Assembly (NCBI RefSeq): GCF_001894745.1
Contig: NZ_BBYF01000004.1
Location: 372,001 to 436,000, forward strand
Source: Paenibacillus sp. NAIST15-1
GTDB lineage: Bacteria; Bacillota; Bacilli; Paenibacillales; Paenibacillaceae
Direction: 5' to 3'
DNA length: 64,000 nucleotides
Shown here: in pieces, positions 1 through 64,000 of the stretch
Position numbering within the stretch: the stretch's first letter is position 1
Layout of the letters: every line of letters begins with the position of its first letter
Notes under the pieces: generated by a model
Databases searched by the model: none
Told to the model about the DNA's origin: nothing
The model's input: only the letters and a program-made list of their open reading frames with translations
Translations under genes and position numbers: made by a program

Positions 1-150
1 ACCATTCAACCGTACAGACACTTCACCTGCATTCACCACCCATATACTCTCCTATCAAGATTTCCTCTGAAAAACCAATATGATTTCTAAACACCCTTAA
101 AGATCCTATACAGGAAATACGCGAAGTAACATCAAATATTTATAATTTTT

Positions 151-207
151 ATGGAAATTAGAGGAATTTCCATCTCCTTGTAGAATACTATATTAGATAT
201 CTATTAT
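151..207 (+). promoter_or_regulatory. Promoter with abutting inverted repeat upstream of the first gene
   Basis: A perfect inverted repeat (ATGGAAATT, five-base loop, AATTTCCAT; 151-173) lies directly upstream of a plausible sigma-A promoter: TTGTAG at 178-183, 18-base spacer, TATTAT at 202-207. The arrangement fits an operator or a transcript hairpin next to the promoter. The promoter match is moderate and the regulator is unknown. Confidence 0.4.
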
Positions 208-235
208 ATGGTACTAATCCCATAATAAGGAGTGT

Positions 236-910
236 ATGTACAAGAAAATTATCGCTACTGTTCTTTCAGTAGGATTGATTTTCAGTTCGTTGGCTAATTC
301 GACTTCTTTTGCCCAATCCACGTCTGCACCAATTAGTTTCAATTCCAGCTCTAGTTCTTTCAAAATTACGAGCATTAAAGATGCTGCAAGTTCTGCCCAC
401 CTATTAGAACCTTACATCTCTGTTGGCTCGAATGGGTTGCTTCATTTGGATGAAAAGGGAAAAGAAGTCGTGCCTTCAGAGACTTATGAACTTGTCAGTA
501 AAGGCGTATCTATTTTGAATCTGACAATTGTGTCTGGAGAATCAACAGTCGATACCGCTAAACGTTTAGTAGTTCCTAATTTTAATTACAGCTCCAACAT
601 CAAGAGTGCCTTTTCCAACACTTATTGGTGGGGAGTAGCAATAACAATGACCGAGTCGGAAGCGAAGGACTTTGCTTATAGTTTAGAGCAAATTAAAGAT
701 GGATTTGCAACTGAAGCTGCAGTAGCGGGCATTATTGGAGGCATTATTGGAGGTCCTGCAGCATGGGCAGCGTCAGCTGCCGGTGCGATTGTTGCATTAG
801 GAGCGGGGCTAATTTCCAGAAGTATTACGCACTACAATAATTCTAAAGGAGTTACACTGAATCTGCACTGGTTGCCCATTACATATTATGAGGTGACGAA
901 AAACCAATAG
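236..910 (+). CDS. Secreted hypothetical protein with glycine-zipper segment
   Basis: I do not recognise the family. The 224-residue product starts with a signal peptide (MYKK, hydrophobic core, possible cleavage after TSFA near residue 26). A polar Ser-rich stretch follows, then at about residues 163-195 a Gly/Ala-rich hydrophobic segment with GIIGGIIGG and small-residue spacing typical of glycine zippers, then a short polar tail. AAGGAG lies only three bases before the ATG. Such segments occur in pore-forming or membrane-inserting peptides, but no bacteriocin family is recognisable. The next gene encodes a small membrane protein on the same strand and no terminator separates them, so they may be co-transcribed. 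A toxin or bacteriocin with its immunity protein is only a hypothesis. Confidence 0.6.
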   Translation: MYKKIIATVLSVGLIFSSLANSTSFAQSTSAPISFNSSSSSFKITSIKDAASSAHLLEPYISVGSNGLLHLDEKGKEVVPSETYELVSKGVSILNLTIVSGESTVDTAKRLVVPNFNYSSNIKSAFSNTYWWGVAITMTESEAKDFAYSLEQIKDGFATEAAVAGIIGGIIGGPAAWAASAAGAIVALGAGLISRSITHYNNSKGVTLNLHWLPITYYEVTKNQ

Positions 911-992
911 TCCGTTCCCGTATGTTATAATCGCCATGAACCGTATTAATGGGAGGTGATAAAATGCTCACCTTGGCGCTTTAATTGGTGTA

Positions 993-1235
993 ATGGCTTT
1001 ATTACTTTTCTATGCCTCGTTAGTAATTGGTGTATTTTTCTTTGTTTTTAAACGTGCAAAGTATCCAAATCACAGACTTGCTATTCTCACTCTAATTCTT
1101 TCATGTACAGTTATTGTTATACAATTACTTTCAAAAATCATTTATGGATACCGTATAGATTTATTTACAACATTCATGATGATCATTTTAGCAGTATCCT
1201 GTTCAGTACATTTAAAAATGAAAGCCAAGAAGTAG
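993..1235 (+). CDS. Small hypothetical membrane protein
   Basis: The 80-residue product has about three hydrophobic segments (residues 2-18, 29-47 and 56-70) and a basic C-terminus, so it is a small integral membrane protein. The start is doubtful. The strong Shine-Dalgarno GGGAGGTGAT (951-960) precedes an ATG at 964 that opens a six-codon frame ending at 984. The hydrophobic reading frame remains open upstream to 963 without a usual start codon. Either translation re-initiates at 993 after the tiny ORF, or a one-base indel has displaced the original start. A role as immunity protein for the preceding secreted protein is possible but unsupported. Confidence 0.5.
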   Translation: MALLLFYASLVIGVFFFVFKRAKYPNHRLAILTLILSCTVIVIQLLSKIIYGYRIDLFTTFMMIILAVSCSVHLKMKAKK

Positions 1236-1291
1236 TTTCTTTAGGGGAAGTTTCCTTGAATTTCATACAATAAGACCATCAGTCTTAAAAC

Positions 1292-1336
1292 TGGTCGAGT
1301 ACGGGTTTAAATTTGCGCCCATACTCGGCCTTTTGT
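1292..1336 (+). terminator. Intrinsic terminator after the small membrane gene
   Basis: GGTCGAGTACGGG pairs with GCCCATACTCGGCC across a short AT-rich loop and is followed by TTTTGTT. A separate perfect repeat TAAGAC-CATCA-GTCTTA lies just upstream at 1271-1287. Confidence 0.7.
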
Positions 1337-1415
1337 TCAGCTAACGGCAAAAAATCCCAAACCAGACGATGGAAATATTTTGAGATTACTTGCTTATTCT
1401 TATCACGGTTTTAGA

Positions 1416-1850
1416 TCATCTTCTTACTCGCCTGCGCATCACCTGATGAAGCACTTCTGAAAAAATGATTCCGATCGCGATAGCACCCGATATCATCGAC
1501 GCCTTGAAGGCAAGCTGAATCGCCTGATCGTACTGATCTTCTACAATATTTCGCATCGCATCATATGCGATACCACCGGGTACAAGCGGAATGACACCGG
1601 CAACGTTGAACACAATAATCGGGGTGCGATACAGCTTAGCGAACAAATGGCTCATCATCGCAATGACGAATGATGCGGCCAAGCTCGCAGGAATAGGGCC
1701 AATATTATTGTCCGTGCACAGAATATATACGAACCAGCCTGCCATGCCGACAAATCCACATTGAAGCATCAGCTTAGGCGGACTGTTGAATAGAATTCCG
1801 AACGCAGCCGAAGCAACGAAGCTCACAATGAGCTGCTCAATCATAACCAA
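1416..1850 (-). CDS. ThrE/YjjB-type exporter subunit (small half)
   Basis: The 144-residue membrane protein has four to five hydrophobic helices and the ThrE_2 (DUF3815) look: an N-terminal helix, a conserved PLVPGG motif at about residue 87 and a basic C-terminal tail. Split ThrE systems pair this short protein with a larger DUF1212 partner, which is the gene immediately upstream on the same strand, 62 bases away. The family exports threonine/serine (Corynebacterium ThrE) or dicarboxylates such as succinate (YjjPB). The substrate here cannot be read from sequence. Confidence 0.85.
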   Translation of the reverse strand: MVMIEQLIVSFVASAAFGILFNSPPKLMLQCGFVGMAGWFVYILCTDNNIGPIPASLAASFVIAMMSHLFAKLYRTPIIVFNVAGVIPLVPGGIAYDAMRNIVEDQYDQAIQLAFKASMISGAIAIGIIFSEVLHQVMRRRVRR

Positions 1851-1912
1851 GTGCCTCCCTCAGTCTATATGTCCATCGTGTTGAGTTCTAAATCCACTAC
1901 CTAATTGCGATC

Positions 1913-2671
1913 CTAGGCAAATGACAAGACACAAGCGACCCCTGCTCCAATCGCGAAGGCAGTCAAAAATGCTTCCGCTCCCTTCGAGATCCCAGATACT
2001 AAGTGTCCCGCCATCAAATCACGAACTGCATTCGTAATAAGCAGCCCAGGAACAAGCGGCATCACCGACCCGATGACGATCTTATCGAGATCACGACCCA
2101 GACCATACTGCACACAGAAATAGGACACTGTTCCGACTACAATCGATGCTAGAAATTCAGAGAAAAACTTAATCCGCGATAAGCGATGGAAATACAGAAA
2201 GAGTGAAAATCCAAGCCCGCCAGCAAGCAGCGAGGGAATGAACTCAGGCCATCCGCCCCGGAACATAATCGTAAAGCAGCCGCTCGACAGCATCGCAGCA
2301 GCAATCTGCAGCCATACGGGGTAAGCCAGATTGGATACCTCAATCTTTTTCAGTAAACGATGAGCCTCTGTATAGGACAAGCTGCCGCTGCTGATCTTCC
2401 GTGAAATATCATTCACGAGTGTCACCTTCTTCAGATCAGTCGACCGCTCGGATATTCGATACAAGCGTGTAATCGGTGCTGAACCATCTATCGCGAAAAT
2501 AATACCTGTCGGTGTCACGAAGCTGTGGCAATTCTCGTATCCATAGGAAGCAGCAATACGTATCATGGTATCTTCCACCCGATTCGTCTCTCCGCCGCTC
2601 TGCAGCATAATCTTTCCGGCTAATAAGCACAGCTGTGTAATTTCATAGCTTTCATTTGCTTGTAGGCTCAT
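1913..2671 (-). CDS. ThrE/YjjP-type exporter subunit (large half, DUF1212)
   Basis: The 252-residue protein has a cytosolic N-terminal domain with the family signature (LLAGKIMLQSGGETNRVEDTM, residues about 16-36; FVTPTGI at about 51) followed by five hydrophobic segments from about residue 120, including PLVPGLLITNAVRDLMAG. This is the ThrE/YjjP (DUF1212) family. With the downstream DUF3815 gene it should form the complete exporter. Both genes form a two-gene unit in the minus direction. Confidence 0.88.
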   Translation of the reverse strand: MSLQANESYEITQLCLLAGKIMLQSGGETNRVEDTMIRIAASYGYENCHSFVTPTGIIFAIDGSAPITRLYRISERSTDLKKVTLVNDISRKISSGSLSYTEAHRLLKKIEVSNLAYPVWLQIAAAMLSSGCFTIMFRGGWPEFIPSLLAGGLGFSLFLYFHRLSRIKFFSEFLASIVVGTVSYFCVQYGLGRDLDKIVIGSVMPLVPGLLITNAVRDLMAGHLVSGISKGAEAFLTAFAIGAGVACVLSFA

Positions 2672-2801
2672 CCGATGTCTCCCCTATGAATGGCATGAAT
2701 TTCCCATATTGTAACCGACAGGACAATCTTTAGTCTATGCCTGCTGATTATGCGGCTATTCGCAAGCCTTGGGGTATGCCCCTTGCACATGAGCGACATC
2801 T

Positions 2802-2832
2802 CAAAAAGGCCCATTGAGTTTTCAATGAGCCT
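2802..2832 (-). terminator. Intrinsic terminator downstream of the histidine kinase
   Basis: Read on the minus strand, AGGCTCATTGA pairs with TCAATGGGCCT across a four-base loop and is followed by TTTTTGAG. It ends the two-component operon. Confidence 0.75.
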
Positions 2833-2895
2833 TGCCATACCGCTGAGCTCAAGCAGTGAGCTCATGCCTCAACGCCTTGTTGAATGCCTCCGCTA

Positions 2896-4200
2896 TCACC
2901 TTGCGGAAGCACTTGAACGGGACATCGTTGGTGCTGTAACGATTACTCCATTGCTCGATGAATTCTTCGATACTGCTGGCAGTATCGTCTCGAATGTCGT
3001 CTGATACGGATTGCTGTATGCCGCGATTTGTCCTCCATGAACTTCGATAATACTTTTCGTAATGGCCAGCCCGAGCCCCGTACCGCCTGTCTCCTTGGAA
3101 CGAGACTGCTCCACACGATAGAATCGGTCGAAGATGAATGGCAGATCCCGTTCCGGTATCGGATCCCCGTAATTGATAATGCGAATAACCGCCTGTTCGT
3201 CCAGCGACTGGATCTCAATATCGATATACCGCCCCTTGCGGCCATATTGAATTGCGTTTGACAATAAATTCTCATAAGCTCGAACGAGCCTGTCGCCGTC
3301 TGCCAGTACCTTGAGCGTGTCCTTCTCTACATGCAGTCTGCATTCCAAGCCTGCCTTCTCCAGACTCGGTACGAATTCCTCTACTAATTGACGGATGAAG
3401 CTCGTAATGTGCAGTTCCTGTACTTGAAGCGGAAGTCCGTTATTGATGCGTGTGTACTCGAACAAATCATCGATTAGTTTTTTCAAGTCGAGCGCTTTTT
3501 CATAGGCAATGTTGACATAATAACGAATCTCCACCTCGTCATGATAGCGATCCTTCTCAATGAGCTCGAGGAAGCCGAGTATCGATGTCAGCGGTGTGCG
3601 CAAATCATGCGATACCCCCGTAATGAGATCGCTCTTTGTTTTCTCCGCCTTCCGTTCTTCCTCAATCGATTGGCTTAACTGCCGGCTCATTTGGTTAATG
3701 CTCTCCGCCACATTGCCCAGCATTTGAGCTGATTTTACCGGTATTTCATGCTGGAGCTCGCCCGTGGCGATTTCACCCAATCCATGAGTAATCTCTTGCA
3801 GGTAGCTGTCCAATTCAGTCGCTACGCCATTGATCCTTTGTGCAATATCGCCTAATTCGTCCGACGAATCGATTTGGATCTTCACAGCAAAGTTCCCGTT
3901 CGCCATCTCCTGAAGCCCATCCGAGATATGCGTGAATTGACTTACTATAGGGCGACTCAGTTGATAGTAGCTAAATATAAATAACAGACATCCCGACATG
4001 ACAAACACGGGCTGGGAGCCGATATTGTTGATCACCCATTTCAGCGCTATATTATACGGACTGTGCTGCAGCAAATAAGAGGCCAGCAGCTGTCCGAGCA
4101 GCAAAAAAATACCCGTGGCACCAATACTCGCAATAAACGTAATCAGGAACTTCCATCGAATCGAATTCAGCCATTTCGTCGTCATGTTTCGCTTCTCCAT
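2896..4200 (-). CDS. HAMP-domain sensor histidine kinase
   Basis: The 434-residue kinase has two membrane helices (about 14-42 and 62-84), a HAMP linker (about 85-140), an H-box with the phospho-accepting His in VSHDLRTPLTSILG (about 200), N-box LSNAIQYG, and G-box TGGTGLGLAI. It has almost no extracellular sensor domain (about 20 residues between helices), like the VanS/intramembrane-sensing kinases, so it may sense membrane stress or act with a partner. The start at 4200 has AGGAG upstream and lies eight bases after the stop of the response-regulator gene, so the two form one operon. The signal is unknown. Confidence 0.92.
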   Translation of the reverse strand: MEKRNMTTKWLNSIRWKFLITFIASIGATGIFLLLGQLLASYLLQHSPYNIALKWVINNIGSQPVFVMSGCLLFIFSYYQLSRPIVSQFTHISDGLQEMANGNFAVKIQIDSSDELGDIAQRINGVATELDSYLQEITHGLGEIATGELQHEIPVKSAQMLGNVAESINQMSRQLSQSIEEERKAEKTKSDLITGVSHDLRTPLTSILGFLELIEKDRYHDEVEIRYYVNIAYEKALDLKKLIDDLFEYTRINNGLPLQVQELHITSFIRQLVEEFVPSLEKAGLECRLHVEKDTLKVLADGDRLVRAYENLLSNAIQYGRKGRYIDIEIQSLDEQAVIRIINYGDPIPERDLPFIFDRFYRVEQSRSKETGGTGLGLAITKSIIEVHGGQIAAYSNPYQTTFETILPAVSKNSSSNGVIVTAPTMSRSSASAR

Positions 4201-4208
4201 ATCCGCTC

Positions 4209-4904
4209 CTATCCCATTTTATAGCCGATTCCCCAGACCGTCTTAATATATTGCGGGTTTTGGCGATCCTTCTCAATTTTTTCCCTTATCTTACGAATAT
4301 GTACCATTACCGTGTTTTTAGATTCCATGAAGGGTTCGTTCCACACTTCTTCGTATATCTTCTCCATGCTGAGCACAATCCCACGATTGACTGCAAGCAG
4401 CTTCAATATGGAGAACTCCCGCGGCGTCAGCTTTACCGGAATATCGTCCACCATTACCGTGTAGGTCGCTGTATTGATCACCATATCATCAATGAAGATT
4501 TCATGTTCAGTGTGCGGATTTTCCTCTTGCCGGAGCTGTTTCGTTCTCCGCAGCAGAGATTTGATTCGCGCCATCAGCACGAGCGGATTGAACGGCTTCG
4601 TCTCATAATCATCGGCGCCAATGCTAAGCCCTGTAATTTTATCTATATCCTGATCCTTCGCGGACAGCATAATAATAGGTGTATTGCGTTCCTCCCGAAT
4701 CTTCATGCATGCCTGAATGCCATCCATATGAGGCATCATCACATCCAGAATAATCAGCTGCACCTCATGCTTCTCCAGTAGATCCAAAGCCTCGATTCCA
4801 TTGGATGCCTGAAGCAGCTCGTACCCTTCATTCTTCAAATAAATTTGCAGCAGTTCAATAATTTCCTTCTCATCATCAACGACAAGAATCGTTTCCTTGC
4901 CCAT
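4209..4904 (-). CDS. OmpR/PhoB-family response regulator
   Basis: The start at 4904 (MGKETILVVDDEKE) was chosen because AAGGGAGAT lies at proper spacing upstream; a longer frame to 4991 lacks this. The 231-residue protein has a receiver domain (residues 1-118, phospho-acceptor Asp in LDVMMP, conserved Lys in TKPF) and a C-terminal winged helix (about 135-230). It is the partner of the kinase just downstream. The upstream region carries two head-to-tail copies of a 10-base repeat (5061-5080), a typical binding pattern for this family, so autoregulation is plausible. Confidence 0.93.
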   Translation of the reverse strand: MGKETILVVDDEKEIIELLQIYLKNEGYELLQASNGIEALDLLEKHEVQLIILDVMMPHMDGIQACMKIREERNTPIIMLSAKDQDIDKITGLSIGADDYETKPFNPLVLMARIKSLLRRTKQLRQEENPHTEHEIFIDDMVINTATYTVMVDDIPVKLTPREFSILKLLAVNRGIVLSMEKIYEEVWNEPFMESKNTVMVHIRKIREKIEKDRQNPQYIKTVWGIGYKMG

Positions 4905-5303
4905 GTGACTATCTCCCTTTCCATGTATGCTAACAAAACGCTTCTGCTTGAAGGAGCGTCTTCCCTTGGTACATATTAATTCGACTTCCAACTACTTACT
5001 CCTCTTCTAACAGCGGGATGAGGACGAACCCCTTACGCCGTTCCAACTCTGCAGCTTACGTAATAAGCGATAATAAGCGATATATAATAGGACGCTCAGT
5101 TAGGGGGATTGTTCCTGCCGTTAAGTGAATGTTAAGAAATTAAGAATTTGATAAGGATTGACCTTCAACCAGAGACAAGAGACATCTGAATATGCCGTAT
5201 TGCTGCACAGCCCTGAGAAGACAGCAGGAAATATCATAACGCGGGAAGCTTATCCCGCTACACTAGAACAAGAGCTAACAATGTTATGAAGGGGGATTTA
5301 TGT
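4905..5303. other. Divergent intergenic region between the response regulator and the hydrolase
   Basis: About 400 bases without a gene. It holds the tandem repeat at 5061-5080 and a perfect GC-rich hairpin (GCGGGA-AGCTTA-TCCCGC, 5241-5258) in the probable leader of the hydrolase gene. No convincing promoter pair was assigned. Confidence 0.5.
5061..5080. repeat. Tandem 10-base repeat, candidate response-regulator site
   Basis: TAATAAGCGA occurs twice in direct tandem, followed by TATATAATAG. OmpR-family regulators bind such direct repeats with one-helical-turn spacing. The site lies about 160 bases upstream of the response-regulator start and 220 bases before the divergent hydrolase gene. 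Confidence 0.35.
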
Positions 5304-6410
5304 ATGCAGCAAATCCAAGGCTATTTTTCTTATATCGAGGGAACGCGTTATGAGGCGGGGTACCAGCAAGGAGAGTTTGCGAAGAAGCATCCTCATTTTT
5401 TGCAGGGCATATTATTGAACGAGCCGTTACCTGATGATCAATGGAAAGAAGCAGCCGCACTGCTTGAACAATATTGTCCAGGAATAACGGAGGAGATTGA
5501 CGGATTCTGTGCAGCATTAGAAGTGCCGCCGTCGCTGATTTCTTATTATGCCAGCTCTGCGCTTCATTCAGGATGCAGCCATTGTGCAATTCTTCCAGCT
5601 AAAACCGAGAATGGGCACACGTACATGCTCCGCAATTACGATCTCTCCCCCAATGTGGATGATATGAGGCTATGCTCTACATCCATTGAGAAGGCGTATA
5701 AGCATACTGGCTTTTCCGTATTTCTGTTCGGTAGAACGGAAGGCATGAATGAGCATGGACTATGCGTCACCTTCTCTGCTTGCGGTATGCCTGTAGGCAA
5801 TGCACCCGGTATGAGGCCTCCTAGAGCTAGCGGCTTGCAATTCTGGGCAGTCGTGCGCGCTATACTAGAACAGTGCCGCAACGTCAGCGAAGCCCTGCAT
5901 CTCGTGAAGGAGATGCCGATTGCATCCAACATGAATCTCATCATCTGCGACCCGCATGGTCATGCAGCATTGGTTGAAACCTTCGACGGACACAAAGCAA
6001 TTCGCGAGGTAGGCGATACAAACCAAACTCCTTATATCGCAGCCACGAACCATCCGCTGTTCGCGGATATTGAGCAATTGGAGCCCGGCAAATTGAATCA
6101 TTCGGTCGTCCGCCAGCACATCTTGCAGCAGTTCCTGGAGCGGCCTGATTCTGTAACGATGGAGGATCTGCAATCCTTAGTTTCAACTGAATACCCGCAA
6201 GGCTTGGCTGTTCATAATTACAACCAGTGGTTCGGCACATTGCGTTCCATGCTGTTCGACTTGGATGATCGAACGATCAATATATGCTTTGGTTCTCCAA
6301 TTGATAATCCATGGTATACTGTGCCCGTAGGCGGGAAAATGCCAGTAGATCATGTGCAGATATCGATACGTCATCATGATTATGCACCTGATTTTTGGCA
6401 AATGAAATAA
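5304..6410 (+). CDS. C45-family (acyl-CoA:6-aminopenicillanate acyltransferase-like) hydrolase
   Basis: I place the start at 5304 because AAGGGGG (5289-5294) is well spaced for it; 5286 has no site of its own. The 368-residue protein resembles the AAT/peptidase C45 group of Ntn-hydrolases. SGCSHCAIL around residues 90-98 should contain the nucleophilic Cys exposed by self-cleavage, followed by NGHTYMLRNYDL with the family's RNYD motif. NEHGLCVTFSACG and the ICDPHGHAALVE segment also fit. These enzymes cleave or form amides such as linear amide antibiotics, acyl-homoserine lactones or bile-acid conjugates; the substrate is unknown. The AraC/GyrI gene follows immediately. Confidence 0.75.
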   Translation: MQQIQGYFSYIEGTRYEAGYQQGEFAKKHPHFLQGILLNEPLPDDQWKEAAALLEQYCPGITEEIDGFCAALEVPPSLISYYASSALHSGCSHCAILPAKTENGHTYMLRNYDLSPNVDDMRLCSTSIEKAYKHTGFSVFLFGRTEGMNEHGLCVTFSACGMPVGNAPGMRPPRASGLQFWAVVRAILEQCRNVSEALHLVKEMPIASNMNLIICDPHGHAALVETFDGHKAIREVGDTNQTPYIAATNHPLFADIEQLEPGKLNHSVVRQHILQQFLERPDSVTMEDLQSLVSTEYPQGLAVHNYNQWFGTLRSMLFDLDDRTINICFGSPIDNPWYTVPVGGKMPVDHVQISIRHHDYAPDFWQMK

Positions 6411-6424
6411 GTGGTGATCCGGTT

Positions 6425-7309
6425 ATGCAAACCTATAAGGAACAGATTGAACAAGCGATTCGATTCATCGAATCGCATCTGACAGAGCGGCTGGATGCAG
6501 AGCGTGTAGCCGCCTCTGTCCATTTGTCGTACTATCATTTTCATCGTATCTTTGCTGCAATGACAGGGGAGAAACTCGGCGACTACATTCGCAAACGTAG
6601 ACTAACCGAAGCTGCTGTAGTCTTACTGTCGAGTGAGCGCTCCATATTGGACATTGCCTTAGAGTTTCAGTTTGAGTCCCAAGAGGCCTTCTCCCGCTCA
6701 TTCAAGCAAGTCTTCGGTACAACGCCCGGCAGTTTCCGTAAGCGCAGCAGACGTCCCATCTTCCTCGAGAAGGATGCACTGCTGGACGATCGCCTGCAGC
6801 ATCGGCTTGACTCCATTAGCCTTGTCCCAAGCATTACAGATATCGTGAATGATATTCATGTCGTAGGGGTTAGTGGGGCTGTCTCTCCCGATCACAATAC
6901 GATACCGGAACTGTGGAAGGAACTACTTCAACGTCGTCATGAAATCCGCGCTCTGACGTCGGAACTCACAAGCTACGGAATATGTCCACCCCAACAAGAT
7001 GTCAGGTTCCGAGACATCACGGAGCATTCGACTTTTGGGCATATGGCTGGATTCGCCGTGGAGCGTATTGCTGACATTCCGCACGGCATGCGGTCGTACA
7101 CCATATCTGCCGGTACCTATGCTGTCTTCAAGCATCAGGGTTCTACCCAGCAGCTCCGGAGCACCTACGATTACATCTGGGGAACATGGCTGAACAACAC
7201 ACCGCTTCGCCTCGATGATCGGGCAGACTTCGAGGTATATGGACGTGACTTCTATGGACCACAGCATCCACAGTCGACGATATGGATTCACATCCCCATT
7301 CAAAAATAG
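6425..7309 (+). CDS. AraC-family regulator with GyrI-like effector domain
   Basis: The start at 6425 (MQTYKEQIEQ) follows GTGGTGAT; a frame opening at 6395 would overlap the previous gene without a ribosome binding site. The 294-residue protein has an N-terminal AraC helix-turn-helix pair (about 10-105, with YYHFHRIFAAMTGEKLGDYIRKRRL and FESQEAFSRSFKQVFGTTPGSFR) and a GyrI-like (SOUL/BmrR-type) ligand domain (about 145-294). Proteins of this layout sense small hydrophobic or drug-like compounds. It lies 14 bases after the hydrolase gene and is probably co-transcribed with it. Confidence 0.9.
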   Translation: MQTYKEQIEQAIRFIESHLTERLDAERVAASVHLSYYHFHRIFAAMTGEKLGDYIRKRRLTEAAVVLLSSERSILDIALEFQFESQEAFSRSFKQVFGTTPGSFRKRSRRPIFLEKDALLDDRLQHRLDSISLVPSITDIVNDIHVVGVSGAVSPDHNTIPELWKELLQRRHEIRALTSELTSYGICPPQQDVRFRDITEHSTFGHMAGFAVERIADIPHGMRSYTISAGTYAVFKHQGSTQQLRSTYDYIWGTWLNNTPLRLDDRADFEVYGRDFYGPQHPQSTIWIHIPIQK

Positions 7310-7452
7310 GGAGGGTTCATGAGAAGTTGGAATGGCACCCCCTCCCCTCTTAAACATGTTCCAAGGGGACGCTGCCACAAATAGGGTAAAGTCCTGCTAT
7401 TCGTGGTAAGATGAAAGGAGATTGATACGCTACTATTCAGAGGTGAAATGTC

Positions 7453-8691
7453 GTGAAACAAGAACTAATTGAACGCTTTACATCCTATGTTAAAGTGAAT
7501 ACCCAATCCAATGACGACAGCGAAACTTGCCCTTCCACACCTGGACAGCTCGACTTGGCTCGCCTGCTCGTAGATGAGCTGAAAGCGCTCGGCATGGAAG
7601 AAGTGACAATGGACGAGAACGGATACGTCATGGCTACGCTTCCTGCCAATACAGACAAGGACATTCCTACAATCGGCTTCCTCTCCCATGTGGACACAGC
7701 TACCGAACTATCGGGCGAAGGCGTGAATCCTCAACTGGTTGAGAATTACGACGGCAAGGACATCGTGCTAAATGAAGCACAGGGCGTTGTTCTCTCGCCC
7801 AAGGACTTCCCTGAACTACATAATTACATCGGGCATACGCTCGTTACAACTGATGGCACAACACTACTTGGCGCAGACGATAAAGCTGGCATTACTGAAA
7901 TTATGACAGCGATGGCGTACTTGATTCACAATCCAGAAATCAAGCACGGGAAGGTTCGCGTTGCCTTCACGCCAGACGAGGAAATCGGAAGAGGCCCTCA
8001 TCGCTTCGATGTAGAAGCCTTCAATGCTCGTTATGCGTACACGGTAGACGGAGGCCCGCTTGGCGAGCTGGAATATGAGAGCTTCAATGCTGCACAGGCT
8101 ACCTTGACCTTCAAGGGCAAGAACGTTCACCCAGGTACAGCCAAGAACAAAATGGTCAATGCAGCGAAAATAGCCATGGAGTTCAACAGCCATTTGCCTG
8201 TTGAAGAAGCGCCTGAATCGACTGAAGGCTACGAGGGCTTCTACCATCTGTCCTCCATTAGCGGCGATGTCGAGATGACGAAGCTGCGATACATTATTCG
8301 TGATTTCGATCGAGACAACTTTAACGCTCGCAAGCAGAACATGGAGAACATCGTGAAGAGCTTGCAGGAGAAGTATGGAGCTGAACGCGTCAGCATTGAG
8401 CTGAAGGATCAGTATTACAATATGCGTGAAAAAATCGAACCTGTGAAGCACATAGTCGACATTGCCTACAAAGCGATGAAGAACGTTGGCGTAGAGCCTG
8501 ATATCAAGCCGATCCGCGGCGGTACAGACGGTTCACAATTGTCTTATATGGGACTGCCTACACCGAACATTTTCACAGGCGGAGAGAACTATCATGGACG
8601 CTATGAATATGTGTCCGTCGATAATATGCAGAAGGCTACAGAGGTCATTGTTGAAATTGTGAAGCTGTTCGAACAGCAAGGCGCTGAATAA
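7453..8691 (+). CDS. pepT: Peptidase T (tripeptide aminopeptidase)
   Basis: The 412-residue product matches PepT over its whole length. This is an M20 di-zinc peptidase removing the N-terminal residue from tripeptides in the cytosol. Zinc ligands and catalytic residues are visible in [32 protein letters not shown] and the C-terminal [10 protein letters not shown], with the dimerisation lid between. The start is GTG at 7453 preceded by AGAGGTGA; an ATG at 7448 is out of frame. It is a single-gene unit closed by a strong terminator. Confidence 0.97.
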
Positions 8692-8730
8692 TTGCTTCAC
8701 GCGTTCTGTCTAAAATAGAGGAACGGAAGA

Positions 8731-8778
8731 AGGCTGTCCAAGTTGGGAGATTCCCCATTCTGTTGGACAGCCTTTCTT
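8731..8778. terminator. Bidirectional intrinsic terminator between pepT and the Tet-like GTPase
   Basis: AGGCTGTCCAA (8731-8741) pairs with TTGGACAGCCT (8763-8773) and is followed by TTCTTTA. It can serve both converging genes. Confidence 0.8.
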
Positions 8779-8870
8779 TATGGTAGTACGGAAATGAAAT
8801 CTTATGGGCACGATCCTCCTTGTACACGTAGGTCTGATGCACAAAAATTCTAGCTCCGTTATTAGCTATG

Positions 8871-10823
8871 TTATTCACTATGCATATGGGAATCTGCCTC
8901 ATCCCATGGAACTCGATACGCCTGTCCCTTGGCACAGAAGATGGAAGAGGATGTATAGGCCGGATCTGCGTCCTTGTCGTAGCTCTTGCGTGCAATCACC
9001 TCATCCGCATTATGACACACATCGTATCCGCCGAATAGAAGCTGAATCATCCCTTTGCCCTGTGTATAGGCGGCAAGCTCCGTGCTGTAGTTCATGAAAG
9101 TGGAGACCGGAACCCTCCCTGTGATGACCGCCTTATTGCCGATAAATGCAGGGGGTTCAAGTGTACCATGCGCCTTCTGCACATCCGCCATTACCTTGCC
9201 CATATCATCCGTATCCACCGTTATTTTGAAGTCGTAATACGGTTCCAACAGTACGTTATCCGCCTGCTCCAACCCTTGACGCAGCGCACGGAAAGAAGCC
9301 TCTCGGAAATCCCCGCCGCTCGTATGGCGGTTATGTGCTCGTCCCGTAAGCAGTGTAATCCGCACATCTGTTAGCGGCGCCCCCGTTAGCAGCCCATGGT
9401 GATCCCGTTCCAGCAAATGCTGCATAATTAAATTCTGATAATTGACGCCAAGCTCATCGGGATGACACTCGTTGAACACCTGAATGCCGCTGTCTCGTTC
9501 TCCAGGTTCCAGACGCAAGCGCGCTTCCGCATAGTGCCCAAGCGGTTCGAAGTGTCCGCATCCGTTCACAGTAGAGCGTATCGTTTCTTTATAGAGAATT
9601 TCAGGATCCGCAAAGGATACCGCTATGTCGAATTCTTCCTTCACGATCCGTTCTAACACTTCCAGTTGAATGGCGCCCATGACGTGAATGTGAATCTCCT
9701 GAACATGCTCATCCCACTGCACGCGAAGAGCAGGATCCTCCGCATCCAACCGCTGGAAGCAAGCCAGCACCTCCTTCACGTGCAACTCGGATGGGAAGAT
9801 AACCTTGGACTTGAGTGTAGGTACTATATGATAGATAGCAATGTCCTTGAAGGCTCCGATACCCTCTCCTGCCGAAGCCGCCGTAAGCCCCGTTACCGCA
9901 CATAGCTGTCCTGCTTCTACACGCTCGACCTTCTGCGCCTTCTGCCCATTATAGATACGAATCGATGTAATCTTCTCGAGGATGGTATCCGGCTCTGTCC
10001 CATATCGGATTTCATCCCGAACAGACAACGTCCCACTCGTCACCTTCATATGGGTCGTACGAGTTCCCTGATCATCATAGCGGACTTTATACACCAGTCC
10101 CGCCATTTCCCCCGTCGTACAATATTCAGTCTGTACGAATTGATGGATAAGCTCCAAAGCCTGCTGCACGCCTACATCCTGAAGCGCCGAACCGCATACG
10201 CAAGGGAACCATCTGCGCTCGGCAAGCATATGCCGCATCTCCCTCAGCCATACTGCCTGCTCATAGCCTTCCTCCATATAGAGCTCGAACAACTGATCAT
10301 TCCGCTCAGCCATGAAGATAATGATCTCTTCACTCAGCCCTTGATCCGGATCATAAGACGTCATGTTGATGATATCTGGGGTCAAATTCTCGTAGATATC
10401 TGCGATGACCTGATCTACATCCGCACCCACTCGATCTATTTTGTTCAAGAAGAAGACTGTTGGCACTCCCCGCTCCTGCAGCAGCTTCCATACCGTTTCG
10501 GTGTGCCCTTGAATACCCTCCACACTACTTACAATGATGACGCCCACATCCATGACTTGTATCGCCCGCTCCATTTCCGCGGAAAAATCGACGTGGCCGG
10601 GTGTATCGATAAGTGTGTAGGTGTTGCCTTTGTATGTCATCACGGCTTGATCCGCAAATATCGTGATGCCGCGTTCCTTCTCAATCTCATGGCTATCTAG
10701 AAATGCATCCTTGTTATCTACCCTTCCCCGTTGCTGTATGCTTCGCGTATGATACAGCACTTGCTCGGCAAAGGTCGTTTTCCCTGCGTCCACATGGGCG
10801 AACAGGCCCAATGTAATATTCAT
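8871..10823 (-). CDS. Tet(M)-like ribosomal-protection GTPase
   Basis: The 650-residue protein is an EF-G-like translational GTPase: AHVDAGKTT (G1, residue 9), RGITI switch region, DTPGHVDF (G3), NKID (G4), then EF-G domains II-V. Length and layout are those of tetracycline ribosomal-protection proteins (Tet(M)/Tet(O)/OtrA), which release tetracycline from the ribosome. It carries the N-terminal MNITLGLFAHVDAGKTT typical of that group rather than of EF-G. There is no mobile element next to it, so it looks like a resident chromosomal member. Whether it confers resistance cannot be told from sequence. It is transcribed divergently from the phosphatase gene. Confidence 0.88.
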   Translation of the reverse strand: MNITLGLFAHVDAGKTTFAEQVLYHTRSIQQRGRVDNKDAFLDSHEIEKERGITIFADQAVMTYKGNTYTLIDTPGHVDFSAEMERAIQVMDVGVIIVSSVEGIQGHTETVWKLLQERGVPTVFFLNKIDRVGADVDQVIADIYENLTPDIINMTSYDPDQGLSEEIIIFMAERNDQLFELYMEEGYEQAVWLREMRHMLAERRWFPCVCGSALQDVGVQQALELIHQFVQTEYCTTGEMAGLVYKVRYDDQGTRTTHMKVTSGTLSVRDEIRYGTEPDTILEKITSIRIYNGQKAQKVERVEAGQLCAVTGLTAASAGEGIGAFKDIAIYHIVPTLKSKVIFPSELHVKEVLACFQRLDAEDPALRVQWDEHVQEIHIHVMGAIQLEVLERIVKEEFDIAVSFADPEILYKETIRSTVNGCGHFEPLGHYAEARLRLEPGERDSGIQVFNECHPDELGVNYQNLIMQHLLERDHHGLLTGAPLTDVRITLLTGRAHNRHTSGGDFREASFRALRQGLEQADNVLLEPYYDFKITVDTDDMGKVMADVQKAHGTLEPPAFIGNKAVITGRVPVSTFMNYSTELAAYTQGKGMIQLLFGGYDVCHNADEVIARKSYDKDADPAYTSSSIFCAKGQAYRVPWDEADSHMHSE

Positions 10824-10901
10824 AAAGACACCTCATTGCTGCTATAAATGTCTGTCCCCTGCGTCTATTTTGCCCATTTCCGCTTATGTCCCTTTCCTGT
10901 T

Positions 10902-10919
10902 GTCTATGATAGCATAGAC
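10902..10919. promoter_or_regulatory. Inverted repeat in the divergent promoter region
   Basis: GTCTATG-ATAG-CATAGAC, a perfect repeat with seven-base arms, lies between the divergent GTPase and phosphatase genes. It could be an operator. The regulator is unknown. Confidence 0.35.
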
Positions 10920-10950
10920 TTACCTACTTCATGAGAGGCGGATAGAAACA

Positions 10951-11712
10951 ATGATCGAAGACAACAATCAATTCGTACCACAGCCAAAGCAAAATGAACG
11001 AATCATCAGCTTGGAAGGCGCATGCAATGTGCGTGACCTAGGGGGATATTCAACAAAAGAAGGACGTGCAATCCAATGGGGGCGCTTCTATCGCGGCGAT
11101 GGCCAGCACAAGCTGACCGAGCGTGACCAAGCGCTATTGCTGGGACGCGGAATTCATACGGTTATCGACTTGCGTCACGCGCAAGAGGTGAGCGTCGCCA
11201 AGGATACATTTGCTGATTCCGACAACATTGCCTATCATAATGTCGACCTTCTGAATCCAGCGACCACGAACCAACCTCAAGTTAACAGTCTAGGCGATCT
11301 GTATGTCAGTATGCTGGACAATAGCCAAGGTGCATTCCTACGAATATTCGAAATTCTTGCTAATCCTTCTGACGAAGCCGTCCTCTTCCACTGCACAGCT
11401 GGCAAAGATCGAACCGGTATGGTAGCTGCCTTGCTTCTGGATCTGGCAGGTGTACCGCATACAACCATTATTGAAGATTATGCAATGACAGCTGAATGTC
11501 TCCTCCCTATTATGGATGAGCTTCGCGCCGGTCGGCCAAAAGGAATGTCCGCTGACTTATATGAACGCTTCCTAGGATGCGATCCTAGCAACATGGAGAT
11601 GATGCTTCAACATTTACATGCAGCATATGGAGGATCAGAGCGTTATTTAGCGGCAATTGGATTGCCTGAGGAGAAAGTACAAGCATTGAGACATAAACTG
11701 CTGGATTCGTAA
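10951..11712 (+). CDS. Tyrosine/dual-specificity-type protein phosphatase
   Basis: The 253-residue cytosolic protein carries the Cys-phosphatase signature HCTAGKDRTGM at about residue 149 (nucleophile Cys, P-loop Arg) and the upstream NVRDLGGY motif typical of the bacterial Y_phosphatase3 family, which includes lipid and protein tyrosine phosphatases such as Mycobacterium PtpB and Listeria LipA. The start follows GAGAGGCGG. It is a single-gene unit ended by the shared terminator. The physiological substrate is unknown. Confidence 0.88.
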   Translation: MIEDNNQFVPQPKQNERIISLEGACNVRDLGGYSTKEGRAIQWGRFYRGDGQHKLTERDQALLLGRGIHTVIDLRHAQEVSVAKDTFADSDNIAYHNVDLLNPATTNQPQVNSLGDLYVSMLDNSQGAFLRIFEILANPSDEAVLFHCTAGKDRTGMVAALLLDLAGVPHTTIIEDYAMTAECLLPIMDELRAGRPKGMSADLYERFLGCDPSNMEMMLQHLHAAYGGSERYLAAIGLPEEKVQALRHKLLDS

Positions 11713-11795
11713 CTAGGATGAGTGGGAAGTCACGAGTTTGCAATGTTCAGAATGTTTAGAAAGTTGCCCTTAAACGTGTGAGCGATAAAAGAAAT

Positions 11796-11824
11796 AAGGA
11801 CTAGCCTTGTAAGGTTAGTCCTTT
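11796..11824. terminator. Bidirectional terminator between phosphatase and MerR genes
   Basis: AAGGACTA pairs with TAGTCCTT over an 11-base loop and is followed by TTTGATCG. The stem overlaps the stop codon of the converging MerR gene. Confidence 0.7.
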
Positions 11825-12240
11825 TGATCGTTGTTGCTCTTTTGCTGTTCATGCAGCATTGCGGCATACATTTTTCTTTTCCCAACGGCCGTCGTTCTGA
11901 CAGACTCCAACTGCTCGATTTGGGCAGATAATCGCGCAAGATGGTGATCAAGTATATCCATTCGTTTATGTAACGTATCCTCTATATCATGTGGCAGACG
12001 CTCGCCAGACAATAGACATCCATCCTCAGTAAACGCGGCGATGTCTTCCAGCTTCATGCCCGTTTGCTTCAGTCCATAGATAAATTGAATGAATCTCAAA
12101 TCCTGATCATTATACTGCCTTACACCTTCCGGCTTCCCTCCCTGCCGCTGCGGACTAGGAAGAAGGCCTATCTGTTCATAATATCGGAGCGTATATGCAG
12201 ATATCCCGGTTAATCGTGCTGCTTCCCCAATGGAATACAT
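11815..12240 (-). CDS. MerR-family transcriptional regulator
   Basis: The 141-residue protein has the N-terminal MerR winged helix (YSIGEAARLTGISAYTLRYYEQIGLL, residues 2-27) and a coiled-coil dimerisation helix (about 80-125). It has no metal-binding Cys pattern, which places it with the NmlR/AdhR-type regulators that respond to aldehydes or other electrophiles. It sits 30 bases downstream of the oxidoreductase gene on the same strand. The promoter of that pair carries a perfect dyad in a 19-bp spacer, the standard MerR operator, so autoregulation of the two-gene operon is the natural reading. Confidence 0.9.
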   Translation of the reverse strand: MYSIGEAARLTGISAYTLRYYEQIGLLPSPQRQGGKPEGVRQYNDQDLRFIQFIYGLKQTGMKLEDIAAFTEDGCLLSGERLPHDIEDTLHKRMDILDHHLARLSAQIEQLESVRTTAVGKRKMYAAMLHEQQKSNNDQKD

Positions 12241-12270
12241 CCCTTCATTAGCTCCTCTCAGTTATCCCGC

Positions 12271-13284
12271 CTACACCTCTCCCACAAGAATGATTTTCCC
12301 AACAGAACGGGATTCTTGCAACAAATTCTGCGCGTAAGCTGCCTCTTGCAGCGGTATCCGATGAGAGATAAGCGGATGGATCTTACCCGCTTCCAGTAGG
12401 GACATAACGGCTTGCACATCTTCACGGAACCAATCCAATCGTTCCTTCTTCAGCGCAGTAATACTATACATATGCACAGGGTTCCCGCTCTCCGTTGTCC
12501 CGCGGGCAGCCACCCCTGTCCAATCCTTGACCCAGTTGTTATTATGACCCTGTTCCAGTACGGATGTATAGCCATAACCTACAAATCGTCCATTCGAACC
12601 TAATGTCCGCATAGAACGCTCCCAATTGGAGCCCCCAATCGGATCGAACACGGCAGCCATTCCTTCAGGAGCAATGCTCGCGAGTACTTCAACAAAGTCA
12701 TCTGCTTGATAGTCTATCGGTAACGCGCCATACGCTGCAACAACCTGATGCTTCGCTCCCGATGCTGTTCCGTACATCTCCAGCTTCGCCAATCGCCCCA
12801 AGTTCAACAACGCTGTCCCTACACCGCCGCTCGCGCCATGGATAAGGATTCGTTCCCCCTCCGATACATTCGCGATGCGGTGCAGCATCTGATAGGCTGT
12901 CACATAATTCAGCATACAAGCTGCCGCCTCAGTAGCATCTATTGCCGCAGGGATCGGAACAACCTCATCCATTCGGGCATACACATGTGATGCATATCCG
13001 CCTGTGCCGTTAAAAAATACAGCAACGCGATCCCCTACCGCATATTGTTCTACCCCAGCTCCAACTGCATCTACCATCCCAACCGCATCATATCCGGGAA
13101 CAAAAGGTACCTCAGGCGACATCGGATACAGACCTTCCCTGCGCATAATATCCGCCAGTGCAACACCAGCACTCTGCACCTTCACGCGAACTTCGTCTGC
13201 ATCGGGCGCACGCAGCGGCTCTTGCACAGCCTGCAGCATCTCCGGACCTCCATATTCAGTTACGGTCATCTTGATATTCCACAC
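12271..13284 (-). CDS. NADPH:quinone oxidoreductase-like zinc-independent MDR alcohol dehydrogenase
   Basis: The start is GTG at 13284 (VWNIKMTVTEYGG), nine bases after AAGGAGAG; the open frame further upstream lacks a site. The 337-residue protein is a medium-chain reductase: GroES-like N-terminal domain (about 10-125) and Rossmann fold with the nucleotide motif IHGASGGVGTALLNLG (about 148). No zinc-ligand Cys cluster is visible, so it belongs to the quinone oxidoreductase branch. It probably reduces quinones or reactive enals under MerR control. Confidence 0.88.
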   Translation of the reverse strand: MWNIKMTVTEYGGPEMLQAVQEPLRAPDADEVRVKVQSAGVALADIMRREGLYPMSPEVPFVPGYDAVGMVDAVGAGVEQYAVGDRVAVFFNGTGGYASHVYARMDEVVPIPAAIDATEAAACMLNYVTAYQMLHRIANVSEGERILIHGASGGVGTALLNLGRLAKLEMYGTASGAKHQVVAAYGALPIDYQADDFVEVLASIAPEGMAAVFDPIGGSNWERSMRTLGSNGRFVGYGYTSVLEQGHNNNWVKDWTGVAARGTTESGNPVHMYSITALKKERLDWFREDVQAVMSLLEAGKIHPLISHRIPLQEAAYAQNLLQESRSVGKIILVGEV

Positions 13285-13324
13285 AAGCCATCTCTCCTTC
13301 AGCAGCTTCTTCGTTGATGGCTGT

Positions 13325-13355
13325 ATTGTAGTACTTCGAGTCAACTCGAAGTCAA
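13325..13355 (-). promoter_or_regulatory. MerR-type promoter with dyad operator for the oxidoreductase-merR operon
   Basis: On the minus strand a -35 element TTGACT (13350-13355) and a -10 element TACAAT (13325-13330) are separated by 19 bases. A perfect 18-base palindrome (CTTCGAGT-CA-ACTCGAAG, 13334-13351) fills the spacer. The overlong spacer and central dyad are the hallmark of MerR-activated promoters, and the sequence resembles operators of the AdhR/NmlR group. Confidence 0.85.
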
Positions 13356-13484
13356 TATCTTATTATTACGAGCAGCCAACCTTTGTTTTCCTTATATTGC
13401 CTTCCAATCATGAAGCATGTTACAGTATAAGTACCGTAGTATTTGAATATGGTTACTTAATTCAAAAGAGACCAGGGGTGTCAC

Positions 13485-13754
13485 ATGCAAAATAATATGA
13501 GGATCGGCGTTCCGAACGAGGATGGCCAGATCAGTATGCTCTTCACAAAAGGGGGATCCCGTCCAGGGGCAGGCAGAAAAGGCTTCGGTGACACGAAGAA
13601 AATATCTCTAACCCTACCTGAAGCAATATGGGAAACCCTCGAACAACATTGCCATGCGAATGAATTTTCACGTTCAGAGGCGATTAGGCACATTATTGAA
13701 TCCTATTTTGCTCTAGACTCCGAGACTAAAGGTGGGATTCCGAATGCGGATTAA
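13485..13754 (+). CDS. Small ribbon-helix-helix-like DNA-binding protein
   Basis: The 89-residue protein has a Gly/Arg/Lys-rich N-terminal part (GGSRPGAGRKG, residues 23-33) and a C-terminal segment, KKISLTLPEAIWETLEQHCHANEFSRSEAIRHIIESYF split over residues 38-75, that fits a CopG/Arc-type ribbon-helix-helix fold. AGGGGTGTC precedes the ATG. It overlaps the following DnaN-paralogue gene by 11 bases and is therefore translationally coupled to it. It may repress its own operon. No toxin partner is visible. Confidence 0.7.
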   Translation: MQNNMRIGVPNEDGQISMLFTKGGSRPGAGRKGFGDTKKISLTLPEAIWETLEQHCHANEFSRSEAIRHIIESYFALDSETKGGIPNAD

Positions 13755-14886
13755 CATTTCGCAAGATATCCTTGCCCGTGCTCTACGAGTAGTGAACAGA
13801 GCTATCTCTTCCCACACTACGAGCTCCATCTTATCCGGAATCAAACTCACAGCAACTTCCAAGGGATTAACACTTACCTCCAGTCAACCCAGCATGATAC
13901 TTGAATATGAAGTCCCTATACAGCAAGATAAACTCGATATTCAACAAACAGGAAGCAGTGTAGTCCCTGCTAAGCATTTCACTGAGATCATCCGTGCGCT
14001 CCCTGCTGACAATATATCCTTACAACTCAATGAACAGCATGTCATGGAAATTACAACGGAACAGGCCGTCTACCGCATTTGTGGCATGGTTCCAGATGAA
14101 TTTCCCGCTGTGCCAGTTAATCGTTACACGTCTTTGTTCCGAATCTCCTGTCTGTCTCTACAGCAGGCCATTCGGCAAATTGCATTCGCCGCCTCTACAG
14201 CAGAACACGCGTCAGTATTGGCTGGAGTGCTGTTCGAGATCAGTCATGATTCTCTCACACTACGCGCAACAGATGGGGTTCGCTACGCTTCTACAACCGT
14301 AGAGTGGAATCTGATACAATCCAACCAGTCTGGCGATTACCCACCCATTATCATTGCTGCAAAGCAGCTCTTGGAAGTAGCGAAATTACTTGGGGACAAG
14401 CAGAACGAACTCGAGGTTGGAGTCAGTTCTAATCAGGCCAAGTTTTCCACGGAGCATTGGATGATGCACTGTACATTCCTTAGAGGCCATTTCCCCTCTG
14501 TTACAGTCCCTCCTGCCTTTAAAAGCTCTATCACGCTTCATACTTCGCAATTGCAGCAGGCTGTTGAACGTGCAATCCTTCTCTCTGGCGACTCGCACGT
14601 TATTCATATGCAGACTTCAGGTCATAGAATGAAGCTTAGCGCCCAGGCTCATGGAATTGGAGATGTATCGGAATATATTGATATCCATGATTGTGAAGGT
14701 GACGATGCCCTCATTGCCCTGAACGGGAAATATTTACGCGAGCTCATTCGCTCAATCGGCAACGATATGCTGTCGATTCAACTGTCTGGCACACGAAGTC
14801 CTGTCGTCATAAAGCCCTATGACCGATCTCCATTGGTATACCTGCTCACGCCAATTCGGACTCGTGACACTACCGATTTATCCTGA
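13744..14886 (+). CDS. DNA polymerase III beta-clamp paralogue (second DnaN)
   Basis: The start at 13744 (MRINISQDIL) follows AAAGGTGGGA inside the end of the previous gene. The 380-residue product has the three-domain sliding-clamp layout and length of DnaN, with typical segments SSILSGIKLTA, PAKHFTEIIRALP, LLEVAKLLG and a C-terminal LLTPIRT in place of the usual L-x-P-V/M-R. It is not next to dnaA, recF or gyrB, so it should be an extra clamp beside the housekeeping DnaN. Second clamps are known in some Bacillus and Paenibacillus genomes. A special role in repair or translesion synthesis is inference. Confidence 0.85.
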   Translation: MRINISQDILARALRVVNRAISSHTTSSILSGIKLTATSKGLTLTSSQPSMILEYEVPIQQDKLDIQQTGSSVVPAKHFTEIIRALPADNISLQLNEQHVMEITTEQAVYRICGMVPDEFPAVPVNRYTSLFRISCLSLQQAIRQIAFAASTAEHASVLAGVLFEISHDSLTLRATDGVRYASTTVEWNLIQSNQSGDYPPIIIAAKQLLEVAKLLGDKQNELEVGVSSNQAKFSTEHWMMHCTFLRGHFPSVTVPPAFKSSITLHTSQLQQAVERAILLSGDSHVIHMQTSGHRMKLSAQAHGIGDVSEYIDIHDCEGDDALIALNGKYLRELIRSIGNDMLSIQLSGTRSPVVIKPYDRSPLVYLLTPIRTRDTTDLS

Positions 14887-14929
14887 CAAATCTAATCGCT
14901 TGCCTCTACGCTCCTGGCTGATAATAAAT

Positions 14930-14960
14930 AAAAGCACAGGATTTCGTCTCCTGTGCTTCA
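14930..14960. terminator. Bidirectional terminator between the clamp paralogue and AlkD-like genes
   Basis: AGCACAGGA (14933-14941) pairs with TCCTGTGCT (14949-14957) with A-rich and T-containing flanks, between converging genes. Confidence 0.65.
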
Positions 14961-14962
14961 CC

Positions 14963-15676
14963 TTAACATATGCATGTCTTGCGCTTAGCGCCGAGCTTGC
15001 CTGCGGCCTCCACTTTGCGGATATAGGCCGCCGCCTCCGGTACTTTGCAAGCTGTCTCGCCCATATTGACCTGCACCTTGCCAATGACCTCTGCCACTCG
15101 CATTGCTTCATCATGCAAAGCCAGTACATACGAGCCTACGACAATGACAAATTGATTCATCACGTACCTCACCCGATTGCGTTCCTGATGAACCGTCGAT
15201 TCGACGAGCGCAAGCATTCTCCTCAATTCTTCGATATCCAGCTTCTCGTCAGACGTAATCGAGATATAGTGCAGATAGGTGCTCCAGCCGCATGTCGCAA
15301 TCAGCTCTTCGCTGGATGCCATCCATTCGCGTGCTAATTCGAGAGCATACGGACTTTCTGCAGCCACACCAGCTACCGTACATTCTACAATCATATGCCA
15401 GTGTGCCTGTTGAGCCCATGATTGCAGAAGCTCCTTGGGCATTGCAGATGGATCGACCGTTAGCCCTGCCAAATACATCGCATCGCTATTCCCTGTATCG
15501 AAAAGCGCACGCGCAAGCTGCTGATCCTTCTTAACTTCCTTAACCAGCCTCTTCAGATCGCCGATCTTTACGCCGAACAGCGGCTCCTGCGCCCCATGTC
15601 GGAGGAACGTTTTCCTTGTTTGCTCTGTGCCCATCGCTTCCAGCTTAGCCATGACTTCGTCCAGTGTCACCGTCAT
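14963..15676 (-). CDS. AlkD-like DNA alkylation-repair (HEAT-repeat) protein
   Basis: The 237-residue all-helical protein fits the DNA_alkylation (AlkC/AlkD) family: repeated amphipathic helices and the N-terminal segment MGTEQTRKTFLRHGAQEPLFGVKIGDLKRL split around residues 15-44. Family members excise N3- and N7-alkylpurines without base flipping. It ends in KRKTCIC with a Cys pair at the extreme C-terminus. It stands alone, 15 bases downstream of the sigma-factor gene on the same strand, so read-through from that gene is possible. Confidence 0.82.
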   Translation of the reverse strand: MTVTLDEVMAKLEAMGTEQTRKTFLRHGAQEPLFGVKIGDLKRLVKEVKKDQQLARALFDTGNSDAMYLAGLTVDPSAMPKELLQSWAQQAHWHMIVECTVAGVAAESPYALELAREWMASSEELIATCGWSTYLHYISITSDEKLDIEELRRMLALVESTVHQERNRVRYVMNQFVIVVGSYVLALHDEAMRVAEVIGKVQVNMGETACKVPEAAAYIRKVEAAGKLGAKRKTCIC

Positions 15677-15691
15677 TCCTCCTGCTCCTAT

Positions 15692-16603
15692 CTACAACGA
15701 TATATGATCCAACTTATCCGGGTTAAATATAACATAAACGTTGCTTATGCGATCTTGCTCAGCCGTTAGCTCACAGCAGCATACCGCCTTCACAACTCCT
15801 TGCTCCCGATACACCATATTCATGCTCGTATTTACCATAGTGAAGGAGAGATCCCAGCTTCGCAGCGCCACGAATGCTTTAGGTGAAGTAAGCAACCTAA
15901 GTACACGGCTTCTACCTATAATAGGCCGCATAGCAGCATGGACTTTGCCTCCTCCATCGGTAGTCAGTCGCACATCCTCTGACAGCAAGGACAACAATGC
16001 CTCCAAATCATATTGCTGAAAGGCAGTAACGAATTTGGAGACGAGCGTCCGTCTAGCATCCGTATCTTGACTAGCAGTGGGGGAATATTCTCGCGCGTGT
16101 TCCTTGGCGCGGCTCAATATTTTGCGACAGTTGGAAGTCGACTTACCGACAATATCTGCGATTTCCTCATACTCATATTCGAATACTTCCCTCAGCAGAA
16201 ATACGGCTCTCTCCATCGGGGTCATCCGCTCAAGCATAACCATATACGCATAGGACAGCGAATCTACACGCTCCGCCACCTGATCGGGCTGCTCTCCTTG
16301 TTCAACAATAGGCTCTGGAAGCCACTCGCCAAAATACGTCTCTCTCGTTCGACGGGAAGATTGCAGCACATTCAGACATCGGTTCGTCATCCACTTGGCT
16401 ATATACGCCTTAATATGCCTAACATCGTCCAAATTCCTGCCGACCATATCCGCAAATAAATCCTGTACCGCATCCTCCGCATCAGACACTGTGCCCAGCA
16501 TCCGATATGCAATGGAAAATGCTAAGGACCGATAGCTACGATACAACTGTTCAACAGAATCAGCTTCCTGTGCATGAAGCGAATGGAGCTTTTTTACATC
16601 CAT
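15692..16603 (-). CDS. ECF41-family RNA polymerase sigma factor
   Basis: The 303-residue protein has sigma-70 region 2 (about 15-85, with DAEDAVQDLF), region 4 (about 120-175, YEEIADIVGKSTSNCRKILSRA) and a C-terminal SnoaL-like extension of about 110 residues. The extension carries DGGGKVHAA and the terminal NPDKL, the two signature motifs of ECF41, in which the extension replaces an anti-sigma factor. The neighbour just upstream encodes a carboxymuconolactone-decarboxylase-type protein, the usual ECF41 partner. A promoter fitting the ECF41 consensus precedes that gene. AAAGGAGTG precedes the ATG at 16603. Confidence 0.95.
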   Translation of the reverse strand: MDVKKLHSLHAQEADSVEQLYRSYRSLAFSIAYRMLGTVSDAEDAVQDLFADMVGRNLDDVRHIKAYIAKWMTNRCLNVLQSSRRTRETYFGEWLPEPIVEQGEQPDQVAERVDSLSYAYMVMLERMTPMERAVFLLREVFEYEYEEIADIVGKSTSNCRKILSRAKEHAREYSPTASQDTDARRTLVSKFVTAFQQYDLEALLSLLSEDVRLTTDGGGKVHAAMRPIIGRSRVLRLLTSPKAFVALRSWDLSFTMVNTSMNMVYREQGVVKAVCCCELTAEQDRISNVYVIFNPDKLDHISL

Positions 16604-16661
16604 GTTCCCACTCCTTTGCCCCCCATTCTATCATTCCAAAGCTATTCTGATCCATCGAGTA

Positions 16662-16693
16662 AAGAAGAAAAAGAGGAGCACAAGGCTCCTCCC
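16662..16693 (-). terminator. Intrinsic terminator between the AhpD-like gene and the sigma-factor gene
   Basis: On the minus strand GAGGAGC-CTTGT-GCTCCTC is followed by TTTTTCTTCTTT. It should end most transcripts of the AhpD-like gene before the sigma gene, so read-through or a second promoter must supply sigma expression. Confidence 0.7.
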
Positions 16694-17148
16694 TACTTCT
16701 CGAAACATCCTGGATGCATTCCTGTCGAAATGGCAATACGGTTCCAACAGTTAATCGTCGCAATCGCAAGAATCAAATCTGCATATTCCTTCTCATTAAA
16801 ATGCTCTCGTACCTTCTCATAAACCGACTGAGGCACACCCGCATCAGCTATTTCTGTCACATATTCCGTTAATTCCAGAACAGCCTTTTCTTTGTCAGTA
16901 CATACCGGTGCTTCCTTCCACACACTGAGCAGCATGATGCGGTTCGTATGATCACCCATCTTCATCAGATCAGCTGTGTGCATATCGATGCAGAAGGCGC
17001 AGCCATTGATTTGAGAAGCTCGTATCTTAATGAGTTCAAGAAGCACCGGATCAAGTGTACCACTGACGAATTTGTCCAGAACTTGCATGGCTTGATAAGC
17101 AGGGGCATTTGCCGTTCGATAGTTAAAGCGCAATTTCATTCCATTCAC
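16693..17148 (-). CDS. Carboxymuconolactone decarboxylase/AhpD-like protein, ECF41 target
   Basis: The 151-residue protein belongs to the AhpD/CMD superfamily: the CxxC redox pair in NGCAFCIDMH (about residues 49-58) and the following His, then a helical ADLILAIATINCWNRIAISTG segment split near the C-terminus. Such proteins act as peroxidase-like thiol enzymes in the cytosol. Its location upstream of an ECF41 sigma gene and the ECF41-like promoter in front of it mark it as the likely target. Confidence 0.92.
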   Translation of the reverse strand: MNGMKLRFNYRTANAPAYQAMQVLDKFVSGTLDPVLLELIKIRASQINGCAFCIDMHTADLMKMGDHTNRIMLLSVWKEAPVCTDKEKAVLELTEYVTEIADAGVPQSVYEKVREHFNEKEYADLILAIATINCWNRIAISTGMHPGCFEK

Positions 17149-17177
17149 CTCATCTTAATTTTGGTTACATAAGTTAA

Positions 17178-17204
17178 GACAGATAAGGTGCTCATTTTGT
17201 GACA
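17178..17204 (-). promoter_or_regulatory. Candidate ECF41-dependent promoter
   Basis: On the minus strand TGTCACA (17198-17204) is followed after exactly 16 bases by TGTC (17178-17181), about 30 bases before the AhpD-like start codon. The published ECF41 consensus is TGTCACA in the -35 and CGTC in the -10 region; this differs by one base in the -10. Confidence 0.75.
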
Positions 17205-17417
17205 CGTGATGATCATTTTTTTTCAATTTCCATATGAGGTAAAAAAGTATCATCCCGAATTCCCCCCGCTAGCAAGCAGTTTGTAGTAAAATGGAGAATG
17301 GTTTTATTTGCATCTCATCTCGTGATCGGATGTGAATTGCCGCACACAAACAAATCCATATAGTTCGATCGTGTTCGCACCATTAACTATGAGGGATTGA
17401 AGGGGTAAGGGAAAAAG

Positions 17418-18617
17418 ATGAAAGATTCATTACGCAAGCTGTTCACCAACTACTGGAGCCCTTACGTTGCCATCGGCATCGCAGGCGTACTCAGCGCGCT
17501 GTACTTCGGCATTACCAACACGGTATGGGCCGTCACCGGCGAGTTTACGCGTTTTGGAGGACATATCCTGGAGCTGTTCGGGGTCGATATCTCCGATTGG
17601 GCTTACTTCAAATTGATACAAATGAAGGGTTCGACATTCGAGCGCACGGACGGCTGGATCGTCTGGGGCATGTTCATCGGCGCGCTCATCATGATTCTGT
17701 TCAGCAACAACTTCAAGATCCGCATGCCGAAGCAGAAGCGCCGCTTAGTACAGGGCCTGATCGGCGGCATTATCGCAGGTGCAGGCGCACGGCTCGCGCT
17801 TGGCTGCAACTTGGCTGCCTTCTTCACAGGCGTGCCGCAATTCTCGTTCCATGCTTGGATCTTCATGGTGGCAACCGCCATCGGTACCTATGCAGGGGTG
17901 AAAATTGTTAGTACCAAATGGTGGAAAGGAAAGCCGATCCTGCAAAAAGGGAATGCCGCGCCTACTATTCAACAAACAAGAAAAGTTCAGCCTTATATCG
18001 GCGGGCTTGTTGCACTGGCTTATACAGGACTTATCGTGTACTTCTTCCTAGCAGGCAAGACAATGCTCGGCGTTGCCGCCATCTTCGGGGCTGCCTTCGG
18101 CATCTTGATCGAAAGAGGACAGATCTGCTTCACCTCCGCTTTCCGCGATCTGTGGATTAGCGGGCGCGCAACGATGACCAAGGCTATTATCGGCGGGATG
18201 GCAATCAGTTCTGTCCTAACGCTCATCGTTATTCTCGTGAACGGCGTCGATCCGATTACGAAAATGGCAGCACCAAGCACATTCGTCGGCGGCATCCTGT
18301 TCGGCATTGGCATTGTCCTTGCGGGCGGCTGTGAGACAGGGATGATGTACCGCCTCATGGAAGGACAAGTGATCTTCCTGCCTGTATTCATCGGCAACAT
18401 TATTGGCGCTACTGCCCTTGCCTACGCTTGGGATCATCTTGGCGTATTCGACCTGCTCGTGAAGAGTGGGGCGAAGATCAATCTCATTTCTGTGATGGGC
18501 CCGGCTTGGGCGCTAATTGTCACACTAGTTTTGCTTGCAATCGGTTATGCTGTAGCTAGCTACTGGCAAAAAAATTACCGCTTCGGCGTCGGATTCAAAA
18601 AAGGAGATGCAAAATAA
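17418..18617 (+). CDS. yedE: YedE-type sulfur/selenium transport membrane protein
   Basis: The 399-residue membrane protein closely follows E. coli YedE in length and motifs: AVTGEFTRFGGHILELFG, GGIIAGAGARLALGCNLAAFFTGVPQFS, LIERGQICFTSAFRDLWISGRA and GGILFGIGIVLAGGCETGMMYR (each spread over more than one helix). The conserved Cys residues in GCN, QICF and GGCETG are those thought to hand the sulfur species through the membrane in the YeeE/TsuA fold. AAGGGGTAAGGG precedes the ATG. It is followed directly by the TusA-like gene (stop and next start adjacent). YedE/YedF are often linked to selenium metabolism. A second, different pair lies at 44-45 kb. Confidence 0.92.
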   Translation: MKDSLRKLFTNYWSPYVAIGIAGVLSALYFGITNTVWAVTGEFTRFGGHILELFGVDISDWAYFKLIQMKGSTFERTDGWIVWGMFIGALIMILFSNNFKIRMPKQKRRLVQGLIGGIIAGAGARLALGCNLAAFFTGVPQFSFHAWIFMVATAIGTYAGVKIVSTKWWKGKPILQKGNAAPTIQQTRKVQPYIGGLVALAYTGLIVYFFLAGKTMLGVAAIFGAAFGILIERGQICFTSAFRDLWISGRATMTKAIIGGMAISSVLTLIVILVNGVDPITKMAAPSTFVGGILFGIGIVLAGGCETGMMYRLMEGQVIFLPVFIGNIIGATALAYAWDHLGVFDLLVKSGAKINLISVMGPAWALIVTLVLLAIGYAVASYWQKNYRFGVGFKKGDAK

Positions 18618-18844
18618 TGACGATCGATTTCACATTGGATCTTAGAGGAGAACCTTGCCCATATCCCGTTATCTACACGTTAGAGACATTGCAGGACATG
18701 GAGAAAGGACAAGTGTTGCAAGTGATTGCGGACTGTCCAGCCGCCTTCAAGAACGTACCGGAAGAAGTGGTGAAGCACGGCTACACACTCGCGCAAGACC
18801 CTGTTAAGAATGGACAGGAACTCATCTTCTATATTCAAAAATAA
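18617..18844 (+). CDS. yedF: YedF/TusA-family sulfur carrier protein
   Basis: The 75-residue protein has the TusA fold signature: DLRGEPCPYPVIYTLETL with the active Cys in CPxP (residue about 13), then a DCPAAFKNVPEEVVKHGYTL segment. It should accept the sulfur or selenium species imported by the adjacent membrane protein. AAAGGAGATG lies before the start, which overlaps the last base of the yedE stop codon. Confidence 0.93.
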   Translation: MTIDFTLDLRGEPCPYPVIYTLETLQDMEKGQVLQVIADCPAAFKNVPEEVVKHGYTLAQDPVKNGQELIFYIQK

Positions 18845-18856
18845 AAAGGCCTGACA

Positions 18857-18908
18857 AAAGGAGCTGCTCGGCAAGTGTTTGATCTACTTCGTCTAAGCAG
18901 CTCCTTTT
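18857..18908 (+). terminator. Intrinsic terminator after yedEF
   Basis: AAAGGAGCTGCT (18857-18868) pairs with AGCAGCTCCTTT (18896-18907), followed by TGATTTCTT. Confidence 0.7.
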
Positions 18909-18942
18909 GATTTCTTATCTTGTTGAAATTCAGCTTCTCCCC

Positions 18943-19353
18943 TTATCTTCGAAGCTGTACCTTTCTTCCGCCTGTCTTTCGAACGAGTGTCATCACCCCA
19001 GCGATAACAAAGAATATGGCCGGGATGTACCCGAACACCGAAATCACACAAGGCACCACCGCTGCCAAAATAAGCAGCCATCCCGCGAGCCTTGGGCTGC
19101 CATTGCGCCTCAATAAAAGAATAGCCATAACACTTAGCACAATGCCTACAAATCCAGGGAGAATCCACAGCGTACCTGATTGATTCATCTGATCGATCGA
19201 AGTAGCTATCTGGCTGTCATTCCAATTGGCATGCAAATAGTCCATATATGCTGCATTATCTTTGAGGTATAAGAAAGCGACTCCGATTACGATCATGATG
19301 AGATTTAATGCTGCTCCAATGATGCTAAACACGATTTCCCCTGTTCGTCTCAT
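18943..19353 (-). CDS. DUF4064-type small membrane protein
   Basis: The 136-residue protein has a basic N-terminus (MRRTGE) and four hydrophobic helices (about 8-28, 60-80, 88-108 and 108-125) with a short polar loop carrying the acidic NWNDSQIATSID stretch. It resembles the DUF4064 family of Firmicutes membrane proteins, function unknown. GGAGGTTC precedes the ATG. A TetR gene lies upstream on the same strand, and the space between holds a 26-base dyad identical in layout to one in front of the TetR gene, so it is probably a TetR target. Confidence 0.75.
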   Translation of the reverse strand: MRRTGEIVFSIIGAALNLIMIVIGVAFLYLKDNAAYMDYLHANWNDSQIATSIDQMNQSGTLWILPGFVGIVLSVMAILLLRRNGSPRLAGWLLILAAVVPCVISVFGYIPAIFFVIAGVMTLVRKTGGRKVQLRR

Positions 19354-19466
19354 GTTTGAACCTCCATTGAAATATTTTCACATCTTTCCCATGACTCGAA
19401 TTGCATTACAAGCGGAATCACCCCCTTGCTTAATCACACCGACTGTACAATGATCTCAATGTATAA

Positions 19467-19492
19467 TGAATGAATATTTTTTTATTCATTCA
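19467..19492. promoter_or_regulatory. TetR-type dyad upstream of the DUF4064 gene
   Basis: TGAATGAAT, eight bases, ATTCATTCA; the symmetry extends to 15-base perfect arms (19462-19497) around a T6 loop. The same half-sites and the same eight-base centre recur at 20118-20143. Confidence 0.65.
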
Positions 19493-19527
19493 TTATAGGG
19501 CATAAAAAGATCGCTGCCGGATTCCCT

Positions 19528-20100
19528 CTATTTTTCGAAGTTCGTTAAGCCTTTCATAATGAACTCCGACAAATACTGTACCAGTTGCGGAAAGTGGTGA
19601 ACCCCGATTTCTTCCTTGTGTGAATCGATATAGACTAGTGAGTCAAAGAAGACAGGCAAAAGCTCATCATCAATATCCGATCTGATTCGTCCTTCCGCTT
19701 TCCACTTTTTAAATAACTCAATGGTTAAGCTGCGAATCGTATCATCATTTCCTTTGACTTCTTCATAGTACTGCTCTAATTCCCGGAAAAGATCCCGATT
19801 ATACCATTCCTTAAGCACTTTATTAGAGTTCATAGCACTGATATTCTGCTCCACTAATGTTCTTACAAGGATTACGGGATCTTGATTCATATCAAGGGAC
19901 TCGACCATCCTTTTTTTCATTATTTCATTTTCTTTCATATAAATTTCAAAGAACAATTTCTCTTTCGAGGAATAATAGTTATAAAAGGTTCCTACCGCTA
20001 TTCCCGCCATTTTTGCAATGTCTGAAATATTGGTGTCTTTAAATCCTTTGGCGTGGAATAATTCCGATGCACATTGAAAGATGTTCTGCTTCTTATCCAT
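19528..20100 (-). CDS. TetR-family transcriptional regulator
   Basis: The start at 20100 (MDKKQNIFQCASELF) follows GCGAGGTCA. The 190-residue protein has the TetR N-terminal helix-turn-helix (about 5-52: FHAKGFKDTNISDIAKMAG and VGTFYNYYSSKEKLF) and a helical ligand/dimerisation domain. A near-perfect 26-base dyad sits 17 bases upstream of the start codon and a second copy precedes the downstream DUF4064 gene. I infer autorepression plus control of that membrane protein. The ligand is unknown. Confidence 0.92.
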   Translation of the reverse strand: MDKKQNIFQCASELFHAKGFKDTNISDIAKMAGIAVGTFYNYYSSKEKLFFEIYMKENEIMKKRMVESLDMNQDPVILVRTLVEQNISAMNSNKVLKEWYNRDLFRELEQYYEEVKGNDDTIRSLTIELFKKWKAEGRIRSDIDDELLPVFFDSLVYIDSHKEEIGVHHFPQLVQYLSEFIMKGLTNFEK

Positions 20101-20117
20101 GTATGAATGACCTCGCA

Positions 20118-20143
20118 TGAATGAATAATTTTAAATTCACTCA
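20118..20143. promoter_or_regulatory. TetR-type dyad upstream of the tetR gene
   Basis: TGAATGAAT, eight bases, ATTCACTCA: one mismatch in the arms. It matches the site at 19467-19492 in sequence and spacing and sits where an autorepressor would bind. Confidence 0.65.
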
Positions 20144-20197
20144 TATTGAAACACGGTTTCCTTTTCTTGTCAATCCACATTCGCCATGATAACAAAT

Positions 20198-20240
20198 AAA
20201 CCACCCTGTTAACCGCCTTAACGGAAAACAGAGTGGTTAT
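20198..20240 (-). terminator. Terminator downstream of the sugar transporter
   Basis: On the minus strand CCACTCTGTT pairs with AACAGGGTGG around a 15-base centre and is followed by TTTATTTGTT. Confidence 0.55.
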
Positions 20241-20263
20241 ATAAGATGCAACAATCTCTATGA

Positions 20264-21643
20264 TTAAGCCTTGGACTGCGTCCACATATTCTCGATCTCC
20301 TCCAGCGATTTCCCCTTTGTCTCGGGGACGACGCGCCAACTAAAGAGGACGGTGAACACCGCCAGTATGCCGAATATCCAGAACGTAATGGCTGGCCCTG
20401 CGGAACTAAGCAGCGGCGGGAACGACTGGGACACGATATAATCTGCTACCCACAGCATCATGGATGCAATCGCCGTAGCCTTGCCACGAATATGGTTCGG
20501 GAAGATTTCAGACATCACGACCCAAACTACTGGACCAAGCGATATCGCGAAGGCAGCAACGTACACCAGAATACAGATAAGCACCAGCATTCCAGAGGTA
20601 TGACCTGTATGGAACGCAAACCCGATCACAAGCAAGCATACCGCCATCAAGGATGATCCGACGATCAATAATGCTTTACGGCCGACCTTATCGATCAACC
20701 ACAATGCCAGAATCGTGAACACGAAGTTGATGAAACCGACGAGAATCGTTTGAATCAATGCGCCATTCGTTCCAGCACCTGCTTGCTTGAAGATTTCTGG
20801 CGCGTAATACATAACCGCGTTAATACCTGTTACCTGCTGAAGCACAGCAAGCACGACACCAACAATGAGTGCCAAACGAAGACCTGGCTTGAATAGATCC
20901 GAGAGCGAACCCTTTTCATGCTTGAACGATTCCTTAATGTCCAATACTTCTTTGCGTGCCAGCTCATCGCCGTGGATTTTGCATAGGATTGGCAGAGACT
21001 CGGCTGCCCGCCCCTGTGTAATCAACCATCTTGGACTCTCTGGTACGAAGAACAGGAGAACCAAGAACAGTACGCCCGGAATAACACCTACACCGAACAT
21101 CCAGCGCCATGCATTCTCCACGCCCCAAGCGTGATCGCCAGCGCCAGCGATACCCAAGTTAACAAAGTAAACGAGGAAAATACCTGTTACAACCGCTAGC
21201 TGATTCAATGCAACGAGTCGGCCTCGATACTTCGCAGGCGCGATCTCCGCATTATAGAGCGGGCAGAGTGTAGATGTAATACCAATTCCGAGACCACCAA
21301 CAATACGGGCACTGATATAACCCGAGAATGTTGCTGGAATTGCAGAACCTGCTGTACCAACAATGAACAGCAGCGCAGCTGCGATAAGCACCTTTTTTCG
21401 GCCGAACTTGTCAGCCAGTATGCCTGTGCTTGCCGCCCCGACGATACATCCTACAATTAAGCTGGATACTGCCCAGCCGACTTGAAATTCGGACAGACCG
21501 AACTTCTCTTTCATGAAACCGATTGCACCAGAGACAACAGCAGTGTCAAATCCAAACAGCAAGCCTCCGAGTGCGGCTACAATCGATACGAGCGTAACAT
21601 ACTTCATATTTATTTGATTGTGTTCGCCTTGTTGCGTACTCAT
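20264..21643 (-). CDS. MFS sugar:proton symporter (XylE/AraE/GalP-like)
   Basis: The 459-residue protein has 12 predicted helices and the sugar-porter signatures: GRKKVLI after helix 2, GLGIGITSTLCPLYNAEIAP with R-x-G-R-L, PESPRWL after helix 6, QQVTGINAVMYYAPEIF in helix 7 and PETKGKSLEEIE after helix 12. The closest familiar members carry pentoses or hexoses (XylE, AraE, GalP, Bacillus YwtG). AAAGGGG lies before the ATG. It lies downstream of a binding-protein/YesM/YesN sensing module on the same strand, which may control it. The exact sugar is unknown. Confidence 0.92.
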   Translation of the reverse strand: MSTQQGEHNQINMKYVTLVSIVAALGGLLFGFDTAVVSGAIGFMKEKFGLSEFQVGWAVSSLIVGCIVGAASTGILADKFGRKKVLIAAALLFIVGTAGSAIPATFSGYISARIVGGLGIGITSTLCPLYNAEIAPAKYRGRLVALNQLAVVTGIFLVYFVNLGIAGAGDHAWGVENAWRWMFGVGVIPGVLFLVLLFFVPESPRWLITQGRAAESLPILCKIHGDELARKEVLDIKESFKHEKGSLSDLFKPGLRLALIVGVVLAVLQQVTGINAVMYYAPEIFKQAGAGTNGALIQTILVGFINFVFTILALWLIDKVGRKALLIVGSSLMAVCLLVIGFAFHTGHTSGMLVLICILVYVAAFAISLGPVVWVVMSEIFPNHIRGKATAIASMMLWVADYIVSQSFPPLLSSAGPAITFWIFGILAVFTVLFSWRVVPETKGKSLEEIENMWTQSKA

Positions 21644-21834
21644 AATTTTATACCCCTTTGAGTAAAATCAATGAAGACTGGAGCTTCATTATAACATTCA
21701 GCTTGTCCGATCATGTCGATGAAACCCTTCACTTCTTTGCGGATCATCAGCATAATATCGTTCCCTGCTCGCACGGATTCCAAACATTGGCCACAAACTA
21801 GCACATTCTTGTCTTGGAGGACAAAAAAGTCCAT
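21640..21834 (-). CDS. Possible small ORF overlapping the transporter start
   Basis: A 64-codon frame starting MDFFVLQDKN and ending in a TGA that overlaps the transporter ATG (ATGA). Its composition is protein-like (VCGQC motif, balanced charges), but its start lies inside the terminator of the regulator gene and no Shine-Dalgarno is visible. It could be a coupled small protein, a remnant, or chance. Confidence 0.2.
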   Translation of the reverse strand: MDFFVLQDKNVLVCGQCLESVRAGNDIMLMIRKEVKGFIDMIGQAECYNEAPVFIDFTQRGIKL

Positions 21835-21856
21835 GCCGACATATGGGCATGGACTT
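21822..21856 (-). terminator. Terminator after the YesN-type regulator
   Basis: On the minus strand AGTCCATGCC pairs with GGCATGGACT and is followed by TTTTTTG. The stem overlaps the regulator's stop codon. Confidence 0.75.
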
Positions 21857-23225
21857 AGTTCTCCGTACTTCGATATTCGGTTGGCGTTACGCCCGTTACC
21901 TTCTTGAACACACGGCTGAAGTAGTTCGGATCTTTGTAGCCGACCATATAGCACACTTCCTTCAGGCTGAATTGCCCATCCAAGATGAGTGACTTCGCCT
22001 TATCAATTCTTAGCCTTGTAACGTAATCAATGAACGTTTCTCCTGTCTGCTGCTTGAATACTTTGCTGAAATAATGCGGATTCAAGTGGACATGGTCCGC
22101 TACTTCCTCTAGAGACAACTCTTCCTGATATCGCTCTACGATGTATGCAGCAGCACGATCGACCACATTCCATGTCTGCTGTTCACGTTCCTCACGGATG
22201 CGCTTAATTGCTTGCTCTACATACGCTCCCTCAGCAGATGTTCCTCGTTCAACCCGATCATCAGGCAGCCAAGAAGCATTACTTGCAGGCAGTTGCAGTT
22301 CCTCGAATCGGCATAGACTCCCCCACGAACTTGGATACGTCGAGGCAAACACTGCTTCATAATAGGAACGCCGTATTCCTTCAACGTGCCGCTGAAGCGT
22401 CCCAACTCCGACCGTAACTTCAAGACCGCATTGTCTGCGCAAAGCTGCGATAAGCTCTGATCCGATGCCCTGCACTTCCTCTTGCATAGAACCAGCCTCT
22501 GCCGTTCCCTTGCCCAAAATAAAAACAGCCATATGTTCATGCACAATCGGACTGACGATCCAGCTGTGTCTCTCCTTTACCTGCTCCTTCAATATACTCT
22601 TCGATACGTCGATCGCGAACTGCTTCTCGTCTTCGTATGATTGGCCCGCAGCAGACTTCATTCCATTCATCGCAACCACTAGCGCATACCCTCGATCGAG
22701 CGACAGCTCCAAAATATCAGCAAGCTGCAAGGCGTCTGCCTTATGAACTTGATCCGCCATTAAGGCAAGGGCAAGCTCCGTCTCAGCCATGGGAAGCAGT
22801 TGATAAAATTTATCCCGAATGGCAAGTTGCTCGTCACGCTTCCCGCACTCATCCCGAATCTCATCAACCAGACGCTGCAGCACAGCTACAATTTGATCCC
22901 GCTTTGCAGGCTTCACCAAGTATTCCTTCACTCCAAGAGATAGTGCCTGCTGCGCGTAGTCGAAATATTCATACGCAGTAACGAGCACCATTTTGACGAG
23001 TGGATGGCGCTCCTTAATCTCCTTCAGGGCATCCAATCCCTGTATGCCTGGCATTCGGACATCCATCATGACGATATGAGGGCGATGCTCGTCGGCCCTC
23101 TGAATTGCTGTACGGCCATTGTCTGCATGAATAACTTCGAAGGTATCCGGCATCATTTTCGTAATAATCCACTCCAAGCCCTCCCGCTCTAATGCCTCAT
23201 CATCAGCGATTAGCAATCGATACAT
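21855..23225 (-). CDS. YesN-type response regulator (receiver plus AraC HTH)
   Basis: The start at 23225 (MYRLLIADDEALERE) follows AAAGGAGGG. The 456-residue protein has an N-terminal receiver domain (1-120, phospho-acceptor Asp in VMMDVRMPG, Lys in LVKPAK), a long linker/ligand-like middle region (about 130-340) and a C-terminal AraC helix-turn-helix pair (about 355-455: LSLEEVADHVHLNPHYFSKVF and LKEVCYMVGYKDPNYFSRVFK). It is the partner of the kinase ending 45 bases upstream. Such regulators usually control nearby carbohydrate uptake genes; the sugar transporter downstream is the obvious candidate. Confidence 0.93.
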   Translation of the reverse strand: MYRLLIADDEALEREGLEWIITKMMPDTFEVIHADNGRTAIQRADEHRPHIVMMDVRMPGIQGLDALKEIKERHPLVKMVLVTAYEYFDYAQQALSLGVKEYLVKPAKRDQIVAVLQRLVDEIRDECGKRDEQLAIRDKFYQLLPMAETELALALMADQVHKADALQLADILELSLDRGYALVVAMNGMKSAAGQSYEDEKQFAIDVSKSILKEQVKERHSWIVSPIVHEHMAVFILGKGTAEAGSMQEEVQGIGSELIAALRRQCGLEVTVGVGTLQRHVEGIRRSYYEAVFASTYPSSWGSLCRFEELQLPASNASWLPDDRVERGTSAEGAYVEQAIKRIREEREQQTWNVVDRAAAYIVERYQEELSLEEVADHVHLNPHYFSKVFKQQTGETFIDYVTRLRIDKAKSLILDGQFSLKEVCYMVGYKDPNYFSRVFKKVTGVTPTEYRSTEN

Positions 23226-23270
23226 GTTCTCCCTCCTTTCTGATTCACATGTTAGTAAGGATACCTCCAA

Positions 23271-24746
23271 TTATCGAGGAGTCATTATCCTGCCAATATC
23301 CTGTTGCCCCTTGTGTTCCTCCTTGTCCGGTATTCGAATCAAGACGGTTGTGCCATGGCCAGGCTCGCTCTGAATATCCACCAGATCGGTTCTGCCATAG
23401 TACAGTTCCAATCGTCTAAATACATTGTACGTTCCAAGTCCTGTAGATTGTCCCCCTGATCGGGAATCTGCTGGTTCTGCACCCATGCGAAGCAGGGCGC
23501 TGCGCGTCTCTTCCGTCATGCCACTGCCATTGTCTGCAATCGAGATTCGCACCTCGCTCGGTACACGTTCAATGGACAAGGTTACAACCGCTCCTGCTTC
23601 CATGCCTTCAATGCCATGAACAAATACATTTTCCAAAATCGGCTGCAGGGTAAGCACAGGAACGAGCACGTCCAAGGCTGCTTCATCAATATGGGTAACA
23701 AACTGGATTCGATCACGGAATCTAGCCTGCTGAATCGTGAAATACTCCTTCGCTTGCTCCACTTCATCTCGGAGCGGTACAGGCTGGTCCAGCTTGCGCA
23801 GATTATAGCGGAGCAAGTTAGACATCGACACAGTTAAATCGCTAGTTCGTTCCGCACCTTCTAACAAGGCAAGCTTGGCAAGCACATTAAGAGAGTTGAA
23901 CAGAAAGTGCGGGTTCATTTGATTTTGCAGCGCCTTGAGCTCCAATTCCTTCACGAGCCGATCCTTCTCCAAGTTCGCCTTATCCTTTTCAATCAACTGC
24001 AGAAGATCATCCTGCATGCGCCCGAACGCCTCAGACAGCATACGAATTTCACTGCTGCCCTCCACTTGTGGAGGCTTCGTCTGCAAGTTGCCGCGGGAAA
24101 TTGCTCTCGCTGCATGAACCAGCTTCTTAATTGGCTCGGTAATGCCGAGCGATAGCCAATAGGCAAGCATGATACTTAGCAGCGTATTGATAATAAAAAG
24201 TCCGATTCCCCATAGATTCATCGCTTCTGTGTGCGTGAAGATCTGCCGGTAGAAGGGCTGATAATAACGAAGCTCCGCATCAATCAATTGATGCCCTTCT
24301 TCTCGGATGAACCCTGCCGTCGCTTCCAGTTCCTCATACAGCGGCACATAACGCAGAGAGCTCGGTTCCCCCCACGCCTTTAGCACACCTGCTTCCTCTT
24401 CGATATACGTGTTCAGCAGATTGCGATAATTACGCACGTCCGCTCCGGCGGATGGAGCATTCGTTTTTTGCTCCGTCAATTGATCTCTCATCAACTTCAG
24501 ACTATGAGCCTCACGAAGATACTCTTCGCGCGATCGATCGCTTTGATCTAACAAATAGATGTTCAAGGCACGCAGATTGCTGTCGGTTTGGGTTGCAATT
24601 TGCCTGTACATCAATACCCGCTCCAGCATGACGTTATAGCTTTGCTGTACGGTTCTTCCACTCTGGAAGACGAAAAAGGAGACGCCATTGCTCAAGACGA
24701 GCAGCGCCGGAATGAAAATCAATAGCTTTTTCCGTATATTCATCAT
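23271..24746 (-). CDS. YesM-family sensor histidine kinase
   Basis: The 491-residue membrane kinase has helix 1 (about 6-28), an extracellular helical sensor (30-170), helix 2 (about 178-200), a HAMP domain (205-255), then the His_kinase domain with the family motif LQNQMNPHFLFNSLN (phospho-accepting His) and the ATPase domain with NGSGMTEETR and STGLGTYNVFRRL. The ATG overlaps the stop of the binding-protein gene (ATGA), so the two are translationally coupled and probably form one receptor complex. Confidence 0.93.
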   Translation of the reverse strand: MMNIRKKLLIFIPALLVLSNGVSFFVFQSGRTVQQSYNVMLERVLMYRQIATQTDSNLRALNIYLLDQSDRSREEYLREAHSLKLMRDQLTEQKTNAPSAGADVRNYRNLLNTYIEEEAGVLKAWGEPSSLRYVPLYEELEATAGFIREEGHQLIDAELRYYQPFYRQIFTHTEAMNLWGIGLFIINTLLSIMLAYWLSLGITEPIKKLVHAARAISRGNLQTKPPQVEGSSEIRMLSEAFGRMQDDLLQLIEKDKANLEKDRLVKELELKALQNQMNPHFLFNSLNVLAKLALLEGAERTSDLTVSMSNLLRYNLRKLDQPVPLRDEVEQAKEYFTIQQARFRDRIQFVTHIDEAALDVLVPVLTLQPILENVFVHGIEGMEAGAVVTLSIERVPSEVRISIADNGSGMTEETRSALLRMGAEPADSRSGGQSTGLGTYNVFRRLELYYGRTDLVDIQSEPGHGTTVLIRIPDKEEHKGQQDIGRIMTPR

Positions 24747-25708
24747 TGTTCCAAAACCTTAGTACTTGTATATTGAGTTGCTGCGTACGGCTCGCCCGCA
24801 AATATTTGCTGCAGAATGGATACTGCTTCGGCGCCAATCTCCCTTGGCTGCTGCACGAGCGTTGCCACGATGTCTCCGTGAGCAATCGCACGCCTAGTTG
24901 CCTCTACATCATCGAAGCCAAATACGTTAATCTTCCCCTTATTCGCAGCTTGCAATCCCTCCACGATCCCTGCGGCATCCCACGCACTAAACCCGATAAT
25001 CGTTCGTATATCCGGATGCTCGCTCAGCATAAGCTTCGTCTGCTTCGCTGCCTCGATGCGAGATATATTCGATGAACGCACGTCTACGATCTCATAGCCT
25101 GAAGCCTTATCGATGATGGATCTGAATCCCTCCAGCCGCTTCCGTTGATTGTCAGCCAGTTCGCTGCCTAAGATGATGCCTATTTTCCCTTTGTATGCTG
25201 AGCCATGAACGACCAATTCACCCATTTGTACACCAGCCGCCCGATTATCTGTTCCGACATAAGCGAACCGTCTGCTGTCCGGTGCATCGGAATCCACCGT
25301 TATAACCGGAATGCCTTGATCCATTGCTCTGCCTACGAGTTCATCGTACCGCGGCTCATTGATTCCCTGTGTCAAAATGGCATCCGGCTTGGAGGCAATG
25401 GCCTTGGCCAGCAGCCTCATCTGCTCCGACGGGTTAATGCGTATGGGTCCGGTATATTCGATTTCCATATCCCGCTGTGCAGCTGCTTCCTTCGCCCCCT
25501 GCTCCACCGTGCGCCAGAAGGGATTATCCAGCTCTTGGGCAATGAGCACCACATGCTTAAGCGATTGCTGCTGCCCTGCGTCTGTACCCGTCTCCAGCTG
25601 CCCAACTAGACGCTCGATTGCAAGTGTGGAAGACAAGAATCGAACAATCACATAACCGAATATAGCTGCAAGGACGATCAGGCCTATGATCCACTTTCGT
25701 TTTGCCAT
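24743..25708 (-). CDS. Membrane-anchored RbsB-like sugar-binding protein (sensor component)
   Basis: The 321-residue protein has one N-terminal membrane helix (MAKRKWIIGLIVLAAIFGYVI region, residues 5-27) without a lipobox, then a type I periplasmic-binding fold (about 50-315: VVLIAQELDNPFWRTVEQGAKEA, ILTQGINEP, PVITVDSDAP, YVGTDNRAAG, VFGFDDVEATR). No ABC permease or ATPase gene follows. Instead a YesM kinase overlaps its end. This matches three-component sensors such as clostridial XylFII-LytS-YesN, in which the binding protein docks on the kinase. The ligand is probably a monosaccharide. Confidence 0.88.
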   Translation of the reverse strand: MAKRKWIIGLIVLAAIFGYVIVRFLSSTLAIERLVGQLETGTDAGQQQSLKHVVLIAQELDNPFWRTVEQGAKEAAAQRDMEIEYTGPIRINPSEQMRLLAKAIASKPDAILTQGINEPRYDELVGRAMDQGIPVITVDSDAPDSRRFAYVGTDNRAAGVQMGELVVHGSAYKGKIGIILGSELADNQRKRLEGFRSIIDKASGYEIVDVRSSNISRIEAAKQTKLMLSEHPDIRTIIGFSAWDAAGIVEGLQAANKGKINVFGFDDVEATRRAIAHGDIVATLVQQPREIGAEAVSILQQIFAGEPYAATQYTSTKVLEQ

Positions 25709-25995
25709 GATGCCCCCTCGATGTCTGCATTGAAATATAGGCTCTATTATACTGATCTCACTGTGAAAATGAAAATGAGGCTCATCACTACATTACCCCC
25801 TGCTTTATTGGCAGCTTCTAGCCGCTCCACTTCCTCCACAATGTAGTCTGTTATTTCACTTTCAGCGTTTATTCAGCTAATGCTCAGTTTTTACTCAGTG
25901 TGCTTTAATGGACCATTCATCTATGGTAAGTACCCTAAGTTCAGCGGGCACAACGATTGAATGCCCAACAGAACCGGTAAAGGTGGATAGAGACG

Positions 25996-27399
25996 ATGAA
26001 AAAATGGGTGTATGTGGCAGGGATTCTGCTTGTAGCAGGTGCAGCCACCGCTGTGTATTTGACCCAGCGGCCGGCAGAACAGCCATCAGCTGCTAATTTG
26101 CCAACAAGAACCGTACAAGCAAGTAAGGGGAACATGGAAACAAAGGTATCCGGATCTGGATCCGTTAGCGTGTCGGAGGTGAACAACGTCAAGGCTGGCT
26201 ATAAAGGTACGATCAGCAAAATCAACTTCAAAGTAGGTGATCAAGTAAAAAAAGGCCAGACGCTTGTTGTATTCAAAAAGACAGACAACTCAGAGCGAAT
26301 CAAGCAAACGGAGTTGTCGCTTAAAAAGCAACAATTGCAAATGCAGCAGTTTCAGAAGCAGTACAAGGAGGCACCTGAGGAGAACCGGGAGTCCATTCAG
26401 GTGAACATGGAATCCCTCGACTTAGAAATCGAGCAAAATGAATCTACACTCGCCAGCCTACAGGCCGAAGAAGCAGAGAATCACGATGTAGTTGCTCCAG
26501 CTGCAGGGACAATTAAGGAAAGCCAGATTGAAACAGGCAATGATGTGAATGAAAATACCGTAGTTGCGGTCATCGCCGACTATACCAAACTTGAATTTAT
26601 CATGTCAGCTGACGAGCTTGATATTCCATCGATTCAATCCGGACAGTCAGCGCAAGTTACACTCAATGCCTTCCCCAACCAACAATTTACTGGAAAAATC
26701 ACTTCAATTGGAAAAGAGGGCAACAGCAACAATGGTGTCGCTACCTATGAGGTCGGCATCAGCCTAACCAAGCCGGATGGCGTCCTTGCCGGCATGTCCG
26801 GTCAAGCGGAGATCGTTACCCAGACTAAGAATGATGTCGTGCTCGTTCCCGTCGAGGCTGTTATCGCGATGGGCAATAAGCATTATGTACGTGTTCCAGG
26901 CGAAGCTGGAAGCGCCTCTTCTGCAGCAAACGATGGCAAGGAACCAATTAGCGGACAAGGCAATGCCGACGACGTGAATAAGCAGGATAGAAAGGCGGAC
27001 AACCCGCAAAATACAGGCAATGGAAATGCTGCTGGTGGCTGGTCTAGAGCCAACCGCAGCGATTCAGGCACTCCATCTGGAGAACTGACAAGCCGAAACG
27101 GGGAAACTGGTCAAGAAAATACAAGAAACAATGGACGTATGGATATGAGACAAGCAATGGGCGGCACACTTAAGGAAGTCGTCGTTGGGATTAGCAACGA
27201 CACTTATGCCGAGATCACATCCGGGCTTCAAGCTGGTGATGCTGTCTTAATTGCCACCCCACAGGGCAAGGCAGGCAGCGGTAGCAGTACCACCGAGCAA
27301 AGACAGCGCCAGAATGGAATGGGCTTTGGCGGAGGTGGGTTCCCTGGGGGAGCGAGCTTCCAGGGTGGCTCGATGGGAAGCAGAGGCGGTCGCCAATGA
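25996..27399 (+). CDS. HlyD/MacA-type adaptor subunit of an ABC exporter
   Basis: The 467-residue protein starts with a membrane helix or uncleaved signal (5-22) and has the membrane-fusion-protein layout: barrel-sandwich halves (GYKGTISKINFKVGDQVKKGQTL and VVAPAAGTIKESQIETGNDVNENTVVAVI, each partly cited), a coiled-coil hairpin of about 60 residues rich in Gln and Glu, a beta-barrel domain, and a Gly/Ser/Gln-rich tail ending [10 protein letters not shown] low-complexity insert at about 300-380 separates the membrane-proximal strands. Its stop overlaps the ATG of the ATPase gene. The trio resembles MacAB and the Bacillus YknXYZ peptide-toxin protection system. Confidence 0.9.
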   Translation: MKKWVYVAGILLVAGAATAVYLTQRPAEQPSAANLPTRTVQASKGNMETKVSGSGSVSVSEVNNVKAGYKGTISKINFKVGDQVKKGQTLVVFKKTDNSERIKQTELSLKKQQLQMQQFQKQYKEAPEENRESIQVNMESLDLEIEQNESTLASLQAEEAENHDVVAPAAGTIKESQIETGNDVNENTVVAVIADYTKLEFIMSADELDIPSIQSGQSAQVTLNAFPNQQFTGKITSIGKEGNSNNGVATYEVGISLTKPDGVLAGMSGQAEIVTQTKNDVVLVPVEAVIAMGNKHYVRVPGEAGSASSAANDGKEPISGQGNADDVNKQDRKADNPQNTGNGNAAGGWSRANRSDSGTPSGELTSRNGETGQENTRNNGRMDMRQAMGGTLKEVVVGISNDTYAEITSGLQAGDAVLIATPQGKAGSGSSTTEQRQRQNGMGFGGGGFPGGASFQGGSMGSRGGRQ

Positions 27400-28181
27400 A
27401 GCAGCTTGCCAATACTGCCAATGTCATGGCAAACATGTCTAATAATCAAAGCATCATCTCCATTTGTAACGTTAAGAAGTCATATCGAATGGGATCGGAA
27501 GAGGTCAATATTCTCCAAGGCGTCAATCTCGATATTCAGTATGGCGATTTTGTAGCCATTATTGGCCCTTCTGGATCAGGGAAGTCGACGTTGATGAACG
27601 TCATTGGCTGTCTGGATACGCCAAGTGAAGGAAGTTATACGCTGGATGGAGTAGAAGTAAGTCGCCTGAGCGACAACAAGCTTGCAGACATTCGCAATCA
27701 CAAAATCGGATTTATCTTTCAAAGCTTTCACCTGCTTCCTAAGCTGACCGCCATTGAAAATGTTGAGCTGCCTCTCATCTACCGTGGATTAAGCAATAAA
27801 GAGAGACGGGAAGCAGCACTGCAGGCACTGCAGCAGGTGGGCTTGGAGGATAGGATTGGGCATCGGCCAAGCGAGCTATCCGGCGGGCAGCAGCAGCGGG
27901 TAGCCATCGCTCGCGCATTGGCCGCACACCCGCCCATCCTGCTTGCAGATGAACCAACTGGAGCATTGGATACGAAGACGGGACACGAGGTACTCGAACT
28001 GATCGAGAAGCTGAATCAAGAAGGACATACGATTATACTCATCACTCATGACATGGAGGTTGCTGCTCGTGCGAAGAGGGTTGTCTTCATGAATGACGGC
28101 AGCCTGACCGAAGAAAGGGGGAATGGGCGTGAAGCTGTCGCAAGGATTCAAAATGTCATGGCACAGTATCCGTTCCAATAA
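27396..28181 (+). CDS. MacB-type ABC transporter ATPase
   Basis: The 261-residue ATPase has Walker [11 protein letters not shown]-loop IFQSFHLL, signature [15 protein letters not shown], Walker [13 protein letters not shown] and H-loop THD, all typical of the LolD/MacB/YknY group. It overlaps the adaptor gene by four bases and the permease gene by about 58 bases. An internal ATG at about 27435 (MSNNQSIIS) is an alternative start. Confidence 0.94.
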
Positions 28182-29307
28182 GCTGCGCACCTTCCTATCT
28201 ATGCTGGGGATATTAATTGGTGTAGCTACCGTTATTTCCTTAATGGCCATGGGCCAAGGCTCTTCCAATGCAGTCGAGCAATCCCTGCAAAGCCTGGGAA
28301 CGAATCAGTTGTCCGTGAACATTATGGGTCGAGGCAGCCAAACGACATTAACTTTGGAGGATGCCATCCATCTCGCAGATGATATACCGGATATCGAAGG
28401 CTTGGCTCCTATCGTATCTGGGAGTGCGACCGTCAAGAACGGGACGACCGAATCTGCATCCGTGACTGTAGAAGGCATTACGCCAGAATATGAGCAGGTG
28501 AAGGACTTCAGAAATCAAAGCGGACGCTATATCGTGCCGCTTGACGTCACAGGCTATTCCCGAGTGGCCCTGCTTGGCGTAGATACGGCAGCTGAATTAT
28601 TCAAGGGAGCAGATCCCATCGGGCAAACGATACTGCTCGATGGCGCTCGATTCAAAGTCGTGGGCGTGCTGGAGTCTAAGGGAAGCTCGCTCGGCGGATC
28701 GAATGACGAGAAGGTTCTCATCCCCATCACGACTGCGCAGCGAATGTTCCAATCGGCCGGCGTTCGCTCCGTCAACATTAAGGTTTCCCAGGAAGAACGC
28801 ATGAGCGTGGTCGTCGACCAGCTGAATGAGAAGCTGACGAAGCTGTTCCGCGGCAATACGAACAGCTTCAATATTTTCAACCAGCAGGATGTCAAGGAGA
28901 CGATGAGCTCGATCACGAAGACGCTGTCAACAATGATGGCAGGTGTTGCTGGCATCTCCCTCATTATCGGGGGAATTGGGATAATGAATATCATGCTGGT
29001 ATCTGTCACGGAGCGTACGCGGGAAATCGGCATTCGCAAATCGCTCGGTGCCAAGAAACGCGATATTTTACTGCAATTTCTCATTGAATCGGTTGTTCTT
29101 AGTGGACTGGGCGGCTTGACTGGGATTGGGCTCGCCTATGGCGCCTGTTTTGCCATGACCCATTTCTTGTCCGTTGCTACCGCCATCCAAGTCGATATCG
29201 TCATCTACGCATTTGCTTTCTCCGCGATCATCGGCATCGTGTTCGGCATATTCCCTGCCAACAAAGCAGCTTCCTTGAAGCCTGTAGAAGCTTTGCGGCA
29301 TGATTGA
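28123..29307 (+). CDS. MacB-type ABC transporter permease
   Basis: The 394-residue protein has the MacB/FtsX layout: N-terminal helix (about 20-42, LGILIGVATVISLMAMG), a large extracellular domain (about 45-270) and three C-terminal helices with the family motif ERTREIGIRKSLGAKKRDIL between helices 2 and 3. AAAGGGGG lies before either the ATG at 28123 or a GTG at 28129. With the adaptor and ATPase it should export a peptide, antibiotic or toxin, or protect against one. Confidence 0.93.
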   Translation: MGVKLSQGFKMSWHSIRSNKLRTFLSMLGILIGVATVISLMAMGQGSSNAVEQSLQSLGTNQLSVNIMGRGSQTTLTLEDAIHLADDIPDIEGLAPIVSGSATVKNGTTESASVTVEGITPEYEQVKDFRNQSGRYIVPLDVTGYSRVALLGVDTAAELFKGADPIGQTILLDGARFKVVGVLESKGSSLGGSNDEKVLIPITTAQRMFQSAGVRSVNIKVSQEERMSVVVDQLNEKLTKLFRGNTNSFNIFNQQDVKETMSSITKTLSTMMAGVAGISLIIGGIGIMNIMLVSVTERTREIGIRKSLGAKKRDILLQFLIESVVLSGLGGLTGIGLAYGACFAMTHFLSVATAIQVDIVIYAFAFSAIIGIVFGIFPANKAASLKPVEALRHD

Positions 29308-29357
29308 ATTAATACTGAAATGATGGACAGCATAGCTTGCAGCCCGATCAACAAGAA

Positions 29358-29395
29358 AGACAGCCTAATTCCCTTGTGGAATACAGGCTGTCTCT
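29358..29395. terminator. Bidirectional terminator after the ABC exporter
   Basis: AGACAGCCT (29358-29366) pairs with AGGCTGTCT (29385-29393), between the converging permease and methyltransferase genes. Confidence 0.7.
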
Positions 29396-29422
29396 ATTTA
29401 CCACAATCATTCCTCGATGCTG

Positions 29423-30022
29423 CTACGGTCTCGCCCACACAACGTGCACCATATCAATCCAGTAGCTCTCTTCCCGTTCGATCTTGATGTCCGCGCCGCG
29501 AATCATATCCATGATGCTACGTGTATGATGACAGCCCGTAAAGCGATATAGCAATGGATTGAGCGTCTTCTGCACCGCTGATACAGCCGCCTTCGAGCTG
29601 ATCCCGTGCTCCATCAGCAGCAGCTTGCCATCAGGCTTGCACCAGCGACGCATGTTGCGCAGCACCAGCATCGGATTCTGATAGCTGCACATGGATAGCG
29701 TGGAAATGACCGTATCGAAAGATTGCTCCGGGAAACTCAACTCTTCCGTATCTGAGCATATGAAACGGATATCCAATGGGTAATTTGCAGCTGCCTTCCT
29801 CGCCTTATCCAGCATTCCCTCGCTGAAATCGGTAGCTGTAATGTTCACACCTGATGGGTAGTAAGGGAAGTTAGCCCCCGCTCCAACTGCAATTTCAAGC
29901 ACGTCCCCTGCTGCGCTGCCGATTAGTTTCTCTCTCCATTTTCGCTGCTTCGGATCTTCGCGGCGCTTATCGTATTGAGCAGCTTGCTTATCAAAGATAC
30001 GAACTAGTTTTGTCTTCTCCAA
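29423..30022 (-). CDS. Class I SAM-dependent methyltransferase
   Basis: The start is probably TTG at 30022 (LEKTKLVRIFDKQAAQYD), seven bases after GGAGGGG; an ATG frame to 30061 lacks a site. The 199-residue product has motif I VLEIAVGAGANFPYYP, motif II TDFSEGML and motif IV FDTVISTLSMCS, as in UbiE/Methyltransf_11 enzymes. The length and SLCMLP-like pattern resemble small-molecule methyltransferases such as phosphatidylethanolamine or menaquinone-type enzymes. Its substrate is not deducible. Confidence 0.85.
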   Translation of the reverse strand: MEKTKLVRIFDKQAAQYDKRREDPKQRKWREKLIGSAAGDVLEIAVGAGANFPYYPSGVNITATDFSEGMLDKARKAAANYPLDIRFICSDTEELSFPEQSFDTVISTLSMCSYQNPMLVLRNMRRWCKPDGKLLLMEHGISSKAAVSAVQKTLNPLLYRFTGCHHTRSIMDMIRGADIKIEREESYWIDMVHVVWARP

Positions 30023-30127
30023 CTGATTGCCCCTCCGTTGCTCCGTATCGCTTGCGAACATGCTTGTCCACCAAGCGAGGTCGATGTCGTGTAGAAGACA
30101 ATACGAGGAACACCGTCTGTTGTTTCA

Positions 30128-30850
30128 CTATTTTTCCATTACGCATCGGCGTGATGACGCCTCTTCGCAATGTCCATTTGATAGAGTCGCAGTTCGCTTC
30201 CGATGGGCATCCGACTTGCTCTGGCGCTTATTCCATAGCATCTGCTTATCCGCAATGTCCACCAGTTCATTCAGACTTATGCCTTGACTTGGGAATGTTG
30301 AGCAGCCTATGGAGATAGACAACGGTGTCTGCTGGTAACTCGTCGGAAGCTGAATGTGGGATAGCAAGGTATGCTGAACATTATGCACTTCCTTATCATC
30401 CGCACAAGGAACCATAATAACGAACTCATCTCCGCCCCAGCGCGCAACCCGCTTGCCGCGGATTTTCATTTGCAGCAACTGACTGCTTACCTTCTTCAGC
30501 ATCGTGTCACCGACATGATGACCATAACTATCGTTAATCGTCTTAAAGTTATCGATGTCGATGAAATAGACAGCCACTTTGTGATTGGCTTTAATTGATT
30601 TCTTAGACATGGCACGGAACAGGCGCAATGCTGCTGGTCGGGTGTGCGTCCTCGTTAACGGATCCGTATCGCGTTCGTATCGTAATCGATCGATGTACTT
30701 GCCAACTTGCCACGAGAATAACAGGGCCAAAGCTGACATGACCACGACCAAATAATGATTTAGACCATTTAGCGACAAATACATATGCAACGACAAAGCC
30801 GCTAGCAAAGTCACCGCAGTCAACAATATTCTGCCTTTTCGTGTCTCCAT
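30128..30850 (-). CDS. Membrane diguanylate cyclase (GGDEF)
   Basis: The start at 30850 (METRKGRILL) follows GAGGTGGAG; the longer frame from a TTG at 30913 lacks this. The 240-residue protein has two membrane helices (about 8-45) and one GGDEF domain (about 60-220) with DTDPLTRTHTR, VYFIDIDNFKTINDSYGHHVGD and an intact RWGGDEF. The position of the inhibitory RxxD site reads IRGK, so product inhibition is probably lost. It can make cyclic di-GMP, and the nearby exopolysaccharide operon ends with a likely cyclic-di-GMP receptor. Confidence 0.92.
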   Translation of the reverse strand: METRKGRILLTAVTLLAALSLHMYLSLNGLNHYLVVVMSALALLFSWQVGKYIDRLRYERDTDPLTRTHTRPAALRLFRAMSKKSIKANHKVAVYFIDIDNFKTINDSYGHHVGDTMLKKVSSQLLQMKIRGKRVARWGGDEFVIMVPCADDKEVHNVQHTLLSHIQLPTSYQQTPLSISIGCSTFPSQGISLNELVDIADKQMLWNKRQSKSDAHRKRTATLSNGHCEEASSRRCVMEK

Positions 30851-31031
30851 ACTCCACCTCGGAATCTCATTAGACAACATTATATTCCAGCTTGCTGAAC
30901 ATTTACTGAACAATCTTCAAGAGAGCGCCAATCGAATGGCACACTCGCCTGTGTCCACTTCTAGTTCCTCGAATACACTGACGATAGAATTCCTTGCGTG
31001 AGATGTATAAGGACAGGGGGACATCGAAGAA

Positions 31032-32057
31032 GTGGCTCGTCGATTATCTAAGTTTCAATTTCATACGATTACGAGGCAGTATGGGTTGCATCTGAGGAGA
31101 GTTAAACCATATCGTTCCCTGTATAAATCTACGGCAGCATACCGGGCGACTACAGAGGAAGGGATCTTCGTCATTAAACCTTTTTATAAGTCTAAGGTTT
31201 TAACCAAGCTGACGACGAAGCAGCAAATTATCCGAATTTCGGCTTATGTGAAGATGCTTCAGGAACAGAGCTATCCTCATCTCCCCCGTTGGCTGTCCAC
31301 ATCGTCCGGGAGAATGTGGGTGAGCCGCCGTGGCAGGCCGTACTACATGATGGAATGGGTAGAGGGGAATCGACCACAGCATGCTCAGGACTTCGAGCAG
31401 TTGGGCAAGGCCTTAGCTGTACTTCATACTTGCTGCCAAGGAATTCTCCCTCCAACACCTCTCGTTACGCATAAGGTAGTACAGCATCTATTCCAGCAAG
31501 ACGCTGCATTTCGCCGCCAGCTTCCGGCACTGCGCAGAAGCAGAAGAAGGGCATCTTGGTTCAAGACATACGGCACGCAATGTACAGAGCTTGCTGCAGA
31601 AGCACAAGGCATCATCAACAACACGGAAATACAACAGCTCTTAAATGAGGAGACCTATCGACCCACACTAATTCATGGTGATATCACTTCGCCGAATGTC
31701 ATCATGAGCCCGAACGGACTTTATCTCATCGACTGGGATCAAGTAAGAATCGATTCTGCTTATTATGAGATTACGAAAACATTGTTCAACACTACTCATT
31801 TCAACCTTGCCCACATAGAGGCCCTATTGCAGGGATATGGGCAAGTGAAGCCTTGGACATCACCTGAACGATTGTTACTAAGCGCCCTATACCGTTGCCC
31901 GCTTGAAGCATGGATCGCAGCAAGGACAGTATCGGCAAGCCGTTCAATCCTTTTGCAGCGCATATTGACGCGAACCTGGAACGAGCGGATGGCTGCCATT
32001 CAATGGATAGATGAATGGGCTAGAAACACTGACAACGAGGGACAGAACGGAGAATAA
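31032..32057 (+). CDS. CotS/YutH-type spore-coat kinase homologue (APH fold)
   Basis: The 341-residue protein starts with GTG at 31032 (AGGGGG upstream). It has the aminoglycoside-phosphotransferase fold: a Lys in IFVIKPF for ATP, a hinge MMEWVEG, the catalytic loop LIHGDITSPNVIM (HGD-x5-N) and the metal-binding LIDWDQ. The pattern and the basic N-terminus fit the CotS/CotI/YsxE spore-coat family rather than resistance enzymes, implying an endospore-forming host. It is monocistronic with its own terminator. Confidence 0.87.
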   Translation: MARRLSKFQFHTITRQYGLHLRRVKPYRSLYKSTAAYRATTEEGIFVIKPFYKSKVLTKLTTKQQIIRISAYVKMLQEQSYPHLPRWLSTSSGRMWVSRRGRPYYMMEWVEGNRPQHAQDFEQLGKALAVLHTCCQGILPPTPLVTHKVVQHLFQQDAAFRRQLPALRRSRRRASWFKTYGTQCTELAAEAQGIINNTEIQQLLNEETYRPTLIHGDITSPNVIMSPNGLYLIDWDQVRIDSAYYEITKTLFNTTHFNLAHIEALLQGYGQVKPWTSPERLLLSALYRCPLEAWIAARTVSASRSILLQRILTRTWNERMAAIQWIDEWARNTDNEGQNGE

Positions 32058-32059
32058 TA

Positions 32060-32098
32060 AAAAATCCATCCACCTGACTACGGTGGATGGATTTGATC
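32060..32098. terminator. Bidirectional terminator between the spore kinase and EPS operon
   Basis: AATCCATCCACC (32063-32074) pairs with GGTGGATGGATT (32082-32093), flanked by A and T tracts. Confidence 0.8.
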
Positions 32099-32132
32099 CA
32101 AGGCCGGATGCCCCTAAGGCTTTCTGATCCCT

Positions 32133-32987
32133 TTATACATCGTACTCCATTTGCTTTCTTGCTTGCGTTATGAATTCCAGCGGCGTGGATACCGTCTCAG
32201 GAGAATATTCCAAGGCTCCCACGGTAAGATTAAGCTCGATCTTGTATTTGCCAGCCAATTCTACGTCATTGAAGGAGGCAACTTTCTCCTTCAACCGCTC
32301 GATGACCACATTGGCGCCGTCACGGTCGGTAAACAACAGCAGGCCCCATGTCGGATTATCCGTATTAAGCATGTATAGCGAGTCATTCATACGTATGCTT
32401 GTCTCACTAAGCTTGGACACACCATAGATCATTTCCGACATTTGCTCCTCGCTTACCATTCGCTTCAACTCGTCCCAATATCTCACTTGCACGACAAGCA
32501 GCGTCAGCGGAATATGATAACGCGTAGAGAGAGCCATAAATACCTTGGCATCTTTTTGGAACGAGCGGCTATTTTTCAAGTCCGTGCTTTCGTCCATCGT
32601 CGCCAGAGATGCATTTATCCGTTTCAGCTGTTCGTTCTCCGTCTGCAATCTTCGATTGCCGAGTGTAAGCATGGCACTAACTACGGTAAAGGCTGGCGTC
32701 ATGATAAGCCAGAAATAATTATGAGCCCCAACGACCCCACCTTCCACGACAGTCTGATACAACGTAAACGTCCCGTATCCGAACAGGAACACAATATTCA
32801 GAACTAACCCCGTTGTCACACTCGTAAAGTACGTAACGATCGCGATAAGAAAGGCCACATTCAGCAAAATCATGTTCAGGATGTAGCGATTCGGCTCACC
32901 CACCGTAAATGCAATGCATACGAAGCTAAGCAAAAACCATAGCAAGAAGGCGCCATCTGACAGGAGACTACTTTGATTCCGTTTCAT
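32133..32987 (-). CDS. Degenerate GGDEF membrane protein, likely c-di-GMP receptor of the EPS operon (YdaK/PssE-like)
   Basis: The 284-residue protein has four to five membrane helices (about 12-110), a short coiled segment, and a GGDEF-like domain from about residue 133 (STDLKNSRSFQKD). The catalytic motif is replaced by NTDNP (208-212), so it cannot be a cyclase. The inhibitory-site motif RxxD is kept as RMND (199-202), at the canonical spacing before the lost GGDEF. This is the expected make-up of a receptor that binds cyclic di-GMP through the I-site, as proposed for Bacillus YdaK and shown for Listeria PssE. The gene overlaps the preceding BcsB-like gene by 20 bases. Confidence 0.88.
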   Translation of the reverse strand: MKRNQSSLLSDGAFLLWFLLSFVCIAFTVGEPNRYILNMILLNVAFLIAIVTYFTSVTTGLVLNIVFLFGYGTFTLYQTVVEGGVVGAHNYFWLIMTPAFTVVSAMLTLGNRRLQTENEQLKRINASLATMDESTDLKNSRSFQKDAKVFMALSTRYHIPLTLLVVQVRYWDELKRMVSEEQMSEMIYGVSKLSETSIRMNDSLYMLNTDNPTWGLLLFTDRDGANVVIERLKEKVASFNDVELAGKYKIELNLTVGALEYSPETVSTPLEFITQARKQMEYDV

Positions 32988-35076
32988 CGCCAGCCCCCCG
33001 TTTCTTGCGGTATTTGCGAATCATGAAAATGAGGGATACGAGCACGAGCAAGCCGATAAGCATTGCGGCCACCATGAAGCCCAGAACGTCCCCACGCTGC
33101 AGAACCTGCTCCACAATCGAGGAAGATTGCTGTTCCGCCTGCTTCTTGAAGCGGAAGGCGTGGATGTCGCCGTCCTTGTTCGTGGCTACGCCATCTCCAT
33201 ATATTCTCCACTTCGCATTATCACTGGCGAGCAGTTTAGAGGCCAAATAATCATATTCGGTGCTCGGTCCACTAATAGCAAGCAAGCCTCGGCCTGCTTC
33301 AAACGGAGATTCGATGATCTGAAGCGTACCTAAACGCTTGCCGTAATCCGCGTCCACGCTCATCTTTTCATTGGAGGTAAACCCTTCTCCATTTGCTCCA
33401 TATTTAAAATACAATTTATCATTATTATCCCGAATGACTTTATTATTGTTATAGCTTCCAATTGCGATCACGTTATGGGCCTTCAAGTCAGAAGCAGCTG
33501 CGCTATCCTCAAAGAACCGGACTTCGCCTGCATTGCCCTCCGCATATTGGCCAAGAAGATTGAACACATTCGCCAGCGACTGATACGTATACATATCTGG
33601 ATTTTTCGGCATCACAACCGCAACCTGATTGAAGCTGCCGTCACGAAGGAATGGGTTCGGATAGCTGTCGAACAGCAGCTCTGTCTTATCCTTCGTTTTC
33701 AGCTGTAGTACCGAATCCTTCGTAATGAATGCCCAGGGCATCTCATCCTGTGGCTCCATGCACACAACATTCCGAAGCTCCAAATCAAATGCAACCGTGA
33801 CTGTAAAGTTACCCGTTACATCTAAATTTTTCGGAATCGGCAGTGTTAATGTATCCTTGTTGGCTAAATCCATATTCAGCTTCTTGCTGCCGATTGGCGT
33901 GTTGTTAATGAGCACCGTAACCATGGAGCGATCAAAATCAAGATTGGTCGCATACCGCATGTCCAGGTGGATTTTGCTCGCCTCGGCAATCGTGCGGTTG
34001 GCCGGAAGCGATATGAAGTATGATTTCTCTTGATGCATCCAGCCTTTCAGCTTATCGCCATTGTCCGTAAGCTTCATGTCCTTGCTAATGGTAACTTCAG
34101 GCGTCGCAACATCCGTATTGCCCGATACCATTTTCGTATCCCCGTCCAACTGCTTGACCAGCTCTTGATTCGCCAGCAATCGTCCTGCCTTCACCAGCAT
34201 GGCAGGATCCTGAGAAGTAACGACAAGAGTAGGCTGTGTACCCGTACGAATCACGCGGATCACCGCAGCTTGCGTGACATCTACATTGCCCAGCTCACTC
34301 TTCCAGGCCGCCGGCAGTTGGTCGTACAATGCCACAGCCACAACTGCTGTTTTCCCCTTCAAGGCATCAGCATCGAATGCATACATCGGAATTTGTTTTT
34401 GCTTCAGTCTATTTTGCTTCGCGAAACCTGATAATGCATATACGGCAGCCTCCAGTTCGGCAGGCTTACTGCTCTTCGGGATCGCAATCGCGTTACGTTC
34501 ATCGCTAACCGTATCCATGCCTGTAAAATGACGGTTAAAATCGCGAATGCTTGGCTTAATCGCCTCACTCGTATATCGAATAGAGGCGCCTGACGTCGCG
34601 AACAGCTGCAGCCAGTTGTCACGCTTCTCCGACGGCATACAAATTTGATTCGCATCCGTAGTGACAATATAGCCTTCGATCGTCAGTGTGTTATTCCCTT
34701 TCACCAGCAATTCCTTAGGGACGGATACCGTAAGTCGACGCTTTGGATCATCACTGACGTCAGGACGGAAGGAATGAAACTTTTTCCCGTTCAATGACAG
34801 CGTCACGCTTGACCGTTCTCTTTTCGTTAAGGGCGACGCTTTATAATCTACATGAATCTTAACTTCATCAACCTTCCAATACTCCTCAGTCTGGAAGTTG
34901 AACTGTCTGGAGGACATAATCCCGGACAAGGATGTGTCCGCACTTGAAAATGTCTCTTCATACGTACTCAGCTGAGCAGAGCCCATTGCCGGAGCCACAG
35001 CTGCCGAGGCCTGTCCAAGCTGTCCGAATAACAAGGACAAGCAAGTCATGCCGACTACGATCCACCGTTTATTCAC
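32968..35076 (-). CDS. BcsB-like exopolysaccharide export/synthase subunit (YdaN/PssD-like)
   Basis: The start is GTG at 35076 (VNKRWIVVGM), seven bases after ACAGGAGAG. The 702-residue protein has a signal peptide (about 1-26, ending ASAA), a large extracellular region of two BcsB-like repeats (jelly-roll plus flavodoxin-like; ICMPSEKRDNWLQL and VCMEPQDEMPWAF are the paired motifs), and a C-terminal membrane helix (about 665-690) with a basic tail. In cellulose-type systems BcsB guides the nascent glycan at the membrane surface. It follows the glycosyltransferase gene after about 110 bases that contain a remnant repeat. Confidence 0.88.
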   Translation of the reverse strand: MNKRWIVVGMTCLSLLFGQLGQASAAVAPAMGSAQLSTYEETFSSADTSLSGIMSSRQFNFQTEEYWKVDEVKIHVDYKASPLTKRERSSVTLSLNGKKFHSFRPDVSDDPKRRLTVSVPKELLVKGNNTLTIEGYIVTTDANQICMPSEKRDNWLQLFATSGASIRYTSEAIKPSIRDFNRHFTGMDTVSDERNAIAIPKSSKPAELEAAVYALSGFAKQNRLKQKQIPMYAFDADALKGKTAVVAVALYDQLPAAWKSELGNVDVTQAAVIRVIRTGTQPTLVVTSQDPAMLVKAGRLLANQELVKQLDGDTKMVSGNTDVATPEVTISKDMKLTDNGDKLKGWMHQEKSYFISLPANRTIAEASKIHLDMRYATNLDFDRSMVTVLINNTPIGSKKLNMDLANKDTLTLPIPKNLDVTGNFTVTVAFDLELRNVVCMEPQDEMPWAFITKDSVLQLKTKDKTELLFDSYPNPFLRDGSFNQVAVVMPKNPDMYTYQSLANVFNLLGQYAEGNAGEVRFFEDSAAASDLKAHNVIAIGSYNNNKVIRDNNDKLYFKYGANGEGFTSNEKMSVDADYGKRLGTLQIIESPFEAGRGLLAISGPSTEYDYLASKLLASDNAKWRIYGDGVATNKDGDIHAFRFKKQAEQQSSSIVEQVLQRGDVLGFMVAAMLIGLLVLVSLIFMIRKYRKKRGAGDETESK

Positions 35077-35139
35077 AAGCTTCTCTCCTGTCTTTTCTTC
35101 ATAAATGAGTATCAATGTTCAAACGAGTTCCTATATAAA

Positions 35140-35183
35140 TGCGTGATCAAAATGGTCGAGATACTGCGTGATCAAAATCGACC
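35140..35183. repeat. Direct repeat resembling the end of the 57-kb dispersed element
   Basis: TGCGTGATCAAAAT occurs twice (35140 and 35165), with GGTCGA/TCGACC in inverted orientation around the second copy. The motif GTGATCAAAA followed by GACC matches the right end of the repeat at 57132-57299. It sits in the gap between two genes of the EPS operon. Confidence 0.45.
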
Positions 35184-35185
35184 TT

Positions 35186-36436
35186 CTAAAAGCGTTCTGT
35201 TTTGTACCATTTGACTTCTCGCTTGAATAATAAATCCTTCACATAGTTATAGAGCCCATAAGCGGCTACGACCATCCACATCTGGCAATATGATACATAC
35301 ATCAGCATAATGATCCACAGATTGGAGAGCACCATCTCCCCTTTTTCCGTGATCAACGTAATATAGGTACCTAAGATGAACAGCGTGATGGCCAGCAGCC
35401 ATAAGAAGGAACTGAAGCCAGCTATCGTCGTATGTACGTAGCCTAAGGCATGTAAAATGAGCAAGATGTCGGACATGACCAATGAGGTAAGCAGCAAAAA
35501 GTAAATCGATAAAAAATAAAGGATATCAAAACGGATATTTCGTGCCTTGCGGTCAAAGAGCAGCGGAATGTTTTTGATGATGACGTAAATATTACCCTTC
35601 GCCCAGCGTGTTCGCTGCTTGAACCATACCTTTACCGTCTGCGGCTCTTGCTCCCATGTTACAGATTTCGGCTGGAACTTAATTCGATAACCCATCATGT
35701 AAATGCGAAAGCTAATTTCCGTATCCTCAGCAATCGCCTTCACGTCCCAGCCTCCGATGCTTTCCACGATGCTCCGCCGCATAATGAAATTCGTCCCCGG
35801 AATCGTGCACAGCTTGAACAGCTTCCATCTCCCTGCCTGAGCCATCCACTGGAACGACAGCGTCTCGATGTTAATAAAGCGCGTAAGCAGGTTCGTGTTG
35901 CGGTTGCGGGTACGGAACTTGCCGATTACCGCACCTAGTGTATCGTCGTTCGTAATCTCTGCTACCAGATAGCGTAGAGCCGTCTTCTCTGGCGTATTGT
36001 CTGCGTCGTAGATGGCAATCAATTCACCTCGGCTCTGCTTGAATCCGATATTGAGCGCGTTAGATTTGCCTTTCCCACCTGTCACCGCATCCGTGTTGAT
36101 GATAATCAGGTTGCGGCCGTCATGCTTGCGCTGCAAATTGCCCAGCAGCTCGCTGCTGTTATCCGATGAATTATCATTGATAACGATAATCTCGTATCGA
36201 TCATGGGGATAATCCAGCGCCAATAGCGACTCCACCGTCTTCGTGATAACCTTCCCTTCATTATGGGCCGGCACCATGATGGAGACGAATGGCGCCTCGC
36301 CCTTAATTGCCGGTACTTCCTCGTTCTCGATCTTGATGTAGTACAAGTATCCTGCAATGATCAGGACGACGTTGACGAGCAAGAGCGACCAAATACAGAT
36401 AACCGCTATGAGCATTAAAATATCTGCAGTCGTCAT
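35186..36436 (-). CDS. Family 2 glycosyltransferase, polysaccharide synthase (YdaM/PssC-like)
   Basis: The start at 36436 (MTTADILML) follows AAGGAGATAG. The 416-residue membrane protein has an N-terminal helix (5-28), a GT2 catalytic domain (about 45-290) with DNSS and YDADN aspartates, the catalytic AIAEDTEISFR and the processive-synthase motif QRTRW, and four C-terminal helices (about 300-395). The layout is that of BcsA-type beta-glycan synthases but with no PilZ domain, so cyclic-di-GMP control must come from another protein, here the degenerate GGDEF protein. Confidence 0.92.
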   Translation of the reverse strand: MTTADILMLIAVICIWSLLLVNVVLIIAGYLYYIKIENEEVPAIKGEAPFVSIMVPAHNEGKVITKTVESLLALDYPHDRYEIIVINDNSSDNSSELLGNLQRKHDGRNLIIINTDAVTGGKGKSNALNIGFKQSRGELIAIYDADNTPEKTALRYLVAEITNDDTLGAVIGKFRTRNRNTNLLTRFINIETLSFQWMAQAGRWKLFKLCTIPGTNFIMRRSIVESIGGWDVKAIAEDTEISFRIYMMGYRIKFQPKSVTWEQEPQTVKVWFKQRTRWAKGNIYVIIKNIPLLFDRKARNIRFDILYFLSIYFLLLTSLVMSDILLILHALGYVHTTIAGFSSFLWLLAITLFILGTYITLITEKGEMVLSNLWIIMLMYVSYCQMWMVVAAYGLYNYVKDLLFKREVKWYKTERF

Positions 36437-36446
36437 GGCTATCTCC

Positions 36447-37988
36447 TTATTTGTAATATTTGCGCTTGTACAGTCGTTTACCCACGATGAGAAACCCTGT
36501 GAATGCAATAAGCGTCAGTACGATAATGACAATAAAAATTTTGTTCTGTACATTGAACAACGTCTCGAAGCTCTTCACTTCTTTTTCCTTATATACATAA
36601 TCCGAGCTTACCTTCTTGATCACGACATCCAAGTTTACACCCTGTCCGTTAATGGTCACACTGCCGCTCCGAGACATAATGATGCTGTTGGGGGTACGAA
36701 CAGTATGGGAGACGTGTTTATAATCAGAAAATGATATCCAGCTGCTCTGCAATTGCTCTACGATGTCGTCCAGCTTCTCCTCTGTATCAGGGAAGTCAAA
36801 GGTTAATGCGGAGTTCATAGGCATTGCAGGCATGAAAGTCCCTGAATGACCGAATTGCTCTAAAAATCCGGGCTGCATGCTGAATGCGGAGAACGGGAAT
36901 GCCTTGGACTCATTCGTCTGAACTCTGTACTTCAACTTCTTATTTGGAAACAACACGACCGAGTCCGTAAAGCTCATGCCCTCTTCTGCATATCTTTGGT
37001 CATATGTCCAGTAGAAGTCCGCTCCAAGTCCCAATGGTGCAACCCCATAGTCTGCAAGCACGTCAATGAATCCTTCCATCTTTCCCTTTAATGTCGTATC
37101 GCTTAGATTGACCGTTGAGGCTACGGTTGGAGCATTTGCAATAATGCTTCCGTTGCGAGATTGAACATACTTCAGTGTTTCCATGTATCGCTTCATGGCC
37201 GGATAATCGGTATTCACGAACACCGGCTGCACACTTGCGATGAACGGAATTCCCGCCTCGTACATCCGGTCGGCAAGCCGCTCCAGCAGATGCAGGTCGG
37301 AGAACGGATATACTTCCTTGAAAATTACGTAGCTGCGCGCCTCTCCTGCATTGCCCAACCAGTCTCTCAGCAAATGCGACATTGCCAGCTCACTGATATT
37401 GCCCCGCTCGAAATAAGCTGCATAACCGTAGCGGCCGTTTCGCACTCCATAAGGAAACTCGGATGGAGCGCCTGCTGAACTCAGGCTCCCATAACGGGTG
37501 CCTGCAGCATGTTCGATGATGGTCACTTGCTCGGTACGAATTGCATCTTGAGCCAGGCGATCAATAGCGATTCGAATGGGACCAGGCACTCCACTGTGAA
37601 CGCGAAGCTCTAAGCTTGCGGTCACCGCTGCAGGGACTCTCGCACCGATGTGCAAGTAGTCACCACGATACTGTTCGACATCTTGAAGAAAATCCTGATT
37701 CGATTCCTTCAAATCAGTCAGATTATGAATCCCTATCACCTTCGTATAAGCATCCATCTGCCCCCGCTGATAATGGTCAGAACGAACGAGCGTAACCTGG
37801 ACGCCATAGGATGCCAGCAGGCGCTGCATTGCCTCGACATTTCCCTCTCTCGTTGTCCCTTTGTCCAAGCTGTCGTAGATGAGCAGCACCTTAGAGGCCG
37901 CTTGCTCTGCCGCGTGAATGGTCATAGGCATCCCACAGCCAAACAGCAGCAATGCAAGCATGCATACAATTAATTTTCTTTGGATCAC
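36447..37988 (-). CDS. DUF2334 polysaccharide-deacetylase-like membrane protein (YdaL/PssB-like)
   Basis: The start is GTG at 37988, four bases after GGTGGTGAT and one base after the stop of the previous gene. The 513-residue protein has a signal peptide with a lipobox-like LLFGC (residues 14-18), an extracellular DUF2334 region (about 30-470) with a deacetylase-like fold, and a C-terminal membrane helix (about 483-503) with a basic end. The product is likely exposed outside the membrane and may deacetylate or otherwise modify the exopolysaccharide. The lipobox may or may not be used, because the helix at the end also anchors the protein. Confidence 0.83.
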   Translation of the reverse strand: MIQRKLIVCMLALLLFGCGMPMTIHAAEQAASKVLLIYDSLDKGTTREGNVEAMQRLLASYGVQVTLVRSDHYQRGQMDAYTKVIGIHNLTDLKESNQDFLQDVEQYRGDYLHIGARVPAAVTASLELRVHSGVPGPIRIAIDRLAQDAIRTEQVTIIEHAAGTRYGSLSSAGAPSEFPYGVRNGRYGYAAYFERGNISELAMSHLLRDWLGNAGEARSYVIFKEVYPFSDLHLLERLADRMYEAGIPFIASVQPVFVNTDYPAMKRYMETLKYVQSRNGSIIANAPTVASTVNLSDTTLKGKMEGFIDVLADYGVAPLGLGADFYWTYDQRYAEEGMSFTDSVVLFPNKKLKYRVQTNESKAFPFSAFSMQPGFLEQFGHSGTFMPAMPMNSALTFDFPDTEEKLDDIVEQLQSSWISFSDYKHVSHTVRTPNSIIMSRSGSVTINGQGVNLDVVIKKVSSDYVYKEKEVKSFETLFNVQNKIFIVIIVLTLIAFTGFLIVGKRLYKRKYYK

Positions 37989-37989
37989 G

Positions 37990-39534
37990 TTACATCACCA
38001 CCTTGGCCCCTTCATGAACATGAGTGCTGGTATCAGAAGTAAGCAATGCAGAATCTTCATCCTGCCTGCTCCATAAGCGTCTGCGTATGGCGTCAGACAC
38101 CGTTACAAACGTGACAAGGTCGAACACCGCCGTAAACACGAATTCATGCTTCGCCAAATCGGCATCCCCCGCACCAATAATGGACACCGCGATTCCCGAC
38201 AATCCCATCAAAATCATGATAAAGATAAAGGAGAATCGGATCATGCGCCGTATTTGCTTGGCTCTTGCAGCCGCAACAAAGGAAGGCATGTACAATCCGG
38301 CAACAAGCACAATCCACAAAATGACGAAGCCGAACGTTTTCGGCGCCATTTTTGCCTTCAAGATGCTGTAACCGGAGAAAAACGTCGTCTGCGCACGGAA
38401 TGGTTTTCCAACCGATATTTCGTAATTCCCCATTGCAGGAGGACGTATTTTGAATGCGCTCTTAGCCGCCAAATCCAGCATGTCGATAGCTTTAGAAGGA
38501 TGAGTTACATAATAGCCAAGAATCGATACAAATCCGTATTTGTTATAGAACTGATTCTCCAGAATTTCAGAATCTACATCTACTGTGGTGTACAGCTCGT
38601 AATAAATACTTTTGTTCAGTATGGCGTACTGCTTGTCCATATCGAATTGTTCCAATGTAGATTCTGGATCATCGGATCCCATCAATATCCCCCGCGTCAT
38701 CGCATGATATTGGTTGATGTTCACGAACTCCTTCGGTATAAGCGTGTAAGTGCCAATACCAGCCAGTAGCAAGAGCACGAGCGTTGAAGACATCAATGCC
38801 CGGAATGTTCTTCCTTTCCGAATAAAGATGAGGAAGATGCCAAATATGCCGAGAATGATGCCAAGAGGCGCATTCTGTTGTTTACTGGTAGTCAATAGTA
38901 GTCCGCTGGCCAACAGCACACCCATCATGACATAGTCATTGTATCGATTGCGATAGATGAGCAGCCCCGAGGCGAACACAAAGATCAGCATAATAAACAC
39001 GATGCTCTCCCCAAAGAAGGAGTTAAAGTAAGCGGTATATGCGGTATCACCGAATAGAAATATCGCGATGATCGATATCGGGTATGCGTACTTGGAAGCA
39101 ACCTTCCACGTTAAGCTCTCCACGAGCAAATATACGGCAACGATATACAGCACCACGAATATGGCAGCCTGGAAGCGGATATCGAATACATCTGGATTAA
39201 ATAATTGATTGAGCCAAATAGCTGCTTTGATGAAAATGGACTGGGAAGAAAATAAGGTTGCCGCATTCTCATTGTAGTATTGGAATATTCCATATTCCTT
39301 AATAAAATATCCAAAATACTGATCGTAGTAATCGGGTGCATTGAAGTACAGGCCATTGCTGTAGAGAATTCGGAAATAGTCGCCGTTATCTGCCATTCCG
39401 ATATAAGGGGGAACAAATAATGCAAGACAAGTAATGATGAATACTCCCGCGGCAGCAAGCAGTGCCGGCGAGACATATCGGCGCAGGGACTCGAGCCTCT
39501 GCCCGATTTTCAGCTTCAACCATGTGCCCGCCAT
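37990..39534 (-). CDS. Polytopic membrane protein, first gene of the EPS operon (PssA-like, GT-C-type)
   Basis: The 514-residue protein has about ten membrane helices and a large loop with YIGMADNGDYFRILYSNG (about residues 45-62), an acidic loop after helix 1 typical of GT-C glycosyltransferases, and a second extracellular region (about 270-360). AAAGGAGGC precedes the ATG. It opens a tight operon (gaps of 1 to 110 bases) whose order matches Listeria pssA-E. Its biochemical role is not established; a lipid-linked sugar transferase is plausible. Confidence 0.75.
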   Translation of the reverse strand: MAGTWLKLKIGQRLESLRRYVSPALLAAAGVFIITCLALFVPPYIGMADNGDYFRILYSNGLYFNAPDYYDQYFGYFIKEYGIFQYYNENAATLFSSQSIFIKAAIWLNQLFNPDVFDIRFQAAIFVVLYIVAVYLLVESLTWKVASKYAYPISIIAIFLFGDTAYTAYFNSFFGESIVFIMLIFVFASGLLIYRNRYNDYVMMGVLLASGLLLTTSKQQNAPLGIILGIFGIFLIFIRKGRTFRALMSSTLVLLLLAGIGTYTLIPKEFVNINQYHAMTRGILMGSDDPESTLEQFDMDKQYAILNKSIYYELYTTVDVDSEILENQFYNKYGFVSILGYYVTHPSKAIDMLDLAAKSAFKIRPPAMGNYEISVGKPFRAQTTFFSGYSILKAKMAPKTFGFVILWIVLVAGLYMPSFVAAARAKQIRRMIRFSFIFIMILMGLSGIAVSIIGAGDADLAKHEFVFTAVFDLVTFVTVSDAIRRRLWSRQDEDSALLTSDTSTHVHEGAKVVM

Positions 39535-39996
39535 CGGGTTGGCCTCCTTTTCCTATAATCAACTCAAAAAAAATGAGTCTATAGTCTTATAAATAAATTG
39601 CGCGCGATGAGTCTCAAGAAAGTATAATCGCTATTACATTCGACAGGTGGCATCCTTTTCCCTAGGTGATTCGAGGGATATTTTGTATTTTCTGAAAACA
39701 ATATTTTCACCGCAGCACCTATTATACATGCCTGCAGACATCCTGTCAGTGGTGTCAACTTTCCATAAATGGCTCTATTACACCTTTACACGCATTTACT
39801 GACCAATAATATATACCCTAGCTACCATCTTACCAATCGGCACTGAATATATTCTTAATTTCGACTTAATCGCATAGTTCCAAAGTCCTGTTGTTTCTTT
39901 TTTATTGCTTTCTGATATCATATAGCTATCGACATACACGAACATGCGTTCACTTTATATATACTCATCTCACATATAGAAAGGAGAGCCGCGACT
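39535..39996. other. Divergent intergenic region between EPS operon and SNF2 gene
   Basis: About 460 AT-rich bases without a gene. It must hold both divergent promoters, though I could not assign a good -35/-10 pair. A dyad TGAAAA-CAATA-TTTTCA lies at 39693-39709 and could be an operator. GAAAGGAGAG at the right end is the SNF2 ribosome binding site. Confidence 0.5.
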
Positions 39997-42927
39997 ATGA
40001 ATATGGAATCGGGGAATGATCAGCTAGCCCAGCGAATACTCGGATTATTTGACGATACTCCACTCAAATCCAGCCGTATCCGCCCCTTATTCGATACCAG
40101 ACAGCCGCTTGACGTAGAAATCACCTGCTTCCCGGTTTCATCAGGCAACGAGCAGGCCTTTTTGGCCGTTGAAATGAGGGTCGGGCCGCAGCGACTATAT
40201 ATCGTAAAGCATATTCGCGAATTGCTGCGATGCATCGATCGCGGGGAATGCTATGTATTTTCAAGGCATTTCTCCTATGATCCGTCACTGCATTGCTTTC
40301 ATCCCGAGCATTTTGCCGTTATCCAACAGTTGATCGCGATTTACCGCAACGAAAATGTATACCGTCACATGCCGCATTCCGCCATTCTTGCCAAGCAGGG
40401 CAACGACGAACGGATGCTGCTCATCCCTCCTTACTCGTGGGATGCCCTGCTTCCTGCCCTTCAACAAGCTCCTTCTGTGCTCCTTGCGCATGACGGATCA
40501 ACATTTGAGGGACTGTCTGTTGTAGATGAGCCTCTCCCAATACAGTTCAGGCTAGATGAGGCGGATAAAGATGCCTACTGCATTGATGTACAAGGATTAG
40601 AACAAGTGACAGTGCTGGAGAGCTACGGGGCTGTCATCGCTAACGGGGCCTTTATACCGACCCCGATTGAGCAATGCAAGCGGCTCTCTGATCTAAAGAA
40701 GACATTGGACAACGGTCGCCGCCAGCAACGAATTCTTATATCACCTAATCAGATTGGTCCAATCATGGACAAGGTGGTTCCGGGCTTACAGAAGCTCGGC
40801 AACGTACGCGTAGCGCAAGCGATAGCAGATCGCGTCGTGCAGCCGGAATTACAGGCGAAGCTGTATCTTGATCGCATTCGAGATAGACTGCTTGCGGGGT
40901 TGGAATTTCACTACGGGGATATCTCCATTAACCCACTGGATCCGAATCGACACAAGCATACAGAGAATCGGATTCTGATGCGGAATACGGACAAAGAGCA
41001 GCGAATACTAGAAATCATGGAGCAGTCGCCCTTTGTGAAAACGGAAGGCGGATACTTCTTGGATGACGAGGATGCCGAATATAATTTCATGTATCACATC
41101 GTTCCCCAACTGCAACGAATCCTGCACATCTATGCGACTTCAGCTGTGAAGGAAAGGTTGTTCATCCCGAACGCTCCTCCCAAAATCTCAATCAATGTGG
41201 ACGAACGTATCGATTGGCTTGAATTCAAGTTTGAGATGGATGGAATATCAGAATCAGAAATTCGAAAGCTGCTCAAAGCAATCGAGGAAAAAAGGCGCTA
41301 CTATCGAATGGCAAACGGCGCGCTCATGCCGCTTGAAAGTGAACAGTTCCAAGAGATTATTCGCTTCATGAATGAGGTGGGCCTTCGTCAGGGAGAAGCT
41401 TCAGGAGCAGAGTTCCGTATCCCGGTTATGCGCGGGCTGCATCTTATCGACTCCCAAGGAGAGCGGCAAGCCGTACGATTCGGCAGATCCTTCCGCAAGC
41501 TGCTGGAGAATTTGCGCAACCCGGACCATTTGGAATTCCCCGTCCCGGACAGTCTGGTTCATGTGCTTCGGGAATATCAGGCATATGGGTTCCAGTGGCT
41601 AAAGACACTTGCCCACTACCACTTCGGCGGTATTCTGGCGGATGATATGGGCCTTGGCAAGACCTTGCAAAGCATCGCCTTCATGGTGTCTGTTCTACCG
41701 GACATTCAAAAGCGGCAGCTTCCTGCGCTCGTCGTCTGTCCAGCGTCGCTTATGTATAATTGGCGCAACGAATTCATGCGCTTCGCGCCATCGGTCCGCA
41801 CCATCATTGCTGACGGGAACAAGGCGGAACGCACCCGCAAGCTGAATCATCTTGAGCGCGTCGATGTTATCATTACGTCCTACCCGCTGCTGCGCAGAGA
41901 TATTGAATGGTACGCCAAGCACTCTTTCCACACGCTCATTCTGGATGAAGCGCAAGCGTTCAAAAATTACACGACTCAGACGGCCCAGTCTGTGAAGGCT
42001 CTCCAAGCCGAGTACTGCTTCGCGCTTACCGGAACGCCAGTGGAGAATTCGCTAGAGGAGCTATGGTCCATTTACGATGCTGTGTTTCCTGGATTGTTCC
42101 CAGGGAGAAAGGAGTTCAGCGATCTTCCGCGTGACGTCGTAGCGAAGCGCTCCCGCCCGTTCCTGCTGCGAAGATTGAAAACAGATGTATTGCAGGAACT
42201 GCCGGAGAAGATCGAATCCCTTCAGGCATCAGAGCTGCTGCCCGAGCAGAAGAAATTGTATATCGCTTACTTAGCCAAGCTGCAGAAGGATGCCTTGAAG
42301 CATTTGGATGAAGACGGGTTCCAGAAGAGTCGCATCAAAATCTTGGCTGGGATTACAAGGCTTCGCCAGCTATGCTGCCACCCTGGCTTGTTCATGGAAG
42401 ACTATACAGGAAGCTCTGCAAAGTTCGAACAGCTGCTGGAGATTATCGCAGAAGCAAGAGAGGCTGGCAGAAGACCGCTTATCTTCTCCCAGTTCACAGA
42501 GATGCTCGCACTGATCAAGCGAGAGCTGGCGGAACAAGGAGTATCCTACTTCTACTTGGACGGACAGACGCCGAGCGCTGAGCGAGTGGAGCTGTGCAGC
42601 CGATTCAATGCAGGTGAGCGCGACTTATTCTTGGCTTCCTTGAAAGCAGGAGGAACAGGATTGAATTTGACCGGGGCAGATACCGTTATTCTGTATGATC
42701 TCTGGTGGAATCCTGCCGTGGAGCAGCAAGCAGCCGATCGCGCCCACCGGATTGGGCAGAAGCAGGTTGTACAGGTCATTCGTCTTGTTGCGCAAGGAAC
42801 GGTTGAGGACAAGATGTATGAGATTCAACAGCGAAAGAAGAACTTGATCGAAGAGGTCATCCAGCCTGGTGAAGAGGCAATATCCGCCCTAACTGAGCAG
42901 GATATCCGTGATATCTTGAATCTATAG
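39997..42927 (+). CDS. SNF2-family DNA helicase/translocase
   Basis: The 976-residue protein has a bacterial SNF2-associated N-terminal region (1-520) and a complete SNF2 motor: Walker A DDMGLGKTLQS (about 548), DEAQAF (Walker B), LTGTPVENS, then helicase C-terminal motifs FSQFTEML, YLDGQT and GADTVILYDLWWNPAVEQQAADRAHRIGQ (partly cited, about 900). No SWIM zinc finger is visible. Such proteins remodel protein-DNA or RNA-polymerase complexes, as RapA does. It is monocistronic and no methylase, nuclease or other defence partner lies beside it. Confidence 0.93.
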   Translation: MNMESGNDQLAQRILGLFDDTPLKSSRIRPLFDTRQPLDVEITCFPVSSGNEQAFLAVEMRVGPQRLYIVKHIRELLRCIDRGECYVFSRHFSYDPSLHCFHPEHFAVIQQLIAIYRNENVYRHMPHSAILAKQGNDERMLLIPPYSWDALLPALQQAPSVLLAHDGSTFEGLSVVDEPLPIQFRLDEADKDAYCIDVQGLEQVTVLESYGAVIANGAFIPTPIEQCKRLSDLKKTLDNGRRQQRILISPNQIGPIMDKVVPGLQKLGNVRVAQAIADRVVQPELQAKLYLDRIRDRLLAGLEFHYGDISINPLDPNRHKHTENRILMRNTDKEQRILEIMEQSPFVKTEGGYFLDDEDAEYNFMYHIVPQLQRILHIYATSAVKERLFIPNAPPKISINVDERIDWLEFKFEMDGISESEIRKLLKAIEEKRRYYRMANGALMPLESEQFQEIIRFMNEVGLRQGEASGAEFRIPVMRGLHLIDSQGERQAVRFGRSFRKLLENLRNPDHLEFPVPDSLVHVLREYQAYGFQWLKTLAHYHFGGILADDMGLGKTLQSIAFMVSVLPDIQKRQLPALVVCPASLMYNWRNEFMRFAPSVRTIIADGNKAERTRKLNHLERVDVIITSYPLLRRDIEWYAKHSFHTLILDEAQAFKNYTTQTAQSVKALQAEYCFALTGTPVENSLEELWSIYDAVFPGLFPGRKEFSDLPRDVVAKRSRPFLLRRLKTDVLQELPEKIESLQASELLPEQKKLYIAYLAKLQKDALKHLDEDGFQKSRIKILAGITRLRQLCCHPGLFMEDYTGSSAKFEQLLEIIAEAREAGRRPLIFSQFTEMLALIKRELAEQGVSYFYLDGQTPSAERVELCSRFNAGERDLFLASLKAGGTGLNLTGADTVILYDLWWNPAVEQQAADRAHRIGQKQVVQVIRLVAQGTVEDKMYEIQQRKKNLIEEVIQPGEEAISALTEQDIRDILNL

Positions 42928-42999
42928 AGACAGCTGATTGATTATACAGAGCCATCAGTTCGATTCTATAGAACCACCCACTCCTGATATAAAACGAAC

Positions 43000-43032
43000 G
43001 AGCCCCTAGCTGCGTAAAGCAACTAGGGGCTC
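43000..43032. terminator. Bidirectional terminator between SNF2 and TipA-like genes
   Basis: GAGCCCCTAG (43000-43009) pairs with CTAGGGGCTC (43023-43032), followed by TCTTGCG. Confidence 0.75.
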
Positions 43033-43084
43033 TCTTGCGTTCATCCTTGCTCTTTCCCTCGTATTTCGTGCAAAGCTGCAATAC

Positions 43085-43834
43085 CTATTCGTTTATCCGA
43101 TCTGCGAAGAATGCCATAGTGTCGCGCATGAACACGGCAAGGCCCTCGCCGAACTTGTCGATATTTTTGGTGAACCGCGCATCATCTACATACATTTGTC
43201 CCAGTCCCTTGAATGCTTCAGGAGAGTAGTTGCCCATTGTATTCAAGAAGTCATACCATTGTTTGATCCCTGCCTGCGCTTCTTCTGAATCCGGTGCAGT
43301 TCCACGCAGTTCTGCCAGATGGAAGTATATCGCATTCATCTTCTCTCCCATGGAGGTCTGCTCCTCTTTCGTCATATTCCCAACCTTGGCATTGGACGCG
43401 TCAACAGTCTTATCTCCCCACCGCTTACGCGCTTCTTGCTCATATGGATTATGACTGAAGTCGAAGCCTTGAAACTTCTCTTTGTTCGTCATGTGAATTT
43501 CTCCTTTTCGATGTAGTATCGTCTTATCCAGCGTCTCCAGCATGACATCCAGGCGCTTGCGCTTCTCTTGCAGCATACTGCGGTGCAGTTCGAGCGCTTC
43601 GGTCTGATCGAATGTTGGGCTGTGAATAATGTCTTTAATCTTTTTCAATGGGAAGCCCAGCTCTCGAAAGAACAAGATTTGCTGAAGCATAGCCAGCTCC
43701 TCATCTGAATACTGTCTGTAGCCCGCATCCGTAACTTGAGCTGGGGACAGAAGTCCGATTTCGTCATAATGGTGCAAGGTACGCACGCTAATGCCGACGA
43801 TGTCCGCCACTTCTTTTACTCTCATGATTGCCAT
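43085..43834 (-). CDS. MerR/TipA-family regulator with TipAS-like drug-sensing domain
   Basis: The start at 43834 ([14 protein letters not shown]) follows GGGAGGT. The 249-residue protein has the MerR winged helix (residues 5-75), a long coiled-coil helix (about 80-112) and a C-terminal TipAS domain (about 130-249) like Mta and SkgA, which bind thiopeptides or other drugs. Its own promoter carries a 19-base spacer filled with a dyad (43855-43885), so it activates itself. No efflux pump lies next to it, so further targets must be elsewhere. Confidence 0.93.
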
Positions 43835-43854
43835 GTAACCTCCCTTCAACAACT

Positions 43855-43885
43855 ACTATAAAGTATCACGTAACGTGAGAGTCAA
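43855..43885 (-). promoter_or_regulatory. MerR-type autoregulated promoter of the TipA-like gene
   Basis: On the minus strand -35 TTGACT (43880-43885), 19-base spacer and -10 TATAGT (43855-43860). The spacer contains TCACGT-T-ACGTGA (43866-43878), a perfect dyad as in mta-type promoters. Confidence 0.85.
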
Positions 43886-44164
43886 TTTATATTTATTGTT
43901 TTTCAAGCTTAATTTCCTCCTATTTTTCGTTCCAACCATGGATCTGGAATTTTGGAGTGCTTGAAGTGGATACATACCCAAAATGCCCAGATTAAGATAT
44001 GTACAAGCTTTCCTAGAGCCATCAAAAAACGTGATTCAAAAAAAGGTCGAGTCAGGACTCTCTTTGTCCCCAACTCGACCTTTTTGCTTTATGTCAACTC
44101 TCTTTAGTTCGCTGCATGAAGCGGCATCGTAAAGCTCTCCGCTACGGTTCGTCGATGTTCCCGG
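43886..44164. other. Intergenic region with a long terminator
   Basis: No gene seen. It contains the terminator of the sulfur-transport pair at 44041-44094 and otherwise AT-rich sequence without clear features. Confidence 0.5.
44041..44094 (-). terminator. Terminator downstream of the second sulfur-transport pair
   Basis: AAAAGGTCGAGT (44041-44052) pairs with ACTCGACCTTTT (44083-44094) around a 30-base centre; A and T tracts on both sides allow bidirectional use. Confidence 0.65.
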
Positions 44165-44389
44165 TTATTTTTTACGTACCGTAATCGTCCATGAGGCATC
44201 GTCAATTTGTTCGTAGTTCGTTATCGTATGCCCGGCTTCGGCGACCCAACGAGGAATGCTCTCCGTAGCTTGCGTGCAGTCGAAATCAATGACCAGCTCA
44301 TCGCCACTGTTCAGTGATTGGATCGCCTCCTTCGCCTCGATTAACGGAAATGGACATACCATGCCCAGTACGGCTAATTTCGTTTTCAT
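44165..44389 (-). CDS. TusA/TsuB-family sulfur carrier protein
   Basis: The 74-residue protein has the TusA signature VLGMVCPFPLIEAKEAI with the active Cys in CPFP (residue about 13) and the FDCTQATESIPRWVAEAGH segment. It lies 12 bases after the YeeE-like gene. This is the TsuB/YeeD arrangement, in which the carrier takes up thiosulfate-derived sulfur imported by TsuA. It differs clearly from the YedF-like protein at 18.6 kb. Confidence 0.9.
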   Translation of the reverse strand: MKTKLAVLGMVCPFPLIEAKEAIQSLNSGDELVIDFDCTQATESIPRWVAEAGHTITNYEQIDDASWTITVRKK

Positions 44390-44401
44390 GTCATTCTCCC
44401 C

Positions 44402-45478
44402 CTATACGGTCTTTGCATGATAAGAAGTGCTTAGGTTACGACTTGCCTTAGTACGCGGCCTCACATATACGAAATACGAAGCCGTCCATGTACCCAAAAT
44501 CATGAAAATGAGCGATACCCATCCTTGCCAAGTCATCATGGCCGTCATAACGAGCCCATTGCCAATTGAACATCCTCCTGCCCAACTCGCTCCGAAGCCC
44601 ATGAGAAGTCCCCCACCGAAGCTGGATATAGCTGTCTTTGCATCCGGTGCCCGGAAGCGAAACTCGCGGCTTCCCTTCGCTGCCAGGAAAGAGCCTGCAA
44701 AGATGCCAAGCACCAAGAAAACACCCCAGTTTACATACTTGGAACTATCGCCCGTCACCAGGTATTGCAACAGATTGGCTGATGGAGTCGTTATGCCAAG
44801 ACCTGACATCCGTCCTGTCGCTTCGCTCAGCGGCCATGCGAGCAGCGCAATGATTCCTACAAAAGCAGCTGTAGCAAATGGATGCCAGCGCTTTTCGAAC
44901 AATAGATGATTGATTCCTTTCCGTTTCGCTGGCAAGGTTGGAATCGCAACAGCAGGTTTACGCAACTGCTTGCTAACAAGCCATAATGTCACGAGAGCGA
45001 GCACGACAATGAACGGCCATACGGACAATCCAAATGTATCCGGGATGGAATTATTCGGGGCGGCATACGCCTTTAGGCCATTGTTGACAGGCAGCAGCGC
45101 ACCTGACTTCATAATGGCGCTCATCGCCATATATCCGAATAAGGCAATCCAACTCCCGATCAAGCCTTCCCCGGCACGATACCATGTTCCTGTCGCACAG
45201 CCTCCCGCCAAAATAATGCCGATGCCGAATATGAATGAGCCTACGATCGTGCTCAGCCATTGGAACGAGCCTGCCGTGAACTCCACCAAGCCAAACTGGA
45301 TGAGTGCAAATACGCCGATGCTCTGAACCGTGATGGCGATGAGCAGCGCATAGAACATCCGATTATCCTTCGCTAAATACATATCACGAAATCCACCTGT
45401 CAGGCAGAATCGGCCGCGCTGCATGACAAACCCGAGCAGTATCCCGCATAACAATCCAGTAATGATCATTTGTGCCAA
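44402..45478 (-). CDS. tsuA: YeeE/TsuA-family thiosulfate transporter
   Basis: The 358-residue membrane protein has the duplicated YeeE fold with conserved Cys motifs: MQRGRFCLTGGFRDM (about residues 19-33), ILAGGCATGTWYRAGEG (about 90) and SWAGGCSIGNGLV (about 300). In TsuA these Cys line the thiosulfate path. Length and motifs fit TsuA rather than YedE. The promoter shows TTGACT and TAGAAT with a 16-base spacer (45536-45563). Confidence 0.88.
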   Translation of the reverse strand: MAQMIITGLLCGILLGFVMQRGRFCLTGGFRDMYLAKDNRMFYALLIAITVQSIGVFALIQFGLVEFTAGSFQWLSTIVGSFIFGIGIILAGGCATGTWYRAGEGLIGSWIALFGYMAMSAIMKSGALLPVNNGLKAYAAPNNSIPDTFGLSVWPFIVVLALVTLWLVSKQLRKPAVAIPTLPAKRKGINHLLFEKRWHPFATAAFVGIIALLAWPLSEATGRMSGLGITTPSANLLQYLVTGDSSKYVNWGVFLVLGIFAGSFLAAKGSREFRFRAPDAKTAISSFGGGLLMGFGASWAGGCSIGNGLVMTAMMTWQGWVSLIFMILGTWTASYFVYVRPRTKASRNLSTSYHAKTV

Positions 45479-45535
45479 ATCGTATATCCCCCTTATTTAT
45501 ACCTAGTAATACAATAGGATTTATAAGTGATAATG

Positions 45536-45563
45536 ATTCTATCATAATGTATGGCAGAGTCAA
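45536..45563 (-). promoter_or_regulatory. Promoter of the tsuAB-like pair
   Basis: On the minus strand TTGACT (45558-45563), 16 bases, TAGAAT (45536-45541). The overlapping stretch TGATAATGATTCTATCA (forward strand) partly resembles a Fur-family box. Confidence 0.55.
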
Positions 45564-45583
45564 TACCAAATATGACACAGACG

Positions 45584-45612
45584 CAAAAAAAGAGAGGTAT
45601 TTCTCCTCTCTT
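45584..45612 (-). terminator. Terminator downstream of the methyltransferase gene
   Basis: On the minus strand AGAGAGG-AGAAATA-CCTCTCT is followed by TTTTTTGCG. Confidence 0.8.
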
Positions 45613-45645
45613 ATCTAAAGCAATATGCTATTCTTGGCTATTTCC

Positions 45646-46401
45646 CTACATTTCGCCCCAGAAGATTTCCGTCTCATAATCGAAGGATACCACGCCATCT
45701 TGCTCGTTGCGTTCAAATATTCGGTGCAGTTCCGCCCTCATGGGTTCATAGTTCGGGTGGCCAGGCTCTGGTGCATACGAGGAGGATAGCAGTCTACCGG
45801 CGAGCTCCTCTTCGTTGAGCAATTGACTCATTGTGCACCTTGCCACTGTCATCTGATTCGGAGCAAAGAAGGCTGACAGCGCTTCTTCTGAAATGTTCTT
45901 GTGCTGCACCTTCTCATAATCCGTACCATACCGCTGCAGCAGCTGCTCGTATTCCTCCAGAAATGGAGTCCCTTGTTGCAATCGTGAATTCCAAATCAGG
46001 ACAACCTTACCGCCAGGCTTCAGGATGCGATGAAATTCAGCTCTGGCTGCGGTACGATCGAACCAGTGAAATGCCTGCGCACATACGATATGATCAACGG
46101 AATGATCAGGCAGTCCGGTCTCCTCCGCTGCTCCATTCGCTGCACGATAGTTCGCAATGCCGCCAAGCTCCTGAACAGCTGCCTCCCGCATCGGATCATT
46201 CGGCTCAACTGCTACAACACTACTTCCTTGGGCAAGCAGCAGCTTCGAAAACTTCCCTGTTCCTGCCCCAATATCCGCAATCTCGTCACCCGCTTGGAAT
46301 CCCACTGTATCATACAAATACGACACAGCCTCCACTGGGTAACTTGGTCGGTACTTCACATACGCATCGACTCGAGTTGAAAATCGTTCCTTATTATCCA
46401 T
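45646..46401 (-). CDS. Class I SAM-dependent methyltransferase
   Basis: The start at 46401 (MDNKERFSTRVDAYVKYRPSYP) follows AGGAGTG. The 251-residue protein has motif I IADIGAGTGKFSKLLL, acidic motif II VVAVEPNDPM and motif IV VDHIVCAQAFHWFD, the last typical of the trans-aconitate/UbiE-like Methyltransf_11 group. The substrate is unknown. It stands alone between terminators. Confidence 0.88.
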   Translation of the reverse strand: MDNKERFSTRVDAYVKYRPSYPVEAVSYLYDTVGFQAGDEIADIGAGTGKFSKLLLAQGSSVVAVEPNDPMREAAVQELGGIANYRAANGAAEETGLPDHSVDHIVCAQAFHWFDRTAARAEFHRILKPGGKVVLIWNSRLQQGTPFLEEYEQLLQRYGTDYEKVQHKNISEEALSAFFAPNQMTVARCTMSQLLNEEELAGRLLSSSYAPEPGHPNYEPMRAELHRIFERNEQDGVVSFDYETEIFWGEM

Positions 46402-46548
46402 AACGTTCACACTCCTGTAGATATGAAATAAGAACATAGGAAAAGTTCGTTCTGTTTCACCTGGTGAAATTAAGTTCCATTTTATTGTGTGGTTTTATTA
46501 TACCGCAAAAGGTAGCAGTCTGCATCATCCATTTACACATGATTCCAG

Positions 46549-46579
46549 AAATAAGAAGAGCACCCCTGCTAGGGTGCTC
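46549..46579 (-). terminator. Terminator downstream of the TerC gene
   Basis: GAGCACCC (46558-46565) pairs with GGGTGCTC (46572-46579); on the minus strand TTCTTATTTC follows. Confidence 0.7.
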
Positions 46580-46616
46580 AGATTGTCGCGTTCAGCTATG
46601 CAGTTGTTCGTTTTTA

Positions 46617-47291
46617 TTAAGCGGCCTGCTTCACTTGCTTCTGCTTCTTCATTCTTCCTGCAGCCAATACACCGCCAATGATGACAACGATGAGACCCCA
46701 TTTCAGAAAGGGGTTCTCTGTAAAGAATCCCTTTACCATTGGCTCATCTACAATCATCTTCGCTGCTGTCCAGGCCAAGACACCTGCACCAATATAGATA
46801 ATGATCGGGAACCGCTCCACCCATTTAATAATAAGCGTGCTCCCCCATACCACAATAGGAACACTGATGAGCAAACCGAGTACCACGAGAATAAAATCAC
46901 CATGCGCAGCACCCGCTACTGCGAGCACGTTATCCAGTCCCATAACCGTGTCTGCAATAATGATCGTCTTAATGGCTGCCCACAAGCTTCCAGCAGACCC
47001 GACATCATGGCTCTTCTCTTCCACAAGCAGCTTATACGCAATCCAGACGAGCAACACGCCGCCGGCTAAGAGCAGACCTGGTATTTTCAACAGCCATACT
47101 ACAGCAAGCGTCAACAAGGAACGAAGCGCAATCGCTCCAAAAGTACCCCAGAATATGACCTTCTTCTGCTGTTCCTTCGGCAAGTTCCGAGCGGTTAACC
47201 CAATAACAATTGCATTATCCCCGGCCAGTACTAAATCAATAACCACAATCGCCATCAACGCGGACCAGAACTCTGGTGTAAAGAAATCCAT
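46617..47291 (-). CDS. TerC-family membrane protein (YkoY/YjbE-type Mn2+ exporter)
   Basis: The start at 47291 (MDFFTPEFWSAL) follows AGGAGAGGG. The 224-residue protein has about seven helices and the TerC metal-site motifs VIDLVLAGDNAIVIGL (about residues 18-33) and IIADTVMGLDNVLAVAG (about 107). Related YkoY/YceF proteins move Mn2+ out of the cytosol, partly to load exported enzymes. A yybP-ykoY Mn2+ riboswitch with terminator sits directly upstream, which strongly supports manganese as substrate. Confidence 0.93.
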   Translation of the reverse strand: MDFFTPEFWSALMAIVVIDLVLAGDNAIVIGLTARNLPKEQQKKVIFWGTFGAIALRSLLTLAVVWLLKIPGLLLAGGVLLVWIAYKLLVEEKSHDVGSAGSLWAAIKTIIIADTVMGLDNVLAVAGAAHGDFILVVLGLLISVPIVVWGSTLIIKWVERFPIIIYIGAGVLAWTAAKMIVDEPMVKGFFTENPFLKWGLIVVIIGGVLAAGRMKKQKQVKQAA

Positions 47292-47374
47292 AGTACCCTC
47301 TCCTCTTATCATGTCATGTATATCTTTTCTTCAATTGCGCACAATTATGAGAAATTTCCCTGGACAACCCCCCT

Positions 47375-47413
47375 AAAAAACAAAAATGGCCTTTACCGAT
47401 CACGGTAAAGGCC
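47375..47413 (-). terminator. Riboswitch-controlled terminator of the TerC gene
   Basis: On the minus strand GGCCTTTACCG-TGAT-CGGTAAAGGCC is followed by ATTTTTGTTTTTT. Its left arm is almost identical to the GACCTTTACC segment of the aptamer just upstream, so alternative pairing is built in. Confidence 0.9.
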
Positions 47414-47530
47414 ATAAATAAAGACCTTTACCCTGTCGGTAAAGGTCTCGCTAACAATCGAAGTTGCCAACAAAGCCGGAGGATTATCCTCGTAATGACG
47501 ACTTTATTGTAACAGCTACTCCCCTTTATA
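47414..47530 (-). ncRNA. yybP-ykoY manganese riboswitch
   Basis: Read on the minus strand, the RNA has the conserved 5' element TAAAGGGGAGTAGC (about 47529-47515), then GTCGTCATTACGAGG, CTCCGGCTTTGTTGGCAAC and GCGAGACCTTTACC, the signature segments of the yybP-ykoY class. TAAAGG pairs with CCTTTA to close P1. A second pairing, GACCTTTACC with GGTAAAGGTC (47423-47447), competes with P1. Mn2+ binding is expected to favour P1 and expose the next terminator to antitermination, turning the TerC gene on. Confidence 0.93.
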
Positions 47531-47536
47531 GATCCT

Positions 47537-47566
47537 ATGTTAATCGAAGAAGGTGCAAGGGGTCAA
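47537..47566 (-). promoter_or_regulatory. Promoter of the Mn riboswitch-terC unit
   Basis: On the minus strand TTGACC (47561-47566), 18 bases, TAACAT (47537-47542), placing the transcript start right at the aptamer's 5' end. Confidence 0.6.
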
Positions 47567-47655
47567 GGTGTAAAATTACTAAATTTATGTATCGAACCGA
47601 CTCTCAAAACATTGATTTAGGCTATAAGATGTGGATATCTCTGATCGCTCCCCAT

Positions 47656-48360
47656 TTACTTGTCGTTCGAGGGCAATAATCCGTATTTCGTTTTCACCCG
47701 CAGCAGTATCTTGATCCATATCGCTGAGAAAATCGTAATGAAAAATACATTCGACAGCGCATGTGCTAAATCAAAATAAAAGCTAGCGACATAAGCGGAT
47801 ACGAATACCTTCCAGTTCAAATGATCATACATGCCGATCAAAAACCATAGATTCATAATCCAACCAAACAGGAATCCCCATGAGAACCCGAATATGTTCT
47901 TGCCCCACAAGCTCTTCATGAATCTTGTATTTCGCAGCAGGCCTGCCGTAAATCCAATCATCCCCCAACAGAACATCTGCCAAGGCGTCCACGGCCCTTG
48001 TCCAAGGAACATGTTCGATACCACTGCGGCGATACTGCCTACGAGGAACCCTACCTCCGGCCCAAATACGAGCGCAGACATCATAATGACGAAGGATGTC
48101 GGCTGCACGCTAGGCAGTGGCGCGAACGGCACGCGGCTCACAGCCGCAATCGCACCAAGCATCGCAATCAGCAGAATCTCTTCCGCCTTCATTGTCTTTC
48201 GCTCGAAGCGAATGAAGAAGGGCAGCATCGCGAGCCCGATCATCATAAAGCTCAGGGGCAAGTAGTACTTGTCCATCCATAACACAACTGCCATTACGAC
48301 TATGGCAGCTGCCATACTTCCCACGTAGATCGTGCGTTTTAATTTCCCCATTGTTCCCAT
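47656..48360 (-). CDS. ECF transporter substrate-binding (S) component, probably for cobalamin/corrinoid
   Basis: The 234-residue membrane protein has six to seven helices and the S-component pattern: a conserved RVPFAPLPSVQPTSFVIMMSALVFGPEVGFLVG region (about residues 95-128, only partly quoted as motif) and FLGQGPWTPWQMFCWGMIGFTAGLL split thereafter. The proline/glycine-rich WTPWQM loop is shared with CbrT/CblT-like corrinoid S components. It overlaps the ATPase gene by 22 bases and is the last gene of the cobalamin-riboswitch operon, which is the main reason to call corrinoid as substrate. Confidence 0.85.
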   Translation of the reverse strand: MGTMGKLKRTIYVGSMAAAIVVMAVVLWMDKYYLPLSFMMIGLAMLPFFIRFERKTMKAEEILLIAMLGAIAAVSRVPFAPLPSVQPTSFVIMMSALVFGPEVGFLVGSIAAVVSNMFLGQGPWTPWQMFCWGMIGFTAGLLRNTRFMKSLWGKNIFGFSWGFLFGWIMNLWFLIGMYDHLNWKVFVSAYVASFYFDLAHALSNVFFITIFSAIWIKILLRVKTKYGLLPSNDK

Positions 48361-50012
48361 ACATCCTTCACCGTGATCGCTTCGGGCAGGACATCTCCCA
48401 CTGTGCGATGAATCGTTGTTGTATAGAAGTAGTTGCTCTGCAAGAAGGAGCGTGTATCATCAACTGCGGCCATAGCGCCATTGAATAACAAACCGCATCT
48501 TGATGCATAGCTGGCCGCAAACTCAATGTCATGACTGACCATGACAATTGTGGTACCCGCTGCGCGTATCATTTCAAGCAATTCAGCCAACCGGTGCTTG
48601 GAAATAGGATCGAGTCCCTTCGTCGGCTCATCCAACAGCAGCAGCTTCGGGTCGGCCAACAAGACAAGCATGAGCGCTATTTTCTGCTGCTGCCCCCCAC
48701 TTATATCAAACGGATGTTTATCCATAATAGACTCGATGTCAAAACGTGCTGCGAGTTCATTCAGCTTCTCGATGCTGCTATGCTCGCCTAACCGCCTTAG
48801 CCGATCCATCAATTGCTCCCTCACCGTGTCTCTAGTGAAATAGAGCATCGGATTCTGCGCGACATACCCGATCATCCGACTCCGCTCTACTGTAGACTTC
48901 CGCAGCAAGGACTTGCCCGCATACAAGATGTCTCCTCGTTGAGGCTTATGTGCGCCCGCAATTTGCTGCAGCAATGTGGACTTCCCAGAGCCGTTGGCGC
49001 CAAGCAGGGCAAAGAATTCACCCTCTTGAATCGATAGAGACAATCGCTTCAAGACGAGAGGAGCATTTTTGTCATAGGTAAAATACAGCTCTTTGCATGT
49101 TAACAACGGCTCTAAATGCTGCCCATCAACCTTCACTGCTTCAGACAGGCTCTTCCCAGCAGCTTGCCGCCGTTCTTGCTTGCCAGCAAGCCATCTTCTT
49201 CCCTCTTTCACACTCATAGGTACAGCTCGGGCATCGCTTACTTTCTCTATTCCCAAATAAAGCTGACTGATAGATGGAAGATACGGCAAAAATAATGCAT
49301 CTTCATCCTTCCATATTTGCTTCATTACCTGATCAGGAGTGCCAAGATATGCGATCCCCCCCCGATTCAGCATGACAAGCTGCGTCGCATGGGGAACAAC
49401 TTCTTCAATTCGGTGTTCGCTGATTATAATCGTAAGGGAGAATTCTTCATTAATTCGGGAGAGCAATTGGATGAACTCTTTGGCTGCGATCGGATCAAGC
49501 TGAGCAGTAGGCTCATCCAGCAGCAGTACCCTCGGTCTTAATGTCATTACGGACGCCAAATGGACGAGCTGCTTTTGCCCGCCAGATAACTCATGTATCG
49601 GGAGATGGAGCCATTCCTCCATGCCAAAGAACTGTACGAGTTCCCCCACTCTTCGCTGCATTTGCGCGGTGGAATAGCCGAGATTCTCCATGCCAAAGGT
49701 CAATTCCTGCCACACCGTATTCATGACAATCTGATTGTCTGGATCTTGAAATACCATCCCGATTTCTTCAATGGATCGTCGCTCATCAAGCTGATCTAGA
49801 GCAATTCCTCTATAATAAATACTGCCACTCCGATTGCCTTCCGGCCGTACTTCCCGCTTAAGCTGGCGAAGCAGTGTAGTTTTGCCTGATCCTGATGGGC
49901 CGCACAGCAGCACGAATTCTCCCTCTTCTATGGTGATGGTGATATGATCAAGCGTCTTCTCTGAACAATTGGGATACTGAAAACTTACATCTTCGATCTG
50001 ATAGTGCGCCAT
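48339..50012 (-). CDS. ECF transporter fused A-A' ATPase
   Basis: The start at 50012 (MAHYQIEDVSFQYP) follows AAAGGAAGAG. The 557-residue protein carries two complete ABC domains: the first (about 1-245) with GPSGSGKTT, ELSGGQKQLVHLASVM and VLLLDEPTAQLD; the second (about 310-535) with GANGSGKST, DISGGQQQKIALM and LLLLDEPTKGLD. Fused A-A' pairs power ECF importers. It overlaps the T-component gene by 28 bases, so it belongs to a dedicated transporter, not a shared module. Confidence 0.93.
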   Translation of the reverse strand: MAHYQIEDVSFQYPNCSEKTLDHITITIEEGEFVLLCGPSGSGKTTLLRQLKREVRPEGNRSGSIYYRGIALDQLDERRSIEEIGMVFQDPDNQIVMNTVWQELTFGMENLGYSTAQMQRRVGELVQFFGMEEWLHLPIHELSGGQKQLVHLASVMTLRPRVLLLDEPTAQLDPIAAKEFIQLLSRINEEFSLTIIISEHRIEEVVPHATQLVMLNRGGIAYLGTPDQVMKQIWKDEDALFLPYLPSISQLYLGIEKVSDARAVPMSVKEGRRWLAGKQERRQAAGKSLSEAVKVDGQHLEPLLTCKELYFTYDKNAPLVLKRLSLSIQEGEFFALLGANGSGKSTLLQQIAGAHKPQRGDILYAGKSLLRKSTVERSRMIGYVAQNPMLYFTRDTVREQLMDRLRRLGEHSSIEKLNELAARFDIESIMDKHPFDISGGQQQKIALMLVLLADPKLLLLDEPTKGLDPISKHRLAELLEMIRAAGTTIVMVSHDIEFAASYASRCGLLFNGAMAAVDDTRSFLQSNYFYTTTIHRTVGDVLPEAITVKDVWEQWGN

Positions 50013-50872
50013 AACAGCTCTTCCTTTCCGTTCATCACGATCGGGATGAAGATAAATACCAAGTAACATGCTGCATGCAGCCAAAGCTGTGGCGACCACT
50101 CCAACGACTGCAGCCGTGGATACACTTGGAAGCGATTAACGCCGAACAATCCGCCAATCACAATATTGGCTCCCGTCACGACCATGATCCATAATACAAG
50201 GACATCCCTTTTATCCATCTTGTAGGATATTGCACTCGTTCTCTTCCCAACGCCATATCCTCTCGCACGCATAGAGCTAGCTGTTTGAAGCGCTTCTTCC
50301 AGCGACCAGCTAATTAATGTATGCAGGGTCTCCATGCCTTCGCGCATAAGATGCTTCTTGCTGGCTTTCGGATGCAGGTAACCAAGAACACGTTGAACCG
50401 TCATAATCTGCTTCAGCCGTCTCGTCAACAGCGGCACAAAACGGAGGGTTACCGTAATGATAAAGGCCGTTCGCGGGGCGATTGGGGTTAATAGGTACAA
50501 TAATTTCTCCGGTGTGATGACGAGATTGTAAGCGACAAATGCCAGCAGTATATTGAGCAGTGATAATGCGAATAGAGCACCATATATGATCGATTCCAAT
50601 GTAATCGGACGGTCGAACACATACCCAAGAATGGTAGCTCCACGACTAGAGAAGAAGGGATTGAGCAAGAAAATAATCATAGCCATAATCAGGTATCCCT
50701 TAATCCCCTTCTTGAGCACTCTCCCTCCATCCAAGGATAGATTCAATAGAACGATACTAAGTAAAGTAAGAACTGAATATACAGGATGCGTGAACATCAT
50801 GCATGAGAGCAGCAGTACGGCAAAATAGGCGAAACATAATCGCGGATGTAATGTGGAGAAGCCGTGTATCAT
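49985..50872 (-). CDS. ECF transporter transmembrane (T) component
   Basis: The start at 50872 (MIHGFSTLHPR) follows GGGGAG and comes one base after the stop of the DUF4430 gene. The 295-residue protein has five to six helices and the EcfT coupling motifs: SSMRARGYGVGK (the second A-R-G coupling helix, about residues 205-216) and the FVPLLTRRLKQIMTVQRVLGY helix before it. It links the two ATPase halves to the S component. Confidence 0.9.
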   Translation of the reverse strand: MIHGFSTLHPRLCFAYFAVLLLSCMMFTHPVYSVLTLLSIVLLNLSLDGGRVLKKGIKGYLIMAMIIFLLNPFFSSRGATILGYVFDRPITLESIIYGALFALSLLNILLAFVAYNLVITPEKLLYLLTPIAPRTAFIITVTLRFVPLLTRRLKQIMTVQRVLGYLHPKASKKHLMREGMETLHTLISWSLEEALQTASSMRARGYGVGKRTSAISYKMDKRDVLVLWIMVVTGANIVIGGLFGVNRFQVYPRLQSLEWSPQLWLHAACYLVFIFIPIVMNGKEELLWRTIRSKM

Positions 50873-50873
50873 A

Positions 50874-51872
50874 TTAGCTCTCCCCATCCCATAGTCCGTC
50901 GTCAGTACCCGCTCCTAAGTCCTTGCCTAGATCCTCCGTATACAGCCATTGAATATGGTCTCCAGGATGAATCGGCCATACGCCTGCGCTGCGGTTCGGA
51001 AATTTACTATTAATGCTGTACATCCAGCCGCTCCCTGAGCCCTTGTCGAACTCATATAAATTATCAATACCTTTTACATAAGCAGTTGCACCGGAACCGC
51101 TGAAGTCCATTTGAATCTTCTTAGCACGCGTCGCTTTTTTCAATACATCCATTACGGTTTCCGAATCGCCAATTTCGATTTCCTCTGTGCTCATGATCGT
51201 ACCAATATCCGAGGATCCCACAATCGTAAGCTGCACGGTAGTAGTCTGTGGAGGCTTTGCATCAGGCTGAGAAGCAACTCCTTTGTTCGGTGTAGACTTT
51301 CCATCTTGCTTATTGCTGCCCTTGCTCTCCTTTTCGCCTGCATTCCCCTTGCTCTCTTTTGCAGAAGGAGACGTGCCAAAAGGTTTTTTATCCTTTGGAG
51401 TTACATCCGATTTCACAGAAGACTCCGTTGCTTTACTTACGATGCTTTTTCCCTGCGTTGTTTCAGTAACCTGATTTTTCTGTTGGCCTTCCTCCTTCGT
51501 CGATTCTTTACTTGTAGTAGACGGATCAGAGCGTGTGTCCTTGTGATCTGGGTTATCCGTGTCTCCTGTTTTGCTTCCTATGTCCTGTACTGTATCAGAC
51601 TTGGGATCAGCTGTTGCTTGAGGCAACGATTCTGGATTCCCTTGATCCTGCTTCTGTTCGGATAGATTAGCAGTCTCACTTGCCAGATCCTTAGAGGCTT
51701 GGCTCGGGTGCTCTTGCTCTTGTGCCGTTGTATGACCAGCCAGCCTCTCATCCTTCGGCTGACTGCCATTTCCGCCATATATCCATACCGTAGCAATTAC
51801 AATGGCCAGTACTGCCAGTCCAGCTAACCATTTCTGTTTGTTGCGCTTTATCCACGCAAACCATTCGGACAT
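50874..51872 (-). CDS. Membrane-tethered DUF4430 (transcobalamin beta-domain-like) protein
   Basis: The 332-residue protein has a short basic N-terminus, one membrane helix (about 14-32), a hydrophilic low-complexity stalk of about 170 residues (35-205) rich in Ser, Thr, Lys, Glu, Gln and Pro, and a C-terminal DUF4430 domain (about 208-325). The domain shows the motifs ETVMDVLKKAT, GSGATAYVKGIDNLYEFDKGSGSGWMYSIN (partly quoted) and HPGDHIQWLYTEDLG. DUF4430 is the beta-domain of vertebrate transcobalamin and intrinsic factor. The stalk is long enough to place the domain in or across the cell wall. I infer a corrinoid acceptor feeding the ECF S component encoded in the same operon. Confidence 0.85.
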   Translation of the reverse strand: MSEWFAWIKRNKQKWLAGLAVLAIVIATVWIYGGNGSQPKDERLAGHTTAQEQEHPSQASKDLASETANLSEQKQDQGNPESLPQATADPKSDTVQDIGSKTGDTDNPDHKDTRSDPSTTSKESTKEEGQQKNQVTETTQGKSIVSKATESSVKSDVTPKDKKPFGTSPSAKESKGNAGEKESKGSNKQDGKSTPNKGVASQPDAKPPQTTTVQLTIVGSSDIGTIMSTEEIEIGDSETVMDVLKKATRAKKIQMDFSGSGATAYVKGIDNLYEFDKGSGSGWMYSINSKFPNRSAGVWPIHPGDHIQWLYTEDLGKDLGAGTDDGLWDGES

Positions 51873-51941
51873 GTCCTCACCTCTATGCCATGCATAATCG
51901 TTGATGATGCAAGCTTGCTATCATGTAGTTCCGCTCATACG

Positions 51942-51969
51942 GAAAGAAGGAGATTGCTCTCCTTCTTTC
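51942..51969 (-). other. Strong intercistronic hairpin in the cobalamin operon
   Basis: GAAAGAAGGAGA (51942-51953), four-base loop, TCTCCTTCTTTC (51958-51969), starting 13 bases after the stop of the large surface-protein gene. There is no proper U-tract, so it looks like a processing or partial-termination site that sets the ratio of surface protein to transporter. Confidence 0.6.
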
Positions 51970-51981
51970 TGATCGTGCAAA

Positions 51982-54900
51982 TTATTGAATGCCGTGCAGT
52001 CTTACCATGACAACAGCAGCCATTTCCCGTGTCACATGAAGCTGTGGTTTAAAGTAACCGTCCTCACCCGACATCAGACCTGCTTGATAGGCATATTTGA
52101 CGTAGGGCAATGCCCACTCAGCTACTTGCTGTTGATCTTTCGGTCCTGCCGATGAATCTGCATCTTTCGGAAGACCCTTCATTCGTATGAGCATAGCTGC
52201 CATCTCTTGTCTCGAAATCGCCTGGTTCGGTGCAAATTTATTTGCCGAAACACCCGAAATCAGACCTTTTTCTTTCGCAGTGGCAACATATCCTGCATAC
52301 CAAGACGAAGCACTTACATCGGTAAATCCTGAATCTGTGCCTTGTGGCTGTAAACCAGCAAATTTCACGATCAATGCCGCGAACTCAGCCCGACTTAATT
52401 CCCGCTTCGGTTCAAATTGGGATGCGTCCTTATCTTTACCCGTACCCTGCATAAACCCGAGTTCCGTCGCTTTATGGACTGCTTCTTTTGCCCAAGCAGA
52501 AATGGAGGCATCGTCTGTGTACGTTATTTTCTCATCCTTTGGCTTCTGCGTGCCCGTTGATGCGGCGTCCGTCATCACATACAGGCTTGTTCGATTCGTC
52601 AACACGCGATCATAGGCTGTCAGCGCAAGCAATGCTTGCTGTGTTGCCATATAATTGCTCGCTTCGCCTCGTGAATGCGCAAATCCGCCGTCTGTATTGA
52701 AATACGTGCGCAGTGCTTTCAGCAAATCCCCATCCTTCTTCACGAATCGCTTGTCTTCCAAGTCAATTCCAAGACCGGACAGCGCAATAATCACCTGCGA
52801 GATGCTCTCACTCGTTTCAACACCCCATGCTTTAAATCCGCCGTTAGCGAGTTGTTGCGAAGACAACCAAGACAATGCCTTATCTGTGGCTGCTTTGACC
52901 TCTTTGCGATCTTGATATTTCGCCAATGCCTGCAGTGACATAGCAGTCATATCGATGTCGCTCACAGCATTAGACTCTTTGCTAAGCGGGAACCCGCCGT
53001 CTGAATTTTGTTGAGCAAGTAATTGCTGAATCAGCTTATCCCTTGTCCAGAGTGCATCGTTTGGAACAACTGTTTTGTTCGCATCCAAGGCTAATAAAGC
53101 AAACACGAGACCGTTCGTTCCTTGATTTGTCATGCGCCCATTATTATAGATTTTCTCTAAGAGGTTGAAGCCTGCTACATTACTTGGATCCTTGCCGATT
53201 GCCGTAACAGCCAAAGCCATGCGTTCATAGTCAGTAACTAATCGGAATTCTCCTTTTTTCTCTTTTACATAGTTTTCTAGAATCGCGTAATACGTAGAAG
53301 GAACTTTCTTACCTGAACGAGCCAGCGCCATGACGTCCCAATCATTAAAGTTGTCTTGAACGGTGAATTTGCGGTTGCTTAGTATCCATGCTGAAGCACC
53401 GTCAATAAGGCTCTTAAGCTTAGCAGACTCTTCTACCTGCTTCGGTGTAAGCGCGCCACCGCCCGTTCCTGCCCCCCCTGGGTGAACTGGCAATCCAGGT
53501 TTTCCTGGGGTTTCCTTGTTTCCTTCGAATTTATTGCCAACATCTTCGCCTAAATTTGTCGTGTACTGCCAACGAAGGACATCGCCATTCTTCAAGTTGT
53601 AGATTCCCGCACTATAGTTCGGGAACTTACCGTTGACGGAGTACATCCAACCACTCAAGCTCCCATTATCGAACTCTGCCAACCCATCGATTGCCTGAAT
53701 ATAGAGGTTAGCCCCTGAGCCGGTGGATTCAATGGAAATTCCTCGTTTCTCAGCAATACGTTCAAGCGCTGTATACGCTGTATCTCCATCCTGCAGTTCG
53801 ACGCGAACTGGTGCAATGATATCCCCTTTGCCTATGGTACGCTTTTCGACCGACAATGTGATCGTATTTGTGACCGGAGGGACTACGCCTCCACCGTTTC
53901 CATTACCGGTCTCCTTTATTTTCGAAATATAAGTTACAAATTCAGTGAAATGATTGGTCTTAACGATCAAATCGCCGTTAAGTGCATAAGAGTAGACTTC
54001 TTCATTCCGTTCTGAGGAATTATCGTATTTTGGAATCGACGTAAATATTCCGTTTTCATTAATGAACCCGGCTTCCTTATCTCCTTGCCCCTTCAAGATG
54101 AGGGTTACGTGTTGATTGAATCGGATCTCCTGATCACCGCCCACTTTCAAGCGGAGATCAATTCCCGTTGTCTCCTTGTTTACAAGGGACAAACCCTCGT
54201 TGACCTTCGTAAGCAAATTATCATTACTTATCCCCAAACTATGGGGTAGCTCAAGTCTCTTGTCCCATGTCGAAATTACAACCGTTTTCGGTGCTATTTC
54301 TAAGTAAGTACTGCTCGTTACCGAAATTACGTGTGGCAGTTCATCCTTAAGAAATTCAAGTGTTACTTTACTTGAGGATAATGGATCCAGATAAGTTCCT
54401 TCGGTGACGCTCGTTTGATGCTCGCCAACTAAGACTGTCCTGCCATTTGTCTGCGATTGATCCGGTGGAAGCTTCACCTCTGCAAGTCGATTCCACGCCG
54501 ACTTTCCATGCTTGATATCAAGTAATGCGACTAGGGCTTGCTCCGTGGACATCCGGTTTGTAGCGTTATCCGTTACTTTCCATTTAAATGATCCGTTATT
54601 TTGTTGAAAACGTGCATATGCATCAATAACTGTGTTGCCGGACTTTCTCCACTTTGCTGACAAGACATCATCGCCTGCCGCAACCAATCCCGATACGGAT
54701 GTAGATAAGCTATTGGAATTATCTCCAGATCCCCATGTACCAACGGAATCAAACCCTCCGTTGTCCAATTGGCGTTTTTTCAACAATTCCTTAGCTCGTT
54801 CAATTGCCGCATCTACCGCGCTCTGTCCTTGGTATTGACCAAGTGCAAGCAGCGCCATACCAGTAATGTCAGTATCACCCGAACTGCCGGTAGCTGACAA

Positions 54901-55491
54901 TCCATAACCTCCGTCGGCATATTGTGCTTTAAGCAGATAATCGAGCGCTTTTTGCTTGGATGAGGCATTCCATGACCCCATATCCTGACCAAGCTTTTCC
55001 CCAGCGTTTAAGGCAAGCATTGCCCAAATGTGTTTATTGACTCCACCAATGGCACCCGTTGTTGGATCTTGCTGAGCTGCCAGTTCAGCCCACAGATTCC
55101 GGTTCGTCTCCCAAGCGTGAGCCGGATTCTTTCCTAATGCAAGCAAACCATAAATATATCGAATATGATCGGTGCCTCCTGCATTTGGCCGGAGTCTTGG
55201 CTCTTTCGTTTCCCATGTAGGTAATCTCCAAGTCCCATCATGCAAATCTTGACCCGCGCTCCACAGAGCAACAAGCTCCCACCATGAATCACTCACAGCA
55301 TCTTGATTAGAAACATCCTTATAATAGTCCTTATAATATTGAACCGTTTGTTCAATCATGTTATTTAACTGTGTATTGCCCTGCCCACTAGCCGCTCTTA
55401 TGACTTGTGGCTGTACAAGAGATAACAACAACACGATACTTAGTAATGCAGACAAGCTCTTCTTCAACATTCTGTTCGTAATCATCTTCAA
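51982..55491 (-). CDS. S-layer-anchored transcobalamin-like protein (alpha/alpha-barrel repeats, DUF4430, SLH x3)
   Basis: The start is TTG at 55491, eight bases after AAGGAG. The 1169-residue product has a signal peptide (about 1-33, ending IRAA), then a first helical domain with prenyltransferase/terpene-cyclase-like repeats (about 40-340; DGGYGLS near 195, NGGFDS near 245), a beta-rich middle part (340-530), a Gly-rich linker, a DUF4430 domain (about 545-655, with GWMYSVNGKFPNYSAGIY), a second helical repeat domain (about 685-965; DGGFPLS, NGGFKAWG, DGGFAHS), and three SLH domains (about 990-1169). Alpha/alpha barrel plus DUF4430 is the architecture of human intrinsic factor and transcobalamin. 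The cobalamin riboswitch upstream and the ECF importer downstream make a surface vitamin-B12-binding protein the best reading; direct binding is not shown. Confidence 0.88.
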   Translation of the reverse strand: MKMITNRMLKKSLSALLSIVLLLSLVQPQVIRAASGQGNTQLNNMIEQTVQYYKDYYKDVSNQDAVSDSWWELVALWSAGQDLHDGTWRLPTWETKEPRLRPNAGGTDHIRYIYGLLALGKNPAHAWETNRNLWAELAAQQDPTTGAIGGVNKHIWAMLALNAGEKLGQDMGSWNASSKQKALDYLLKAQYADGGYGLSATGSSGDTDITGMALLALGQYQGQSAVDAAIERAKELLKKRQLDNGGFDSVGTWGSGDNSNSLSTSVSGLVAAGDDVLSAKWRKSGNTVIDAYARFQQNNGSFKWKVTDNATNRMSTEQALVALLDIKHGKSAWNRLAEVKLPPDQSQTNGRTVLVGEHQTSVTEGTYLDPLSSSKVTLEFLKDELPHVISVTSSTYLEIAPKTVVISTWDKRLELPHSLGISNDNLLTKVNEGLSLVNKETTGIDLRLKVGGDQEIRFNQHVTLILKGQGDKEAGFINENGIFTSIPKYDNSSERNEEVYSYALNGDLIVKTNHFTEFVTYISKIKETGNGNGGGVVPPVTNTITLSVEKRTIGKGDIIAPVRVELQDGDTAYTALERIAEKRGISIESTGSGANLYIQAIDGLAEFDNGSLSGWMYSVNGKFPNYSAGIYNLKNGDVLRWQYTTNLGEDVGNKFEGNKETPGKPGLPVHPGGAGTGGGALTPKQVEESAKLKSLIDGASAWILSNRKFTVQDNFNDWDVMALARSGKKVPSTYYAILENYVKEKKGEFRLVTDYERMALAVTAIGKDPSNVAGFNLLEKIYNNGRMTNQGTNGLVFALLALDANKTVVPNDALWTRDKLIQQLLAQQNSDGGFPLSKESNAVSDIDMTAMSLQALAKYQDRKEVKAATDKALSWLSSQQLANGGFKAWGVETSESISQVIIALSGLGIDLEDKRFVKKDGDLLKALRTYFNTDGGFAHSRGEASNYMATQQALLALTAYDRVLTNRTSLYVMTDAASTGTQKPKDEKITYTDDASISAWAKEAVHKATELGFMQGTGKDKDASQFEPKRELSRAEFAALIVKFAGLQPQGTDSGFTDVSASSWYAGYVATAKEKGLISGVSANKFAPNQAISRQEMAAMLIRMKGLPKDADSSAGPKDQQQVAEWALPYVKYAYQAGLMSGEDGYFKPQLHVTREMAAVVMVRLHGIQ

Positions 55492-55525
55492 TGTCTGATC
55501 TCCTTAATATGTCGATATGAAGGCA

Positions 55526-55560
55526 ATAAAAAAACATCTTCCCTTGTTAGAAAGATGTTA
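55526..55560 (-). terminator. Cobalamin riboswitch expression-platform terminator
   Basis: On the minus strand AACATCTT pairs with AAGATGTT around a short loop and is followed by TTTTTATT, about 35 bases before the first start codon. It is the natural off-state of the riboswitch. Confidence 0.85.
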
Positions 55561-55653
55561 GGTAACCACTTCGGTGCAGCCAAATACACTAGTAATCTCC
55601 TACTAGCAGCACGAATAAACATCCCCCTCCCATCCTCGTGAGAAATATAGAGC

Positions 55654-55828
55654 ACTTATATGGCAGGTCTCCTGGCTTCGCATCATCGCTCGACAATCCA
55701 CCTTCCCGTTAACTCAGTTAACAGTGGATAAAAGCCTTGATTGTCAGCTCTGCGTTACAGTGGCGGGACCGCGTCGAACTTGCATCGACTTCCCTATTAA
55801 GCTGCGCATGCACAGCACCATATAAACT
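55654..55828 (-). ncRNA. Cobalamin (adenosylcobalamin-type) riboswitch
   Basis: Read on the minus strand, P1 forms from TTATATGG (about 55826-55819) and CCATATAA near 55656. Between them stand the conserved GGGAA..GCAAG segment, the B12 box region GCGGTCCCGCCACTGT, and the terminal GAAGCCAGGAGACCTGCC. These are the hallmark sequences of the class. A terminator follows at 55526-55560. High cobalamin should shut off the surface protein and ECF transporter genes. Confidence 0.95.
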
Positions 55829-55863
55829 ATTTCTATGTAATTGCGATAAGAATACGTGGTTTT

Positions 55864-55892
55864 ATTGTAGCAAAATTTAGTAGGGCGGACAA
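55864..55892 (-). promoter_or_regulatory. Promoter of the cobalamin-riboswitch operon
   Basis: On the minus strand TTGTCC (55887-55892), 17 bases, TACAAT (55864-55869), placing the transcript start about 30 bases before the aptamer. Confidence 0.65.
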
Positions 55893-55914
55893 AGAACTTT
55901 CTCATAGACAGCAC

Positions 55915-55952
55915 GAAAAAAAGCGCCCTACCCATTGGTAGGGACGCCTTTT
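55915..55952 (-). terminator. Terminator downstream of rlmN
   Basis: On the minus strand GGCGTCCCTACC pairs with GGTAGGG-CGC across AATG and is followed by TTTTTTTCG. Confidence 0.8.
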
Positions 55953-55971
55953 GTTGACTACAAAATGTTAT

Positions 55972-57069
55972 TTAGCTCATAGCTGCCTGATCGGCACCAG
56001 CACCGCTTTCTTTCTTAATCTGCTTGCTGCGAAGCTGGCCACAAGCTGCATCAATGTCTGTACCATGCTCCAACCGTACACTGCAGCTAATGTCATTTTT
56101 CTTCATGACATCATAAAAGCCACGAATCGACTCCTGCTCGCTGCGCTGATACTGGCTGTGCTCATCAACTGGATTGTACGGAATCAAGTTCACATTGACC
56201 TCGTCCTGCATCTTCCATTCTTGAATCAGCTGCACCAACTCAAGCGCGTGCTCCTGCTGATCATTGACATCCTTCAGCAAAATATATTCCAGCGTCACCC
56301 GTTGGTTTGTCGTGTTGATGAAGTACCGAATCGCCTCCATCACCTTCGCAATCGGAATGGCACGGTTAATCTTCATAATGCGCGTGCGAAGCTCATCATT
56401 CGGCGCATGCAAGGACAGGGCCAAGTTCACCCGCAGATTAATATCTGCGAAGTCTCTAATCTTATTCGCCAATCCGCTTGTCGATACCGTAATTCGTCTC
56501 GCTCCAATTGCCAGACCTTTGTGGTCGGTAACAACCCGCAAGAAGTCAACGATATTCTCGAAGTTATCGAATGGCTCTCCGATACCCATTACGACGATAT
56601 GGCTGACCAGATCACCCTCACCCACTGCATCCAAATGGTGCTGAACCTTCATAATCTGCTCCACAATCTCGCCACTGGACAAGTCACGGCTTTTCGCCAG
56701 CAATCCGCTCGCACAGAAGCTGCAGCCGATGTTGCAGCCAACCTGAGTCGTCACACATACCGACAGCCCGAATTTGTGTCTCATCAACACGGTCTCAATC
56801 AAGTTGCCGTCCTGGAGCTTGAACAAGAACTTGATTGTGCCGTCAGCCGATTGCTGCTTCACATGCTCGTTAAGCGTATGAATAACGAAGTGTTCGGACA
56901 GCAGTGCTACGCTGGCTTCATTTACTTCTGTCATATCAGCGAAGTCCTTGACCCGCTTACGATATAGATAATCCCACACTTGGGATGCTCGTGACTTCTT
57001 ATGCCCCCGCTCCTCTAACCAAGCGGCCAACTGATCCAATGTTAATCCATAGATGGATTGCTTATTCAT
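55972..57069 (-). CDS. rlmN: RlmN-type dual-specificity rRNA/tRNA methyltransferase (radical SAM)
   Basis: The 365-residue protein has an N-terminal helical domain, the radical-SAM cluster motif CNIGCSFC (about residues 113-120), the GEPFDN segment and the C-terminal DIDAACGQL whose Cys is the methyl-carrying residue of RlmN/Cfr enzymes. The product should methylate C2 of A2503 in 23S rRNA. It may be a second RlmN paralogue, since the housekeeping copy usually lies near stp/prkC, but Cfr-type C8 activity is not suggested by the motifs. AGAGGG precedes the ATG. Confidence 0.9.
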
Positions 57070-57131
57070 CTAGTGCCCTCTTTTCAACACGTCAAAATTC
57101 TGTCTTACTTGCTTATAAGTGCTTTTAAAAT

Positions 57132-57299
57132 AGTTCAAAAAGGTCGGTTTTCAGCACCGAGAAGATTGCAAGAACTCGAAGAAGGAGCAGCGCAGTGTAG
57201 GCAAGACTACATGAGCAGCGGACTTCGAGAGTGAATGCAAGATTCGATGTCAATTAACTTCCAGATTTACTCCGTGATCAAAAGTGGACTTTTTGAACT
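57132..57299. repeat. 168-base dispersed-type repeat with terminal inverted repeats
   Basis: The left end AGTTCAAAAAGGTC and the right end GACTTTTTGAACT are inverted copies with one extra base. Inside are nested pairings: CTCGAAG/CTTCGAG, GCTGCTC-like GAGCAGCG repeats and TGTAG-GCAAGA-CTACA. The whole can fold into one long imperfect hairpin. There is no ORF. A fragment of the right end recurs at 35140-35183. It looks like a MITE- or REP-like non-autonomous element. Confidence 0.6.
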
Positions 57300-57526
57300 T
57301 CCTCTTATAATCTGATTATTATTGTCCCAGAACTTCTGAAATATAACAAGAGTCTTTCCCGTTATAGGCAATAAGCAATTGTTTTCATAGAGCATGGCGA
57401 ATGCCAACAGGTATAATTAGCGCTAAAATGTACTACTAAGAGAAGCCTGACATTCCCGCGCACACAAAGACAGGACATACATGTGCCGCAACGATACACT
57501 GAATGCAGGAAAGGATACGAGGGAAA

Positions 57527-58209
57527 ATGGAGGCACTCATCATGCTGCTCAACGCAATTGATTATATGGAGGAGCATCTGCAATCCGAGCTTGATATCGA
57601 TGCTATTGCCCGATCGGCATTGTCATCCCGATATCACTTTCAATGGATGTGAAGCTGAAGTCCTTCGCTCCAATCTCCTTTCACATTCAAATCAAAGGGG
57701 AGTCTGCTTTGAACTATCGCATGATGGAAGAAGTCGAATCTACGGTCATTGGGAAAAGTATCACCATCTATAACGATCCCTACAAAGAAATTCCTGAATT
57801 CGTTCGACGAATTTGGAATGATGGCACGCATGATCGAATAAACGAGATATTGGGTCAACCTGCGCACAATCTGCTCTATGGCTATTTTTATGATTTTGAA
57901 GAGGATGGAACGAAGCGCTATCTGATGGGTTATGACCTTCCCGAGGGACAAGAAGTCCCTTCTGAATTTGATGTATTGCATATCCCGGCTATCACTTACG
58001 CCGTATTTGAAAGTAGGGAAACGTTAACGGACGAGCCGGACTCCGGTCAGGAAATTCAGAATGTATGGCGACGGATCTATTCCGAGTGGTTCCCTTCCAC
58101 GAATTTCGAGCAGGTAGAGGGTCCTTGTATTGAAAAATATTACTGGGTGGATGATCAAAGAGTTGAGTCAATTTGCGAGGTGTGGATCCCGGTAAGGAGA
58201 AAGAAATAA
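57527..58209 (+). pseudogene. AraC/GyrI-type regulator with an internal deletion
   Basis: The first frame (57527-57652) encodes the start of an AraC helix-turn-helix: LLNAIDYMEEHLQSELDIDA and SALSSRYHFQ, then a stop. In a different frame, overlapping by ten bases, 57643-58209 encodes a complete GyrI-like domain beginning DVKLKSFAPISFHIQIKGE. In intact relatives about 60-70 residues of HTH lie between these parts, so a deletion has removed them and shifted the frame. The GyrI part (188 residues) could still be made from the ATG at 57643, but it has no ribosome binding site of its own. Confidence 0.8.
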
Positions 58210-58284
58210 AGCTGTATCGAATCACGCTGCACGAATTCCCTTCTTAATTTATTTATTGCGTATACCGATCCATTACTTTACGTA

Positions 58285-58306
58285 AGGGCGCCAGTTGCGG
58301 CGCCCT
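58285..58306. other. GC-rich perfect hairpin
   Basis: AGGGCGCC-AGTTGC-GGCGCCCT, eight-base arms, in the gap after the AraC/GyrI pseudogene. No U-tract follows on either strand, so it is not a standard terminator. Confidence 0.5.
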
Positions 58307-58364
58307 CCTACGGTCGTGAAATGATGGTGGCATAACTGTCCCATTCGTAACAACTACTGAATCT

Positions 58365-58502
58365 TTATTTTCTCAATGGATCCAGGCTGATGTTCACAAG
58401 ATTCCCAAACTCATTGATTCTAGCAACAATTGAGGGCTTTCCATTGCTGATAAAAATGTAGTCTCTCCAAGCTTCATCAATCCTTAGTGTGTAAGAAGAC
58501 AT
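58365..58502 (-). CDS. Small hypothetical ORF or gene fragment
   Basis: A 45-codon frame (MSSYTLRIDEAWRDYIFISN at the start, LDPLRK at the end) lies 24 bases after the alpha/beta-hydrolase gene on the same strand. The composition is protein-like but no good Shine-Dalgarno is present. It may be a remnant. Confidence 0.3.
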   Translation of the reverse strand: MSSYTLRIDEAWRDYIFISNGKPSIVARINEFGNLVNISLDPLRK

Positions 58503-58526
58503 CTTGCGTTCCACAGCCGCAGTGGT

Positions 58527-59366
58527 CTACAAACCGGCAATGAAAGACCGAAGCGAATCCGCAAATTTCTCCGGTTCCTCCAGCATCGGATTGTGCCCGC
58601 TCTTTTCGAAAACGACCCTTTTGATCGACGGCATTTTTTCTAGATAGGCATCCCAGAGCGAGATTGGAGAAACTAAATAATCATACGCGCCTAACATGAG
58701 CAGACAGGGGACTTTAAGATGGTGCAGGGCGGATTGTGTGTCGAATACAGCAAACTCTACTCCCCACAGATGATCCAGAGCCGGCATATTGTTTACCACT
58801 CCATCCCACAAATACGCGCCATTAAATTCGTAATGATAAAAGCTGTGCGCTTGCATACGAATATTCATATGGCTGAATCGGTGCTTCGGATTCTGTTTAA
58901 TATCATTTTCCAGCTTGGCGATTTCCGTGTAGAAATACTGCTTTCTCGCCTCATCAGCTGTTTGTTCAAAATAGGAAATGCTCCCCTCCTGCCGCTCCTT
59001 CGAATTCGTTGGCGCAAGATTAGCCAGTATCACTGCCGATACCCGCTCGGGATATTTATTTGTGTAAGCCATAGCCATAAATCCGTGTCCGGAATGCCCT
59101 AACAGGATGATTTTGGGGAGGTTCAATTTCACACGCATCGCTTCAATATCTTCTACAATATTATCAAGTGAATACGGTGCATTATCATTTGCAGACTTCG
59201 CAAAACCTCGATGATCGATAAAAACGAGATGCAGATTAGAAAAAACGTCATGCTCAAACAATCTTGGATAATAAATTGCGCTGCCGATTACAAATATAGG
59301 TGCGTTTTCTTTCGCTCCTTGCTCTATAATCGCTAATTTGTAGCCATCTCTAATGATGTGTTCCAT
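58527..59366 (-). CDS. Alpha/beta-fold hydrolase
   Basis: The start at 59366 (MEHIIRDGYKLAIIEQG) follows AAGGAGAG; a frame to 59513 has no site. The 279-residue protein has the fold's nucleophile elbow LGHSGHG (Ser at about residue 95), an oxyanion-type segment near FIDHRGFAKS, an Asp in LGAYDYLVSP, and the catalytic His in EKSGHNPMLEEPEKF. The cap and GHSGHG motif suggest a proline-iminopeptidase- or epoxide-hydrolase-like enzyme. The substrate is unknown. Confidence 0.88.
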   Translation of the reverse strand: MEHIIRDGYKLAIIEQGAKENAPIFVIGSAIYYPRLFEHDVFSNLHLVFIDHRGFAKSANDNAPYSLDNIVEDIEAMRVKLNLPKIILLGHSGHGFMAMAYTNKYPERVSAVILANLAPTNSKERQEGSISYFEQTADEARKQYFYTEIAKLENDIKQNPKHRFSHMNIRMQAHSFYHYEFNGAYLWDGVVNNMPALDHLWGVEFAVFDTQSALHHLKVPCLLMLGAYDYLVSPISLWDAYLEKMPSIKRVVFEKSGHNPMLEEPEKFADSLRSFIAGL

Positions 59367-59885
59367 GATACTCTCCTTCTTCTTGTTGTTTGCAGCCCAG
59401 CGTATCGATAAGTTCGTTGCAGTTTCTTCTGACCCAAATGAGTATTGTTTATTCACACATAGTTTTTCTGCTTTAAACTCCACTTCAATCAAATAAAGTC
59501 TATATTTTCCCACTGAAGTTCACAAGTCCTGCTTGGAATGCCCAACATTCATTTCGTCGGCTCATGGACAAGCTAATGGATGGTTTTGTTACGCAGTAGG
59601 TGCTGCTCTAAAAATTAAGTAGTGCTGGTAACGTCTTTCCTTTCGAAATATTCAGAAATATTGCGAGGAAATCGCGGAAGTAATAAGCCAACAAAAATAG
59701 GCATAGCCGATCCCTGGCTATACCTTTTCTACTTTCATAGGCCAATCTTATCCTTACAAAACAACTATGTAGGCATCATTCACCTTATCAACTGTGGTAT
59801 CATCTAGCTTTTTAAAATATAGTGTAGTCATGATAAACCAAAACGCAGATCTCTTTTACTCCACGCTTGTGGATCCTCTTCTGTA
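59367..59885. other. Intergenic region between the hydrolase and pyrH-like genes
   Basis: About 520 bases without a supported gene. The terminator at 59699-59726 is the only clear feature. Remaining frames lack start signals. Confidence 0.5.
59690..59726 (-). terminator. Terminator downstream of the pyrH-like gene
   Basis: On the minus strand AGGTATAGCC pairs with GGCTATGCCT around a seven-base loop and is followed by ATTTTTGTTGG. Confidence 0.65.
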
Positions 59886-60623
59886 TTAATCAAACTGTAG
59901 AATTGATTCTTCGCTAATTAATGTGCCATTATTTTGCCCTTCACATATGTCACGCATCGTCCCCGGCCGATCGAAGTTGAACACATGGATAGGCAGACGG
60001 AAGTCCCTCGCCAAAATAAATGCGGATTGATCCATCACCCTCAAATTATGCTGGATCACATCGTTGTAATGGAGAGAGGCGAACTTTCTCGCATCCTTGT
60101 TCGTTCTCGGATCCGCCTCAAGCACACCGTCAACGCCTTGCTTCGCCACGAGCAGAGCGTCGCAATTCACCTCAATTGCCCGCTGCACAGAGGGATAATC
60201 GGTGGTGACATAAGGCTGGCCGTTGCCCCCGGCAAATATGACGATATACCCCTTCTCCAAATGGTGAATCGCTCGCAAGCGAATATACGGCTCTGCAACA
60301 GAAGTAACCGGCACGGCGGTCATGACGCGCACCTCCTTATCGGTCTTCGCCTTCAGAACGCCTCGCAGCATAAGACTGTTGATGACGGTCGCCAGTGTCC
60401 CGATATTATCGGCCTCTGCGCGCTCAATCCCCCAACTTTCCGCCATATTTCCACGAAATATATTTCCTCCCCCAATGACGATCGACACCTCAACACCCAG
60501 CTCCACGACGGACATCACTTCACTAGCAATATGCTCTAGTCTGTCAGGAGCAAAGCCGAATTCACTGCTTCCTGCAACAGCACCGCCGCTAAGTTTAATC
60601 ATGACTCGCTTGTATCTCGTCAT
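59886..60623 (-). CDS. pyrH: UMP kinase paralogue (PyrH-like)
   Basis: The start at 60623 (MTRYKRVMIKLSGG) follows GGAGGTG. The 245-residue protein is an amino-acid-kinase-fold UMP kinase of normal length: KLSGG near residue 10 (usually KLSGE), VIGGGNIFRG, and TTDYPSVQRA in place of the usual TTDTAAALRA, then LLVAKQGVDGVLEADP. These changes and the isolated location, away from tsf and frr, mark it as a second, divergent copy. It would phosphorylate UMP to UDP if active. The leader carries a promoter, a small ORF and an attenuator, so expression is conditional. Confidence 0.88.
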   Translation of the reverse strand: MTRYKRVMIKLSGGAVAGSSEFGFAPDRLEHIASEVMSVVELGVEVSIVIGGGNIFRGNMAESWGIERAEADNIGTLATVINSLMLRGVLKAKTDKEVRVMTAVPVTSVAEPYIRLRAIHHLEKGYIVIFAGGNGQPYVTTDYPSVQRAIEVNCDALLVAKQGVDGVLEADPRTNKDARKFASLHYNDVIQHNLRVMDQSAFILARDFRLPIHVFNFDRPGTMRDICEGQNNGTLISEESILQFD

Positions 60624-60649
60624 CCCCACACCTCCGTAGAAATTGGCAA

Positions 60650-60687
60650 AATAAAAAAACACTAAAGCAGCGAATGCCTTAGTGTTC
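60650..60687 (-). terminator. Leader attenuator in front of the pyrH-like gene
   Basis: On the minus strand AACACTAA (60686-60679) pairs with TTAGTGTT (60665-60658) and is followed by TTTTTATT. The stem begins one base after the stop codon of the 21-codon leader ORF, so a ribosome paused at the leader's end would cover the left arm and let transcription continue. Confidence 0.8.
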
Positions 60688-60753
60688 TTATGGAATGAAA
60701 AAATATGAAAATGAAATATCGAATGAACGGTTCGTCTTCGGCTTCCAATTCAT
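60688..60753 (-). CDS. Leader peptide of the pyrH-like gene
   Basis: A 21-codon ORF with a very good Shine-Dalgarno (AGAAGGAG, seven bases before the ATG). The peptide begins MNWKPKTNRS and ends SFSYFFIP, with four Phe and one Tyr in the second half. Its stop codon abuts the attenuator stem. This is the layout of ribosome-mediated attenuation, as in drug-inducible leaders or amino-acid leaders. Confidence 0.65.
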   Translation of the reverse strand: MNWKPKTNRSFDISFSYFFIP

Positions 60754-60785
60754 ACTCCCACTCCTTCTCATCTTGATTTCCACCT

Positions 60786-60830
60786 ATTGTAAAGAATCCA
60801 TGTAGAAAAATCAACGTGATCTAGATCACA
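60786..60830 (-). promoter_or_regulatory. Strong promoter with abutting CRP/FNR-like palindrome
   Basis: On the minus strand TTGATT (60809-60814), 17 bases, TACAAT (60786-60791). Directly upstream stands the 14-base perfect palindrome GTGATCTAGATCAC (60816-60829), inside TGTGA-N6-TCACG, close to the CRP/FNR consensus and centred about 43 bases before the expected start, a class II activator position. Confidence 0.75.
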
Positions 60831-60865
60831 CTTACTGCCTCACGGCGACAAGACCGCTATCCTGC

Positions 60866-61285
60866 TCAGCCACGTTGTTCCTTGCATGGATGAGATGCAC
60901 AGCCTTCGCCTTCGATCCCCAGTTCCTGCTTGATTTGATCCATTCGCATTTTTCCCCACTCATACATCATTTCCACGAGAGGCAGCAGCGTCATGCCAAG
61001 CTCCGTCATGGAATACTCAACCTTGGGCGGCACCTCAGGATACACCTCCCGATGCACAATTCCATCCTCCATCAGCTCGCGCAGTTGGTTGGTCAGTATT
61101 TTATGAGATACCTTCGGGAACAAACGCTGGAGATCACTGAAGCGATGAGGGCCTTCGACGCCCAAGTGCCAGAGAATGACGACCTTCCACTTTCCACTGA
61201 TAATGGATAGTGTCAATTCCTTTTCACAGTTAAAGTCACCGTTCACGATTTTCTTTTTTATTTCTTCTCGCAATGTATCAGACAT
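60866..61285 (-). CDS. HxlR-family transcriptional regulator
   Basis: The 139-residue protein has the HxlR winged helix (about 20-110: [52 protein letters not shown] partly quoted). It keeps the N-terminal Cys in NFDCEKEL-like NCEKEL (residue about 19), which senses electrophiles or oxidants in HypR/YodB relatives. Two further Cys lie in the C-terminal tail. It is divergent from a DJ-1/PfpI gene. AAGGAG precedes the ATG. Confidence 0.92.
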
Positions 61286-61317
61286 CGATTCTTAACTCCT
61301 TATTTCTTCAATAAGTA

Positions 61318-61327
61318 ACCTATAGGT
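61318..61327. promoter_or_regulatory. Candidate HxlR operator
   Basis: ACCTATAGGT, a perfect ten-base palindrome within GTAACCTATAGGTAACC, 33 bases upstream of the hxlR-type gene and facing the DJ-1 gene. HxlR regulators bind GTAAC/GTTAC-type dyads. Confidence 0.5.
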
Positions 61328-61508
61328 AACCTCCGCACAAAAAAGTGCATTCTTCACAGGATGGGAGAGCGTCGGTACAATAAGACACATCTTACAGCGA
61401 TGATCGCAACATCAAGATTCACTTTATATTCAGAAGTGATTCAGTACGTGCTGCAGCACGGATCTGACACCAACTTAACTGTGTACCACGAATAGGAGGC
61501 CATATTTT

Positions 61509-62027
61509 ATGAATAAAAAAGCTTTATTTATTATACCACCTGAACGATTTAATGAAGATGAGCTGTTCCAGCCAAAAGCTGCCTTGGAGCAGGCAGGAGT
61601 GAACGTAACCATTGCCAGCACCACAACCGGCGAGATCACAGGCGACTTCCAAGGCAAAGCCACGGCAGAAGTCATTTTCTCCGATGTGTCCGCTGCTGAC
61701 TATGACGTCGTAGCCGTTATCGGCGGTTCTGGCACGAATGATTATCTGTGGGATAACAAGGAGCTTCAGCAATACTTGAAGCAGGCACATCAAGAACGCG
61801 TGCTTGTATCCGGCATTTGCGCAGGCGCTGTTACGGTTGCCCGTACTGGACTGCTTACAGACAGAGAAGCGACATGTTATCCACTTGATATCCAAATTGA
61901 CCAATTGAAAGCGAACAATGTCACGTATATCGCACAGCATGTGGTCGTCCATGATGATATTATTACCGCCGACGGCCCGGATGGCGCCGCACAATTCGGT
62001 GCAAGCTTGGTACAAGCGCTCGACTAA
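61509..62027 (+). CDS. DJ-1/PfpI-family protein
   Basis: The 172-residue protein has the DJ-1/PfpI fold: ALFIIPPERF at the start, VAVIGGSGTNDYLWD, and the nucleophile elbow VSGICAGAVTVA with the reactive Cys (about residue 101), then HVVVHDDIITADGP. Such proteins act as glyoxalase/deglycase-like or chaperone proteins under carbonyl stress. TAGGAGG precedes the ATG. It is divergent from the HxlR regulator, which probably controls it. Confidence 0.92.
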   Translation: MNKKALFIIPPERFNEDELFQPKAALEQAGVNVTIASTTTGEITGDFQGKATAEVIFSDVSAADYDVVAVIGGSGTNDYLWDNKELQQYLKQAHQERVLVSGICAGAVTVARTGLLTDREATCYPLDIQIDQLKANNVTYIAQHVVVHDDIITADGPDGAAQFGASLVQALD

Positions 62028-62057
62028 TCAACTAACTGTATGCTTTACGCAAACAAT

Positions 62058-62100
62058 AAGAAGCCTTCGGATCAGATTGAACTGCCGAAGGCTTCCCTTC
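62058..62100. terminator. Bidirectional terminator between the DJ-1 and GNAT genes
   Basis: GAAGCCTTCGG (62060-62070) pairs with CCGAAGGCTTC (62084-62094) around a 13-base centre, followed by CCTTCTTATG. Confidence 0.8.
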
Positions 62101-62189
62101 TTATGTATTATAGGCACGCTTGCCTGATAGCTTCAATGCTTCGGTTCTTCGGTGCATCATAAATGCATTAATGATTGCCCCTGTTGTGC

Positions 62190-63004
62190 TTACCCTCTAT
62201 TAAATCTAATGTCTGTCACTTTGCCGCTGTCCACAAACCCAATTTGCTGGTATACATTATTGGAGTCGGGATTAGTCAAGTCCGCATACAACATCGGCAG
62301 CAGGGACTCTCTATGCAGCAGCTCACATACCTCCGCTACAAGGGCACTCGCATAGCCCTGTTTCCGTGATGCAGGCGGCGTATAACCGCATTAATCCGTC
62401 CATGGCGTGGCGATCGGTGCGCAATATTTGCCATCGATGCCGGCCGACCATCGACCATCCAGAAATATAGATTCCCTTGACCAATCAATCCTTCAGCCGC
62501 CGACAATTGGCTCTCAGGCGTGACGGTTACTCCATATGCACTTTCCGAGAATCCTGCCAAAAACGAAGCCACGATACCCGTACGATTTACCAAGGCCTTT
62601 TCCATTGTTCCGCCTACATGCTGTGGCTTGAGCACTTTCGGACAGCAATACGATTCCATCCCCATGTGGGTGTCATAGTGCAGCTGTTTTGCATTCGCAT
62701 ACAGATTGGCGAATCGTTCCACTGTGTTCGGCAATCCCGTAATGCCAGGCAATTCATGCGATTCAAGCACTTCCGCAAGCTCTCTCAAGCGCTCATCACG
62801 TTCCGAATCCGTTATCTCCTTCAACATCCAAAGCCACCCATTATGTCCAGGAGACTGTGCAAATATCAAGGTGCCAGCCTTCGACTTGAGACAAGTTGCC
62901 CCATCCAACTCGCAAATGCGGTACAGCAGATTGAACGGCACCTCCTCCCGTTGAAAATAAGGGTTATTTACCAAGTCATCCGCTGTGCTCCATGATTCCA
63001 ACAT
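62190..63004 (-). pseudogene. GNAT N-acetyltransferase, frameshifted
   Basis: The upstream frame (63004 to about 62386) encodes about 205 residues of a GNAT-type protein up to RINAV. The natural continuation YTPPASRKQGYASALVAEV, which is the acetyl-CoA-binding motif, lies in another frame and runs to the stop at 62190-62192, giving about 270 residues in total. One missing T near 62384-62386 (GTTAT for GTTTAT) explains the shift. In the read frame the protein instead ends RAMRVPL without the CoA site. Either the gene is inactive or the base is a sequencing error. The long N-terminal part is typical of Firmicutes two-domain GNATs. Confidence 0.8.
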
Positions 63005-63191
63005 GCCATCGCCCCCTGAAATTTTAACTGATTGTACGCCTATGACATTTATCCGTCAACCCCAATCAAATAGGCTCAATGGTGGCATCATCAAACACAC
63101 TCCTTAGAATAGGTCCGTAGCACAATAGATATCCCGCGCTCTTAGTCACCCAATCGGCTTTTTCCCGTGATACTTCGATGGATTCAGGCAA

Positions 63192-63241
63192 ACAAAAAGA
63201 GACGCCCCTTAGCTTGCAGCAACAAGCCTTGGTGCGTCCCT
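63192..63241 (-). terminator. Terminator downstream of the ferredoxin reductase
   Basis: On the minus strand GGGACGC and GCGTCTC close a stem that continues with GGCTTG and CAAGCT; TTTTTGTTTGCC follows. Confidence 0.65.
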
Positions 63242-63250
63242 TCGTTATTA

Positions 63251-64000
63251 TTATGAATTCATCATCTGCTTCACAAGCTCACGGTTGCGTTCCTTGAACA
63301 CATCGTTGTGGGAAGATACCATTCCCCAGCCATTTGCATCCGGCTGAATGAATTGCTTCGCCTTATTCACCGCATTGGCCGCATCTTGGAAGGCGCCTGC
63401 AATTAAGTGCAGCTTCCCGTCATGATGCAAAATATCCCCTGCTGCGTACAGCCCCGGAATCGAAGACTCACTGCTGGCATTGCCAGCCACATAGAAGTCC
63501 TCTACCTGCTCAATCTTCAATGCACTGTTGCCGATGAGGCTCGAATCCCGCTCATAGCCGTGGTTGATAATCACTTCGTCAATCGACAATACTTCCTTCT
63601 CGCCTGTCGTTTGATTCGTCAGTTCAACTCGCTCAATTGTCTCATGGTTGTCTGCTGCAATCAGCTTCGTAATGGAAGTATTGAAGAAGCACTCAATAGA
63701 GCTGTTCATCAGCTGCGTAATCGTTGCCTCGTGACCCGACAAAGACTCCTTACCCTTCCGGTACGTCAAATACACTTTCTTCGCAACCGGCTCCAGCTCG
63801 TTCGCCCAGTCAATGGCAGAGTTTCCGCCGCCTGAAATGACCACAACCTTATCCTTAAACTTCCTGAGTGATTTCACCGTATAATTCAAATTCGCTACTT
63901 CGAAGCGCTCCGCACCCTCAATATCAAGCTTGGTTGGGTTCAAAATTCCGCCGCCGACTGCCACGATGACCGCCTTGGAGTAATGCTTCTGTCCGGAGGT
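63251..64000 (-). CDS. Ferredoxin-NADP+ reductase, YumC/thioredoxin-reductase-like (3' part)
   Basis: Only the last 249 codons or so are inside the window; the frame stays open to 64000 and the 5' part lies beyond it. Visible are the NADPH-binding Rossmann motif VVISGGGNSAIDWANELEP, the segment YLTYRKGKESLSG, and the C-terminal FAD motif YAAGDILHHDGKLHLIAGAFQDAANAVNKAK (each partly quoted). The redox CxxC of thioredoxin reductases is replaced by NSAIDW in this position, as in Bacillus YumC-type FNRs. It should transfer electrons from NADPH to ferredoxin or flavodoxin. Confidence 0.9.
   Translation of the reverse strand, partial: TSGQKHYSKAVIVAVGGGILNPTKLDIEGAERFEVANLNYTVKSLRKFKDKVVVISGGGNSAIDWANELEPVAKKVYLTYRKGKESLSGHEATITQLMNSSIECFFNTSITKLIAADNHETIERVELTNQTTGEKEVLSIDEVIINHGYERDSSLIGNSALKIEQVEDFYVAGNASSESSIPGLYAAGDILHHDGKLHLIAGAFQDAANAVNKAKQFIQPDANGWGMVSSHNDVFKERNRELVKQMMNS

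Follow-up and report, generated by a model that had tools for sequence, protein, structure and literature searches.

A predicted wall-anchored, transcobalamin-like corrinoid-capture protein encoded behind a cobalamin riboswitch in Paenibacillus

A gene on the minus strand of the window (the whole 64,000-nucleotide stretch of DNA that was analysed) very probably encodes a secreted, wall-anchored corrinoid-capture protein, predicted to bind corrinoids at the start of a cobalamin uptake pathway and to feed an importer resembling ECF-CbrT. Bacteroides have BtuG and BtuH to collect B12 before it reaches the membrane transporter; to our knowledge, much less has been established for Gram-positive bacteria. 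If the proposal is true, they would have a counterpart that is anchored in the wall, occurs widely across the phylum and is made of the domain types of human intrinsic factor.

RESULTS

Layout of the main protein

The reading frame at 51982..55491 is a real gene on the minus strand, encoding 1169 amino acids; translation of the plus strand is riddled with stops. Its start codon is TTG, preceded by AAGGAG at 55505-55500 (minus). The product begins with a putative signal peptide, picked out by eye (residues 1-33, MKMITNRMLKKSLSALLSIVLLLSLVQPQVIRA-AS; 55393..55491, minus), followed by a first alpha/alpha toroid (about residues 37-337; 54481..55383, minus; Pfam and AlphaFold model), a beta-rich region, a DUF4430 domain of the transcobalamin beta type (residues 544-652 by Pfam and structure model; 53536..53862, minus), a second alpha/alpha toroid (about residues 683-967; 52591..53445, minus; Pfam and AlphaFold model) and three SLH domains (residues 991-1164; 52000..52521, minus). 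The last were found by Pfam as three stretches (E 2e-35) and carry the motifs LSRAE at 1032, ISRQE at 1092 and VTREM at 1153.

An earlier note, made from the sequence, had placed two alpha/alpha domains, one DUF4430 domain, three SLH domains and a signal peptide in one polypeptide. Pfam and the AlphaFold model bear this out, with the signal peptide judged by eye, and the model agrees with the boundaries proposed at the time (40-340, 545-655 and 685-965), its toroid helices covering about residues 37-336 and 683-964. The doubling of the alpha domain around a single beta domain, which the note had set apart from the vertebrate carriers, is also seen here. Absent from its account was the beta region, which spans about residues 345-535 in the AlphaFold model and residues 376-528 by profile (53908..54366, minus). 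A Pfam search of this region, which we call 'm', gave no family match; by profile, it recurs in most relatives.

SLH domains bind the secondary cell wall polymer (PMC6081394). Given the three SLH domains and the pyruvyl transferase CsaB encoded in the genome (269.6 bits against a cut-off of 213.1), SLH anchoring of the main protein is plausible. The suggested target of this anchoring, the S-layer, is better described as the cell wall.

Riboswitch and other control elements

The first point to note is that the gene does lie directly behind a cobalamin riboswitch, as had been claimed. The aptamer (RF00174; 55645..55837, minus) scores 111.3 bits with an E value of 4.9e-27 over the full length of the model (1-189), there is no second match at the gathering threshold within the 64-kb window, and its 3' end lies 153 nt from the start codon of the main gene. 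Folding places a hairpin followed by a T run, resembling an intrinsic terminator, between aptamer and start codon (55533..55559, minus). The hairpin, read from 55559 to 55533, appears in the minimum-energy and centroid structures alike, and the 119-nt stretch that holds it has a folding z of -1.61, with 16 of 200 shuffles at least as stable; it is likely to be the expression platform of the riboswitch. As a genetic arrangement, cobalamin control of the main gene is near-certain, and the same arrangement recurs in relatives.

A weak promoter-like site (TTGTCC-17-TACAAT, with TG before the second hexamer) is present at 55864..55892 (minus). Such sites are not enriched in the region (11, against 13.7 expected in shuffles), and this one is favoured because of its position just before the aptamer. 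At the other end, two terminator-like hairpins (47449-47421 and 47415-47386; 47386..47449, minus) probably end the operon; the region has 11 terminator-like sites against 6.8 (sd 2.8) in shuffles.

Downstream genes

Directly downstream of the main gene lies a second DUF4430 gene, followed by the genes for EcfT, EcfA and EcfS, none of which the earlier note had mentioned. The first (50874..51872, minus) encodes a single-DUF4430 protein of 332 amino acids, in which Pfam places the DUF4430 domain at the C-terminus, behind an N-terminal hydrophobic segment and a low-complexity linker of about 178-180 residues. The genome has two DUF4430 domains in total, both within this operon. There follow EcfT of the CbiQ family (49985..50887, minus; PF02361, E 4.5e-10) and a fused ECF ATPase, EcfA, with two ABC domains by Pfam (48339..50099, minus), whose true start is probably near 50015 since the profile match begins at residue 28. 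The last gene (47656..48360, minus; Pfam ECF_trnsprt and phmmer) encodes an ECF S component. Among solved structures, phmmer matched it to the ECF-CbrT entry 6fnp_A with an E value of 9.9e-17, the runner-up having 0.98; its sole significant solved relative is therefore the B12 transporter CbrT, and we describe it as CbrT-like, with a predicted substrate.

B12 economy of the genome and the identity of the cargo

No CbiD was found in the genome, which is rated 100% complete, and judged from CbiD alone the host would not make B12 de novo. A MetH-like protein is encoded, and the loci of the genome's other cobalamin aptamers were read as metE, btuFCD/salvage and eut. Genes read as CobU, CobS, CobT, CobQ and CbiB for salvage are also present. 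These genes could equally suit the same system with another cargo, namely cobinamide, pseudocobalamin or a broad range of cobamides, the operon then serving precursor salvage; CbrT itself also takes cobinamide (PMC5997447). None of the observations tells the two readings apart, the riboswitch responding to cobalamin and not to the cargo; we regard this alternative as rather unlikely, although it deserves to be taken seriously.

The DUF4430 domain

The long AlphaFold model comprises 945 residues (7 alignment rows), with residue n of the model corresponding to residue n+35 of the protein. The toroids were mostly predicted at 80-97, apart from a badly modelled segment near the beginning of the first toroid, and the beta part at a pLDDT of about 32-64 (pTM 0.40). 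Because of this poor result, the DUF4430 domain was modelled alone, giving a pLDDT of 90.6 and a pTM of 0.84.

Pfam places the domain at residues 569-644 (E 7e-19). In a Foldseek search with the beta-domain model, 17 of the 19 chains at E<=1e-3 were transcobalamin, intrinsic factor or haptocorrin, the remaining two belonging to the bacterial structure 3u7z. Similarly, the three animal carriers took VIA ranks 1-14, with Z of 12.0-14.6 over 98-105 of 117 residues, followed by 3u7z at Z 11.9 and then by a value of 8.1. The 3u7z entry, RUMGNA_00854 of R. gnavus, is an isolated beta domain, resembling that of the main protein, which was deposited as a putative metal-binding protein. A beta profile run against PDB sequences also had transcobalamin-2 and transcobalamin-1 as its first two matches, though at E values of only 0.006 and 0.008. 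By predicted structure, then, the DUF4430 domain is of the transcobalamin/intrinsic factor/haptocorrin beta-domain type, as had been proposed.

Conservation in relatives

Family loci were taken from 58 of the 62 places with frames of at least 800 aa among the matches listed, together with three short-frame places (G126, G084 and G157). Of the four places left out, two (G027 and G288) lie near the start of a contig and two (G186 and G208) are close to G167. A cobalamin riboswitch lies on the same strand, at most 10 kb upstream, in all 61 family loci examined (60 genomes), where about 0.13 would be expected, and within 5.2 kb in 58 of them. DUF4430 was found in 77 of 249 sampled genomes of the phylum. 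From the 74 genomes outside the family with DUF4430, 27 were picked by a listed frame of at least 600 aa, before the riboswitch search; 26 of these 27 (21 genera) have a same-strand riboswitch within 5 kb upstream, and the other has no cobalamin aptamer on the DUF4430 contig and strand. Within the host's own genus, 13 of 19 genomes are without DUF4430 among the matches listed, so that the system is dispensable.

The domain survey had 66 rows, and 65 distinct loci since one was doubled (L010 is L050). The main reading frame includes SLH in 63 of them; in the other two the frame is split and SLH lies in the next piece. A full set of solo DUF4430, EcfT, EcfA and EcfS, meaning genes present in the fetched stretch with no implication of co-transcription, was seen at 50 of the 65 loci and was incomplete in the fetched stretch at 15. 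Toroid and beta counts vary between relatives. The first toroid of the main protein is without a beta domain of its own, whereas close relatives have one. Toroid-beta units of relatives (n=30, 29 distinct) are 380-421 aa long, compared with 409 for the human transcobalamin chain 2bb5_A, and three loci (L102, L103 and L104) have a minimal toroid-beta-SLH protein with one toroid and one beta domain.

The toroids

The claim that the toroids are transcobalamin-like stood for the fold and not for the sequence. With the long model, Foldseek returned an alpha/alpha toroid fold, and transcobalamin made up six of the first 50 rows. VIA, which compared almost only model residues 646-932, had no transcobalamin in its best 50 rows, the best being cyclases, epimerases and GH105. 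In sequence, the toroids are nearer to terpene cyclases. The Pfam toroid repeats Prenyltrans/SQHop are strong in the second toroid and weak in the first (SQHop_cyclase_N, 175-250), and toroid profiles run against PDB sequences matched squalene-hopene cyclase and drimenyl diphosphate synthase best and no transcobalamin through the toroid part. Transcobalamin rows in one toroid-beta profile search of PDB sequences were owed to the beta part alone. At E<=1, Pfam Cobalamin_bind (PF01122) matched only three of 42 toroids, with 0.016 as the best value; it was reached by one of 22 toroid-beta units.

These matches raise the alternative that the toroids are surface enzymes, of the terpene-cyclase-like, GH105 or epimerase fold group, which belong to the cobalamin regulon by chance, and that cobalamin is touched by the beta domain only. 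Yet the DxDD acid motif of class II terpene cyclases occurs in just two of 127 toroid rows, which argues against that identity, a cyclase outside the cell has no evident reason, and the transcobalamin-sized toroid-beta units recur, including the minimal proteins described above; we consider this alternative improbable. An alpha-macroglobulin thioester domain (TED), suggested by a Pfam match, was ruled out, the GCGEQ motif being found in none of the 127 rows. A structural S-layer protein or adhesin under cobalamin control, binding no ligand, would suit the SLH domains and the great size and repeated domains of some relatives (the largest frame has 2709 aa), but is highly improbable given the conserved CbrT-like ECF neighbours and the transcobalamin-type domain.

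DISCUSSION

Relation to known systems

The general idea of a bacterial transcobalamin-like B12 scavenger has been put forward before. This class of protein was predicted by Burroughs et al. 2007 (PMC1796856), with a role in B12 scavenging, and the animal B12 carriers were proposed there to have been acquired from bacteria of this kind. Common to the 2007 class and to this locus are a secreted protein combining SLBB/DUF4430 with an alpha/alpha toroid (in either order in the 2007 class), an operon that also encodes CbiO/CbiQ-type proteins and another extracellular SLBB protein, and a host without de novo B12 synthesis, here judged from CbiD. The system described here differs in its SLH domains as anchor, in the two toroids that flank its single beta domain, and in its riboswitch, its CbrT-like S component and the long tether of the second SLBB protein; SLH, S-layer and riboswitch have no occurrence in the 2007 text. 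In the open-licence literature, this one work predicts the class, no test of a Gram-positive member was found among the matches listed, and the cobalamin riboswitch went unmentioned in the 20 listed of 1,062 matches to one query. Features that appear to be new are anchoring through SLH domains, a nearly universal link to the riboswitch, the link to CbrT, the variable toroid and beta counts and the tethered partner. If the proposal is true, a bacterial origin of the animal carriers becomes directly testable in a simple genetic system.

With transcobalamin, intrinsic factor and haptocorrin the main protein shares the beta domain, by predicted structure, the toroid fold and the placing of a toroid ahead of the beta domain. 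The animal carriers consist of one alpha and one beta domain, the toroid coming first, in a unit of about 400 residues that is matched in relatives, and L102-L104 have one of each plus SLH. The main protein, in contrast, is predicted to be wall-anchored and has two toroids to its one beta domain, with an extra beta region between them and a DUF4430 domain that is not C-terminal, and its toroids have no sequence match to the animal toroid.

The earlier note had also proposed a counterpart of BtuB/BtuG. By analogy the role may hold, since BtuG and BtuH work with BtuB in Bacteroides to capture B12 at the surface ahead of a transporter (PMC10404256). The fold does not: BtuG is a beta-propeller lipoprotein at the outer membrane, whereas the folds predicted here are toroids and beta-grasp, and Pfam gave no propeller family in the main protein. 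Gram-positive, Firmicutes and transcobalamin do not occur in that text.

The ECF-CbrT of Lactobacillus delbrueckii (PMC5997447) likewise combines EcfT and EcfA with an S component of the CbrT type. Its cbrT lies in an nrdJ-cbrS-cbrT-pduO cluster, whereas the operon described here is a dedicated one that encodes two SLBB proteins and has its ATPases fused.

A possible mechanism

For a wall-anchored corrinoid-capture protein, the following steps can be envisaged. When B12 is scarce, the terminator would be read through, and the SLH protein would be exported and attach to the wall polymer. Cobalamin or another corrinoid would be held between toroid and beta domain, as in intrinsic factor. In the present copy, the beta domain would most likely form the binding pair with the second toroid; the first toroid may be idle, or its partner may be the tethered beta domain. 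The tethered beta protein would then take the corrinoid over and hand it across the wall to CbrT, from where the ECF module would import it.

A wider reading, which taken as a whole falls a little short of an even chance, is that a single vitamin is relayed through the wall in two stations. At the outer wall, SLH-anchored transcobalamin-like proteins would capture cobalamin. The second beta domain, tied to the membrane by a flexible linker of some 180 residues that is able to span the Gram-positive wall, would swing between such a protein and CbrT. With toroid and beta units varying freely in number between species, capture capacity and corrinoid range would evolve by domain shuffling, and in animals these two domains would have been put to use again as intrinsic factor and transcobalamin.

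Operon and cobalamin link

The main gene (51982-55491, minus strand; 1169 aa) starts at a TTG codon preceded by AAGGAG. From N- to C-terminus, its product comprises a signal peptide (assigned by inspection), an alpha/alpha toroid, a beta-rich region that gave no match in a Pfam search, a DUF4430 domain, a second toroid and three SLH domains. The gene is preceded by a cobalamin aptamer, full-length and scoring 111.3 bits, with a promoter-like site ahead of it and a terminator-like hairpin after it. The genes that follow on this strand encode a single-DUF4430 protein, EcfT, a fused ATPase with two ABC domains, and an S component; two terminator-like hairpins come after them. An earlier note had described the two toroids, the DUF4430 domain and the three SLH domains and had placed the gene directly behind a cobalamin riboswitch, and both points were borne out.

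The connection to cobalamin rests on four lines: the riboswitch, the S component, the genome and the relatives. The S component matched 6fnp_A in phmmer (E 9.9e-17), with no other match below 0.98; PMC5997447 gives 6FNP as the crystal structure of ECF-CbrT. Both DUF4430 domains of the genome fall in this operon, and the genome's other three cobalamin aptamers lie at loci that, by eye, read as metE, as btuFCD accompanied by salvage genes, and as eut. The genome encodes a MetH-like protein, and no CbiD was found in it. Within the Paenibacillaceae, a same-strand aptamer was present at most 10 kb upstream at all 61 loci examined (60 genomes), 58 of these aptamers being at most 5.2 kb away; about 0.13 would be expected. 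Across the rest of the Bacillota, such an aptamer lay within 5 kb in 26 of 27 genomes examined (21 genera); in the remaining genome, the contig and strand in question showed no aptamer. At L009 (G000:C17:18000-30000), a partial aptamer for cobalamin scored 31.5 bits, right at the cut-off; the genes near it read as ones for ethanolamine utilisation, including an EutV-like regulator.

Comparison with the animal B12 carriers

Modelled alone (117 residues, alignment of 17 rows), the DUF4430 domain reached a pLDDT of 90.6. In VIA, haptocorrin, intrinsic factor and transcobalamin took ranks 1-14 (Z 12.0-14.6), followed by the bacterial structure 3u7z (Z 11.9), with all remaining structures at 8.1 or below. 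Foldseek at E<=1e-3 returned 19 chains, 17 from animal carriers and two from 3u7z. By sequence the animal carriers also ranked first, yet weakly (E 0.006 and 0.008). The predicted structure thus indicates a transcobalamin-like beta domain. The protein in 3u7z, structurally close to this domain, is R. gnavus RUMGNA_00854; its deposition names it a putative metal-binding protein, and it might be a corrinoid binder.

For the toroids, transcobalamin accounted for 6 of the best 50 Foldseek rows of the 945-residue AlphaFold model, and prenyltransferases, cyclases and glycosidases fitted as well, so the modelled toroids fit the transcobalamin fold, though not specifically. Terpene cyclases are nearest by sequence; despite this, the DxDD motif is rare (2 of 127 rows). 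Of 42 toroids, 3 reached Pfam Cobalamin_bind at E<=1, the lowest value being 0.016; of 22 toroid-beta units, one did. Kinship to transcobalamin, as the earlier note proposed, is thus supported in part: for the beta domain in predicted structure, and for the toroids by fold only. NCBIfam SCO2321_fam matched 17 of the 22 units, below the family cut-off (best 4.1e-11), and may represent a toroid counterpart elsewhere.

Predicted role and earlier work

We consider it very probable that the protein captures corrinoid at the wall, the putative role that had been suggested for it. The text of Burroughs et al. 2007 (PMC1796856) describes secreted SLBB proteins of low-GC Gram-positives with toroids fused on either side, and operons in which CbiO/CbiQ genes and another SLBB protein accompany them. 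It notes that the hosts usually lack B12 synthesis, that SLBB-toroid proteins probably scavenge B12, and proposes that the animal carriers were acquired from such bacteria. The central idea was therefore known, as a prediction; the reading would surprise most B12 specialists, though it was foreseen in outline. The SLH anchor, riboswitch, CbrT link and doubled toroid are additions, and the words riboswitch, SLH and S-layer are absent from that text. A search of the open-licence literature, which is no proof of absence, found no experimental test of such an SLBB-toroid protein.

Distribution and layout in relatives

Among 295 Paenibacillaceae genomes, 128 have a DUF4430 domain, as do 77 of 249 genomes sampled across the Bacillota; presence is patchy, since only 6 of 19 genomes of the window's own genus have it. 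We fetched 66 loci, 65 of them distinct (L010 and L050 are one locus). The single-DUF4430 protein, EcfT, EcfA and EcfS all fell inside the fetched stretch at 50 of 65, and 47 of 65 main frames carry at least two toroids. SLH domains lie inside the main frame at 63 loci; at L013 (7896-12139) and L100 (6455-11448) the frame is split into two overlapping ORFs, through sequencing error or a real frameshift, with SLH on the next piece.

The layout of the main protein is fluid, with 31 patterns among the fetched loci. Close relatives (L010/L050, L012, L051, L059, L074 and, in two pieces, L013) have the order toroid-beta-m-beta-toroid, m being the beta-rich region. The first of these beta domains is absent from the window protein and L088, which we read as a putative loss. 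At three loci (L102:5672-7888, L103:10215-12437, L104:6196-8346) a minimal toroid-DUF4430-SLH protein of 716-740 aa stands behind a cobalamin riboswitch. This is the animal-carrier layout (toroid, beta) plus an SLH anchor; for bench work on a bacterial analogue of intrinsic factor, these proteins would be the first choice. L045, L055 and L060 have a riboswitch and large SLH-toroid-DUF4430 proteins, with no single-DUF4430 protein, EcfT or EcfS in the stretch; these are perhaps stand-alone capture proteins. One genome (G217) holds L055 alongside L064, where ECF genes are present.

The single-DUF4430 protein

In a sample of 53 rows (52 distinct), a simple hydropathy scan found a strongly hydrophobic N-terminal segment in every single-DUF4430 protein, and 10 of the 53 have a lipobox-like motif. 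A stretched linker of about 180 residues could, by estimate, span tens of nanometres, enough to cross a wall, and the tethered protein might then act as a shuttle. Observed linkers run from 28 to 282 residues, with a median of 179; the shortest two belong to extra genes of L014 and L088.
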